Program-made: the position numbers and the translations under genes | Assembly (NCBI GenBank): GCA_015345905.1 | Contig: JADDTR010000014.1 | Location: forward strand, 682,001-746,000 | DNA: 64,000 bases | Reading direction: 5' to 3' | Origin: Aotearoamyces nothofagi | Taxonomy: Eukaryota > Ascomycota > Leotiomycetes > Leotiales > Tympanidaceae | The notes under the pieces: model-generated | What the model was told of the DNA's origin: nothing | Seen by the model: the letters and a program-made list of their open reading frames with translations, nothing else | Databases searched by the model: none | Shown: positions 1 to 64,000 of the stretch, piece after piece | Position numbering within the stretch: position 1 is the first letter of the stretch | How the letters are laid out: every line of letters starts with the position of its first letter

Positions 1-1509
1 AGTTATGGACTTGCACAGCTCATGACTCGAGAGCGGGCCAAGAATAAATACCCATGTCTCCCGTAGCCTGCAGGAGCATGGAAGGCAGGGGAAGGACATG
101 CAAGTGACTTGGGCGGAAATGGTTATTGATGATTGACGCCGCAGGGGCAGTGAGTAGCTTCACTCCGGAAGCGCTCTATGCTGTACCCAGCACTGGCAAG
201 TTGGCTACCACTGGGCTTCTAGCGGCGAGACACATTAGCAATCGAAATCGGCAGAGGGCATCTCGCTCATGCGCAAGACTTTGGAGAATGGAAAGCTGCG
301 GGGACGCGAGGTTCGCGCTTTACGAGAAGGGTTGGCGGAGCTCGATAGGGCACATCGTGCTAACGAGGATACCTAGGCCCAGCAGGCCCAGCAAGTCCAG
401 CCAGCCAGCAGGTGCACAGTGGGATCCAAATCTTCTCAAATCTTCTAGAAGTCCCCCACCGGGCACTCAACCTGCACTCCGGCACTGCGATGTAGGTGCG
501 GCCTGGCAGCGGGAAGCACAGTGGGCGGGCGAGTGAGTGCTTGGGATTAGGGACAGGCCTCAGGGAGCCCCGACTGCATTTATTAGAGGTTTAGCATACA
601 TGTCCGAACTCAATGCAGACTCTGCACCGAAGGCGATGCATTGTTCCAGTTCTCTTTCGATTTAGGACCCTATAGATCCTCCCTCTCTGCCTGCTTTGGT
701 GCCTAGTATGGAGGAGGCAGAGTGCGCCGGCATGGCATTATATTGGCCATCAGGGCGCCTTTGCAGCACTGGCGGGCTCACCGCACAGTCCGGTGCACTC
801 GGCACGGAGCACTGTTAGAGTACGACCGGAGTCGCACTGGATAGCAGTAAATGGACGAGGGCATGGAGGTTTGCCCGTTTATGTTGCTGGCGGTGCCTGC
901 GCTGCTCGCGCTGCTCGGACGACACTACCCTAGAGGCGTCAATACCCTACACCCTGCTCTGCACACACATCCACCCTCCGCGCCCTTCTCCACATTAATC
1001 TATGAGATCCCTTCGCGAGCCAAGGCTGTCAATCGAGCTGTGGCTCACCAGCTTACCAGCTTACCAGCTTACCAGCCTGCCAGTCTCGACCTGCCCTTCC
1101 AAGGTACAAGAGCGAAAAGACATGCTGACCTCCCGTGCCCACCGAGTATTGCGTTGCAGACTGCCTCTCCGGTCCTCTCCTCTGCTTGATCACTTTTACT
1201 AAAGGGCAACACGCGCAACTACCCAAGCCCAGCGTCTAAATCATCCTTATAAAGCGCAGTCATACATATATATCGCAACTTGACCAGCGAAGGGAAGGGG
1301 GAACGGAACGCCGGCGCCTTTGCTCCGGCTCTGTTCCGCGGCCAACTCTGGTCGCAGTAATAGCAGATCACTCACTCGCACCCGCCGAGGCTTTTTAGGG
1401 TCTTTGGAACACCCTCACGACAAGAGGCGCTGCTAGGCAGTCGGCGCTGTGACGAATGCCTAAAATGCGATACAAATATATTACTTGCTGATAGTCGATC
1501 AAGATAAAT
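1..1509. other. Intergenic, no gene seen
   Basis: Several short open frames occur on both strands but none shows a recognisable domain, and their composition looks random. A short direct repeat of an 8-base CCAGCTTA-like unit lies at about 1048-1081. The last 250 bases become AT-richer and probably hold the promoter of the transcription-factor gene that starts at 1510. Confidence 0.6.
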
Positions 1510-4230
1510 ATGTCAAGACCGCAAGTTGGCATTGAACGACTTCCAGCTGTTGGCCGCCGCCTCAGTAATGAGCCGAGGGAAAGCATGAATTGCAAGTCCT
1601 GCAGGAAAAGAAAGGTCTGCCTCTCTAACCAGATCAGACATACATGTGGGATTTTTATATTTACGCTCTGTAGATTAAGTGCAATCGTCTACGGCCGACT
1701 TGCGAGGCATGCCAGGTCTTCCAGTGCCCGTGTATATATGGTTAGTTGTAATGCCATAGCAAGCAGTACTTAAGCTGATGCGGTATCGGCAGATGCTGTC
1801 CCCAAGAAGCGCGGCCCTAAAACAGATGTTCTGGAAGCACTGCTTAAAAGAGTCGATGGGCTTGAGAGACGGTTGAAAGATGAGAAGAAAGCGCATGCAT
1901 CGACGTCGCCGAATAATACCAATAGGAGCGAACCCATTGCTACCGAAGGGAGCCTGAATGATGACAGTCAACCTATACAACGCCCTCGACTCGCCACGAA
2001 TAATGTCACAGACATCGCTGAAGAATCGGCCATATACTCCCCATCACCTACAAGGCAGGTTATCCAGATAATAATTATACAGAGTCCCATAGGAGCCGAG
2101 CTAACTCCGAGTAGTATACCATCACCCGTTGTCCTCCAGGATGTTTTACTCAATACTTACTTCTCGCGCGTCCATGGAAAATCCTACTATATCCTCGATG
2201 AGACGACGATACGACAGCGAATCCAGTCGAACCGAATTCCCAATCATCTACTTTTTGCTATATATGCAGTCAGCGCAAGGTTGGTACACATCTGCTCATG
2301 ATAAACACGAGGCTGATCTTCCGCAGATATACCGCACACCCAGATGGCTATCATGCGGCTGTTAGACTTAGCGAAGATTATGCAACGCGTGCCAGAAATG
2401 AATTGGACACTGACGATCCCACAATTGAGACGCTGCAAACGTTACTCCTTCTAGCAATTGCATTTGCTGCTGCAGGGAAAGGAAAGAAGGCATATATGTT
2501 ATTGGGTAAGTCAATCGGCATACTGGCCCTTATTTTCAGCCCGCTAACAACTGGTAGCTAGTGGAATTGGAATGGCAATGGCCCTCGAATTGCACAGGGA
2601 GTTGGACTTTAAGATCAGGGCAACACCAATTGATCGTGAAATGCGAAGGCGATTATTTTGGACATGCTATATTATGGATCGTTTCACAGCTTGTGGATCA
2701 AAGCGACCCTCACTGATTGCTGACAAGTGTATTGTACTTCGCCTGCCAGCATGGTCACAAAATCCAGTTGCATTGCCGATCGAGGGTGAGTTCTTCCAAA
2801 ACGGGTCAAACCTGCAATACTACAACGGTTCGGGGGAAAAGTGCCAAGGAAGTAGCGGTATGCTCATTGATATTGTTCGGATTCTCGGTATTACCAACCG
2901 TTACCTGGCAGCTGGGGGAGTGAAGGGTGATTCGCATTTCCCTTGGCACTCGCTGTCAAATCTTTCAAAGATTAGACAAGATCTTGATATCTGGGCATCT
3001 GGCACCCAGGACGTCTTCTCATCTGTTGAGGTCTTATTTGGACAGTCCGACAGTACTACCCTCGTGCTCAGTAAATTGATATATCATCTCATACATTGCC
3101 TGATATATCGACCATTCCTACCAATTGACCTAGCAGAGCTTGCGGGAACTGGTCAACACCAATCGTGGCAGATTGAGGCAACAAATCTATGCTTTTTACA
3201 CGCGAATGCCATCGCAGAGCTTGTCGAACTCGGGAAGCAATCTTCGTCGATTGAGTGGCCCACATTCGTGGGATATTGCATTTGCACAGCGGGCACTGTA
3301 CATGTGCACGGAGCACACTACAAAAGTAGTCAGGAAGGAGAGGTCTTTTCAGCAAGCGCAGAGTTTTTGTCGCGGGAGATGCAACAATTATCGGAACTAC
3401 GTTATACCTGGGCATCAGTACAACACCAACGGGAGACGCTCCAAACTATATATGGCTGCCATTCAGAACTCGTCAAATCTTTGTCCAGCAACCCAATGCG
3501 ATATTCCCCTGTCTTTCACCTTGAAGACTTCTTCGATCGCTATAGTACTGCCGGCCAGTACATTGACAGTGCTCATATCTCATTTGCGGATGTTATAGTT
3601 GATCTAACCCAAGACACATATACTGGCCACGATTTATACGCACCTCGAGCAACTAATGGGTCAGGGGCAGACGGTAAAAGCTCGAACTCATCCAAACGCA
3701 AAGTCAGCTCCTCATCACGGAAAAATCAGGAAGTGAAATCACTACAGATGAATGGCCACATGGAGAATTCTCTTATTTCGCCTAACGGCGTGATCAAGGG
3801 TACCTTCCAGCCGCAGGCCCATGATTCCCGTACTAATGTTCCCCGTGACCAACAACAACGGCTTCTTCCTGATCAGCCTCTTGTGCCATCCTTCAGCGGT
3901 GATCCAGCGAGCATGCCAATTCTGTCCAACACGCCTTTCTCTCCACCCTACGATTTCTCGAGCGTCAGCCTCTCTAACCAGCAAGAGACCTTTGATCCGA
4001 TGTTCGGAATGTCACAGATGACACAGGGAGGGCTTACCAATGGAAATGGTTACGGATACGACAACCAGCCCGTTATGACGCCTAGTGGTAGAAGCAACAA
4101 TGGAAGTACAGGGACGAATGGCGAGGAGAAAGATCCTTTCCTGAGTTTACTGGAGCAATTGGCGGAAAATGAACACTCAAGGGGCGGACCAAGCGAGCTG
4201 GATTTCTTTCTAAGTGGTCAAGGGCAATAG
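1510..4230 (+). CDS. Zn2Cys6 fungal-specific transcription factor
   Basis: This is a nuclear DNA-binding regulator of 836 residues. Proposed exons are 1510-1614, 1674-1740, 1793-2279, 2327-2505 and 2558-4230. Exons 1 and 2 join to give a complete zinc cluster, with cysteines at residues 28, 31, 38, 45, 48 and 55 (C-x2-C-x6-C-x6-C-x2-C-x6-C). It is followed by a basic linker (PKKRGPKTD) and a short coiled segment ([12 protein letters not shown]), the usual Gal4-type order. The middle third, with motifs such as [20 protein letters not shown] and [15 protein letters not shown], matches the fungal-specific transcription factor domain (PF04082 type). The C-terminal 200 residues are Ser/Asn/Gly/Pro-rich, like an activation region. 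Intron 1 has an unusual donor (GTCTGC) but splicing there is needed to complete the zinc cluster. The next genes downstream encode a membrane fusion protein and a Pls-like synthetase, so it may be a pathway regulator. I cannot name the ortholog. Confidence 0.9.
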
Positions 4231-5644
4231 AGAAATGCTCTAGCACTGGGATGAGTATGGAGTTTGGGAATGAAGGGCCGGATATTAACGACTCAAGGGG
4301 GCACGATGTTTACGGGAGTTCATTCTAGGCGAATTTTATCTATGCAATGCCAAGGGGAGTTTGGAGGTTGGAGCTCAAACAGTGAGCAGGGCGACCGCTC
4401 TCTGTTATCATATTGTAGGCCCAAAACAGTAACATGGATGCCACAGCTGCGCGATAGATTGAGCAGATAGCCCTGTATCCAGGTGATTTCAATGTAACCC
4501 CGCAAATGAGTAGGCGGCCACGGGCCAAGGTCTACGTTTCAGTGTCTGCATTGCAACTGCGTCATTTGCACCCACCGGCCCCAGAAACCCCAGCATCTCG
4601 AGGCGGGATCGGCGAGTCCTACCGAAAACCCCATCCTTCCTCGGGCAAGAGGGGAGAGGCATAAATCTAAGGGAGAGCCGGTTTGGGTTGTTTTTATACG
4701 AGAATTTGAGAGTAATAGCGCACGCCAAGGGCCTGTACTGTACCTCGTCGGGGAGAAGTCTCTTCGTGCCGCGTCTCGTTGCACGGGCTGCAGCCTTGGA
4801 TCGAAGGCCCGAACGGATTTAGATGAGGAAAGGAATGATGCGGGGTCGCATGTGGGAGGGCGCCACAGGGCCGGTGTGGAGGCCGTCCGGAGCTGGCTAA
4901 TGGCCGATGGAACCCGGAGCAATGCACACGCAGAACAGACGTTGCCAACCTTCTTTTCTGGCATTGCATGCCCATACTGTGCAGTACGGGACATGCACTT
5001 GAATCTCCGAGCGCAAGGTTTTGGCGCTGTGCGCGCAAAGCCTGAGGGGGCTTGCTCTATCCTAATAAGGCTCCCTAGGACGTGTTTCAAGGCACTTCCC
5101 AAACACCGGTTTCGAATGACTTGGCTAGGTACGCATCTTCCGCACGGGTCCCGCGCCTCAGTTCCTCGAGTAGAGACTGTAGGGGCGCTCGCGAGCACGC
5201 AGTATCAGTCGCTTGGAGGGCTGGGATGAGCCTCGCAACTTGCAGCAATGCCCAGGAACCTTAGGATCTTAGTATCTCACTCCACTCAATGGGCTGCCGC
5301 AACCTTAACAAACCCGTTGCAGCGTTGGGACTGGCTTTTCCCCCTTCCCCTCGTCACGTCATAGACCCAGTGTGCGGTGAAAAGGAGCGCGAAATCCGGG
5401 GAACCATGCTACTGATGCCGTCCTTGCAATTATTTGCTCTGCTGACTTTGCTTCTCCCTACTCGCAACACACTTACTCCAGCCCTTCCATCGTCGCCGAC
5501 GGCTGTGCATCTTTCAATCATTGATGAGGGCCTCGGAAATGGCGACGGGCCCGAGGCACTTGTATTAGGCAGTGCAGAGATCCACGATGCTCAGTGGCCG
5601 GGCCGGCGGTCCGAGTCGATGGTATCAGGGCGCTGGAGGACCTA
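4231..5644. other. Intergenic, promoter side of the fusion gene
   Basis: There is no supported gene here. An open frame at 5289-5645 has a hydrophobic start resembling a signal peptide, but it ends just before the downstream coding start and has no known domain, so it is more likely leader sequence. Long GC-rich frames on the minus strand at 4539-5198 look non-coding. Confidence 0.55.
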
Positions 5645-8593
5645 ATGGCTGTGAATGAAGCTTTTCCGAATCGCGGCCCCGCCGTCTTGGTCGTAACCAC
5701 GGTGACTCTGGCCATTGCGTGGCTGTTCGTTTGTGCCCGATTGGTGTCGAGAATTCTTGTTGTGAAGAGGGTCACTTGGGATGACTACTTTATAGTAGTG
5801 GGATTGGTGCGCGCGAAGAACCACTTCGAATAAAATAATAAGTCGTGCTGATGATTGCCAGTTCCTTGCCTTCGGCCTGTCGTTTGCAATAGATTATGGC
5901 ACCTCCAAGGGCTTGGGGAGACTTGATGCGGACATTAAAATCTCGTGGTACTTGAGTCTCAGGATATGCGAATACGCATTTTCGGTCCTCTATGTATGCT
6001 CTAACCCCCCCTGAGTGGAATGGTACTAACCTCCTAGAACCCCGCATTGATGGCTACGAAGACCTCGATCTTAATATTCTACCTTCGACTGTCGCGATAT
6101 ACGAATAAACTGCTTCGAATCGCATCCTATGTCACACTTGGAGTTGTCAACGTTGCTGGAATTGTCTTGACATTTCTCAATGTCTTTCAATGCCGCCCTA
6201 TTGGAGCGGTATTTAATTCAAGCAATGATTCGGCCCACTGTATCCCTCTGGTCACCCTGTTTCTCTCATCAGCACCAGCAAATATTATTACAGATCTTAC
6301 AATTCTTGTCCTACCAATCCCGGTCCTGACCGCAATGCAGTTACCGCAAAAGCAAAAATCAATCTTAATCATGACCTTTGGCCTCGGAATCTTCGTCTGC
6401 ATTGTAGATGTTGTCCGCATCTACTACCTGCAGCAGGCTTCGATGGATGTATCAAATCGTATTTCACCTTCTTCGAGCTCTCACATTAGTGAGCAGGTGG
6501 ATTTTGCATGGGTTCGTAATTTTCCGAGTCCCAAGCATTAATAACTCCTATTATTAGACTTCAAGGTGCATTGCTGATATTATCATATACAGTACGCTTC
6601 GCTTGCTCTGATGTGGACTGCTGTGGAAGTCAATGTTGGGATCATTTGCGCGTGCATTCCTACCCTGAAGCCATTAGTTCGGAGAATCATTCCTAACCTG
6701 ATCGATCATACGCATTATGGAACAAGCAATACCGAATCTTCAGAGTCTCCTATCAATGCTACCCTTAATAACCAATCACCTCGGCGACTTGAGTCCGTCG
6801 CAGTAGCAGGTATCCAGCCTCTGCCGCCTGCTCAACAAGGAGGAGACCAGGAGAGAGAGATGAGCATGATAGATTTCCTGACCGTGCCAGGTACGGATCC
6901 AGAAGCAATCAGGAGAATAGAGATTGCACGCGCACAAGCCACCGCTAACTTGGTATACTTTGGATTCGTCAATATGAGAAGACCTAGGAGCATGCTCAAG
7001 ACAAAGGGGTGGGAAGCAGCCAAATACTGTATTACAGTCACAATCCTATTCTTCTTGTGGGGGTTCTCTTACGGTCTCTTAAATACACTCAACAACCAAA
7101 TATCAAAAATCTCACATATCAGCACAAGCCAAACTCTTGGACTTCAAAGCGCGTATTTTGGTGCATATTTTGTTGGCCCGCTCACCGTAGGACGGTGGCT
7201 TCTCAGGCATGGTGGATTTAAAGCGACTTTTATTGGAGGTCTTTGCATATATGGTACTGGAACACTCTGTTTCTGGCCGTCGGCAGTCTTGGTATCTTTT
7301 CCCGGCTTTGTTGTGTCAAATTTCGTTGTCGGATTTGGTCTCTCTGTTCTCGAAACCGCCGCGAACCCATTCCTGGTACTTTGCGGACCGTCTGATTATG
7401 GCGAGATGCGTCTTCTTATTGCGCAAGGTGTCCAAGGCATTGGCAGTGTCGTCAGTCCGCTTCTAGCTGAGAAAGTACTGTTTGGGACAATTACAGACGC
7501 AAACTCCCTTATCGACGTACAATGGACTTATCTTGCCATTGCTTTCTTCGACGTCGCCCTTGCCCTTTTTTTCTACTATATGCCGCTCCCTGAAGCTATT
7601 GATGAAGACTTGCGCTTGCAATGCACGTCAGATACTGGTCGACAGAGCAACCAGAACCTCTATTTCAATACCAACAATTATAATATCAACGGATTTAATG
7701 ATAGGTCCATTTTCGCCTCAAAGTCACATATCGGCAAATACCGAGTCATATACATAACCCTTGTGCTTGGAATAGTTGCACAGTTTCTATACGTTGCCGC
7801 GCAAGAATCTCTCTTAGTCTGGTACACAGCTCTCCTCGCCACGCTACCTCCATCGAGAGGTACCGCATTGGCATTAAGTCCGACAAACTATGTTCTCACC
7901 TCACACGCAACCTTTGCATTAGGACGATTTCTCTGGGCACCATTCTGTCTTTGGATCCGCCCTCGCATTCTCTTGCTCGTCTCCCTAGTAGGCGCTCTTG
8001 TATTCTCGATCTTGATCATTTCACTTCACAACAGCAGCAGCAATGCCCAATCTGGAGAGTTTCCCAATACGATCGCCGGTCTCATTGGGGTTCTGTTCTT
8101 CTTCGAAGGCCCGATTTTCCCGCTGATCTTTGCTATTTCTATAAGAGGAGTTGGGAGCGCGACGAAAACGGCTGCGTCAGCTATGACAGCTGCAACTTCT
8201 GGTGGGGCAGTATTCCCATGGGTGATGTGGGCCGTCCAGGTCGATGGTGGTAGGAGTATACAATACAGCTATTGCGTACCTGTGGCATTGCTGGCAGTAG
8301 CAACCTTCTTCCCTGTGTATATGTGCGTCTTTCCTCAAGCAAGGAAACAGGTTGACCCAAATGGAAAGCAAAAGTCAAGAAACCCAAGTTTCTCCGGAGA
8401 TCACCTTAGATATGAGGCCAGAGACAGGGATGGCAATAGGCCTGAGACATGCATATGGAGTCTTGGCAAGGACGTTATGAGATTCATCAAGAAGTTCAAA
8501 GACGGTGAAGCGACTACGTCTGGTGGCAAGGTCGATGGTAACACAATTGCCAAGCACAGTGAGAGGAAGAGTGATGTGAGTTCAAAAGCTTGA
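5645..8593 (+). CDS. PTH11/SAT4-like rhodopsin domain fused to FucP-like MFS transporter
   Basis: This predicted 922-residue membrane protein has exons 5645-5806, 5862-5993, 6038-6511 and 6593-8593. Residues about 10-280 form a seven-helix rhodopsin-like domain (SAT4/PTH11 family), with typical blocks ARLVSRILVVKRVTWDDYF, MATKTSILIFYLRL and VDFAWYASLALMWTAVEVN. A polar linker (about 283-395) leads into a full MFS transporter at about 399-840. Its start FFLWGFSYGLLNTLNNQ, the GAYFVGPL block and the ETAANPF block are typical of the L-fucose/glucose-galactose (FucP) permease group. A charged cytosolic-looking tail follows. The last exon runs without a stop or a plausible intron from the final receptor helix through the linker and all of the MFS part, so the fusion is read directly from sequence. 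Start 5645 is chosen because the conserved domain begins about 10 residues later; an in-frame ATG at 5594 is possible. It could sense and import a sugar or related ligand, but that function is inferred. Two genes whose separator was lost is the main alternative. Confidence 0.85.
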
Positions 8594-11292
8594 ACCGTCC
8601 ATTCTGTGATACCTACATATACCTATTCGCTTCAGGTACTATGTGATATCATGGAATGAGGCATGTCGAATTTTAACTCCTGCCATATCTCTTCTAGGGC
8701 ACGTTGGCGATCCTCTGATCCTAAGCTAACAGCTGGAGTTGAGTCTACCTAAATAGGCGCGGGTAGTTAATATTGGGACTGGGATGGCTCTCGAGGTGGT
8801 TTCGTCAGCTATTCGGACCTCTGAATGACTTAGGATATCTTCTACTGTAGGAGATTATCTAATCGGGCTTACTGCTTCTTGGCGGCAACGATACCATGGA
8901 TTGATACCTCTCGTTCTTGTCAAAATCGAGAGCAGATACGATTACGACTGGAGACTGATCTGCTTTATATATGGGTCACTTGGGCCCTGTTCAAGATAGC
9001 GAAGGTGTGTAAGATAGCAGAGGTACAACATCTGTTCTGTGACTTCGTAGAAGTTCGCGAATCGTGCCCGATATGGCAATGCTTTAGATAACCAGATGAA
9101 AACTATGCATGATGGTTTATCTAACCTTAGATTCTAATCCCTGTGTCGTGTGAGGATATTACATAACTCTTGACCCTTACATACGCCGATCCTTCGTTGA
9201 GAGCAGATTATCGATCTGCTATCAAGTAGCACTGTGACAAGGTATAAATCTCCACCCAATCGGATTTATGTGTTGTTGATTGATGATAATTTAGTTTGGG
9301 TCGCGGTCAAATTAGTCAGTCAGTACCTACGCGTACTGGTTTGGATGACTGGATCTAATTTACTCTGTTCATCTACTACACAGCACAGGGTTCTGACCAT
9401 TAGTAAAGGACACAGCATCTTGAATTGCGGCATTTGAAGCCTGCCAGGGTTGGTAAGACAAGCTGGCAGCTTCGAAAAGACAAGATCAAGCAGCGATAAT
9501 GGGCAACAGGAATGAAGGGGAGCCCATGCCAGGAGAGAGGACCACGCGGTGGCACCGCAATCGCAAGGACATCGCTACAGTGGCAAGCAAGTACCGTGAT
9601 AAGCATGTGCATGCAGATCAGCAGATGCTGATGTCGATCAGACATGCCGTCTGAAAGACAACGCGTCGAAGAGGCTTCAGGGAGGACACCCATTACCTTG
9701 TGGGAGTATAAGGTTCCATGGTGTCATGGGACGGGAAGGAAGTCGAGGACGGGCATGCAACCTCTCCAACAGAGTGGCGGCCCTCTGCTGTCCTCGAGTA
9801 CTGTCTGGACATCTGCAGTGCGGACTGTATTGTCCTGTACAAGCAAGCAAGTCCAGATAAGGTGTGGCTGGTATAGTAGCTCGCGTGAAGTTTCTTTTTA
9901 CAACGGACGCCATACCGTCATGCACGCCTCGTCGTCAGACTGACAGCCGTTGGGGAGGCCCTCTGAAGCGCAACGCTGCCGTCTGGCATTCCACGGTAGC
10001 TCCGCGCGCTGGTGGACTTGCGGCTGGGCCAGAGCCTTTGGACGTCTGCTTGTGGCCTAGCCGTGATGCTCAAGCGAGGGATTTTGCCCGCCACAGAATA
10101 CGCCTTTCGACCTCCAAATAGCACGCCGTCCACTACAAACCGCACGCTGCTCTGCGCGCTGCAGAAGATCACAAGAAATGAAGGATCGGGCTGCAGACTG
10201 CAGGATGCAGGATGCACAAGCACAGATTCCAGGTATCCCGGCTGAAACCTCCGAGGGCATAGGTGGTTTTCTTTTATCATCCCACTCTGTACAATACAGA
10301 CTCTGGCTTGCTCTCTTCGAGGCGTTTTCGCTGTCGTCCTAAGGACCTGAGACCTCACTTGCCCAGATCTTCATACCGCCTTGTCGTGCTACTCTGTACC
10401 CACTGCACCTCAATTGCCGTGTCTGACATTTGGAGCTGGGCCATGCAAGGAACCTCTTATAGAGGAGGCCCATATGTCTTATCAGTTTTCTTAGAAGTGC
10501 AGTAGCCCAATTTGTGTGATCGTCACCGCACAGATGACTTCTGCAACGCTGCCCCACCATGTGAACATCATGGATGAGTATTCCGTCTGATATTCTAGCT
10601 TTGGCTCTCTGAGGCTTATCTGCACTACAATACGGTCCCGCAGGCTTTCCGTTCATAGAAATATATCGGCGCTTACCGCCAAGAGTTTAACTTCCGGAAG
10701 TAGTCGGGGGCGTCAAATGCAACGGCCACAGCTCATTCCTCGGATCCCTTCGAACGAAAGAACACATAGAAACCTCCTTGACAGGGTCCTTGACAGGAGA
10801 CTAACTATCAGGATCAAGAAAACAATGTGGCCTTCACCGTTCAGCTGAAAATTAAGACTTTCCCAACGGAATTTTTGAAGTATATCGAAATACTCGTTCC
10901 ACTTTTCTTCGAAGCTAGGCCAAACCAGTGCCAGCAACCACCAAGCAGGACCGGGAACGGCTACAGCAACAATGAATTCATCTGGGAACGAGAGTCTATT
11001 TCCATTATCAGACCATCCTCCGGAGGTCTTATCCATGAATAATGAGTCGGAATGATGCAATTATGGTAAGTGGATCACTTCATATCACTACTATCAAAAT
11101 CGCCTCTTGGTGGTATGTAAAGCCCTTTTAGTATATGTCCCTAGACTCCTCTATACATATATCCCCAATATATTTCATTTCCATATCTTGTTATTTTGGA
11201 AGCCATAGAGATATGTTGCAAACCAGCCTTGAACGATTTAGAGGTAATAACGAAATCAATTGAACCCTATCCTAAGCCATCTGCCGGACAAG
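8594..11292. other. Intergenic, 2.7 kb without a supported gene
   Basis: No domain-bearing frame was found on either strand. An open frame on the minus strand at 10713-11060 (115 codons) has some Trp-rich segments but no family I recognise. The last 250 bases are AT-rich and probably carry the promoter of the synthetase gene starting at 11293. Confidence 0.55.
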
Positions 11293-14200
11293 ATGTCACT
11301 TACAATGGACGACCTGTACGACTTTATTGAGGCTTCCTCTCTCAGTTCACACGAAAAGTCCCTATGCACATCCTACGCCCAACGAACTATACACTCCTTG
11401 TCGAATTATGACTCGGACAAATCCTTAGCCAAGAAGCTTGCTTCGATTGAAGTTACGCCGACTCCAACATGTATTCCACTCGCAACTCTTTCCTTGATGC
11501 TTTCGAAGCATGGAGGTCCGTGGCCGATTCTACATCTCGTCCGCTGCTATAATCGACTTTGGCAGGCCTTACCCGAGGAAGTCAAGGCCGACCAATATCC
11601 TGAAGAATCGAGCCTCGTCTGGAAAACACTGCGACAGGTCAAATCTTCATATCAGAGTTTGGCAGATCTTATACCTTCATCCCACAATAGACCTGCCTTA
11701 ATAGATCCCGTTAGCGGAGGATCTTTGACACACAGAGCACTGGCCAAATTCATATCCAAATTCAGTCTACCTATATCAACCCAATCAACAGCAAAACCCG
11801 TGGTGGTCATTGCGATGCCAAACGGACCCCTCTTAGGCCTTGCATGTCTTGCTGTCTCCAATTACTACAGAGCAGCACCAATCAACGCGTCTGGTGGAAG
11901 CGAACAATTCCGAATCGATGTACAGCAATGTGGCTCCAAAGCCTTGCTCGTATCTAGACCATATCTCAAAACGCTGAAGCTCAACGAGCCCTGGATTGAT
12001 GAGTCTGATATCGAGATTTTTGTCGTCGATCCGAAACTTGATTTAACCTTCGATATTACTTCCCTAACTCCGCGCAAGTCGCCTACTCTCGCTATCCAGA
12101 CGGCAAATAAACCTGATGATATCGCCTTTATACTCTTCACAAGCGGGACTAGCGGGACCAAGAAGCTAGTGCCTCTTACTGTACACTCAATTGTCTGTGG
12201 TGTTGCTTTCGTTATAGAATCATGGGGCCTAAGGAAGAAGGATAGCTGTCTCAATATGATGCCGTTGAACCATGTGTAAGAACTATCCTTAAAGCATCAT
12301 ATGCACCTACTAACAAACTTAGTGGCGGACTGATCAGAAACTTATTTTCACCTGTCATTTCTGGAGGTTCTACGATTTGTTGTTCTGCTTTCGATCCTAA
12401 TCTCTTCTGGGACATTGTCGAAGAGCATTCCCCATCTTGGTACTATGCTTCACCTTCTATGCATTCGACAATATTGGCCGAAGCTGCTCATAGGCTTGAC
12501 GCTGTAGCCAAAAACCGAATTCGGCTTGTTTGTAATGCTGCCGGTGGACTTCTCCCATCCCTAGCCATCCAGATTCGAGACATTTTCAATTGTACCGTAT
12601 TGCCAAGTTATGGTATGACAGAATGCATGCCTATCTCGACACCACTACTTGACTATGTTCTTGACCGTCCAGGAACATCCGGGATTAGTGCTGGGCCGGA
12701 GATTGCCATTCTCGATCCAGAACAGAACCTCCTACCACCCCACACGGTTGGACACATTGCCGTACGAGGAGCTCCAGTTTTCCCAGGATATCTTACAGCA
12801 TCATTTCAGATTGAAACTAGTGCTTTTACAAAAGCCGGCTGGTTTGATACTGGCGACATGGGGTATCTCGATGACGATAGTTACTTGTACGTCACAGGAA
12901 GAAGCAAGGAGGTTATCAATCGAGGTGGGGAGCTCATATCCCCACTCGAAATCGAGGAAGCTATCATGAAAGCCTCCCAAGATCCTGAATCGTCGGTTTA
13001 CAACAGGATTTCAGAGACCCTTGTATTTTCAGCTCCACACGATGTTCTTCAAGAGGTTGTTGGTGTTGTGATTGTAACGCCGGGCGGCCAGCCAAGAGCT
13101 GATATACGACAGCTACAGGAGTCGCTCAAGTCATCACTACATCAGGTAAAATGGCCTGTAGTGATGGTTTACATGGATGCACTACCGAAAAACAATAACA
13201 AGATTCTCCGTGTTAAGCTGGCTGAGCGACTTCATTTGAACCCTTTCAGTGACAGTATGACTTTAGGTCAAAGACACTTCGAAGCGAATTGCCCACCACC
13301 TGACACGCCGCTGACGCAGCCAATTGAGCAGCAGCTCTGCACGATTGATCTTGATGCTACTACACAGGTAGTCGCCCAGGAGTGCGGTTCATTTCTTGAC
13401 AGCGACATTTGGGAAGGTCCTCTTGACCATTTGACAATAATGGTTTTAGCCCCAAAAGGTTGTGGCCCGAAGGCAGTACCTGATTATGAGTATCTTATTG
13501 AGAAGTTGACGGCGAAGCTCAGAGAAACTTTGAATGGCTACCTCGTTCCAAACAGCATTGATTTCATCGATACACCGTTCCCAGTTGACGGGACTGGACT
13601 TATTGATCGAGTTCAAGTCACTTCGATCATTGAAAGTCGCAAGTTGGGCGATTTAAAGGCTACGGACCTGTCTTTTCACGAAAAGAGAATCCGCGAGATC
13701 TTCGCTGACATTCTATCATGTCCTTATTCAGCTATTGCAAACGATTCGGACTTCTTCGAAATGGGCGGTGATAGTTTGAAGGCAGGAAGACTACTATCTA
13801 CCATACGGCGAGAACTCAATGTTCGTGTGCCTATCGAAGTTCTATTTACGAATGGCACTGTTCAAAGCCTCTGCGATCTTGTTGACGACAGACTTTCAGG
13901 TAGTGAGAAAGAAGAGGGAGGGAAGAAGTACATACCGCTACCAGGATGTGAGACCACATACAGCTCAACAAACCCAATCCTGCTACTGGTACAACTCTTT
14001 CCTATGCTCTTCGTGTTCCCAATGAAACGTGCATTTCAGTGGACATGTCTTTTGTATAGTTTGAGTATTGCTCTGACGATCTGGCAAACGGGCACTACTG
14101 TTTTTACACGTCTGGTTATCCTCCTGTTTTCTGTCCTCATAGCACAAGCTGTAACGCAGATTGCCGCTCCCATTTTTGCTATTGCTACAAAATGGATCCT

Positions 14201-16464
14201 TATTGGTCGCTATAAAGAGGGTCTATATCCGATGTGGGGCCTCTATCACACTCGATGGTGGCTTACACAAAAGATCCTAGCAATAGGAGGCAAGGTATAT
14301 CCACTACTCCTCATTGTTTTGTCTATGTGCTAATTACCCACAGGGTGTCTTTAATAAATTCGACTTCTCCAGGGTTCTATACTACCGCCTACTTGGTGCG
14401 AAGATTGGGAGGGGAGTTAGTATTAATGGAGCTGCAACTCTTGGGGAGTATGACCTGCTCACAATAGGAGATGGTGTGCAATTAGACAATTGCATATGTC
14501 GACCATTCGGGGTCGAGCGCAACACAACTATGTACCTTGGACGAATAGAACTCGGGAGGGGTTCAAGCGTAGGCTTAAAATCCCTCGTCGCACCTGGCAC
14601 GACTTTGCCTCCCGATACTTGTATTGGACCGAACTCCTCAAGCTGGGAAACCAAAGATGCCACCGAAGCTAATCGAGATCTATTATCCAACAGGATCCCA
14701 CGGCCACATATCATAACCCAAATCTTTCTGGGGTGGCCTATTATACTCGCTATCAACATTATATCACTCATTCCTCGTGTAGCAGGTTTGATAGGACTTG
14801 TGCAGCACCAGCCGACAGTGTCGAGTGATATGGTGAGATCTGTCATCATTTGGTTTGCATCACCAAAGCGGGTTGGTTACCATTTTCTTGCTCTCATTCT
14901 TGGTTCGACCCTTGGATGTGGAGTCTACTTCTTCGTGGTCATAATTGTGAAACGCTCTATGGACTTGGTCTTTGGTAAGCTACATGCTGGGCCGGCGTCA
15001 CAGCGGAGTGAGTTGCATAAGTTTCGCATGTGGTTGATGGCAACGCTTTTGCCCGGAGGAGATCTCAGTCGCCTCACCGAGTACTTTGGTACCCATTACA
15101 ACTTTACTTCCTTGGTTGTGCGAGCCTTGGGAGGAAAAGTAGGAGAGCGAGTGTATTGGCCAGGACATGGTCCGTCGATCCAAGACTTCGACTTGATCGA
15201 TATCGGAGATGACGTTGTGTTCGGATCCCGGTCACATATCGTGACTTCAGATGGCACCGGTAGTGATTACGTTCGAATTGGATCTGGAAGCATGGTTGCC
15301 GATCGCGTCGTTATACTTCCGGGAACTTCGATGGATGAAAATGTGGTGCTTGGTAGTGGTGCTTTGACAAGAAGATATGGCCACTACGCAAAGGATACAG
15401 TCTGGGTTGGCAGCAAAGAAGGTGGCGCAATTTGCTTGACTGCAACCGATCGCAAGCAGAGCGTTGCCAGCTCTTTGACTTTCTTCGACGGAAATCGGAG
15501 CGAGATGAACTCGGCAGCGGCAAGTGTGAGAACTCTTCATTCTAAAGGACCCTTAGAGGAGAAGATGTTTAAGGAAATGTTATCAGTCAATAATACCAAG
15601 ACTACTCTAAACTCCTATCCCGACCAATCTTCTGCAGCCAGCGAGAAGGATTCCTCCAGTCCTTTTGGCCGAGCTTTCTATGAAGGCAACGCGACTTACC
15701 ATGTCCTTGGTCTCTTTAGTATCTTCCTCTATTCTACATGCAGTGCAATCTTTATCACTGTTTACTGGAATGTTACGACGGTCGCTACCGTTCAAATCCT
15801 TTGCGCTTTCATCAAACCTTACCCAACGGCATTCACAATGAGTGCAGGAAAACCAGTCGTTATATGGGCCATTGCATGCGTTATCAATGGGGTGCTTCTT
15901 GGCATCCAAAGCCTCGTTGCAGTCAGCATCGTCGTCGCCTTCAAATGGGCGCTGATGGGCCGCCGACAGCCTGGTAGTTATGACTGGGACAAGAGCAGCT
16001 ACTGTCAACGCTGGCAGGGGTTTCTCACTATCGAAAAAATCCGTCGCAACTGCCTCGGGGGCGACGGCGTCATTGGCCTGCTTACTGGGACACACTATAC
16101 CGTCATGTTCTTCCGCGCTCTGGGCGCAACCATCGGGAAAGATTGCGCCTTGTTCGCAGGCGGGAAACCAAGCTTGCTGTTTACAGAACCAGATCTTCTG
16201 ACACTTGGAGACCGCGTCACAGTGGACGATGCGAGCTTAGTCTCCCACATCAACTCCCGAGGCAACTTCCACTTGAACAAGCTAAGCGTTGGAGAGCGAA
16301 GCGTACTCAGATCCGGATCGAGGCTGCTGAGTGGCGCGCAGATGGATAGCGATGCATGTTTGTTGGAGCACACACTTGTTATGGGCGGTGACTTGGTCGA
16401 GAGGGGGAGCACCTATCAGGGGTGGCCGGCGGACTATTTTGGTGGACAGAGAGTTGCTCTGTAG
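11293..16464 (+). CDS. Pls/PosA-like NRPS-like synthetase (A-T-membrane-triple beta-helix)
   Basis: A 1,691-residue enzyme with exons 11293-12275, 12323-14294 and 14344-16464. Residues about 140-630 are an ANL adenylation domain: FTSGTSGTKKLVPL (phosphate loop), YGMTE, WFDTGDMGYLDDD, a GRSKEVINRGGE hinge and catalytic lysine in PKNNNKILR (about residue 619). Residues about 713-773 look like a second, degenerate C-terminal adenylation subdomain. A carrier domain follows, with the phosphopantetheine serine in MGGDSL near residue 808. The rest alternates predicted membrane helices (about 880-943, 1107-1187, 1434-1521) with three left-handed beta-helix modules rich in hexapeptide-like repeats (about 997-1085, 1229-1344, 1564-1684). 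This order matches bacterial epsilon-poly-lysine synthetase (Pls/PosA family), which also has fungal members. The activation core resembles acyl-CoA synthetases: MMPLNHVGGL stands where amino-acid-activating domains usually carry FDxS with its aspartate. The substrate may therefore be a non-amino carboxylic acid. The product is unknown. The first ATG of the open frame is used. Confidence 0.88.
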
Positions 16465-17395
16465 ATGCTTCTAGGTTGTGATGTGATGACTGATGATATA
16501 GATACGACTGCGGAATTACATTGGCTGGGTGGTTTCTGTGCTGGCATGAATGATCGATTATAGATCGGTTTTTATATATCAAGATTTATGAATATTTCTG
16601 TTATAATGAATATTTTTCCAACATATGAATATGTAACTAATTAAATAAAAAAAGTTCCCACTCGTAGATTTTATATAAAACATAACTTTAGATATCGAGA
16701 GCCCTATTATTCTATTATAATTGCGTCGGATGAACATGGCATGGTTGCGAGCTGCTGTATCCGCCAGATCATATCATATCATATCGCGGAAACGGAGACG
16801 GAAACGGAAAATCCGCCGCCGCCCTACGTCTCGCTGTCGTTGAGGATCCTTGCTGCCGAAGACATATCTGTCGGTAGTTGTACTTCGCGACGGCGGCGCT
16901 AGATACAGAAAATCCGGCGTTGCCACGTCTCGCCGTCGTTGAGGATCCTCGCTGCCGAAGACATATCTGTCGGTGGTTGTACTTCGCGACGGCGGGGCTG
17001 GAAACGGGGAAAATCCGGTGCCCCACGTCTCGCTGTCGTTGAGGATCCTCGCTGCCGAAGACATATCTATCGGTGGTCGTGCTTCGCGACGGCGGCGCTG
17101 AGTGATGATGTAGGTTGTAGCGGTATTATATGCCTCTGTTGTTTGTCGTCTGGCGCTGGGGAGCGAGAGCAGGCTCTCCACATTTGTCGGCAGAGACACT
17201 TCTGTAATGGCGTTGTAGAGACGGCAGACACCGGCATCTCAGCTAGTATTTATATAGATTTGTTAACAGACACGGCAAGACGGCACAGGCACGTTCAGAG
17301 CAAGATGGAGTCTTTTCTTAATATTTCACGTGATGCAATTCCTAGTTGGACAACAGACGACGGGCATCGCCGCCATCCATCCTCATCCTATCAAT
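16465..17395. other. Intergenic with AT-rich 3' flank and minisatellite
   Basis: The first 250 bases after the synthetase are strongly AT-rich. The centre holds the 101-bp tandem repeat listed separately. Open frames crossing the repeat on either strand are products of the repeat and not convincing genes. The end lies just 3' of the REX1-like gene on the other strand. Confidence 0.65.
16808..17100. repeat. 101-bp minisatellite, about 2.9 copies
   Basis: Three head-to-tail copies share blocks such as AAAATCCG, TCGTTGAGGATCC and GACATATCT, with corresponding bases at 16812, 16913 and 17014, which gives a period of exactly 101 bases. Copies differ at scattered positions and each contains GGATCC. 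Because 101 is not a multiple of three, successive copies are in different frames, which argues against a coding repeat. Confidence 0.9.
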
Positions 17396-19841
17396 CTATT
17401 TAACACAAACGAATCCCAGCCCGTCCCTCGCAGCCTTGGTCGCTCTTTTCAGCGCCTGTTCTTCGACATCGGTCCATTGGACGCTTAGCTGATCCCATTT
17501 CTTGACTTTGAATTCGCGCTTGAATGTCTGTTGCATCTTTTGCAGACGAGCCATCTCGCGGGGGTCGCCTGAGCCACTGTAGACGATGAATGCAGTGCAT
17601 GGGGGGAGGGAAGAGTAGATGGCGTGCAGACGTTGCGTTAGGGCTGCAGTTGCTTCTTCGAGAGATGGGGGTTCGACGGTGACGGGGTCGGTTGGGGGTG
17701 TTGTATCTGCTGATACAGAAGGTAGGGGGATATCGTCGGTAGGTTCTGTAGGAGTAATAGCGACAGCATTACCGGTGGGAACAGTAATCGCCTCGGCTTG
17801 GACAATCTCGGCCTGAACCTCTGGCTCTTTAGCTGAAGGTGCATCAATTACAGGCTCCTTCGCGGCTGCGTCGGCGATACTCTTGTTGTTGTTCCACCAA
17901 CCCTTCAAGCTCTCTAACTCTCTCAAACGTGCCCAGACAAAGTCAACACCACCACCAATAACTTCCAGCCCATCCGGGTCACCTTTCACAGCCCTGATAA
18001 CTCCCTGAGTAACTTCTTCATCACTTCTACAACCAATAACAACATCTGCTGCTGCGCCGGCACCCTTCTTTGGGTCACCCCAATCGATAGCTGCAGTTGT
18101 CTTGCCACCCATATGGCCTGCAATAACTGCTGAGCCGCCCTGGTTCTTATATCTAACACCAGTCCGTGCTAATCTTTTAAACAAATTCTCTCCAGCTGCA
18201 TCACCGGTACCCCATTGAGGCCCCTTTTCGCATTTCTGTTTGACAAGGTCAAGACAAGTGCGAGCGTCTTCAATTGAATCATGGCCTGCACCAGGTCCAG
18301 TGGAGCCATTTCCCTTCTGGATTTCACGGTTGAGATATTTCTGAGCCAGGAATTTGAGCGAAGATTTGAGTGGTGGGCCGCGAGGATGAGGATACAGGAG
18401 GGCGGTGTCAATGATAAAAGGATGCGTGATTTTGAGAGCGGTGAGATCTGAATTGAGAGAGTGGCCTATGAGGATTGTCTTGGGATGTAATATCTTGAGG
18501 AGCTTTTGCTGAATATCTTCTAGCGTTGTTGTGATTGGAGCAAGCATATCTTCTGTGATGCCCGAATAGCTGGATGTAGTCAGTATTTTGTGTCGCAATG
18601 TGCTAGACTTGAACTTACCGGGTAACATAGTCTATAATCGGCTTCTTAGGCTTAACAAGCTCATCGAGTATTACTGTACCATCCCAACTCAGAAGACTGA
18701 TACGGGTCAAGGAGAACTCCTGTGCTCCAGTCATACACATTTCGCAATCCATAGCAATAACCTCTCTGCCAGCTGTGATACTGCCCTTCTCAATTTCTGC
18801 TTCCGGAGGAGAACCATCTTCGTATTTCTCAACATTCGTATCCACCCAGCCATGCCCAGTTGTTGTACCTGCCTTTTTTCTTGATTCTTGCAAGTATGAC
18901 AAATCACTTTCCTCTGTATACATAGCAGGATGAATAGTGTACTCATTTTCCAGAAGCTCTTCTATCGAAGAGATATACTCTGTGACGCGAGTACGTTTGT
19001 TCTGCCATCCTTGTGGTTCCCGAGCAGGTTTAGCACCCTTCTTGTCTCTATCTTCCAGATGCTTAGACAATGGCGCAGTTAGCATGGCGTGAAGTGGCGA
19101 ATGCATTCTGTTGAATTTATCATCTCCTGGTGTTTTGACAGGCCATAAATGCTCAAACATGTCAGCAAAATGGGAAAGGTGCGGTGGTAATTTGTCGGAA
19201 GATAGTTTGACAGGATAGTATTCGTCTGGAGATATATGCTTTCGGTCTCTTCTGTTGGACGTTCCTTCTTTGTCGGTATTTGAATCATTTCCTTTGTCTC
19301 CATCTGTGCCTTTACGCAGATTGAACATGTCTCTTTCTAATCCAGGCACCATGAGGACAACCACCTTTCGTATCTCAGGTCGATGACGTACACCAATCCA
19401 TTGCGGAGCAGTTCCATCAGCAAGAAGGTACAAAACCAGACCTTGCAGGTCACTAATTTTGATGTGCGACTGTAATCTAGAATCCGACGAGAAGGTTATG
19501 GACGGGTAGTTCGAAGAGTGCGCCTTTGGGATTCTTTTTGCTTTCTTCACCGGCCGCCCGTTCGCAGATGCAGTCTGCCACTCCTGCGGGTTTTCAGCTT
19601 CTACCTCTCTCCCAGAATCCTTCTCCTGGCTTCCATCTCTTCCAGACGTCAAATTGAATGTCGGTAGATCCGGAGTGCGCAGTGTTGCTAACGTCGAGCC
19701 CATTCCGAACTGATTCGAAAAGCTATCATCCCTGCGCTTGCGCTTCTTTTTACTGTGCCCGTCTTCGTGCGAGTGGTGAGAATGGCCGTTGTCTGAGTTT
19801 TCACGGGAACTCCGATCTCTGTGCCTTTCTCCGTCCGGCAT
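17396..19841 (-). CDS. REX1: RNA exonuclease, REX1/Rnh70-like (DEDDh family)
   Basis: A probable nuclear 3'-5' RNA exonuclease of 798 residues. In yeast the family trims 5S rRNA, tRNA and other RNA 3' ends. Exons on the minus strand are 19841-18619 and 18569-17396. The exonuclease signature is complete: Asp/Glu in AMDCEM (about residue 365), GHSLNSDL, and His/Asp in GHDSIEDA. The N-terminus is highly charged, with Lys/Arg-rich runs (KKKRKRRDD) fitting nuclear import. An acidic, Pro/Thr-rich region precedes a conserved C-terminal segment (CTAFIVYSGSGDPREM). The start at 19841 (MPDGERHRD) is preferred over an in-frame Met at 19901, which would add a hydrophobic leader out of keeping with a nuclear enzyme. 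It is divergent from the gene at 20110, with 268 bases between the starts. Assignment to REX1 rather than REX3 is from overall similarity and is less certain than the family. Confidence 0.87.
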
Positions 19842-20109
19842 TATTGACGTTGTCGCGACGGAACAGAGTATGCAGAGGCAAAAAAACAATTTTAGAAGCA
19901 AGCTGCAAACAAACCAAAAGATCTAAGAAATCATTCTGCCCGAGGCGGTGAGACTAACGTACGCTAGCGACCGAAACAAACCAGCAAATCTGGGGTCAAT
20001 TTGGACGGAAGTCGGAAATCGCGAACTGTCGCATCCGCGTCGCGAAACGCGTCTGCCCTAAAGTATCGAAGAGCTCTGGACTTTCGGATTAAATACCCAT
20101 GCATTTACA

Positions 20110-22235
20110 ATGAATTCCTATCCGCACGCACCCGAAGACCCTGAAATGCCTCAAGTGCTAGATACTGTAATATGCTCCTGCTCTAAATGCCACACGCTGG
20201 TCGGCACTTTGAGTAATTTCTGGGACAGGGTCGGAAAGACACATTACAGCCCCGTATATGCAAGCCCAGACGCCTTCTCAGGTCTGAAAACCGCGGGGAA
20301 CGTCAGGGAGGCTGCGAAAGCCAGCGTTATAGAAGACAGGTGAGAACTCTTGCCCGCTTTTGGACGCTGCCCTGTCGTGCATGTGCTATGCCGAGTATCG
20401 ATGGTTTGCTAACTCTCTCCTTTCCTTTTCATAGCTTTCTTCAGGATCTGGCCTGTAAGGGTTGCGATGAGCTATTGGGGTTGCGATGTGATCGTGCGCC
20501 GGAAGGCCATATTTTGAAAAGGTACGCCCGCCCCAAGGCTTCAATACCAATAATGGCTTGGGTTGCTGTCAACGGTCCTAAGCAAGAACGGAAGGCTAAC
20601 CCTGAGGTTATCAGCGATCAGCTAATTCTTCGTGTGGGAAGAATGTCCGTGGTGTCGGAGCGGACTGGTAAGAAAGCTTCACTTGTGGTACAGAATACAT
20701 ATGAGCTTCAGAAGGAGATGGCTAGGGCAGCTCTAGAGATTCCAGTACAGCTTCCTTTGCCGCCTGTACTCAACGGAAAGGTTCAAGATGGGAATATGTC
20801 GCCACCACTGGATGATGGCGATCGCCTGCAGAATTTGAATCATTTTGCGGAATGGGCTGAGGACGCTATTACTGGGCAGAGAAAGGACATCGATCGCATC
20901 TCAGGCGTTGTTGGCAGGATTGAGAGAGATATGCGTAGCTTCAAGGATTTTATGACTATGGTACGGCAAGAGCTACATATGAGGCCAAAGGCAGCTGAAG
21001 TGGCACAGCTTGGAAACGATGTTTCTCTACTTCAAAACGACCTCGGAGAATTACGAGCAGAGGTGGAATCCAGACCGACCCCTGAATATTCAGCCGACGA
21101 TGACGCTCTCAAACTTTCTGTTGACGATGTAGATGCTCTTACAGGCAGCATTTCCAAAATCAGTCAGAAGGCCAACGAAGTGGACAGTCTGAAACTGGAA
21201 CTCCAATTCATGAAAGCCCGGCTGAAACGTCTCGAAGATGGTTCCCGTGGCATTTCACAATCAGTTGAACCTCGAGGGTTTGGAACCCCTGGTCCAGGTC
21301 ATCGGTACAGCAGCCCGATTGTACAGCAACTACATCGTGCAGCCATGGGCGGAGATAGTAGCCTCTACACTGATAACGCATCAAGCACTCCGCCATCTCA
21401 ACGTAAACGCAAAAGCATCCAGTTGGAATCGACTCCCGAACCCAGCAAAAGAGGCAGACTCGCCTCCGCGTCCATCAACGCCCTTCCTAGCCGCAAAGCC
21501 TCTAATCTCTCCAAAGTAATCAACGTAGACGACTCTCCTGCCGCCAACGAAACCATCTCCCAAGATGTCAACGACCTTAGCGGCATAACTTGTACCGAGG
21601 ACCAACTTTGTCCTGATGACGACGACGCCTTACAACCCCACATGGATACCATGAATTCTTCACCCGACCCCCGTCCGCGCCGCTCAGCTACGAAGCCAAC
21701 ACGTCGGCATTCCGCAAGCGACAATATCGATGTCTCTGGGCCCGAGCCTGACCCCGAACCTGAGCCTGATCATGATGCGGACGATGATATTATCTCTTTC
21801 CCACGAAGACGCCGTGGTCGTCCGACGAAGAATAAGAAGGCAACGGCTAATAGTCGATCCGAAGCCAGCAGTAACAAATCAAGAGTAACGCCCACGAAGG
21901 AAACCAACGGCACCGGCACGCCCAGAAGACAAGCAAGTCAAGGGCTACGAGACGAGAATGGAGTGCGCCTTACAAAGTCTGGTCTACCGGACAAGCGAGT
22001 AGGTAATTACCAGAATTTGAAGGCTTATTATGATTCATTGAAAGGGAAGGAGGATGGTGGGAATGGGAAGGGGGTTATGCAGAGTGTTGAGGGTGATGGG
22101 GATGATGATGGAAGCCACAGTAGGACGGAGACTGGTGTAGATGGGAATAGGGGCGAGGACGAGCAGAGGGCAAGGCAGGCGGAACTGCAGGCTAGAGAAA
22201 GACTTGTTCGGGAGACTATTGAACGGGAGCTGTGA
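20110..22235 (+). CDS. Mis18/Yippee-like zinc-fold protein with coiled coil
   Basis: Proposed exons are 20110-20339, 20435-20521 and 20615-22235, giving 645 residues. The N-terminus has paired CxxC motifs (CSKC and CKGC) and the segment LLGLRCDRAPEGHILK, then DQLILRVGRM, matching the Mis18/Yippee fold. Mis18 proteins help load the centromeric histone CENP-A, so a centromere role is plausible but unproven here. The second intron is 93 bases, a multiple of three with no stop, so it would be missed by simple frame reading. Removing it brings the two halves of the fold together. A long predicted coiled-coil region follows (about residues 140-270), then Ser/Pro-rich sequence and an AT-hook-like RRRRGRPTKNKK motif, suggesting DNA contact. 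The Glu/Arg-rich C-terminus may also be helical. The alternative is an unrelated Yippee-type protein. Confidence 0.72.
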
Positions 22236-25029
22236 CTGTGAGATCCAAGGCGTCAACTGACGAAGCATATATCCATAATGAAAGGTAATGATTTAGAATA
22301 CGATTAAATGGAATAGGCTCTACCGTGGAGTATTGTATACTGTATATTACTCTACCATATATGAAGGCACCTGGTTCCTTTTCATACATCAATAGCAGTT
22401 CGTGAACCACTCTATTATGGCTTTCCACGCTGAGATAGCTCGCTGACGTTCCGAGCATGGCAAGCAATACGGTAGAAGCTAAGTGGCAGACATTTTTTTG
22501 ATATGAAGTGACCAGAGATGAGCCGAGCTAGAGTTGGGATAAGAAAGAGGAGAAGTAGATCTCGTAAACTACCCTGAGGATTGAGGAACTGTCTTTTCTA
22601 TTAGGTGTCTCATCGTCTGCCTGAGACTTCTAGAAATCGGAGTCGTCTTCAAAGTTTAATTTGCGGAGAAATCTTTGAACTCACCGCTGTTCTGATCTTG
22701 TTAGAGCTTGAGAGCGCAGCATGGATGCCAACCAAACCTAGACAGACAGGCAGATCACTAAATCCAAAGTGAAGGCAGCACCCGGAATACAGCCATGAAT
22801 TACTTTGGTACTGTACACCTTGGACCCTTCCATCCGTGATCGGAGAGCGAGGAGAACGTGACCACCAAGGCTGTCGGCACAGCATACAGATATGGTCTGT
22901 GTAATGTACCCCGTATGCATTGCGGAAGACACAACGCATAATGTGGCGGCATGGACTCACAATCGACACGAGACTCAACAGTTCCTTAGTAACGTTACAA
23001 TCTGATATTAGCAACTATGGTGTTGCAAGTTAAAGACAGCAAAGCAGCGCGTGTTGATTCTGCGCGTACTGATTACTGATTACTGATCACGGTATCAATC
23101 GCTGTGCCATCATTACACCAAGATACGGTAGGTGTCCGATGACGATGACGCTGGTGGGTCGGAGACGAGGTGCATGGACGGCTAGGAGATCAAGTGGTAC
23201 CTCTACGGAGGGATATCAATAGAATGGATCGGGATCCGGATGGCGACCATTGGGACGGATAGCATGGAAGCAACGTTTGATCTCGTAGAAATCATGGTTG
23301 TGTATTATATTTGCTACGTGTATGCGTAGAGGGCAGAATGTTAAGTATTGTGAATAGTGAGCATGGAAGGTGCTTCGATAATAATATGTGGATAGTGCAT
23401 CAATCTTGTCATATAGGCAGTGACAGGTACGTAGCCGTAGGGTGCGTGGCTATCCACACTAGATAGAGAGATCAGCTTCTGTTCCAACTCCAGGCCACGG
23501 CATGTTCCTATAGGTCGCGGGTTGAACTGCACGAGATATGCATTATTTCTTTGTTTGGAATTACCTAGTTGCCCAGTAGATGTTATCTTGACGTAGCCTC
23601 AGGACTTGCTATCCACGGGGCCTGTTTCGTTTTAGAAGAGATGTGTTGCTTCTCGAGGTTGCTAGTGTAGAAAGAGTACATTAACGATCAAACGGAGGGT
23701 CGAATATGCGTATGTTCCGTACAGTACGTACTGGAGTTGATATCCGACAACTATCACGGCGTGCAGGACCACGATCCCATGCATAGGTAGAACGGTGAAA
23801 CCTCGAGTACTGCCGATTTGTGCTAACTGAGTCTATGAAGGCACGCGCTTACGCCGTGTCTTCAATGCCAGTGATGAACCTTCCACAAGGCCTTCAGCTT
23901 GCTAACGAAATAATTCCTGTGGTTCGAAGATATCCACCGTGGCACTTGAGTACTTCCGTGCAATGGTACTGCGGTGTAACTGATCCAGAACCCTGGAAGG
24001 AAGCGGGAGACCTACCGTACCTGTCAAGGGCCTACCTGCAGGACCTGTAAAATAGAGGGCTTTTGGTTGAAGAATCGTTCGTGTAATGACTGTGACCACC
24101 ATCCATGGCAGCCAGTACAGCCAGTACGGTAGAGATGGATAGGACAGCGGCGATGATGATGATGCAAGGCGTAGAGGTCTTGTGATACCGAGGCACAGGG
24201 CCAGATAGCTGGGACTTCAGATGGAAGCATACAGACGGCAACGCTGATGCGGGTAGCCGTCAAGTTACATTTGGTTACAGTTTGTTGCAAGCCGTGCCTC
24301 CGTAAGCTTCGCAGGCTTGGCACATTAGGCTTGAAGCATTCTGTTGAGATATCCCGCTGCCGAGTCCAGCTATTGCGGCAATAGCGAGTATGCTGAGCTC
24401 GATTCCAAGCAGTCTTACGGGTAGCTGGCTGGTGGCGCTACGTAGCTTCAATGTACATGTATGTACTCGGCCTGGACAAGGCACCTGCAGATTAGTCTAG
24501 TCCAAATGGCCTAGCATATTGAAAAGGGTCTCGTAGACGGCTGTAAACTGACAGTACTCTTCTCGAGTCGATACCTTCCCACGTAGGTAGTTCTTGACAG
24601 ATATTATAAACATAATTAAGGTCTCATACTTTGTAAATGCTGCGGGATAATACAGTAATAGAATACTAGTAATGGGTGCTGCTCCTAACACGGCCAACGT
24701 TGAGTAATTGCCTCGTCACTTACCTGCCATATGCGTATTGAGAGTTAGGAGTTTACGCTAGGATGTATTGTACAAGTACATGTAGACAGTAAGCACTGGT
24801 GAGTGACAGCCAGTTACGTTGATTCTTAGGAAACAATATTCCGTAACGTTCTCATCGCTCGTCAGCCAGTCTTCTGCTCTACACCCTCCGAGGCTCCTAC
24901 TTTCCGCAAACCCAGCGCCAACTGCGCAAATACGCAACACGGTGCGTGCATCTCCCCCGTATCATACTCGCACGGGTGGGCATTAAACAAGATAGCCATG
25001 CCCGTACAGATCACTCGAGTGCATCCTAT

Positions 25030-25055
25030 GTACAGTACAGTACAGTACAGTGCAG
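25030..25055. repeat. Short GTACA tandem array
   Basis: Four to five head-to-tail copies of the pentamer GTACA, degenerating to GTGCA at the right end. The same unit recurs singly or in pairs across 23.7-28.5 kb. Confidence 0.85.
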
Positions 25056-25610
25056 TGCATCCAGCCAGCCGACAAGATGGCTCGGACGGGTTGAGGTGGG
25101 CAGGCCAGGCTCAGGCCCTTCGTGCCCCTGTGGTTCGTTCACAGTTGTTAATTTAGGCAGTGCGACAGTAATAGATGAGGAGAAGAGAGGAGAAGGGAAG
25201 GCGAGTGCCAAGGTGTATGGGTGACACGCTGTCGGTATCCAACAGGACGGCTTGGCGGCCGTCAGGCTACGTCCTTCGCACACAGTGGCACGGTGCTAGC
25301 TGCCGTCTTTGCGTTTGGATAATGATAGCGACAGAAGGATTGGCGACGATGGGTTTCGATTATCGATTTGGAATGCAGCCTCAGCTGGCTCATTATGACA
25401 AGTGAGAGATCAAGCGGTGGATGAGCAGCAGCCTCGCAGCAGCCTCGTAGCAAGTAGGTACGGTAGGACATAGCGTGGCATCCAAGGATTAATTGACTGA
25501 TGGGCATCCTCCATTACCCAGTGGGAGGAAAGCGGCGAGAAAGGCGGCGAGGAAAGCTACGAGGAAAGCTACGCTGATCGATAGAGCCGGTGCAGTTGGC
25601 AGCTGGCACT

Positions 25611-25647
25611 GATGGATGGATCATGGATCATGGATCATGATGGATGG
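25611..25647. repeat. GGATCAT heptamer repeat
   Basis: About three exact copies of ATGGATC followed by diverged GATGG units. Confidence 0.8.
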
Positions 25648-26438
25648 GCGGGCCTGCGTGTGGATGGTCCACGGACAATTGGCAGCCCTGAAAATGCGAA
25701 AGTGGAGAGCAACTACCCTGGTTGGGTTGAGCTGGGTCAACTCAGGAACGCACAATCGGCAAAGGCCCTTCATCCCGAGATCCAGAGTAATGAATGCACT
25801 CCAGTATCCGTGAGTGCTCTGAAGGACAGAGGGAGGGTCGAGGGCAGAGCGGGTCGAGCAGAACGGGTGGAGGCTCGAGGGTCGAGGGTTCGGCATTTGA
25901 TTTCTTACCGCAATGCAGTGAACAAGTCCCTACAGACAGTACAGTACTTAGCAAATCATATTGGAGTAAGACCCACGGGGCAATGCGTGCGGGCTTGGCT
26001 ACGGAAGATGTGTGAGTGAGGGTAATGAGGGTACTGTACCGTACTGTACATACCTTACGCACGTACATTCTGTGCTGTACTGTACTGTCCCGGGGCCCGA
26101 GTAAGTACAACTGTATGTCGAAATACGCCTTGCCTCGCGAACATGCAGCATCAACGGCCACTGCAAGGACATTAGCAGCGATCTGAATGCAAGCAACCCG
26201 GGCCTGGATTGATTATCAGATGGATTGAGGGTCAAGCGAAATGCGAGAATGCTGAATCCTGCATAGGTACTGTACGGGCGGAGGAGGCGGAGGAGACGGA
26301 GGAGGATGCATGCTGCTGAATGTACTGTACTCAACCTTTACTGCACTGTCAGGCCAGGACGTACCGTGACAGCACAGTAAGTAATGATAATCCCTGGCAG
26401 GCCCTGGAGCGCCCAGCATGGCATGTCTGGATCTCTCA

Positions 26439-26465
26439 TGCTGGATGCTGGATGCTGGATGCTGG
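26439..26465. repeat. GGATGCT heptamer repeat
   Basis: Nearly four exact head-to-tail copies of a seven-base unit in an otherwise gene-free stretch. Confidence 0.85.
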
Positions 26466-26693
26466 AAAACCGACTGGGGGAGGGGGTATAGGAAGGAGGC
26501 CCGCTGGAGCATGCCTGGGTGTGATTTGTGCGAATCGTGGCATTCCTGCCCGCCGTGCCAGCTTGCTGGTGTTGCAGCGCTGATCCCCGGACAAGTAGAG
26601 CCGAGCCATGCCTTACCACGTTGTTCAGCGCGATGATCCATCGCCGGCCCTGAAGCATCACTTTTCATCTCAACGCTTCAATCTCGCAAGTTG

Positions 26694-26719
26694 CCATACG
26701 CCATACGCCATACGCCATC
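26694..26719. repeat. CCATACG heptamer repeat
   Basis: Three exact copies plus a partial fourth of a seven-base unit. Confidence 0.8.
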
Positions 26720-27300
26720 ACAATCCGCCGCCCGCTTGCCCCGTTGCAGCTGAGCGACGAGGGCGGCCACCACCTTGCGACTGCCGCCCGCCAGTGTGGT
26801 GATGTCCCTACCGTGCGACCAGAAGGGTCTGAGACACATGATAGATCTCCGTGGAGAACGGTTGTGCATGTATGTGTCAGAAAGGACACGGTTATGACTG
26901 CTGCTGTGGATGTGACAGAAATCTCCATGATTGATGGTTTTGTTACGAGTTACCACTATTTCCGATGTGTTTTCTTTCCAGGGCACAACCATGTGCTGGC
27001 GAGCACTCGGCGGCGGGAAGGGAAGCGCTGCCAAAGAATGCGCGTACAGGTGCGGATCTTTTCAGCGTCGGTTCCGTTCGTCTTTTGAAACAGCGCACAT
27101 GCCACGGCCGATCGGGGATCGAGGATCGAAGGGTTCATGCTGCTTTGCGTCTTGCACCGACTTACTGTATCTGTTTACAGGGCCCAAGCGGCGGCGACTT
27201 CACCTCATACGTGCGATATACAGCACGTATTCAGAGGTTACTCGTCGAGGCGTGTGTGCCACGACTCTATATCTCTAATGTGATGGTCGATGGTGGCAGT

Positions 27301-27329
27301 CTGGCTGTCTGGCTGTCTGGCTGTCTGGG
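27301..27329. repeat. CTGGCTGT octamer repeat
   Basis: Three exact copies of an eight-base unit plus a partial fourth. Confidence 0.85.
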
Positions 27330-29067
27330 TAGATTGTACAGAGTAGATCTGGTGTTCTGTACTCGGCAAGGAAGCTCTGTGGCGATCCATCATACGGAGT
27401 AATCCGCCCGAATAAGGTACTGTGCAGGTACGTTACTTTGTACAGTACGGAGGACGCCATGTTGCGCATGGCATCACTCACTGCATGCCGGCATGGCTGG
27501 ATGTCTCAAGGCCACCGCGACGGGAACGGCAATTGAGTGACCGTCAGTGTGCAGGTACTCGGTGCTCAGTTCCCAGAGTGCTGCCGGCGCATGTGGCAGG
27601 ACAGTACCCGGACCAAGGTGAGTATACGGTTCGGATAGCTACCCAGGGACCCTATTGCTAGGGGCAGTAGAACTCGTAACCATGATATCGCGCAAGAGCG
27701 TAAATACGGCATACTAGCACTGCTCTCAGCACCTCCAGTGGGTGCCTCGACGCCGCCAGCCTCGGCGCAGCCAGCCTTGGAGCCACAACCCCCAACATGC
27801 CCCAACGCCCGTCACAGGCTCCTCACAGCTACCCGCCAATATTGGCTCGAGTCGCTCCAGCACTGTATTGAATAGAGACCGTGCGAGGCTGGGGCTGGCC
27901 ACCACTACTGTCCTATCTCGCATTTGGGCCCGAAGATGGCATGGAATCCATCGATAGTGGAGCTGCTGCACTGGACACCATCTGAACACTAGACAGTTAC
28001 GAGGTTATCCTCTTTCTTTGTCGGATATGGTGATGCAGATGCAGATGGAGCCTCGAGCTCTCAGTACCTGCAGCTGAGATACTGATGCCTCCCGTACTGC
28101 AGAAGCTGGCTTGATAGGAAACTGACTCCCTAGGGAACCGTATGCGTTAACGCTCCCCGCGCCCATTCCTCGATACCCTTCTGGCCCGATCAATGTGGTC
28201 TTCGTAGCTATCTGTGTTGTTGGTATTGTGCTTGTGCAAATATATATCTTCCCACGCGGCCACGCCCGCAGCTTCCTTCGTAGCACTCACTCCGAGAGCT
28301 ACCGCCACTGCCAGCGTCGCCCATCCCCCACGACCTACACAGGTAGTGGCTGCCAATTGCGAGATGCAAGTCATCTTCTAGTTTCCTGCAACTCTTTGCG
28401 CATGTCAAGTGCACCCCGGGGTGCATAGAGGCCTTGTTTTGTACTTGTACATGTCTATCGATCCCTATCCGCACCTACCCATACAGTACGGTACATACAC
28501 ACTGTCCGTCCAGCCACCCATCCAGGCCGGCCCTTCCTTCATGGCCCGCCAGGGATTGTATACTTACGACAGTAAAGTCCTGCCATCGCCTCCTGTGGTA
28601 TCCAGTGCATGACCCAAGCCTCAGTGGGGAAGACATAATGAGTTCAAGCCTCGCCGGGCAGCAAAACCTTGTTCGCCGTGACTGCGCTGCACCTTGCACC
28701 CTCGCACAACCCGTCCCTTTTGCACCTTCCTAGCCTACGGTCCCACGCCTACCTTATTCCCGCTTCGCGAACCAGCAGGAAGAAGCCACCCGAACGCCAG
28801 ACCAGTGCAGCAGCTCCCTGCCTCTCGCTCTCTCGTCTCGACGATTCCAACCAGCATCTTAGCAGCCGTCCTGTCACCAAACTTTTCCTCCGACCTACCA
28901 CAACCATTCATACATTAACCCTCCTCACCGACGACTTCCAATTCTCGGTCTGCCCTGACTGTCGTTAGGATATGTTGGAAAGGGGGCCTTAGGTTAGCCA
29001 CGTCGAGTATCAATTGCATTCCTCTGTCGTTATCAATAGCTACAATCGCATCGCACCGATTGGCGCC

Positions 29068-30754
29068 ATGACCCGGTACTCGCCCACGTCTCAAGCTCCA
29101 ACTGGTCTCGTCGACGTCCTCAATCCTGCCGAAGAGCATCGCGACTCGGCCTACTTCTCGAGTTCGAGTAATGGCGAGGCAAGAAGTAAGCGTAAGCAGT
29201 CGGTCCAGTTCCGTTGCGGCCCTGCCAATCGATGCTAATTTCACCCCCAGATACTTCAACGGCTTCTTGTACCAACCCGGCCCTGTTCTCTCCCTCGCCC
29301 TCAGGATACCAATCCTCGAATACAGACAAAACACCTTCCCCAATTACTACCTCTCTCCTAGCGCAACCTCTCGCATCACCGACATCCGCTAGCATGAGCG
29401 TTGCCTCGATGGTTTCCCCGACTACTCCCTCGAGCATGGACGCCAGCATGCTCGCCAAGTTAGATCGATCTTCATACGATGGTGCGCAACGGTCGTCTAT
29501 TGTCTCCAACGGCGAGTCAATGTCTCGCCGTGAAAGTTCGGACAGCAGAATCAATTTGGGATTCGGAGAAATGAAGCTCGCAAGCAGCTCCCCCTACGCC
29601 AGCAATAATCAATCGACCACGTCCATCCAGAGCAGCCTACAGCAGCAGCGCAATCCTGGAATTGTACACGATAGACTTTCTGCCTCTCGGTTCCCAAATA
29701 GCTATCATCCTAGCTCTGCGCGCTTCGGAGGTGAACAGAAACAATCTAGGACTGCTCCAATAATTACCGCACCTGCTACAAGCGCTGTCGCTCATGCTGC
29801 CGAACCAACCAAAGGTCAACCATGGGCATTCCCGGATGAGCCAGAGCAAAGACTGTCACTGGGAGGGCCTAGGCCATCTGTGCAGACCGAAAGCCGTCAA
29901 ACGTCATTCATCGGCTCCCGTCGCAGCAGTATTGCTGATTCTTTGGCCAGTAGCCAGTATACTACCGAATCAAGACTACCGCAGGGTCAAAGAAGACTCG
30001 AGGATGGATATGGAGAGGAATACAACCGATTATCACGCGCCTCCTCTGAGTTTCAAGGCGCTTCCCATCACCACCACTCTCTTAAGCACAAGCAGGTTGG
30101 TGATCTCCGGGACGATGAGGGTACTTCGCCCGGAAGTGGTCAACCATACAGCCGTACTCCCGAGCTCCGAGTTAGTCATAAGCTGGCTGAGCGTAAGCGT
30201 CGTAACGAGATGAAGGAGCTCTATGACGAGCTTCGCGACTTGATGCCACAAGAGCGTGGCTCCAAAGCTAGCAAGTGGGAGATTCTAAGTAAAGGTAAGC
30301 ATTGGAGCGTGTTAGTACATCGTATATCTCTGAACATCATTTAGCAATCTCCGAACATAAAAGGCAGGATGATATCATCCGTCAACTCCAGGAGCATTAT
30401 CGTAGAACTCAAGACGAGTTGCACAGAAGTCGAAGGGAGCAAGACGAGCTCAGGCAAGAAGTCCGCCAAATGAGACAAGAGTTTGCCAGCCTTGCAAACC
30501 AAACAGCCCATCCCATCTCGGGGCCTTTGGGTCACCCCGCACAGCCACCAACACCTATGGAATCATATTCATCGGATCCGTATGGGCGTGGCGTTCCATC
30601 CCGTCAAGAACAACGTCCTGACCTTCCTCCCCTACGCAGTCTCAGCTCGCTACCCGTGCACGGTGGCCCACCAGACTCAATGACTGGCGTTCAATATCAG
30701 CATGATTCACACGCTATTAATGGCTACCGGCCTCCATATCCTCCACGGGGTTAA
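29068..30754 (+). CDS. bHLH transcription factor
   Basis: A nuclear regulator of 523 residues with exons 29068-29185, 29251-30294 and 30345-30754. The basic helix-loop-helix domain is at about residues 345-400. Its basic part is SHKLAERKRRNEMKELYDEL, with the His/Glu/Arg pattern (H...ER.RR) expected for E-box binding, and the second helix begins at KASKWEILSKAI. The second intron splits the HLH domain. An extended charged helical stretch (about 405-450) after the domain may act as a leucine-zipper-like dimer extension. The N-terminal 340 residues are Ser/Pro/Gln-rich and low in complexity, as in many fungal activators. It resembles the esc1-type fungal bHLH group, but I do not assign a specific ortholog. 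An in-frame ATG at 29014 could extend the N-terminus by 18 residues. The upstream region is nearly 7 kb, suggesting complex control. Confidence 0.88.
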
Positions 30755-31631
30755 ACTATCAAACACCAGCAGTTATATTGGCCGGCATATACCGGGGATG
30801 GACGTCTCTTGGGTGAAATGTATGGTCTTTATCGTCGGTGTACACTACGTATGTCTTTGATGACCCATTTCGACTACCAATTGCGATCTATTGTGTCGAG
30901 AGATGCTATATTTCAGCCACTACAACAATTATGTTTTATTAAAGGCGTTTGATTGTTTCAGTTGCGTTCGGTTCTACGCATCATTTTAGGCGGATCAAAT
31001 GGCTCAAAATGGGTTTTTTTTGTTAAGGTGTAATGGACGGATGGGATAGGCGGGTGCCTGTATCATATACCCCTCTAGCACCTAGAGTATCTGTTGATGG
31101 GGTCTCCGTTAGGCGGTTGGCAATTGGAATTTAGCTGAGAGTTGGCTCGTGATACCTTGGATGTCGAGGTCACCTCAGGTTGAATGTTTAGGTACTGGAT
31201 CTTAATTTCAAGAGAGATTGGTGGTTATAGTATGGTAATTGTGATATTCTACTCTATGTAGCTGTCATAAGAGAGTGCAGCTATAACGTTATGTTACGTA
31301 GCTACTACAGTAGCGTTAACTAGCATCAGTATAACTAAAATCACAGCTACTTGCCACATCTAATTCAATGAACTACAATGCAATCCAGAATTTTCAAAAG
31401 TTAGAAGTAGGACATATATACATACATACACCTTTCTATTGTAGGTATCTTGGGTCAAAGCAGTCGCTGTGTCGCCTTAGCTTGATTCGATGTTGCAGTC
31501 CTGATCTGGTCTAGTGCGAGACTAAAATCGAAAAAGTTACTATGCTTTAGAAGCGTTCGGAGCATCATCGTCTTCATATCAACGACATTTTAAGATTTCT
31601 CATACTTGTCCATATCTCGCCAATTGCCACT
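30755..31631. other. Intergenic, 3' flank of bHLH and promoter of RRM gene
   Basis: No open frame with a domain was seen. The stretch is moderately AT-rich with a T-run near 31014. The right end probably contains the promoter and 5' leader of the RRM-protein gene. Confidence 0.55.
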
Positions 31632-32885
31632 ATGTAAGATTGAAATGGTGCTTTGCAAGTCACATAGAAGCTTGAGCTAATTATAAACTGAAGGCATCTC
31701 ATCCGTCGTTCAGCGTTGCGTGCCGTCTCCTCCCCATCAACCTCTTTCCTCTCAAAACCTCGTTCCATCACCACTACATCTCCTTTCCTTCTCCGGACTA
31801 AGAGACAGACAATTATCTCATCTATCTTCAGACGATTTGCCAGTGATGTGAATACAGAGACCCAAGAGTCAGCTGCGGATGTCTCGAAAGCTACTGAGAC
31901 TTCTGAATCTCCTCTTCCAACTGTAGACTCGGAAGATCAGTCCAGCATTGCATCTGCAGTCTCTGCTGCTAAGGAATCCGCATCAACATATGTTGCTGAT
32001 GCTGCTGATGCCTTTGCTAGCAAGGCCTCTGATGCTAAGGATGCTATTTCTACGGCAGCTTCGGGTCTTGGCTTTGCACCAAGAGAGAACCGACGAGAAT
32101 ATCGCTCACAGCGTGGTGAGAGCTATGGTGGTGATCGTGGAGATCATGTCCAATATAGAGGCAGAGACTCAACTGGTCCACGAGCGCCACCACCAGATCT
32201 TGAGCCCACAAATACAGTCTACGTCGGAAATCTTCTGTTCGATATTACCACAGAGGATTTGAAGGATGTGTTTTCCAGAATTGCACCGGTTAAGTCTGTT
32301 AAATTGGCCACTGACTCAAGAGGTTTGAGCAAGGGGTAATCATCACTCAATTGCACTCTACAAGGCTAGCATTATCTGACAATTTCAATTTATAGGTTCG
32401 GCTACGTTGGATTCGAGACTACTGAGGACGCAACTGCTGCAATTGAGGCTTTGAACCAGCAAGTCCTTCAAGGGCGCCGCCTCGTCGTAAACTACATGTC
32501 ACAGACCCGCCGCGAAGCGAAAGTCAACGAGCCCTCCAAGACGCTCTTCATTGGCAACCTAGCCTTTGAGATGTCTGATGCAGACCTCAACGACCTTTTC
32601 CGTGACATTAGAAACGTCATTGATGTTCGTGTTGCTATTGACCGTCGCACTGGCCAGCCAAGAGGATTTGCTCATGCCGATTTCGTTGATGTTGAGAGTG
32701 CTATCAAGGGATTAGATTATTTGCAGGGAAAGGAGATCTATGGTCGCTCATTGAGAGTCGATTATAGCGGTACCCCAACTCGTGGCGGAGCATCCAATGG
32801 AGCCGCGAGAGCCGGAGGATACGGAAGACGTGGAGGCCGTGATGGTGAATACGGTGACCGCGATGGAGGACGTGGAGGATATTGA
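31632..32885 (+). CDS. RRM protein with probable mitochondrial presequence
   Basis: A 377-residue RNA-binding protein with two RNA-recognition motifs. RRM1 (about 173-248) starts at NTVYVGNLLF and has FGYVGF. RRM2 (about 262-338) starts at KTLFIGNLAF and has RGFAHADF. The tail is Gly/Arg-rich. The start codon appears split by an intron: AT at 31632-31633, then G at 31694 after an intron with donor GTAAGAT and a GCTAAT branch site. This gives the N-terminus MHLIRRSALRAVSS, and residues 1-45 are Arg/Ser-rich without acids and end at RRFASD, as in mitochondrial presequences. The open frame itself has no ATG between its upstream stop and the RRMs that would give such a leader. The third exon is 32396-32885. 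Between leader and RRM1 lies an Ala/Ser/Asp-rich helical segment. Mitochondrial location is inferred from the leader; a nucleolar role is the alternative. Confidence 0.8.
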
Positions 32886-33971
32886 GCTGAGCAACCACTC
32901 GCTCCGTCCATTATCTCAACGGGCATTGCTCAACGCAATTGTATCCGGCCGAGCCAGACTATATTGAAAGAGAAGGAGCTGTATTATATACCTATGCTTT
33001 AAGAGCTTGGACAAAATCAGAAGGTTGTGGATGGGCCGCGCTTTTATGCGTGGTCGGCTGATATCTGATGCGTTTTTACATGGCACTAGCCAACTTTCTT
33101 CACCTTGTCGTGTTTTACCAACTTCTCTCGGCATTCATGTCCTGTCTTGTATCATGTAATAAAAATGGGTTGCAATGGGCGTCAAGTCATCCAACTTTGG
33201 TCTTGTTTCAGTTTGGCTTGGTATATCTAGATGAGTAGATGAGATGCATCAAATCAATCGAAGAATGAGATTCCTCTCATCCTTTTTTTTTTCTTTGGAA
33301 GATGAAGTGATTTGTAATTTGTTGACTGTTGCTCGCTATTGCTAGAATTTAAAACTTGGACCTTAGAACATGTGTGATGTGCAGTACGTATTGTGTAATG
33401 CGTAACATGTAATGCGTTTGGCTGTGATAGGATCCCACTATTACTACATATGCCCTTCGGCCTACAGCGCCTACACAGGCTACGTAACATTGCGTGGTCG
33501 GTCGACCAGATGCGAAGTTTCACAACGAAGATATTGCCTAGCTAGCCAAGTAGTAAGCCAAGAAGAAGCAGATGCCAGAGCAGAGGACTTTAAGGCTCGT
33601 ACCAAAAACGGTACCGAAAACAGAGAGAACAGCATCGGTAGAGCACGTCTCTAAGTGATATATGTGACATTTCTTGTTGTCGCAATAGAATTCGTTGCTG
33701 TGGGATGGTTCTGTCGTCGTCGAGATACCTGTCGTCATCTGCCGGTTGTTGTACGCAGTTGGAGATGGGTATGTATACAAGGCATTTGTGAGGGTGTGAA
33801 ACTGCACTAGCGAGGAGGGAGATGTTATGAGCCGCTGTTGGGATTGATTGTCTTATTCATAGCTTGAAAAGAGCCTTATATAATAGGGACGATTCAATGT
33901 CATGACAGGTGTGGTCGAAGTCAAGTCACGCATATTGCTTAAACAGATTTCAAGGATAAATTTGATTTATA
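32886..33971. other. Intergenic between convergent genes
   Basis: This is the 3' flank of both the RRM gene (plus) and palC (minus). It contains a T-run near 33284 and no domain-bearing frame. Confidence 0.55.
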
Positions 33972-35512
33972 TTAGTAGTAGCTACCACTACTCGCGTACT
34001 CTCCCTTCGTCCCGGGAAACGCACCAACGATGGTAGCTTTCGTCTTCCCGGCAGCGTCCTCGTCTGAGCTGTCTTCTTCACAGCCATAGGTATCAGCTCG
34101 TTCAGGAGGAGCTCGCATGTTTTGAAGCATCTGAGAATCTAAAGATGGAAGTGAGAACGGCTTGACGGTGTGGATATCACGACCTGAGGGCATAGTTGAG
34201 AGGAGTGGTCCGGAGGGGGGGATTAATTGAGTGTTGATCTTTATGAGTCAGCTCATTGTAGTTCTCGGTCAAGAATTGCTAGACATCTGAAAATGCAGTG
34301 ATTCGTAGAGGACAATGATAGATTTAGGAGAAAGCAACTTACGGTATCATTCATCTTAATCCACTTCGCCTCCAACATCTCCAGCACTCTCCCCTCTTCA
34401 GCCTTTCCCGCATCTGCACCCCACCCAGAACTCTTCTCAACCTTACGATCCTCACGCTTCTCGCTCCACTCCTTTTTAAGTCTTCCAAATCCTAAACTCT
34501 TCTTCCCTTCTTCCACTTTCGTACCAGCTAGTCCTAATTCTGAGATTCCTCCTCTTACCCAAGCAATAGCTTCGCCAGTCTTCCCCCCTAAATCAGCATC
34601 AATTCCAAAGAATCTACATGCCTTGGCCCTCCCTGACTTCCTGAGGCCATCTATATATTTCAATAATTCTTCCTCAATTCTCCCTTGCGCTTTTAGTAGA
34701 GATAGTGCTTGTGCAGCATGTTCGGAAGCGGCAAGACACAGTCGCGCAAATAGATGAGCGCGGACTTTGGGAATTTCTGGGGCCTTAATCATCCATTCTT
34801 TATCATTCTTATTCCTGTCCTGGGATACAGCCGCCGGGTACGGGTCATCTTTTAAGACAGCCAGAAGTGTAGCTTCCGCCAACGCCAGTGATTTGAGGGC
34901 ACGAAATGTTGAGGTTGAAATATCAGCACACGGCGGCTGGAATGGTAGAGCTTCAGAGCGACTGGAGAGGTATGAATGCGCTGATGCGGCGGATAAGAGG
35001 TATTTCGTTGCAGTTTGAATTGCCGCAGTACGCTGTTCGGGCGAGGGAGAGGCGCCGGCGAAAGAATAGAGAGGTTGCAATACGGCACGAGCAAGGAGCG
35101 TCTGTGTATATGCAAGGGTTGATAGAATGAAGGAGACTTCGTATTCGAGGGATTTGAGCTTTAATCTGGATGGTTCACGACCAGGGATGGGAGGGGATGA
35201 GAGCGTGGGCCGCCATTCGAAGGTGGGTGTAGAGGTCAGGACAACATCAACTTCTTCGCCTGCCACAGTCTGATTGCTCAGACCTGCATCAAGGGCAAAG
35301 AGGTATGGTATATATGAATCGAGGGCTTGGAGGATCGAGGACAGGTTCGAGGATTGGGCTTGAGGTGGAAGGCGTTTGTGTGCCTTCAACGCGTCTCGTA
35401 GGACGCCGCGGTATGTGCTGGCAGTTACTGGTAGTGAAGGATGTGAATTGCTTTCAAAATTCGAAGAGAATGAAAAAGATGAAGTCGTTGGCAAAGTAAA
35501 AGGAAAAGGCAT
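33972..35512 (-). CDS. palC: pH-response regulator PalC (BRO1-like)
   Basis: PalC works in the fungal Pal/Rim ambient-pH pathway, linking the alkaline signalling complex to ESCRT-III (Vps32) at the membrane so that PacC is processed. The protein has 477 residues with exons 35512-34343 and 34238-33972 on the minus strand. The start [15 protein letters not shown], the segment [14 protein letters not shown], and the BRO1-like helical body ([40 protein letters not shown]) are characteristic. The 104-base intron joins WIKMNDT to [13 protein letters not shown], which leads into the conserved [13 protein letters not shown] tail. That tail would be lost if the second exon were ignored. The C-terminus is acidic. 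A 22-bp inverted repeat lies about 160 bases upstream of the start. Confidence 0.95.
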
Positions 35513-36171
35513 GATCGAACTGCCTTGGGTATCTCGAGTATGGGTATTTCAAAAGTCGCATGCAGGGTCGAATAGAGGGTTGAATCGAATGGTTCTTGTC
35601 AGCCAAGACGGCGAATATTAGCTCGCACGCGGCTCGAAAAAGGGCTGGTAGACACAAAACTGTTCTTTTTTTTGCTTCGTCAGTGAATGACGAGAGAAAA
35701 ATTACACCTAAAATAAGTCTAATGGTATAGCAATTGACTCAAAGCTCTCGTCGTTTATTGACGAAGAAAAAAGTCGTTTTTATGTGTTCCACAGTATCAG
35801 CTTTTTTCGAGCAGCGTGGCTCGGAAACGCCGACAAATATGTATAATCTCTAATAGAAATTAACCCGATTCAAGAGAAAATAGAAGGCAGAACGCCATAG
35901 ACTTCAATGATTCCGGTCGGCGTTGAAAGATGATACCAAAAGGCGGATGAAGATAGCCTGCAGGGGTACGTGGGGTTCGCGGGGAAAGTCCCCCTCCATC
36001 TACGTCACAGGTCGAAATCAACATTTAGTAGCTACAGGAATTCTGCTCTGCAAAATTCAAGTTCTTATAAAATTCACTCAACCTAGTAAGACAAATCATT
36101 GATTTAGCATAATATTATTTTCAATATCAAATTTCAGAGTCTATCACATAAAAGACTACTCTCACTTCTAA
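35513..36171. other. Divergent promoter region, palC and small unknown gene
   Basis: This 659-base region serves two divergent starts. It holds the inverted repeat at 35675-35766, listed separately. The right part is AT-rich. No coding frame is supported. Confidence 0.6.
35675..35766 (+). other. Inverted repeat able to form a 22-bp RNA stem
   Basis: Arms at 35675-35696 and 35745-35766 are separated by 48 bases. In RNA from the plus strand they pair over 22 positions: 19 Watson-Crick pairs and three G-U pairs, with no mismatch. After one mismatch the stem could extend through a T-run facing an A-run. Each arm is also a small palindrome built on TCGTC(A) and (T)GACGA, so the sites may instead be paired bZIP-type TGACG half-sites in the palC promoter. 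Confidence 0.6.
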
Positions 36172-36606
36172 ATGTCTGCCTCTAAAGATCAATCTGTGAA
36201 CTCGGTCCGTGGGGCAGGTACAACTTTTGGTCCGACAAGCGGTGAAGGATCAGGTACACCTGGGTTGTCGCAAGGCTCGGCCACTGCCGCAGGCCGCGGT
36301 GAACATCCAAAGGACAACGCAGATGACAGCAATGTTACATTGCCTGGCAGTAGAATTGGACCGCAACAAGAGGAGTTGGAAGGCGAGCAGATGCGAGCAC
36401 CAGGCGAGGGAGATGTTATGGAAGCACAGCTCAACAAGAAAAATGCAGGATGGGGGGAGCAAGAAAGTCTGACAAGCGATCTGGATAGGAAGAAGGCGGA
36501 GCAAAAGAGTGCGAGGGAGAGTATCAAGGCCGAGAGAGCCCATGGAGGCAACGTCGATGGCGGAGCAGGTGGCCGGTTGGAAAACGAAGGGCTCAGCGCG
36601 GCATGA
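36172..36606 (+). CDS. Small hydrophilic protein of unknown function
   Basis: An intronless frame of 144 residues. I do not recognise a domain. It is rich in Gly, Ser, Glu, Lys and Ala, has a single Trp, no hydrophobic segment and no signal peptide, and looks mostly disordered. Local features are an acidic centre (EELEGEQMRAPGEGD), then a charged, possibly helical part (DLDRKKAEQKSARESIKAE) and a Gly-rich end. This composition recalls hydrophilic stress-type (LEA-like) proteins, but no LEA motif is visible. The coding case rests on a clean start after an AT-rich leader, a full-length frame and protein-like composition. Confidence 0.65.
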   Translation: MSASKDQSVNSVRGAGTTFGPTSGEGSGTPGLSQGSATAAGRGEHPKDNADDSNVTLPGSRIGPQQEELEGEQMRAPGEGDVMEAQLNKKNAGWGEQESLTSDLDRKKAEQKSARESIKAERAHGGNVDGGAGGRLENEGLSAA

Positions 36607-36768
36607 TTCAGATGATAAAGTGCCATGTTGAAAGATCAGTATAAAAACAACTCGAGGCTCCGCAGCTTGCTAGCCAGCTAGAGATATGACGTATGAACAT
36701 GCCAAAAACTATTCCTAAACGCCATCGCCATCGCCATGCTGTAAATCATTTTGCTAGGATCCTTGTCG

Positions 36769-37446
36769 TTAAAACCCCATGCCATCCATATCATCGTCTT
36801 CCAATGAGCTGAGCTCAGATGATTGTCGACGTGACACGTTTGTAGATACACTCTTGTGTCTCGAAGTTCTGAGTTTATCCCCCCATGCCTTGAGACTCGA
36901 AATATCTCCTCCTTCCACAATGATGGGTCGAGGTTCAAGAGACTTGCCCAGCAATGTGCCGTAATATCTGCTTTCATCGCCTGTTTTGTCATGCTTCTTT
37001 TTTAATGCTATTTGGCGGTTAGCATATTGATCAAAATCAGAAAAGGCTAACCAACCTGTGAGGTAGTCTTCTTTGCCCTCCTCTCCCTCGAGAGCCACCC
37101 TCCTGATTTCCTTGTTTCCAGCACCGGTAGCCCAGTCCAAAAATGCATCTACACCTCGAGTATCTTCCTCATTATCACATATTTGATCCTCTAGGATCTT
37201 CTCGGGTGCGAATGCGCCACAGTCTTGCATTGCCATCCTCACGTCCTCGATGCTAATCTCAAGCTCAGAATCGTTGAGGACGGCATGATCGGCCGTAGAT
37301 CTCGCTAGTAGGAGCATATAGCGACCGGCAATGTCTGTGAGTGTGTCGAGAACAGAAGGCTTGGTAGAATGATAACCTGCTGCTCGTAAGATGTGAAGTA
37401 CACATGGGCGGAGAAGTGAATGGTGGACGGATTGTGGAGTCGCCAT
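36769..37446 (-). CDS. TAF3: TFIID subunit TAF3-like (histone-fold, BTP domain)
   Basis: A probable subunit of the general transcription factor TFIID. Exons on the minus strand are 37446-37056 and 37007-36769, giving 209 residues. Residues about 3-80 match the bromodomain-associated (BTP) histone fold: HHSLLRPCVLHILRAAGYH, SVLDTLTDIAGRYMLLLAR and DVRMAMQDCGA. After it comes the segment YLTALKKKHDKTGDESRY, found downstream of the fold in fungal homologs. Producing that segment requires removing a 48-base intron (37055-37008). The intron has a TGCTAAC branch site, but since it is three-divisible and stop-free, an unspliced message would add 16 residues. The start at 37446 (MATPQSV) is preferred over an in-frame Met at 37488. 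TAF8 also has a BTP fold and is the main alternative. The gene is head to head with TAF7. Confidence 0.75.
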   Translation of the reverse strand: MATPQSVHHSLLRPCVLHILRAAGYHSTKPSVLDTLTDIAGRYMLLLARSTADHAVLNDSELEISIEDVRMAMQDCGAFAPEKILEDQICDNEEDTRGVDAFLDWATGAGNKEIRRVALEGEEGKEDYLTGWLAFSDFDQYANRQIALKKKHDKTGDESRYYGTLLGKSLEPRPIIVEGGDISSLKAWGDKLRTSRHKSVSTNVSRRQSSELSSLEDDDMDGMGF

Positions 37447-37798
37447 TGTGAGTTGAAGGTGGTGCAGTGACCAGTAGATGTGAATCAAGGTATAAGTGAG
37501 TTTATAACAGTCATCATGCTCGGGGACAAAGGTAAGATGACATTACAGGCGTATGAAATATTTACGCAGCTTTGGTGGTCGAATAATGACAAGTGCTGGC
37601 GCAAAGGAACAAATCGGGCAAGGTAGCCGGATTAATATTAATCCATGATTCAATACTCTATTGAACAAACCACACTTGTTTAACTTGAGGGCGGTTTCTA
37701 CTGACAAACTTCGTGTTTAAGCAACATGGTCATACACTGAATTTCTAATAAGACTAGGACCACTGTCAAAGGTGAAACTACTCAGTACAGCGTCGACA
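37447..37798. promoter_or_regulatory. Shared divergent promoter, TAF3 and TAF7
   Basis: Only 352 bases separate the two start codons. The region is AT-rich towards the TAF7 side, with TTAATATTAAT near 37635. No frame is supported within it, so it must hold the promoters of both genes. Confidence 0.65.
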
Positions 37799-39373
37799 AT
37801 GTCGAAACCTGCGATCACCCTAAAGATTGGCTCCGCTGGAGGCTTCCCAAACAAGAGCCCATCAGTCGGCGCTCATACTCCAGGAGGCGCCACGAAAATC
37901 AGATTGAGCTTCGGTGGTGCATCAAAACCGTCCACACCAAGTGAGCCCGCTCCAAAGCCGGTTCAAAAAACGAAAGCTGGTCGAGCAACCAAGCCCTCAG
38001 CGAAGCTCATCGCCAATAAGAATGGAAAGCGCCTCAAGGAAGAGTCAGATGATGATGACGATGGTATCGGCCATCACATTGTTGCCGAGCCACATAGGGC
38101 GCCGAAAAAGATCAAGTTAAGCATGGGAGGGGGTCCTAAAACACCGACAGTTCTCAAGGCAAAATTCAAGGGCAAGCCCCCAAAGCGCCCTCTTGGCGAA
38201 GGCTATGATTCTGAAGCCAGTGACCGCGAGGAAGATCCAGTGATTGAAGAAGAGTTCGTTCTTCGTATGGCTGATGATGGCTCCGATTGCGAGTCTGATC
38301 GCGATTATTTGCGTACCATGATCGAGGAACGAAAGATCGGTCTTCCAAGAACACAAGGGGGTGCCGATGTGCAGATGAAGTTTATACATCCAGAAGGTCG
38401 GCGTGCGGTAGTTACTATTCGAGGTCATCATTACGCTGCTACTCTCGTCGATCTACCATGTGTCATCGAGGGCATGAAAAGCTGGGACAAGAGGGGTTGG
38501 TGGAAATCTGCAGATATTTGCCAGATGCTATACGTTTTCAAACGGATAAGACAAGAGTCAGAGGCTGGAACAATCGCAATGCCATCGATTATAGATCCAG
38601 ATACATTCCAGTACCCGCATGGTCTAACGCCCCCAATGCATTTCGCTCGAAAGCGCAGGTTTAGGAAGCGTATTAGTAGGACGGCCATTGAAGCTGTGGA
38701 GGATGCAGTAGAAAAGTTGCTAGAGGCTGATGCTAAGGCAGATAGTATAAGGCACGAAATAATAGAGGAGGGTCGACAAGGGAGCTACGGAAGTCCAGAT
38801 GCGTATGGGAATGACGAGGAGGAGTATTCCGAAGATGAGGAGGCCGATGCAGAAGGTGAAGTTGATGATGCTGAAAACTATTTCAGTCATATGAATGGAA
38901 GTAGCACAGTCCAAGATGCCCAGGCTGGACTAGATGTCGACCTGGCTGCTGGCTTGGAAGCTGACTTGGAAGCTGATCTTGAAGCTGCTTTCAATGCCGA
39001 TATCTTCGAGGCAGAAACGCCGTCTTCTAATGCTATTGTCGAAACTCCAGATGTCACGATGACTAATGGTGGAACACCTGATGCCAGTGGATTGGTGGAA
39101 GATGACAGTGGTGACGAGTCTATTGCTGATGACGATGATGCAGAGGGAGACTCAGATGACGGCGTGGATGAAGATGAGAAAGCGCGTATTGCTCAACTCC
39201 AGGGTGCAAAAGAAGACATTGCAGAGATGGAGGCGCAACTTGTCAGACTTCAAGGCCAGATTGAAGTCACGTCAAATCCTATTTTGAAGAGGAGAATCAA
39301 GGACAACATTGATAAGGTTAAGGCTGAATTGCAGCTCAAGAAATCAGCTATTGGGGAGGGAGATGACGACTAA
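37799..39373 (+). CDS. TAF7: TFIID subunit TAF7
   Basis: An intronless gene for 524 residues. The TAFII55 N-terminal domain spans about residues 150-290, with VIEEEFVLRMADDGSDCESD, AVVTIRGHHYAATLVDLP and IEGMKSWDKRGWWKSADIC. It ends with YPHGLTPPMHFARKRRFRKR, the usual conserved block. In TFIID this domain binds the TAF1 acetyltransferase. The N-terminal 140 residues are basic and low in complexity (MSKPAITLKIG start). The region after the domain is extremely acidic, and a C-terminal helical stretch (IAEMEAQLVRLQGQIEVTS) resembles the coiled segment of other TAF7 proteins. The start is the first ATG in the frame. Confidence 0.93.
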   Translation: MSKPAITLKIGSAGGFPNKSPSVGAHTPGGATKIRLSFGGASKPSTPSEPAPKPVQKTKAGRATKPSAKLIANKNGKRLKEESDDDDDGIGHHIVAEPHRAPKKIKLSMGGGPKTPTVLKAKFKGKPPKRPLGEGYDSEASDREEDPVIEEEFVLRMADDGSDCESDRDYLRTMIEERKIGLPRTQGGADVQMKFIHPEGRRAVVTIRGHHYAATLVDLPCVIEGMKSWDKRGWWKSADICQMLYVFKRIRQESEAGTIAMPSIIDPDTFQYPHGLTPPMHFARKRRFRKRISRTAIEAVEDAVEKLLEADAKADSIRHEIIEEGRQGSYGSPDAYGNDEEEYSEDEEADAEGEVDDAENYFSHMNGSSTVQDAQAGLDVDLAAGLEADLEADLEAAFNADIFEAETPSSNAIVETPDVTMTNGGTPDASGLVEDDSGDESIADDDDAEGDSDDGVDEDEKARIAQLQGAKEDIAEMEAQLVRLQGQIEVTSNPILKRRIKDNIDKVKAELQLKKSAIGEGDDD

Positions 39374-39566
39374 ATGAGAATGAGGAAATCCACGATAGAT
39401 GTTCACGTGCAGGGATACCAAAGGCGTTAAGGAGACTTTACACTTAGGTTATAGCTACAAGTACTCAGCTTCCCTATCGAAGCCTGGTTATAATGTTACC
39501 AAATACAACACACTCATCCCTACAAATACATCGTGATATACACCCTGACAGCTCCCGTGGCATCTA

Positions 39567-40317
39567 TTACATACCCTTCAGGAAATTTGCCTCCTTAATC
39601 TTAGCCCTCCTTTCTAATCTCATAGCTTTCCTAACTTCCTCTCTCTTCTCCACGGCCTCTAAAGCTCCTTCGACATTGCCAGATTCATTCCAAGGCAGAT
39701 CAATAGTCTGTTGTTGTAAGGGGATCTTCGGTGCCAAAGCTTCTGTATCACCTGAGGCCAGTAGCCGTGCTTCCAGCTTACGTTGTCGTTTTGCTGCTAC
39801 TCTTCTTTGTTTCTTCGATTTTGCTGAGAGGGAAGTATTAGCAAAGATTATCGAGCAATCTAGAGATAGCTAGACACCTGAATGGAGAGCAGGATGGGTA
39901 GAACTTACAGAACTCATCACCTATAACGTCTTCCTCCCCATCAACTCCCTTCTTCGCAACATCCAAGCACTTCCATAACCACTCTGGATAATCCGCCTCT
40001 GGCAGCGCAAGTGGATCTTCCCGCCCTTTCATAAAGTTCAATCCCCTAAGCGCCATCCCAGCCGGAGCAGACGACACTGGCATTACGGTCTTGGTCTGTC
40101 TAGATTGCAAGTTGGCACCTAGTGACACGGAATTGGGAGCTGGCGAAAGAGGGGTAGAGAATGGTTGCGCGGCACCGGTTGAGGTTGCTGCCGGGTTCCC
40201 ATTTGAGCTTGAAGAGGTAGTTGGAGACGAGGCCGAGGCGGCGCTGCTTAAAGAACGAAAGGTAGAGCTAGCATACCGAAGAGCAGACGCTCGGTGTAGA
40301 CAACGGCGGCAGATCAT
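39567..40317 (-). CDS. MRPL37: Mitochondrial large-subunit ribosomal protein mL54 (MRPL37)
   Basis: Exons on the minus strand are 40317-39909 and 39823-39567, giving 221 residues. The leader MICRRCLHRASALRYASS is Arg/Ser/Ala-rich like a mitochondrial presequence. The conserved body includes GMALRGLNFMKGREDP and YPEWLWKCLDV. The 85-base intron leads into SKSKKQRRVAAKRQRKLEAR, then IPLQQQTIDLPWNE, and the protein ends at AKIKEANFLKGM. These C-terminal blocks are typical of fungal mL54 and lie in an exon with no start codon of its own, so they would be overlooked in a simple frame list. The start at 40317 gives a proper presequence; an in-frame Met at 40413 is upstream. It lies tail to tail with TAF7, 193 bases apart. 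Confidence 0.9.
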
Positions 40318-40865
40318 TATAGTGGACGGGATTGGTATGGGCGCGGACAGAAGTGGTGCTGCTGGAGTTGAGGTTCGGCTTGGAGAAATTGTTCCGGTTG
40401 CTAGAGGCACCAAGTGCGCAATATCATTCCACGAAGATGGGTCTCAAGGAAGCGTCCCAGCGTCTACTAGCATTTGGTTTTAAATATTAGGAATTTAATT
40501 GGATGCAATAACCCATGGTCCTCTTGAAAAAAGTGCGCTGGATGAAAATGGCAATTACTTCTGCGTTTATTGATGACAGTCCATAGAGCCGCAATCTTTT
40601 GTAGCTACCATCGGACTATATCACCACGCATAATATCAAAAATTCAGCATAAGTTTAAAGGTTCCATGTGATCTTATACAAATATACAGCTACCAAAGGC
40701 GTGCACGTAGCCACTAGCAGTCTTGACATTCCTTGGACCATGCCAATTCTTCTTCAAGGTAGAGGTCCATTTTGATGACATCTTAGGCCATGTTCAGTCC
40801 ATAACCTTAAAACACTCCAATTCCCAATGCTCCAATTGAATCCTGCAGTTATGACCTGGATCTGC
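40318..40865. other. Intergenic, promoter of mL54 and 3' flank of NDUFB10
   Basis: The 548 bases hold no supported frame. The mL54 promoter must lie in the left part, since that gene reads leftward. Confidence 0.55.
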
Positions 40866-41288
40866 TTATTTTGGGACGTAGTTTTGTTGATCGAATAGGT
40901 ATCCTCGGATCTTCGATTCCTTCAACAGCTCAAAATATCGTTCTATAGTATACCGCGTCAGTACCTGAACTCAATTGAACTATCTCCGAGATAAATTGGA
41001 TGCCACCAGCAGGAGACAGCCATTGCAGATAAAGCTCAGCTCAATACGTCTGAACTCACCTCTCAATACGCCGCACTTCTCAAGGTGGTTAACACCTTCC
41101 TTGTAATAGCACCTTCCCAATTCCTCCCTAACTAGCCGTGCCATCATGGACTTGACCCATTGTTCCCGAATCACGGCATCTTGCGCTGCTTTCAATCGAG
41201 GAGTATCGTCATAGTCGACACCATCAAAAGTCGGGGGAACCGTTGGCTTCTTCGCCAGGAAGGAGGCGGATTCTGGGGTAGGTGCCAT
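40866..41288 (-). CDS. NDUFB10: Mitochondrial complex I accessory subunit, NDUFB10/PDSW homolog
   Basis: A 101-residue subunit of NADH:ubiquinone oxidoreductase, similar to the 12.3-kDa Neurospora subunit. Exons on the minus strand are 41288-41060 and 40942-40866. The start MAPTPESASFLAKKPTVPPT is almost diagnostic, and the body has REQWVKSMMARLVREELG and CYYKEGVNHLEKCGVL. The 117-base intron joins this to ERYFELLKESKIRGYLF and the end QQNYVPK. The small second exon is too short to be noticed on its own. Members of this group sit in the membrane arm of complex I and carry conserved cysteines, here in RCYYKEG and EKCG. The gene is divergent from nucleolin, with 357 bases between starts. Confidence 0.92.
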
Positions 41289-41645
41289 TCTGGAGAATGA
41301 GCCGCACTATACGAGACTTTAGTGATGACGAATTGGACTCCTGTCTTTGGCTGAGATCACGACCCTATAATTCTCGATCGTTGACCTCGAGCTTTGGGAG
41401 TTCGGGAGACTGAATTTACGCTTGTTCCGTAAAGGCTAGCTCATGCGGTCAGTGATACCTCAATGTCCTCGGTTAAAATTCCCATCTTGCGCTAATGAAA
41501 ATTTCCAGGTAGAGCTATCGCAAGCTTCTGCGTTTCTCCCTACAAATATTCTCAACACTGCCCTTTTATCCTCTTCCTTCTTTCACACTCAACTTCATCC
41601 TTCACACATACTCATACCTTCCTCCCAATACATAACACATTCACA
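41289..41645. promoter_or_regulatory. Divergent promoter, NDUFB10 and nucleolin
   Basis: 357 bases separate the two starts. The right half is pyrimidine-rich (CTTCCTTC and similar tracts just before the nucleolin start), as is common for highly expressed fungal genes. Confidence 0.6.
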
Positions 41646-43166
41646 ATGGCAAAGACAAAGGAACCCAAGACTGGCAGCAAAGTCAAGTCTGAGGTTAAAC
41701 CACTCTCAAAAGTCAAAAATTCTGCCGTTACTAAATCTTCTCAGAAATCCGCCGTCAAAAGCAAGCAAGTCGCAAAGGACGTTGCAGTCAAGGCCACCAA
41801 TGGCAAGAAGCCAAAGAAGGCTGCTACCCCAGAGTCTTCCGACTCCGAGTCCGCTGATAGCGAGTCCGAGTCCGAAGTTGAGACCAAGAAGCCAGTTGCC
41901 GCTACCAATGGCAAGACCAACGGAAAAGCGGCGAAGAAAGAGGTAGATACCTCTGACTCCTCCTCATCCGATTCCTCATCGGCTTCTGAAAGCGAAGAAT
42001 CCGAATCTGACTCTGAGGACTCAAAGTCTGCTGCTAGCGATAGTGATGATAGTGACGATAGCGAGGAGAGCGACGAGGAAGCCGCCCCCGTTGCTGCTGC
42101 CAAGGTTGCCAAGAAGGGTGCTGAGGTTGTAAAGGCTGCTACCAACGGAGCCAAGGCTGTCGCCGCAGAGGCAACCGTAAGTACCCATCCTTTTGGTCTC
42201 AATGAATGAATGCTAACATCATGACGTTAGACCAGCGACTCTGATGATGACTCTGATGACTCCGCCTCATCCAACAGCGATGCGTCTGACGACTCTGATG
42301 ATGCTGAGGCAGAGGCCCCATCCAAGAAGCGCAAGGCTGATGACGATGTCGAAGTCTCCGCCAAGAAGACCAAGACTGAGACCGCAGTTGAGGACACTGG
42401 ATCCAAGAACCTGTTCGTTGGTAACTTGAGCTGGAACATTGATGATGAGTGGCTCTATCGTGAGTTTGAAGAGTTCGGTGAGATCACCGGTGCTCGTGTC
42501 ATCAGCGACAGAGAGTCTGGTCGCTCCAAGGGTTTCGGTTACGTTGAGTTTGCCAACTCTGCCGATGCTGCCGCCGCTCTCAAGGCCAAGAAGGGTTCCC
42601 TAATTGACGGTCGTGAGGCCAACGTTGACTTCTCCACTCCCCGTGACAACACCGCACCAAAGGAGCGTGCCAACCAGCGTGCCCAGACCTATGGTGACGC
42701 CAAGAACCCAGAGTCTGATACCCTCTTCGTCGGTAACATCTCATTTGAGGCGAACGAGGACATGCTCGGAGAGGCTTTCGGTGCTCACGGCACCGTTGTC
42801 AATGTCAGACTTCCAACTGATATGGAGTCTGGTAACCCTAAGGGTTTCGGATACGTCACGTTCTCTTCCGTTGAGGATGCTAAGAGTGCATATGAGAACA
42901 TGATGGGTGCTGAAATTGGCGGACGCCCAGTCAGACTTGACTATGCTACTCCTCGTCCTGAGCGAGGCGACTCAGCTCCTCGTGGCAGAGGTGGACGTGG
43001 TGGTGGACGAGGAGGATTTGGTGACCGTGGTGGACGTGGAGGTGGACGCGGTGGACGTGGTGGCTTCGGTGACCGTGGAGGCCGTGGTAGTAGCCGTGGT
43101 GGACGTGGAGGAAGCACCAACCGTGGTGGCTTCGGTGACTTCGCTGGCAAGAAGCAAACGTTCTAG
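41646..43166 (+). CDS. NSR1: Nucleolin-like protein NSR1/gar2
   Basis: A nucleolar protein needed for pre-rRNA processing and small-subunit assembly. Exons are 41646-42176 and 42231-43166, giving 488 residues. The layout is that of nucleolin: a Lys-rich start (MAKTKEPKTGSKVKS), long alternating acidic/serine tracts (SDSDDSDDSEESDEE) and basic spacers, then two RRMs and an RGG tail. RRM1 (about 236-312) starts at KNLFVGNLSW with KGFGYVEF. RRM2 (about 340-416) starts at DTLFVGNISF with KGFGYVTF. The C-terminal 60 residues repeat GRGGRGG and GGFGDRGG. The intron sits inside the acidic region. Strong codon bias (many -C ending codons) suggests high expression. A G/T-rich 3' region follows. Confidence 0.94.
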
Positions 43167-44787
43167 ATGGTTGTATTGAATGCCGCACTTAAAGAGACTT
43201 TCGGACTTCTAGATAACTGGTGTTCTCTTCAGTTGTTTAGATAGCCATCTGTCTCTAGATACTTGTACACATTTGGCTTGTGGGTCTATGAACAGTGGGT
43301 TGTTGGCTTTTTGACTTATACTTCCTTATGGGAGCTGTGGGCATTGAGAAAGCTTCTTCGGAAGTGACACAACTTGTGGGCTTGGCTCGTGGCTTTTGGC
43401 TTTGAATTTCTTCGGCTTTTCCTAGTTGGCTTTTGTGGGGTCGATCTACGACTGTACTGTGGGCTTTGAAACTTCGAACTCGGGAAGAACCTCGTTATGC
43501 TTCTGGCGTTTTAGAGGGGATCGAGCTTCATGTGGGCTTTGGCTTTGCAAAAGTTTTCCGTCCTTAATTTGCTGTCCTCTTTGTTAGTTATTGGGCTTTG
43601 TGGCTAGTGGCTTCGTGCTCTGTTTGGAATGGAAACCTCTCGCTGATAAATCACTTTGACTGTATCATGCGATTCGAGATGAGTGTGAGTAAGAGACTTG
43701 CTCTCTAATACTATTGTAGGATCAGAATAATATATTTCAATAATCTATGGTTTTTGGTGACTGATTCATGTGACTAAAATATACCACAATTAGATTTACC
43801 CGATAAGGGAAAAAACTTTAGAAGTAATCAAACAAACGTGGAAGATCTAATCACCTACACCGGCCTTTATCATTGCTTCTGAAACCCTGCATTTAGTTTA
43901 CAATCTTTTAGCAAAAATAACAGCCACTTAGTCTGCATAATGTATCTATAATATAACCGATTCACCAAATTTTTGAAGTTTCGAAGCATATCATCAATTT
44001 TCATTCTAATCGATTCATAAATCATTGCATATATATTCCTAGGACGGCGGAATAAAGAATTTTACATGGGAGGAAGGACGATCAAAAGCTAGCAATTTCT
44101 CAGAATGGAAATACATCAGGTTTGCTAAAAAGTAGAATGTAAACCTAAAGCCCATCCAGCATCCAGGACCTATCCAGCACCTCGGAGTTAGCCCAATGAA
44201 TAAACCCATCAAAATGGGCGGCACTGATAATTAGTATATGTAGACGTTCTGCCTGAGCCGATGAGGTTCCCAAGTTCAGCATTGGGCTATGGAGGAGTTA
44301 TAGGCATGCGTGCGCTTGATGCTCTTCAACAGCCTGGAGGCGGCAGAAGTGGGCCGATGAAGATAGAGAATGAACCGGTTTGGTGGCATACTTTCGGGAC
44401 TCTTACCCTCCTGGATATCGTCAATGCGGAGGGGAACGAGGTATCATGTTTTACGTGTGCTAGGATAGGAAGGCGAGGTAAAATTTCTTAGGGATACTAG
44501 TTACAAGAACAGATGGCTTTAACGGTCCATCGATGCCAGCAGCTTAATATTAAATATTTATAGCTTACAAGAACCCAAGGCAGGGGCTTGGTATTCATTC
44601 CGAAATCTAGAAGTTTCCATGGCAGATCAACCATCGGCTCGCCTCAACTAGCCATCTGTCATCGACAAATAGTAATGGGAACAGGTAAATTCATATCATG
44701 GATCTACTATAACTATTATGTATTTTGTCTTTCATGGTAGATCTAAGATCTGGTAGATTTCAATGCTAAGGCCTGAGCTGGCTATAT
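43167..44787. other. Intergenic with G/T-rich repeated motif
   Basis: The first 450 bases after nucleolin are strongly G/T-rich on the plus strand and repeat TGTGGGCTTTG-like words (near 43336, 43375, 43458, 43531 and 43591). The remainder is AT-rich. A frame at 44261-44491 has no recognisable domain. Confidence 0.6.
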
Positions 44788-46864
44788 TCATATATCCCAT
44801 TTCGCACCATACCACTCCACACCCTTCGCTTGCCTCTCCTTACACGCCGCCTCACCACTCGCAATAAATGCATTCGGACCTGAAACATAAACCCACGTCG
44901 ACGTTTTCCCCTCTCCAATAATTACATCCAGAGTATCGCCCATAGAAAGCCTCTCCCTGCCACTCCCCGTCAAATGGGTCCTTACATCAAGCGCCGAGCC
45001 AGGTTTAACTACATCATATTAATAATGCGTATCGAAGATTGACGAAATGCAACGAGAGGTTCCTTACCTTTTAGTCCAGGTAAATCTATGAAATCTACCT
45101 TACGAATGCTCCAGACTACGATACACCGTCTCCACACCCTGTCCTGTGGAATCGACACAATGGAATTTGTCCGACTGTCTTGTGGATTTGAACCTGCCAT
45201 TGCTGAACCTTTCCGCTCGAGTTCCTGAAATGCACCTGCGATCGCTAGGGCGCCGCTGACGCCTGTCCCAGCAACTATGCACACAACAGTATCATAGCGC
45301 GCTGGATCTGCGGGTGTAAAATAAGGCCCTTCTAATCGTAGCGATACCGAGATGCCTCCGGATGCTGTGGGATGCTTTGACACAAGGGTTTCGGCTGTTG
45401 ATGTTGGATTTGATAACGTTGCTGTTGTTGTGAGATCCTTGTTGTTTTGTGCAATCTGTTCTCCATCGGCGAGGCTGGCGAGCTTGTTGGTCCATTGGGA
45501 GGCGGGTTTGTGCCGCTTTAGGTGCCGGATGATGCTGAAGAATGAGGGAGCAAAGCCCAAGGCGGTCACAGGAGGTGGCTGGGAAGGAACATCGGCTTTG
45601 CTTTTTCGGAAAAGGAATTGGATGGGGATGTCGTCAAAGCTGTAGTGTGTAATGCTGTTTTGAGACGCAAGGTGTGTGGTAGTTGTGAAGGGATGGAGTT
45701 CTCGGATTGAGGATTCGGAGTGATAGATGTAGAAATGCGCGAGCGGAGATGTACAAGCGCAACCGTCCAGACGCCTTCTAGGTAAGGGAACTGAGAGACT
45801 AATCTTCGTTAAAAGAGACCTGTAAGTTTTCGAAGGTAAATTGCATACCAGTACCACCCTTTTCCCAACGCAGTTATCTTTCCATCTAGAGGAGCTTTCA
45901 GTTCGTATAACCGCATACTCCAATCAAGTATCCACATCATCAGTCCTGGCGCTGTACAATAGAACATTGTACTTGCATGTAAGCATATAATAATAACGGC
46001 AACAATACTTAGAAGATGCGTGAAGTAGAATACGTTGAAATGTCGACTACGGACAACTGGAAGGGTTGTTAGGAATAGAAGTAGCATGATAAAAGCTGTA
46101 ACTGATCCTGAGAATATTAAAGAAGCCTTCCAAACTCCCAACCTCGAAGTATTTCCGGGCCAAACTTGGCTGTATATATATGTAGGATTTAGAACTGGGT
46201 AGACCTTTCGAAGACTCTGGGACAACTTCTCGAAAACTGCTATCCACGACACGTATATGAGTCCGTGAGCTAACACCAGAGCAAAAAGCGTATATGCTAG
46301 GAGCATGTGAAATGTAAGCGTCGTCGCGACCGAGATTTTGAAGAACGACGCCAAAGCACTGTGTCTCGAGATTGGTATGAGTGCCATGCCCATCGTGATA
46401 TCAGCCATATGACCCGTTAGAGCAACTGCAGCTAATCTCCCATTTCCCGAAAGCACACCACCCTCTATGCCACGATCAGCAAAATAATCCCGCAGCCTAA
46501 TCCACCATACCCCGACAACAATGCCGTATAATGAGATGATCCAGGTGAAGACCAATATGCCGCTGACAGATAACTGCTTTCCGAGAACGGGAATTTTACG
46601 TTCGAATAGAGGCTTTCGTAGGATCTTGCGCATGCGTGGGTGGAAAGCCCGGACTGCGAGAAATGTGACGGATGTTGAAAGCCAGCAGTACCACACGACA
46701 ACATGCAGTCTTGCTTGGAGCGGAAAGAGCGTTTCCCCGCATGTTCCTGCATAGCAGTGATGGTCTGATCGAAACGTGAGCCCGATAGAGAGGGCAAACG
46801 TCAGCGACAAACTCCCTGCCAAGGGCCAGAGACACGTCCTTGGCGTTATTCGTGTCATTGTCAA
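44788..46864 (-). CDS. Ferric-reductase-like transmembrane oxidoreductase (FRE family)
   Basis: A 655-residue membrane oxidoreductase with exons 46864-45849, 45798-45068 and 45008-44788 on the minus strand. The N-terminal half has about seven predicted helices. Haem-ligand histidines stand in paired helices: H-x13-H in FHMLLAYTLFALVLAHG and H-x12-H in THLLSIVAVIIICLHAS. The cytosolic half has an FAD-binding HPFT motif (RELHPFTTTTHL) and a nucleotide-binding VAGTGVSGALA motif, and ends with VYVSGPNAFIASGEAACKER. The family moves electrons from NADPH through FAD and two haems to ferric or cupric chelates outside the cell or in vacuoles. The first intron is placed to join GKGWYC to LSVPLPRRRLDG, giving the conserved block. 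An alternative 35-base intron keeps frame but fits less well. The metal substrate cannot be told from sequence. Confidence 0.87.
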
Positions 46865-48302
46865 GAGGAAAGGAGACTGGACTGATCAAGCAGGGACCTG
46901 GACTCTTGCTCTCAATGGCATCCCGATAGAAACAGATGAAAGAGAAACAGGACGTTAGATTAAGGAAGACGGAAAAACCTGCGGCCAGACAGATTGTGGC
47001 AGCCATGCTACTTACCAGCCTAGGTAGACCGGTGGCACACTAATCGGCCTAATGAGTGCTGGCAGAGAAGTGCAAACCTTGGATTCTCCGTAAAATGCAC
47101 CGAGTCATGGTAGCAGAGAGAGGCCTTCTTAGCCGTGTCTCTCGTTATCCAGATCCAAATCTCTCAACTCTCAAAACTGGGACACAAGCCCACTCAATGA
47201 CCTGCCTGTCTCAAGGGGCCGACCTCGATACCTGGGTGCCTTAGAGATCGATCACCTGATCTATGCGCAGTGTGCGATACAGAACGGCGCCTGACAGTGC
47301 CGGTGGCCTCCTTGCCAGCCCAGATAAGCATAAAGTGAAAGATTCCGGATTCGACGAATAGGACGGCGGCAGGGCTGAGGCGGCATTCACGCCGACGCGA
47401 TTTCTCCGCATCCGCTGGCTCTTAGCCCCGGCATTTACATTTTCCGGCCTAAACAAGCGTTGGGCCCTAAGCCCCCGATTGGCTAGCGGCGATGCCATAT
47501 ATCCGGGGTCTTTGGTCGTCCGATCCGATCTGCTCAGTCAGGATAGAAGTGATGGCCTAGCGCAGAGATTGTTGGGAACACAGTTGAGGCACCTCATCAA
47601 TCGTGCCGATACTTTGATGCCTTAGGCTTTGTACCACGCCTACTGCTATATGCATGCCTAACCCTCTGTTCTAGTTCTCACCCACAAACATCTTCGCGAA
47701 CATGGTCTCGGGCAAAAGACATCGCTACCACCACGATCGTTCACTGATGAATTCCTCATCCAACCTCCTGCGATGTCAGAATAGCCTCAGTCTCCTCCTT
47801 ACCCACGGCATGGCCACCAGGGCTTGATGCCACGAAACCAAGAGGGGAATAATAGCCCATTGGTGATGTGTTTGGATACCATCCTTTGGGATGTCCTGGC
47901 TGGTACTCACACTCAAACGATGATTCACGGGTCGAAAGCATGAATGATGTCCAGTACATGGGATTTTGCAACTGCTCTAATGAACCTTCTGTTCGATTCC
48001 ACGCATTCCTGATTCCTGTCGTAATGAAAGCGACGAGGACCTAGGCCCTGCAAGTATCGCATACGTGGCATACTTTCATTGTCGACTATTAACGGTAATA
48101 GAGGGTTGTGAAACTGACTTGTTTTTTCTTGTTAAGTTTGTTTGGTGACGATATTTGCTTAGCCTTGATTGCCTCTCTATGTTCATCTTTCCTTTTGTTT
48201 CTCGACCTGCAAGAATCTCTGAGTCTTTTCACCACTTCAACTCTACACTTCTATTACTTAGTAACTTAGTACATGCTGAACCAGACATTCTTCTAGCTCG
48301 GT
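46865..48302. other. Intergenic, upstream of the ferric-reductase-like gene
   Basis: This is the promoter side of the minus-strand oxidoreductase. No domain-bearing frame was found. The right end runs into the aldo-keto reductase relic. Confidence 0.55.
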
Positions 48303-49135
48303 TCTGGTACCAAAATCTCACCTCTGGACTTGGGAACTTGGCAACTGCACCTCGTGAAGCCGGCCTGTAGGAGAGAAGTCTCTAGAGGTGAGACACAGAC
48401 ATATCGACTGCAGCAATTTACTACAATGAGCACGAAGTCGGCGAAGCACATAAGAAGAGTGTGTGCCCCGAAAATATTTTTAGTATTTCTCAGCGGCAAG
48501 CTGTGGGACAAAGATCCTGCACCTGAAGATGCTGTGCTATCACCGGATTAGTTACTTGCATATCTGGGAACAAATTTTCTAGGATCTCTCTGTATCGGCT
48601 AGTTTAAGGTTTCATACCTCGTTATAGAGCCTGTTGACCATACAAAGACAGATAATAACGCTGTACCAGGAAAGAAGCTCTTTCCACTTGATCCTAAAAC
48701 TGGATATTATATGGAATATTATAGCACGGTCTAGCTCCAGTTCTCGATATCTTGGAAGCGATGGAAGATCTCGTAGCCAAACGCAACGTCCGTGCTATTG
48801 GTGTTTCTAGCTTCAACATCCGTCGACCAGAGGAACTGCTCCCCCACACCGCCATTAAGCAAGCGGTGAACCAAACCGAAGAACATCCGTACTGGACGCC
48901 AAATGGCCGATCTTTTCGAATATAGCAAGAAGAAGACGAAACACAGCATCCCAATCGAAGCCTCCATTCCACTTCGGGACTAACAACCTGGCGAGCCCAA
49001 GACGGTAGATGACCCGGAAGTCCACGTCGTAGAAACAGAGTTGGGCTTGGGTCCTAGTCAAGTCACGGTTCTCATAGGGTATTCGACGTGGTATGGTGGT
49101 ACTTCTAAAGCTAAAGAGCACGACTGCAAGGCACG
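48303..49135 (+). pseudogene. Decayed aldo-keto reductase
   Basis: Fragments of one aldo-keto reductase lie in order on the plus strand but in changing frames with stops between them. In order they are LGTWQ (strand 1 region), LWDKDPAPEDAVLS, then a loop with VPGKKLFPLDP, then EAMEDLVAKRNVRAIGVSSF (the very conserved family motif, near 48755-48815), AVNQTEEHPY and DLFEYSKKK. Near the end comes a degraded SQVTV helix. The usual length is about 310-330 residues, so the 830 bases cover most of the gene. I count at least three frame changes or stops. The catalytic Tyr and Lys blocks are not intact. Conserved words are still clear, so inactivation looks fairly recent. No transposon was found at the edges. 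Confidence 0.82.
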
Positions 49136-50041
49136 TAGCTAGCACTCAAGGGATGGAATACGCTGAAAACCCATGACCGATACAGCCTCCCTAGACGCTC
49201 GGGATTTGCCATTTTTGATGAGGCTGAAGAGGGAAAGGAAGACGGAGCGTGGCTCACATCAAAGCTGGAGAGGAGAACAAGACGAAATCCGAAATCCCAA
49301 ACCCCAAAAGAGGTAAACAAAAGCAAAATTAACATCGTCGACTAAAGAACGGACGGCCCTACATATCACCGGACAACGCCATTTCCCAATTTCCTGCCCG
49401 AAATAATCCGCCGGTCGCACAAGTCGCAATAGACAATTGCAAGCGCACGTGCTAAAGGCGCCGCAATCGCGGCGCTAAGGACCCTGTCTAGGCTAAAGGT
49501 GGAAACCCGGCAGCCCGATTCCATAATAATCAGGTGCTTTTTGGGCGGAAGGTTCCTTGGCGTTCGCTCCGTCGGCAACGCTACAACTATCTTGCACCTC
49601 AGTTTGCCGGCGCAGGGTCCCTTTCTTCATCCCTCTTCCTCCCACTCTCTCTCTTTCTCTCTGTCTCTTTGAATCTGAAGTATCGCACTCGCCCCCAACG
49701 CCCTCTTCTCACTTGCCCAGTCTCTCTCTCGTCGCCCGGTCTTATGTTACACGTCTTCCTATCACGGTCCCTCTTCTATCGTCGTCGCCGCCGGTCCGTC
49801 TCGTGATCTTTATCGAGAAATCCACATTTTCCCTAAATTTTTTTCTTCACGCACATTTTTTTGTGCTCTCCCACCCATTCACCTCCACGTACGTGTAGCC
49901 TCTCTCGATATCTTCTTCCATCATTACCCCTCCTCTCCTCCCCTCTCCCGCGTGCCCTTGTCCTGTCCTTATCGGAGAGACCCCGTCAGCTCACGACTAC
50001 AGCAACAGAATCGCCCAGAGCCCCTCGAAAAAGCCGCAGTC
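49136..50041. other. Promoter and leader of the small membrane-protein gene
   Basis: The left half shows nothing I can name. From about 49610 the plus strand becomes very pyrimidine-rich (listed separately) up to the start codon at 50042. Confidence 0.6.
49610..49990 (+). promoter_or_regulatory. Long CT-rich promoter or 5' leader
   Basis: Repeated CTCTCT, CCTCTTC and TTTCTCT tracts dominate about 380 bases just upstream of the start at 50042. Such tracts often mark strong transcription starts in filamentous fungi. A short upstream ATG frame of 20 codons (49744-49806) would lie in the leader if transcription starts left of it. Confidence 0.6.
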
Positions 50042-50269
50042 ATGTGGGTCACCCGTAGCTTCTCGCTCACCAACTTCGTAATCGCAAGCTCAGCACTTGC
50101 CTTCCAGGTCTTCGTCTTGTATCCCTGGCATCAGCGTCTAGATGACGACTTCTCCGAGCTGAAGGCCGAGAATACGCGCCATCTGCAGGAAATACAAGAG
50201 GACAGGAAGACTGACCTGACCGGTATCAGAGGCGAGTTGCAAAGGATGGGCAAGAGAGGCTGGTTTTAA
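50042..50269 (+). CDS. Small single-pass membrane protein
   Basis: An intronless 75-residue protein. The start is MWVTRSFSLTNFVIASSALA and the hydrophobic stretch continues to about residue 28 (FQVFVLYPWH), predicting one N-terminal membrane helix. The remainder is a charged helix (LDDDFSELKAENTRHLQEI), probably coiled, and ends in KRGWF. Size and shape resemble small mitochondrial inner-membrane or ER proteins, but I cannot name a family. The start at 50042 is chosen because the hydrophobic segment begins there; the frame is open further upstream through low-complexity leader sequence. The long pyrimidine tract before it suggests active expression. Confidence 0.68.
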   Translation: MWVTRSFSLTNFVIASSALAFQVFVLYPWHQRLDDDFSELKAENTRHLQEIQEDRKTDLTGIRGELQRMGKRGWF

Positions 50270-50787
50270 AAGACTACACATTATGGAATTATGGGAGAAG
50301 AGAGCTCTTTTGTCTGGAAATTTTGCATTTTGTTGCTACTGTTCGAGGGTACTTTCTGCATCATAGCGAGAGGATAGATGTTGGAGAAGAGACATCTGGT
50401 ACACGCCAAACCGTAATCCCAGTTTTACACTTCAGTGATACTGCCGCATCTCCCCGGATACAATCCGTCTTGTACAACAAAAGGCGTTCGATAAAGTTAT
50501 GGAACTCGAATATAAGGCTGAAGTTGAGTCGGAGGAGCCTTCCGCTAATCGCCGATAGGGGACTTAGGGGTCTTTTTATTATCGGTTTTCTCGCAATTAA
50601 TTTCGCACCTTGCAGAATGCTGTCAAAGGCCTCCCACAAATATCAGCGATACCTGCCAGGAATATACTGGGCATCATTAAAGTACTTGTGTTTCATAGGA
50701 TAGTAATCAATATTGCATTTGAGAGACTCCATAACAACCTAAATACAATCCCCCACTAAAGACTAACTACCCTATCCTACCCACCCC
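50270..50787. other. Intergenic between convergent genes
   Basis: A short 3' flank shared by the small membrane-protein gene (plus) and the methyltransferase-domain gene (minus). No supported frame. Confidence 0.55.
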
Positions 50788-53628
50788 CTACTTAACCAAT
50801 GGCTTCCTCGCCCATCCATTCAAACACCTCCAGCCCGCGCCACACTTCCGGCCCTCCTCAATGATACTATACACCCCCTCCAATAGCCCCTCCTCTGCAC
50901 AGCCACTCTCCATCTGCAATTTTAGCATCCACTTCTCCCACGCCCAACTACCCATCAGCCCCGTAATGCTCGCAGCAGCATTCGTGCTCCCAGTCAGCAT
51001 CGCCTCCAACTCGAGCGGGACCTCCACACCCATCGAGTCACGACTAGCCGGCTTAGGCGCGATGGGTGCACCCATGGGAAGGAAGAGCCAGGCACGTTTA
51101 ATATTCACAAACCCTGCCTTTTGGAGCTTCCTGAGCCAGGCCTTGGTGGGCGTGGGATCGTAGCCGCGCGTCTTGAGACTGAAGCCGAACTCGACGGACT
51201 TGGCCTGTCCGAGGGACCCTGCGTTGACGACGTCAGAGTCGAGAAGGGAGTACTCGAGATAGCCGCCTGGCTTAAGGCAGCGCATGCACTCGTTCAGGCA
51301 GGCGTCATATTCGTCCTCGCCTTTCTCAGAGGAGACTTTGAGGATGCTGTATAGATATCGGCCGCAGATGAGGTCGAACTGGTTATCCTTGAAGGGAAGC
51401 TTGGTGAGTTTCTGCACTGCTACCTGCCTGTGATTGGTTGGACCACGGATGTTCGAGTTTGAAGTCTGTCGGATGGCTTTTGTTGTCACTGTGTAGACTT
51501 TGGTGTTGGGGTACTCGGTCGCACAATGCCATGCCCAGTCGCATGTGCCTTGTCCTCCAAGATCTAGGATTCGCGCACGATCGCGAGGTGCTCCGTTGGC
51601 TGTGGGTCCCATTCTAGAGAGACGAGCAAGTCTCTTTGCTACAGGCGCGGCGATGAGCCTGCCGCCATTAAGCATCTTGACAGCCATCACGTTCCAAGTG
51701 GAGACGCTCATCTGCTCCATAGCCTCACGCTCTTTGTCCATCTTCAGCTTCGCAGGGTCCTCGAGGGCCAATTCGTCGCCACGAGCAACATTCGCACTCA
51801 TGCGCTTCTTTGGACTCATAGGAACAACGCTCAGTTGGTACTTGCCGAGCAATTGATTTCGATAAATAGCAGGGAAGTTGACCCGCTGAATTTGCAGAGA
51901 CTCAAATCTAGGAATAGAATGAACAAATGTGTCCCGGTATCTAGAGTTGTTGACAAATTTGCGGAAGGAACGATAGTACGCCGATTCCTGTCGTCCTAGT
52001 CTGGGCAAAGGACAGCCAATTACCTTTGTAGTCCCATCAGTGGTCGGAACCTCCGAGAATCTGACCATCTTCTTGTGTGGGGTAGTGATAGCAGTGGTGC
52101 TTTCAGCTTTTGCAGCGATCTCAGCGTCACGTTTGCGGAGTGCCACCTCATCATCACGCTCTTCAGTGGGATTAATTAATGATGACAAAAATATGGTCTG
52201 AGCATTTAACCACATGCTTGTTCGGTCGCGATTCTCTGATGCGACATCTTTCAGCTTTCTCAGGTAACCATCATCGTAGTCGCCAAGGATCTCGGTCGCG
52301 ACTATCTCTTCCTCTCCAGATGGTTCAGGAGATAAGACACCAGTGATCGTGTCGCCGGAACCTTGTTCCTCTAAAGCTGGACGGACTGTAGAGTTGCTGT
52401 CAGATACTGTTTCGCCAGTAATTGTCTCGTCAGAGTTTCTCTGCTTCAGGATAGGACGTGCAGTAGGACAGCCCTCGGACATGGCCTCAGAGATTTCAAC
52501 GATCCTCTCAACCGGTTCTGTTGCCCAAGGCGACTTATAAAAATGCTCTGCCGTAGTAGATGAGGGAGGGTGCGCAGATTCTGGATCTAGAGGCACCATA
52601 TGCCAGGTGTGCCTTGTGCCTGGTGACAGACTAGAAAAGAACCCGCCTGGTGATGGAATATCGAGTTTGGTAAGGCTATTTAAAGATCTTTGCTGCTCAG
52701 GCGAGAGGACAATGGAGTTATGACGGCGGAGTTGTGTAATAAGAGGAGGAGGACTCTGTTGCATTTCCGTAGTTGGTGATACTTGGGATATTTCAATGAC
52801 TTGTTCTGTCTGTTGTTCAAAGACGTCATCACCTGAAAGTGCTTGAAGTGTAGCCATTGCTGCAGGCTGCAACTGCACTCCTCCCCATCCGTCTGCATCA
52901 TCAGCCTCGTCATTGGCAAGGTCTGGCGTTGGCGGTGCTGACATTGCAGCCATTTGTTCCGAGGTCAAACTGCCATCGAGTGAAGGGGTTGCGGATGAGG
53001 ATGGCACGTCTTGCGTAGATAATAAATGGAAGACTGCAGGAGACATTGGGACCTTGGGAGGCGGAGTCGGAGGGACCGGAGAGGTAAATTTCTTAAAAGC
53101 TGATAGACCTGTCCATTGATTATCATTCGAAGGAATGACGAGAGAAGGAAGTGAGGTGCCATTAGAAAGTGAGCCACCAGATAGACGACTCGAGGCATCC
53201 GACTTGCGGATGCTAGAGTTACGAGTGATAGCACTGCGGCTTTTTCGACGATTGTCCTCATCATCAGATGAGACATCATACAGATCATCAAAATCCGTTG
53301 CCTCAGTACCATAGCTGTCCCTGGTCCACGGTCCTGAGGTCGCATTCGAGAACTCGCTCGTAGTACTTGAAGACGGCGAAGCTGGTATGTAAGGAGCTGC
53401 CATGAAGTGGTTGCCACGAGGTGTTGGAAAATGGTCACTGAGCGGTGATCGCCAATCTGCCATCTTTGGCGATATATCTCTCCCACGTTGTGCATCGGGA
53501 GTTGGTAGTCCTCTCATCGATTCCTCGTCATCTTCCATTATTGTATTAAGTGAGCGACGCCGCCTGTGAACCGGCACAGTAGCTGGCGCACTATAAGTTG
53601 TAGACGGTAAGAAATCTAATGGAGCCAT
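50788..53628 (-). CDS. Long protein with C-terminal SAM-dependent methyltransferase domain
   Basis: An intronless frame of 946 residues. The N-terminal 600 residues are Ser/Pro/Thr-rich and probably disordered, with several RRxS-type sites (HRRRRSLNT near the start). The C-terminal third carries a class I methyltransferase fold: motif I in ARILDLGGQGTCDWAWHCAT (about residue 685), a glycine-rich SAM loop with LGGQGT, LPFKDNQFDLICGRYL (motif IV region) and CMRCLKPGGYLEYSLLDSD (motif V-VI region). Such proteins occur widely in filamentous fungi, and their substrate is generally unknown. The start at 53628 (MAPLDFLPS) follows a short frame extension from 53775 whose composition is not protein-like. 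Divergent from the RPE1 gene, 1.3 kb away. Confidence 0.85.
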   Translation of the reverse strand: MAPLDFLPSTTYSAPATVPVHRRRRSLNTIMEDDEESMRGLPTPDAQRGRDISPKMADWRSPLSDHFPTPRGNHFMAAPYIPASPSSSTTSEFSNATSGPWTRDSYGTEATDFDDLYDVSSDDEDNRRKSRSAITRNSSIRKSDASSRLSGGSLSNGTSLPSLVIPSNDNQWTGLSAFKKFTSPVPPTPPPKVPMSPAVFHLLSTQDVPSSSATPSLDGSLTSEQMAAMSAPPTPDLANDEADDADGWGGVQLQPAAMATLQALSGDDVFEQQTEQVIEISQVSPTTEMQQSPPPLITQLRRHNSIVLSPEQQRSLNSLTKLDIPSPGGFFSSLSPGTRHTWHMVPLDPESAHPPSSTTAEHFYKSPWATEPVERIVEISEAMSEGCPTARPILKQRNSDETITGETVSDSNSTVRPALEEQGSGDTITGVLSPEPSGEEEIVATEILGDYDDGYLRKLKDVASENRDRTSMWLNAQTIFLSSLINPTEERDDEVALRKRDAEIAAKAESTTAITTPHKKMVRFSEVPTTDGTTKVIGCPLPRLGRQESAYYRSFRKFVNNSRYRDTFVHSIPRFESLQIQRVNFPAIYRNQLLGKYQLSVVPMSPKKRMSANVARGDELALEDPAKLKMDKEREAMEQMSVSTWNVMAVKMLNGGRLIAAPVAKRLARLSRMGPTANGAPRDRARILDLGGQGTCDWAWHCATEYPNTKVYTVTTKAIRQTSNSNIRGPTNHRQVAVQKLTKLPFKDNQFDLICGRYLYSILKVSSEKGEDEYDACLNECMRCLKPGGYLEYSLLDSDVVNAGSLGQAKSVEFGFSLKTRGYDPTPTKAWLRKLQKAGFVNIKRAWLFLPMGAPIAPKPASRDSMGVEVPLELEAMLTGSTNAAASITGLMGSWAWEKWMLKLQMESGCAEEGLLEGVYSIIEEGRKCGAGWRCLNGWARKPLVK

Positions 53629-54933
53629 TTTGACACAAGAAAATTTCGGATGCTGATGCTGTAATGAGCCCTGCGATAGGACGTTCGTGCTTGGAGACGA
53701 CCGGCGTCCTTGCAAGAAGAATGAAATATTAAAACGATAGGATGCTTCGATCAACGAAGACTTTGCACATAGCACGAAACATCAACATCAACATCAACGT
53801 TGACAGAGGAGATAAGAGACGAGGCCTTACATCTGCACAGGGGACCTGCAGTGTTTATACAAGAGAAAGACTCGACCTAGAGCGCGTACAGTCACCTGCA
53901 GCGCCAATGTACAGCAGCCCACGGCAATTGGAGCCCCATCCGGACAACGGGCATAAACCATATTCTGGCAGACGCGCCACACATCTCGGGGCCGTAGGGT
54001 TCGAGAAACATTGACATGAAGATGAAGCTCCAGATATGGCTACTGTGACAGCAGAGCCGGAGAGACTGTCAATCGGCAACCAATGGAGCCCGAAAAATAT
54101 ACAGCCGGCATACTGGTCCCCTGAGGGCAGACATGAATAAGACGAGAATAGAAACCCGTGTCTGCTGTGGCGCGCGACAGCGATGTGAACATCCCATTGA
54201 TTGGCGATGGCCCACATATCAATGTGCATATCCCGAGGCCTATCAGCAACCTCGACGCCGGGGAGACGCTGGCGTGGGCGCGTAACGACCCTCGGTCGCA
54301 ACATCATTTCCCAGATTCTAGTGGACGATTGGAGAAGATGGCCTCTTGGGCCTCCTGTGCATACTTATGTGAGATGAGCCGTCTGAATCGAGTCGGCCAT
54401 GTACAAGGACGCTGAAGCTCGACGCTGTTTTGCTGCGAGTATCCCTGATGCTGCGGCCAGGCGGGAGACCAACATCGAGGAGCAGTGCAAGAATAGCTAT
54501 GCCGGCAAATATTGATTGACCAATATTCAATTGCGGGGAGGGCGTATTTCGAGACCCCGTCGCGGCTGCATTTCCTGCTAAATCCAGATATGTCGCCGTT
54601 GTCCTCTATGTTTTCCATGTCCTCTACAGGGCAAACGCGTGGGGAATGGGGAAGAAACGCGCGAGGATCACGTGAGCACGAGGCTTTGGGCGATATAGCC
54701 TATATGCAATAGCCATACACTTGGGCCTCAATTCGAAGGCCGGAATGATGTGCACCGACCCGCGAGTCCAGATTCGAGGACCCTTAATCACCTCAGAGGA
54801 TATCATCCCACCAGAATCAGGATATCTTTTTTTCCACCACTATTCTCTTAAATTTTCACACACCTAGTTACTCACACTATCGACAAGGCTCGTTGGTACT
54901 TGCATTCGCATATACTCCCAAGAAACCTTCGTC
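53629..54933. other. Divergent promoter region
   Basis: The 1.3 kb between the methyltransferase-domain gene (minus) and RPE1 (plus) has no supported gene. Several short open frames overlap on both strands without domains. The stretch before 54934 is AT- and pyrimidine-rich. Confidence 0.55.
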
Positions 54934-55868
54934 ATGGCTCCCGCAGCAATCATAGCACCCTCCATCCTCTCTGCCGACTTTGGTGCTCTAGGCGCCGACT
55001 GCTCAGCAACAATAGCCAATGGCGCCGATGTATGTATGCCCCCTGATGCCAAACGGAGTAACTGCTGAATTGAAACCAGTGGCTGCACGTTGATATCATG
55101 GACGGCCACTTCGTACCCAATATCACCTTTGGCGCCCCGGTAGTCACGAAGATCAGGTCCCACGTAGCGCGACCAAAGACCGCAAAAGGAAAGGGAACCT
55201 TCGATTGCCATATGATGATAGCAGAGGTAAGCTTTTCTAAAGATTCACGAGGCGCTACATTAACCTCGCTGACATCTTCTATCGTTGTAGCCGAAGAAAT
55301 GGGTCAAGGATTTCCAGAAAGCTGGCTGCGATCTTTACTGCTTTCATTATGAGGCCGCTATCTCCTCAACAGCCGCCGAGTCCCCAGAGACTACATCTGA
55401 TCGCAAGACAAATCCCAAAGAGTTGATTCGATATATACATGACAATGGAATGCAAGCAGGCATTGCAATCAAGCCTGACACGTCAGTGGATGTACTATGG
55501 GATATTCTAGAGAACCCTGAAGAGAAGGAGCGCCCAGACGTATGTTTCCCAAGTGGTTCATGTTTGGAAAGAGGATATATGCTAACAGCACGTAGATGGT
55601 CCTTATCATGACAGTATACCCCGGGTTTGGCGGTCAAAAATTCATGGCATCTGAACTTCCCAAAGTCGCTGCTCTGCGGAAACGATATCCTGAGTTAAAC
55701 ATCGAGGTTGATGGGGGCCTAGGGCCAGGGACTATCGATCAGGCTGCTGATGCCGGTGCCAATGTCATCGTCGCGGGATCTGCGGTGTTTGGAGCCCAGG
55801 ACCCTGCCGGTGTTATAGCATTACTAAGAAAGGCCGTGGAGAGTAGGAGAGGGGCGCAGCACTTATGA
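54934..55868 (+). CDS. RPE1: Ribulose-phosphate 3-epimerase
   Basis: A cytosolic pentose-phosphate enzyme that interconverts ribulose 5-phosphate and xylulose 5-phosphate. Exons are 54934-55029, 55080-55226, 55291-55539 and 55596-55868, giving 254 residues, close to other fungal RPEs. The TIM-barrel motifs are all present: APSILSADF at the start, [20 protein letters not shown] (metal-binding His and catalytic Asp), [17 protein letters not shown] (active-site loop), [11 protein letters not shown] (second catalytic Asp) and [12 protein letters not shown] (phosphate grip). The first three introns are 50, 64 and 56 bases with normal borders, and all fall between whole codons. The insertion [19 protein letters not shown] is longer than in yeast and is usual in filamentous ascomycetes. 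Confidence 0.96.
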
Positions 55869-56092
55869 ACGCAGGCGAATATTACTGCATAGATATAACA
55901 CAATAAGATCACCTGCTCCAATATGAGATACCCTTTTGCGTATATCGAATACCCGACTATAAAAGATATGTGAGCCCGCCTTGCTCTGGGCCTGTAAGTC
56001 CTATTTCTGCGTGATTTAAAACTATTTAGAGGATCGTCATTCTTTTCTTAAACCAGTCCACCGTTTCAGTGTCCCCGAGTGAGTCCATAATC

Positions 56093-56992
56093 TCAATGAT
56101 CATCCCTTTCTAGCCAAGGCGCACAAGCGTCATATAACGTTTTGAAAGCCGGCTCAATAGTTGTGATGCGCTCAAACACATTGTCACCGAGGAGGACTTG
56201 CATACGCAGATATCCCACAAAAACAAAGTCCGCATATGAAGCTAGAAGAAACTTGTCAGCTCCTCGTCAAAATCAAAACCACATCAAAATCACATGACCG
56301 ATGACGTACGGGTATTTCCCAGGAAGAACGGTCCATCCTCCCTCTTCAACAAATCCCCCATCTTCTTAATCGGCGCCTCGGCATTCTCCCAAGCCTTTTC
56401 GCCGCCTTCCTCACTCTCAATTTCATCTATCGTCTTCTTGAATCTCTCAGAGCGAGTGCGGATGAAATACTCCTTGCATCGCTCTCCTAGGATATTCCGG
56501 GGGACTCTTGGCAACCAGACGCCACGTAACGGCGCTATAATGTGAGGGAGTAGATTGACGACCTCCTGTAGAACTGGTGCGTCTAGATGTAGAGACGGGG
56601 ATGGGTGCTCCTTCTCTAGCCGCTTGGCAATAGCAAGGGAGTCCGTGACGTAGTCACCCTCACCGAAGCGCATAGTTGGAATGGTGTACTGAAAGGGCCC
56701 TTCAGGGTTGGGTGGGAGGCCGCTTAGAGAGAATGATGAGCCCTGAGACTTGCAGAGTTAACAGAGGGAGCTCACAAAGATTTCAGCGTTGGTGCCACGT
56801 CGGGATATTCGACCCATACAGTCTGGTAATCTAGACCCTTGAAGTTGAGAGAAAGCCGAGCTGGATCGCGAGTCAGAAATACCATCACCGATTTGAGGAG
56901 ATGATTAAGAGGTGCTTACTCTTCCAAGGGTTTAAGGACCAGCTTTTAGGATGGCCTTTGGTTGGGAGATCATAAAGAATTAGTTGAGACAT
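56093..56992 (-). CDS. Glutathione S-transferase-like protein
   Basis: A 239-residue protein with exons 56992-56920, 56860-56776, 56722-56310 and 56241-56093 on the minus strand. The N-terminus has a thioredoxin-fold GST domain: LILYDLPTKGHPKSWSLNPW, RLSLNFKGLDYQTVWVEYPD, then LPPNPEGPFQYTIPTMRF with the cis-proline (IPT) and the DSLAIAKRLE element of the glutathione site. The C-terminal half is all-helical, ending in NTPSYADFVFVGYLRMQVL, typical of the GST C-terminal domain. It most resembles fungal GSTs related to bacterial beta-etherases (LigE-type), but I cannot tell the substrate. Intron 2 uses a distal acceptor (56723), because the nearer AG would bring an early stop. Convergent with RPE1. 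Confidence 0.87.
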
Positions 56993-58128
56993 GGTAAGAG
57001 GATGACGTTATTGATGAATTCTCGTTGACTCCCGACGACACTTTGATATTTGATTTTAAGATAGATGGAAGGAAGAAATAGCTTTAAATACACGGCAGGA
57101 TGCTGGAGAAGCATGTTATGTTAATTTGTCACCACGCGATACCCCACCTAGTAACGGTTCCTAGATCGCCCATGATGACCAATCCAATATACCGATGTAG
57201 GACCTGGCCAATTCCCACTAGTGCACTGTGGTCAGGTGACCAGACTACTCAGCAACGTATGAATCGAGTTCGAACTGCATCTCGAGTTAGTTTATACCAA
57301 GATTGAACATATTTAAATTATTTATAAAATGTGTTAAAATCTGAGAGCCAGTACCGGTCAGTCAGTCAAGGAATGCCTGAGGCAGTAGTAGCGGGAGCCA
57401 CTTTAAGTGGTATTCCTACCAACCGGTAACTTAAGCCTTAAGTACACAAGCAAGCAACATCAACTACAAAACACCGCAGCCTACAACTTTGTGCCAAATT
57501 GCAACAAACTGTATGGAATGGCTTATAGACGCTAGACTAGATCTGGATAATATATTCATTTTATCTAATAGCTTTAAATAAGAGATTAAATTAAAAAATA
57601 CACCTTTTAGGAAGCATTCAATATATCGGTTATTTCAACTGATAGTAGCACTATCAAGTGAAGACCCAATATTGACGATATTTCGAAGAGTATACAAGAG
57701 AAATATATCTGTTAATCTGCGCATTTGATATTCGAGAAAGGCTCGTATAATAGCCGTATTGCTCACTGAGGAGGCGTCAATTATGATGCAGCATCCGAAG
57801 TTGTCCACTAACGTACCTGTAATATATCACAAGTACCAAAGTATATTATTGCAATTGTTGGAAGTTGGGACTTTCTGGTAGTCTAAGTACAGACCACTAC
57901 TAGCTGATAGATAGAGCACCACTACACTCTGGGACCTTTCTAAGAATCAAGCAACTATTTCAACAGCAATGATATGTAGAATATAATTCTATCCTTTGGA
58001 ATATTAGGCAGATTTAAGATTAAGGAAAGAGCATGTATTATCTCTCCAGGAGGTGGCACCTAACTAAACCACTTTGTTGTTTCTATCCAAGCACTCCCGT
58101 CCAACATCAAGATGTCGAGATGGCGATC
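56993..58128. other. AT-rich intergenic region
   Basis: The promoter of the GST-like gene is at the left. From about 57.3 kb to 58.05 kb the DNA is strongly AT-rich, with many TATA and AATAT words and no frame over 70 codons. It could be a decayed element, but I see no terminal repeats or recognisable protein remnants. Confidence 0.55.
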
Positions 58129-59316
58129 TCACGACACAGTTTCCAAATTCTGAGTCTCAAAACTCTTAGCCAGCATTTCCACCGAAATCTCCTCCACCCG
58201 TTCCACGAACCAAGTCCTCGCCGCCGCAGAAAGCGGGACCGCCATCGCCCTTTCATCGATCCCCGCTTCCCGCATCGTATCATACTCCTCCTTGACAACA
58301 TCTGCAAGCACCCACTCAATGAATGCCGCCGCGCTCTTCATTTCGAGAGGAAGAAGCATCTCTTTCTCGACGACGAATAATCCCTGTTCTAGGCGCCACG
58401 GAATGCAGGCTTTCTCGACGAAGGACTTCATCTTTGCCTCTGTCTTCTTCTCGATGCCTGCCGTAGTAAGAGTTGGGTTGCTGGTACCGGCGTGTTTCTC
58501 GCCCTTGGTCTTGAACCAGAAGCGCGAGTCGATGTATTTGACGAGCTTCCATGCTGGCAGATTCGGCGACGAGATGGGCTGCCACACGATCCCTTCTCCA
58601 GTCCCAATGACGCCAAAATGCTTTCCCACTGGACATTCTGCCTCGACGCACAGAACAAGTTTTTCCATCGTATCTCTAGCGTCGGCAACGCTTTTGTCGC
58701 TGCTGAAATCGATCGTGATGTTGAATACCGGGAACTGCAAGATGCTGAAGATCCGCGCCTCCTCGTTCTTGACATCAACTAGTCTCGTCATGTCAATCCA
58801 TTCGTCCTTGTTGGCGCTCTGATAGATCAGTTTGACTGCAAATATGACAAACATTTTCGGGATCTGCGAGAGAGCCACTCCTTTCTGGACGCCTTGGCCA
58901 CACCATTCTCCGAAGACGGCAATGGTTTCCACCTCCCTCGTTGTCTTGCCTGCCACCTCGATACTTTTAGCAACTGCCTCAAAAATAGCAGTTACAGCAT
59001 CTGGCCTGCTAGACATGTGGGCGCAGAAACTGAACAGGTCGCTCTCTACAGTCAAAATTCTTTCGCGAGATTGGAAATGTGTGCTCTTAGTAGTCGATGG
59101 AGAGCAACAAGGCTGGACGATAGCGGTGTTGCAGCCGTGAAGTTTGACCGTTCCGCGAAATACGAGGATTGGTAGCTTGGCGGCGGTATTGTAGCATGGC
59201 TTTTTGGTCTTTCGGTCGATGTGCGTGAGTTGAGTGGCCTTGACGATGCTGGGAAGTACTTGTCGGGATTGTGAAATGGAGGGAAACTTGATCATCTTTG
59301 GCTCAGAGATTGCCAT
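58129..59316 (-). CDS. Rnl2-type RNA ligase domain protein
   Basis: An intronless frame of 395 residues carrying the covalent nucleotidyltransferase signature of ATP-dependent RNA ligases (PF09414 type). The motifs are: motif I TVKLHGCN with the AMP-accepting lysine at 58; motif III VFGEWCG (135-140); motif IV GEGIVW (240-245); and motif V FWFKTKG (266-272). T4 Rnl2 has a KxHGTN motif I, so a cysteine replaces threonine here. The C-terminal 120 residues are helical and charged. The reaction would be sealing of 3'-OH and 5'-phosphate RNA ends, but the target is unknown. This is not the tRNA-splicing ligase Trl1, which has kinase and phosphodiesterase domains. It has no introns, unlike most neighbours, and is flanked by AT-rich DNA, so transfer from a virus or bacterium is possible. 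Tail runs to about 58129. Confidence 0.85.
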   Translation of the reverse strand: MAISEPKMIKFPSISQSRQVLPSIVKATQLTHIDRKTKKPCYNTAAKLPILVFRGTVKLHGCNTAIVQPCCSPSTTKSTHFQSRERILTVESDLFSFCAHMSSRPDAVTAIFEAVAKSIEVAGKTTREVETIAVFGEWCGQGVQKGVALSQIPKMFVIFAVKLIYQSANKDEWIDMTRLVDVKNEEARIFSILQFPVFNITIDFSSDKSVADARDTMEKLVLCVEAECPVGKHFGVIGTGEGIVWQPISSPNLPAWKLVKYIDSRFWFKTKGEKHAGTSNPTLTTAGIEKKTEAKMKSFVEKACIPWRLEQGLFVVEKEMLLPLEMKSAAAFIEWVLADVVKEEYDTMREAGIDERAMAVPLSAAARTWFVERVEEISVEMLAKSFETQNLETVS

Positions 59317-60565
59317 TTTTTGGTGTGTGAGAAGAGTAGAAGATGCGTTATTCTGCAGAATACATTTATCGTCGAGGGTATATGGTGGTATTTTCCGAGC
59401 TGATGTTGTTATCAGAAGTGATGGGTCAGTTGCTATAATTTTATGGTGACTGATGAACTATTCTCGCGTGCAGAGGAGCGAATATCTGAAAGAGTAAGTA
59501 ATGCTTGCAGGGTAAGAGAGCGCAATAGAAAGATCTTACTTAATATACTATTACTGTGCACTCTAGTAGAAGTCTTTCCCATTGTATGCTTATCGATGGA
59601 GTGTTATTATGAGGACTTGAAGGCGCAAGTGCAAATGTATGTAAGAATAATTGATATATCAATATATTAAATGTTGTAAAAAACGAGCAAGCATTGTTGC
59701 AAATCAATAGAAATAATCAATCGACACCAGACTGCAGCAATAGAGTTTATATAGAGTTTATATCAAAATAAAGCTACTGCAATGAATGATGGCCTAAAAT
59801 AGCCTGCTCGACATGGAAAAAGTCATTCAATAAGGATGAACCTAGCAAATCAACTTGTATTAACTACTTGCTCACATCGTCTACTATCATCTCATGAAGT
59901 AGTAAGATCAATCATATTTGAGAATGCGAAACTGATCTCCATCCCTACACGTGACTATGCCGAATCACGCTCTTTGCATCTCCACCATCTTGCCCACCCA
60001 ACCTTCACTTCAATCTGAAGAATTCAGCCAGAAACATGCCACCTCGTTCCAAAGACTCCTATTTTAAAATTATATTTATATTTGTTTTTAGATCTCCTTG
60101 CTCTTTCCACATTACACCATGTCCTCCATCCGTCCAACTTCCGTACCCCGCAGCACCCCGCCAAACTCCTGCCTACTCCAAAATCCCATCAGCAAAAACC
60201 ACAAACGCCCATCCTTAATTCCAACAATAATCTTATTCATCTTAGCCCTACTTACCCGCCAAGCTTTCTCCCTTCTTCCATCCTTCATCTATCTGCCACC
60301 TTGGCGTACAATCGATCCAATCACAATCGAATTCACGAGTCTGGCATTCGCATAAGCGCTAGCCGCTTCCTTTCCTCATCTTCATCCTCCTCAATCAATC
60401 TGATATGCCCAACTCCTTTCCCATCTCGCACTTTCAATTTTTCAACAAGAAAAAAAGAGGCCCTGCAAGAATATCCTTTTATGTGTGTTGATTGATTTTG
60501 CGCCGATTCGGCTTTGGTTTTTTTGATTTTGGGAATAGGGAAGGAAGGAAAAAAAGGAAGGGAGA
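59317..60565. other. AT-rich intergenic region
   Basis: The promoter of the RNA ligase lies at the left. A hydrophobic frame at 60119-60355 (78 codons) is possible but unsupported. The stretch just before 60566 has purine tracts (GGAAGGAA). Confidence 0.55.
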
Positions 60566-61121
60566 ATGGCGACGACGTTGATGACGATGGGGAGGGCGCG
60601 TGTCCTGCCGCTGTGGCCGCATGTTCTTTTTGCGATTCTTGAGCCTTTGTCGCTGTATGTATTATGCCTTGTCTCTTCCCTTCCCTTCCCATCTCCTCCC
60701 TCCCACTTACACCCCCAGCCTTGGTGGATGGTACACAGCCTTTATAAACCCCACCGCCTACCACGCCATCCAAACCCCAACCAACCCCCCCTTCCCGCCC
60801 ACCGCACTCCCCGCCTCCACCACAATCATCGTGCTCCAGCTCGGCAACGTCTACCTGCTCCTCCTCGCGCTCGCTGTCCTCATCTGCTTCTTTACGACCC
60901 CACGCACCTCCCTAGCCTACCTCGCTATCGTCGCCGTCGCCGACCTAGGCCATATCTACAGCATTTACGCGGGTCTCGGCAGCGCCGCTTTCTGTGACGT
61001 CCGCGCCTGGAATAGCATGCTCTGGGGCGGTGTGGGCGGGAGCGCGTTCCTGTTCGTGAATCGCCTGGCGACGATCTGTGGGCTTTTTGGGCGCGTGGAG
61101 GAGACGAGGAAGAGAGATTAG
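60566..61121 (+). CDS. Four-helix membrane protein (DUF7704-like)
   Basis: Exons 60566-60654 and 60719-61121 give 163 residues. Four hydrophobic segments are visible: WPHVLFAILEPLSLLGGWYT, VLQLGNVYLLLLALAVLICF, LAYLAIVAVADLGHIYSIYA and LWGGVGGSAFLFVNRLATIC. The order of an EPLS motif, an FINPTAYH loop, a YLLL helix, and the end NRLATI followed by a charged tail resembles a fungal family of small membrane proteins annotated DUF7704. Its function is unknown. The 64-base pyrimidine-rich intron is needed to join EPLSL to LGGWYTAFINP. Several in-frame Met codons near the start make the exact N-terminus uncertain. Confidence 0.75.
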
Positions 61122-61505
61122 ATGTCGAGCGGGAGGGGGTGAGTGTGTATCGATGTGATGGTTCTGATCTTTTGCAGATTTCAAAGCTGGAGAGGGAGTT
61201 GGGAATCTTGGGCATGATATAGCGAAGCAATTACTAAGTTCTCTGAGATTTGTATAAATGTTACCAAAATTGAAAGAATAGAGCTATTTACATCTACTGA
61301 CTAGCATAGTGCTTTGGATTTACTAACTAGTATAGCGTTCAAATAATTTTGGGTTTATATGTTTAAACTGCACATCTTGTACTCGATGATTGAATAAGAG
61401 GTTACGTAGAAGGTCATCTCATCACTGCTTAAGGATTTAAATATTGCAAAATATCCTCCATCCCAAGCTCAAAGCCCAAGCATCTTCCTTCCCATCATCT
61501 TCTTA
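61122..61505. other. Intergenic between convergent genes
   Basis: A 384-base AT-rich 3' flank with no supported frame. Confidence 0.6.
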
Positions 61506-63644
61506 TTATACGACACCAGCCAAAGCCTTCAATTCGGGAAAGATCTATAATTCGTCAAACACAAGTCAGCCTCAATACCACATAATTTAAAGTGTCATAT
61601 ATCCCGCCCCTTTCACCATCCCAAAATCGAAATCAAAATCAAGATCCAAAATGAAAACCCCAAAACTCACCGGCGTACCAAACCCCGAAACCGGGTCCCA
61701 TCCCGCGGTAGCATTAAAACCATCAACCCCACACCCCGCCGCACTCCCGCTAACAATATCCGTCAAGCCCTTCCAGCCCTTCGAATACAGCCACGGGTTC
61801 AGGAACCCAAGCGGCGATTTGCCCGACGCTATCAGGGCGTCGTTGATGAGCGCGATGATGCCTGACGTGAGCGGCGTCGAGGCGCTGGTCCCGCTGATGA
61901 CGCCCTCGGTGCCGTTCCAGACATAGGCAAAATATTGGCCCTGGGCTGAGATGTCGGGGTAGCCACGACCGGCTAAAAGGGGGGCGTTAGATGTTTATAT
62001 ATTCGGTGGGAGAAAGGAGAAAGGAGAAAAGAGAAAGGAGAAAGAGAAACAATAAAAGAAAGGACGAAATAAGGAGGAGATAATACTGACATTTGTTATA
62101 CAGCCCATCGTATAGACCGTTCAGATTAGCTATATACTGACTTACGACCTTATCCTGATATTTCGGCCTCTCGAAATAATTACTGAATCCACCACCACTG
62201 GAGTAAATTTCAGCATAAGAGCCCGACGCAGTGTAATAGCCCGGCCGGTACGCCACGACTTCAGGCTCAAATTGGTGCGTTGCGCCGACTGTAGTAACAT
62301 ATGGACAGCTAGACGGGAAGAGGGGGATGAATTGAGTCGTGTTCTTGCCATCGTTGCTGAGACAAGTGTTGTTAATGCCTACACCACGATCGCCGCTGGC
62401 AAAGAGGATCGAGACGCCACGGGCGCCGAGTTGGGCGAACTGCTTGCAGACTCTCTCAGCGTAGGCTTTTGGGACGGTTTGTTCGTCATCGGCGTACGAG
62501 GTGCTGATGACTTGTGGGATGACGGGTTGGCTGAGCACGTAGTTGACCCACACTAGGTAGGGTTCATTGGTGTTGGTGTCTGTGCTGATGTCTGGGATAA
62601 AAGGCGGCTCGGTACCGGTCGAATAGGCCCAGATGGGAGTTGGATAACTGATTCCTGCAATGGCTTCGACGTCGAGATTCGCTTCTTTGGATATTCCCTC
62701 GGCGGCTTGGGAGTAGTTTAGTGGACCGTCTTGGGAGGGGCCGCCGGCGATGTCGATCTGCTTGAAGGAATATGCCGCAGAAACGGCTTCGGGTTTGTAT
62801 TTTGCTAAAAATTTGGCCGTATCAGGACGAATTGGGATCTCTCCTAGGAAACTGTTGAATCCAATCTTGTTCTTGCCAGCCGCTTTGGCCTGGTAGCCGA
62901 GAGTGGAATAGAGGTTTGCAAAGCATTCCGGAGTCACGGAGCTGATGTTACAGACTTTTGAAATAGTAGCATTTGTTGGTGGCTTGTATGCTGGTGGAGT
63001 CCATAGTGGGAATTCAAGAAACTCTGCCTTTTGTGGGGCAGTTCGCATGAATGATGTTGTTGGCTGGATAGCATCTACATGTTCATGAAGGTGGGTAGGC
63101 AGTGACCACTGTGGTGTACGGATCAAGCGCGTGCCATCTTCGTGCTCGAAGACATAATAATCGGTGTCGAGTAGACGCTCAGCAGTCTCGACAGAAATGA
63201 CGAGCTCAATCCAATCTTTGGAAGGGCTGTAGTTCAAGTCTTCCAGTCCATTGTTTGCCAGCCATTCATGCACAAGATCTAGAGATTCTTCTGTTGGCTT
63301 GACAAGTTCATTCACCTCCTCAACACTCAAATGTTGACCATAACGGCTATGTTCAGGATCAGAAACTAAATACTGTGTTAGTGCTGCATGGGAGGAATAT
63401 GCCGGTTTTGCATCTTTCTGGACATACCTTCATACAAATGACGCTCCAACTCATCGAATTGGCCCTGTTTCAAGCCAATTTGCAAATGGATTAAACTCCC
63501 TCCCGCAGCTCTGCCAACCTTCTTCCATTGACGCGGTACATGATGTGATTCTTTGACAGCATACTGAGTACGCGTATGTATCGGTGTTCCAAAGACAGCA
63601 TTAGCAGCGACAGCCACAGCAAGCAGAGTCGCAACACCTAACAT
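61506..63644 (-). CDS. Secreted sedolisin (S53 tripeptidyl-peptidase-like)
   Basis: A secreted acid serine-carboxyl protease of 610 residues. Exons on the minus strand are 63644-63428, 63365-62091, 61972-61671 and 61544-61506. It starts with a signal peptide (MLGVATLLAVAVAANAVFG). A pro-kumamolisin prodomain follows, with the YGQHLSVEEVNEL motif. The catalytic domain begins near ISSVTPECFANLYS. Catalytic Glu and Asp are in KEANLDVEA, the oxyanion Asp in FASGDRGVG, and the catalytic Ser in VISGTSASTP, which lies in the third exon. A calcium-site Asp is in TDIVSGSAAG. The last exon is only 13 codons (IFPELKALAGVV). Intron 2 contains a purine-rich repeat (GGAGAAA on the plus strand, 62009-62051). 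The substrate class, tripeptidyl or endopeptidase, cannot be told. Confidence 0.93.
62009..62051. repeat. Purine-rich GGAGAAA repeat inside a sedolisin intron
   Basis: About five to six GGAGAAA-like units form a homopurine run on the plus strand, hence a polypyrimidine run on the coding strand of the minus-strand gene, within intron 62090-61973. Confidence 0.75.
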
Positions 63645-64000
63645 ACTAGGAATTGATCAATCGTCTGTCGCCTTGGGCTGCGCAATGGTAAAGACCTCCC
63701 GCTGATCCGCCCCGGCTGGGTACACCAGCTCTTTATTGACTTGGAGCTCCATGGCACAGATGATGTTGTCATACCACGCACTCTGCCGATCTGATGGTGA
63801 GCTGCAGATAAGAGAACAGAACAGGCAGGTCGAGACAGGGTTGCATGGCTGTCGAGATCAAATGCCCTTGCAGAACCGACAACTGGTTTCTGTACCTGAT
63901 TATGCTTATTACCGGTGTTGACGGCGACAGGGTAGAGCCAGCCATGTCTGCGGCTTGGTGGATGGTACGGAAGCACCTACAGTATTCCACCGGGCACCCA
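63645..64000. other. Upstream flank of the sedolisin gene
   Basis: No supported gene. It is probably the sedolisin promoter and is cut by the end of the window. Confidence 0.5.

Follow-up and report, generated by a model that had tools for sequence, protein, structure and literature searches.

The yeast glucose sensors Snf3 and Rgt2 are MFS transporters that have turned into sensors and carry a cytosolic signalling part. The gene described here would be alike in idea, as an MFS transporter turned sensor; however, Snf3 and Rgt2 belong to the sugar porter family, give their output through a soluble tail and possess no seven-helix (7TM) domain. The transporter half of our gene resembles the FucP-type L-fucose:H+ symporters and glucose-galactose permeases, which form the FHS family of MFS transporters, and its receptor half resembles the PTH11-like/SAT4-like 7TM family (fungal GPCR class XIV, PF20684). 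To our knowledge, little has been proven about G-protein signalling by PTH11-like proteins that lack a CFEM domain. The nearest precedent in kind is human LYCHOS (GPR155), described as a hybrid of 17 helices that combines a PIN-like transporter with a GPCR-like domain and serves as a lysosomal cholesterol sensor (PMC11574030). It shares with our gene the joining of a transporter-type and a 7TM receptor-type domain in one frame but, by its description, has the PIN-like transporter first, an adhesion/secretin-like 7TM domain and a DEP domain.

Pth11-like receptors have been reported from Pezizomycotina only, according to the accessible part of a survey (PMC12842992), which makes a member of this group the probable source of the DNA analyzed here. 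No description of a PTH11-MFS fusion was found in the open-licence PMC library, which covers the literature in part, and the accessible portions of three papers on fungal GPCRs (PMC12842992, PMC5526305, PMC13308352) mention no transporter fusion. As far as its available text goes, the survey retained a protein only if it had 6-7 helices and required >75% coverage of both proteins (PMC12842992), and the filters of this study and of PMC5526305, by coverage or helix count, would probably drop such fusions, to judge from the sections at hand. What would be new here are the partners, a PTH11-like 7TM domain and a FucP-like MFS domain, in a fungus, whereas transporter-receptor hybrids as such are known.

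The window, i.e., the whole 64-kb stretch of DNA that was analyzed, comes from contig C14 of a genome of 25.5 Mb in 55 contigs. It contains a gene, fusA, that encodes both domains; another gene of this kind, fusB, is located on contig C13 of this genome. The features of fusA are given as positions of the window and those of fusB as positions of its contig:

5645-8593, plus strand: fusA gene, four predicted exons, encoding 922 aa
5645, plus strand: start codon ATG of fusA, with no earlier ATG in its frame
5645..5806, plus strand: exon 1, aa 1-54, with the N-terminus, receptor TM1 and the start of TM2; boundary the same in fusB
5807..5861, plus strand: intron 1, 55 nt, phase 0, GT-AG; matched in position by an intron of fusB
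5862..5993, plus strand: exon 2, aa 55-98
5994..6037, plus strand: intron 2, 44 nt, phase 0, GT-AG; position the same in fusB
6038..6511, plus strand: exon 3, aa 99-256, receptor TM3-TM6 by family pattern
6512..6592, plus strand: intron 3, 81 nt, phase 0, GT-AG; missing from fusB
6593..8593, plus strand: exon 4, a single open frame with receptor TM7, linker, complete MFS and C-tail
5735..6685, plus strand: Fung_rhodopsin (PF20684) domain, aa 31-287, split over exons 1-4
6686..7003, plus strand: polar linker, aa 288-393, about 106 aa, putatively cytosolic, mostly of low pLDDT
7004..8344, plus strand: FucP-like MFS domain, aa 394-840
8345..8593, plus strand: C-terminal tail and stop (TGA)
8591-8593, plus strand: stop codon TGA
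G000:C13:600451-597763, minus strand: fusB, 859 aa, comprising a Fung_rhodopsin and an MFS domain as in fusA

An initial annotation of the window had proposed, at 5645-8593, a single reading frame that runs from the last receptor helix through a polar linker into a full MFS transporter. Both ends of the gene were correct, and the continuous frame was borne out by exon 4, as the open frame 6578-8593 holds receptor TM7, the linker and the MFS domain. The beginning at the last receptor helix, however, applies to this exon only, and the whole receptor domain is present, distributed over four exons. The 318-nt linker of fusA was open in 0.47% of 20,000 trials after mononucleotide shuffling, and within intron 2 the branch-site-like word ACTAAC was recognized by eye. 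A search of the 64-kb window against Rfam gave 0 matches.

In fusB, one uninterrupted genomic frame of 761 aa takes in receptor TM3 and all that follows as far as the end of the MFS domain and is free of any splicing assumption. The initial annotation had considered that homologs might always encode the two parts as separate genes, which is contradicted by fusB encoding both in one frame. We consider it highly improbable that fusA gives rise to two separate products, i.e., that genes for a receptor and for a transporter merely share a frame, owing to an assembly error, an internal promoter or alternative polyadenylation. With 33% identity, the linker is less conserved between fusA and fusB than either domain, as such an arrangement would have it. 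However, receptor TM7 sits in the transporter exon, and a separate receptor transcript would therefore need to end inside exon 4; in addition, fusA and fusB both have an open frame across the linker despite saturated synonymous sites. An artefact of assembly or gene model was likewise rejected on the evidence of fusB, which lies on another contig and shows the same build without the third and last intron. The fused frame of fusA therefore holds, and an artefact is very unlikely.

The assignment of the receptor half to the PTH11/SAT4-like 7TM domains was supported by Pfam, in which Fung_rhodopsin (PF20684) matched fusA at aa 31-287 over its full length (profile positions 1-237 of 237, E 4.2e-58) and fusB over positions 1-235 of 237 (E 4.8e-56). 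Both matches, with 197.1 bits for fusA and 190.4 bits for fusB, exceeded the curated cut-off of 27 bits. The likeness to the PTH11-like family thus lies in a full-length domain match, and fusA belongs to the family by its domain and not as a whole protein, as the MFS domain follows the 7TM domain in the same chain: in contrast to the family, fusA runs on into a complete transporter and is without a CFEM domain, none of which was found in fusA by Pfam. A PDB sequence search with the fusA receptor half returned 0 matches at E values up to 10.

Across the genome, 47 rows for Fung_rhodopsin merged into about 31 places. We checked 30 Fung_rhodopsin loci (L009-L038, with flanks of about 1.5 kb and two pairs overlapping) for an MFS domain, which was present in 2 of the 30, namely fusA and fusB only; 17 of the 47 rows were without a locus and 3 of the 31 places lay outside this check, whereas the search for FucP-like MFS domains covered the whole genome. 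The latter gave seven rows and four places, two of them fused and two stand-alone (on contigs C8 and C1). No third fused copy was found in the genome, and the linker was matched by fusA and fusB only.

With respect to topology, the helix counts of 7 and 12 (about 19 in total) were taken from the family matches; a plain hydropathy scan at a threshold of 1.3 resolved 14 peaks instead of 19, of which 6 fell on the receptor side and 8 on the MFS side. The ends of the linker carry 3 K/R against 1 acidic residue after TM7 and 6 against 1 before MFS TM1. We infer that the linker is cytosolic, with an N-out/C-in 7TM domain being followed by an N-in/C-in MFS domain, an arrangement that the basic linker ends would fit.

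The transporter half was matched by MFS_1 (PF07690) in Pfam, in fusA at aa 406-798 (E 1.1e-13) and in fusB with E 3e-17. The view that it is a full FucP-like MFS transporter gained support from two sides: a PDB sequence search by phmmer aligned E. coli FucP (3o7q) with aa 406-829 of fusA (E 1.6e-22), and the two best PDB matches found by Foldseek for an AlphaFold2 model of fusA exon 4 were FucP structures (3o7p and 3o7q). This model, of exon 4 alone, had a mean pLDDT of 69.6, with the MFS helices mostly at 80-97 and receptor TM7 and the linker mostly <60; its reach does not extend to contact between the two halves. Among NCBIfam models, fusA scored under the cut-off of all four that it matched, including the L-fucose:H+ symporter equivalog TIGR00885 (118.6 vs 280.4 bits), and the stand-alone C1 protein likewise stayed under all four cut-offs (TIGR00885, 235.4 vs 280.4 bits). 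The nearest non-fused sequence to the fusA MFS domain in this set was the stand-alone fungal gene on C1, with 44% identity. Compared with the FucP-type symporters, fusA is alike in fold, sequence and the kept residue Glu135 but differs by the exchange of Asp46 for Asn and by the attached 7TM domain.

Over aligned positions, the identity of fusA and fusB amounts to 63% for the receptor, 33% for the linker, 55% for the MFS domain and 24% for the C-tail. Synonymous differences between them are saturated (pS 0.75-0.87), and pN/pS is 0.32 for the receptor and 0.38 for the MFS domain, with overlapping 95% intervals, as compared to 0.62 for the linker and 0.61 for the C-tail. To judge from these ratios, both domains are under purifying selection. 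Because synonymous sites are saturated and pN/pS is low in both domains, the sequences indicate an old duplication of the entire fused gene, after which both copies have stayed fused with the linker in frame. Since the fusion is old, its age suggests that other Pezizomycotina have it as well. Two independent fusions were ruled out, as each half of fusA and fusB is closest to its counterpart among the relatives found in the genome: the MFS domain of fusA is 55% identical to that of fusB vs 44% and 41% to those of the stand-alone genes, and the best-scoring other receptor match in the genome is 36% identical. A further reason was the grouping of the two MFS domains with 100% support in the tree described below.

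The same comparison bears on the role of the 7TM domain, which might be a non-sensing helper in trafficking, dimerisation or turnover of the carrier, or a mere passenger. We regard this as improbable, as the receptor is conserved between the paralogues at least as well as the MFS domain, both in identity and, with the overlapping intervals given above, in pN/pS, and as the whole or nearly the whole Fung_rhodopsin profile is matched in both proteins.

To compare the transporter half with its relatives at functionally important positions, we used the following residues of fusA:

7082..7084, plus strand: codon AAT of N420, which aligns with FucP Asp46 (proton coupling)
7352..7354, plus strand: codon GAA of E510, which aligns with FucP Glu135; kept
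7805..7807, plus strand: codon GAA of E661, a fusion-specific acid in the seventh MFS helix

The alignment of fusA with FucP is gap-free and places aa 420 on Asp46 and aa 510 on Glu135. For a wider comparison, 44 bacterial relatives from Bacteroidota, Pseudoxanthomonas, Helicobacter and Veillonella were found by means of two short motifs that do not include Asp46 or Glu135; this sample is uneven and mostly from Bacteroidota, and it includes a single partial gene (L088). In viral contigs, 36 motif matches were obtained, with no relative among them. Alignment A2 comprised 20 of the 44 bacterial loci and the tree 17 of the 44. The position of Asp46 is occupied by Asn in both fusions (2/2) and by Asp in all 44 bacterial relatives and both stand-alone genes of the genome (44/44 and 2/2), whereas all 48 sequences have Glu at the position of the substrate residue Glu135. 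At the position of E661, both fusions have Glu and all 45 non-fused relatives with a residue there have Val. Further departures common to both fusions are F426I, F667Y, N669A and G802W/Y. These departures may mean that the pocket has changed, so that neither fucose nor any other hexose has to be the ligand.

A tree built from 21 sequences separated fusA and fusB from the remaining 19, with a support of 100% and a stem of 0.95 substitutions per site, and separated the four fungal sequences from the bacteria, also with 100% support. Because of these splits and the long branch leading to fusA and fusB, the change from Asp to Asn is most simply placed on the stem of the fusions.

FucP Asp46 has been described as the putative proton-binding residue, as far as the accessible text states (PMC4882079), and in E. 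coli FucP the D46N exchange inactivated proton translocation while substrate-specific charge displacements remained, according to the available part of a further study (PMC8784342). As N420 corresponds to D46N, the fusions naturally carry the exchange that turns FucP into a non-pumping binder. The initial annotation had proposed a transceptor that both senses and imports its ligand. The import part of this proposal is weakened, as the coupling position holds Asn in both fusions and Asp in the 46 non-fused sequences. Because the proton-coupling residue is Asn in both fusions, active import by them is unlikely unless another acid has taken over. In a proton-coupled importing transceptor, the same ligand would be sensed and actively imported, with coupling by a relocated acid such as E661. 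This residue is new and common to both fusions and could in principle couple, and the MFS fold appears intact in the exon 4 model. We nevertheless consider such a protein rather improbable, as the usual coupling residue is gone in both fusions but in 0 of the 46 non-fused relatives and as D46N halts proton translocation in FucP, in the available account (PMC8784342).

Passive transport may still occur, because GLUT1 has Asn at a comparable place. The MFS half would then work without coupling, as GLUT1 does, with flux or bound ligand being reported by the 7TM half. The available text of a comparative study names this position (Asp27 in XylE, Asn29 in GLUT1) as a key element separating symporter from uniporter (PMC5491310). 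The complete MFS fold, the kept Glu135 position and the fact that both fusions keep 56 of the 104 columns conserved across 46 non-fused relatives are also in line with a working carrier. On the other hand, when D27N in XylE was accompanied by further changes, activity rose little or not at all until all of them were combined, according to the same accessible text (PMC5491310). Among 118 columns conserved in bacteria, moreover, the fusions keep fewer (fusA 69, fusB 58) than the stand-alone proteins of C8 (77, from a model without its N-terminus) and C1 (82), and the changes F426I, F667Y and N669A common to the fusions are unusual. Taken with this evidence, we regard a facilitative transceptor as unlikely, if worth serious consideration.

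The sequence comparison rather suggests that the fusion protein senses a ligand, or is no more than a passive carrier, and signals via its 7TM domain, and we favour this over a proton-driven importing transceptor. More specifically, fusA may encode a nutrient sensor derived from a retired transporter, a single protein of about 19 helices in which the MFS half binds the ligand and the 7TM half signals, an interpretation in which our belief and our doubt are about balanced. According to this model, one gene would give rise to one membrane protein in which an N-terminal PTH11/SAT4-like 7TM domain is connected by a cytosolic linker to a FucP-like MFS domain of twelve helices. The MFS half would have lost proton pumping and would bind a small ligand, presumably a sugar or sugar-like. 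Binding would shift the MFS conformation, and this shift would be passed on by the linker and by helix contacts to the 7TM half, which would signal to a G protein or another cytosolic partner. Somewhat more tentatively, we propose an old family of fungal hybrids in which a FucP-type symporter minus its coupling carboxylate has become the ligand-binding sensor of a PTH11-like receptor, as an independent counterpart of LYCHOS. A receptor that is attached to a binding domain of transporter origin provides a starting point for learning what PTH11-like receptors sense, and how, and, if the model is true, would lead directly to ligands for a class of orphan receptors. The exchange of Asp for Asn in both fusions makes the idea of a transporter turned sensor directly testable.

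The neighbours of fusA and fusB point to no clear ligand, and no neighbour shared by the two genes was seen in the flanks read. fusA is flanked on one side by a Fungal_trans transcription factor gene and on the other by an NRPS-like gene of the A-T-hexapeptide type:

2548-4230, same strand as fusA: partial Fungal_trans (PF04082) gene directly upstream of fusA, which it could regulate
11251-16464: apparent NRPS-like enzyme in three overlapping long frames (adenylation, carrier and a C-terminal weak hexapeptide repeat match), perhaps of the epsilon-poly-lysine-synthetase type

The divergent neighbour of fusB (L046:7380-8720) encodes an iron-containing alcohol dehydrogenase (Fe-ADH), possibly a maleylacetate reductase, for which MAR1 was the best match in the PDB (E 1.2e-87); its position beside fusB might hint at an aromatic-derived ligand. 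A sugar porter gene is located about 4 kb and an SDR fragment about 5 kb from fusB. About 7 kb from fusB lies a further Fung_rhodopsin gene without an MFS domain (L093:4687-6339), and contig C13 harbors five Fung_rhodopsin places. Towards the other end of the window, a Pro-kumamolisin activation domain (PF09286) occurs at 61987-63429 on the minus strand, probably belonging to a gene for a sedolisin-type peptidase.
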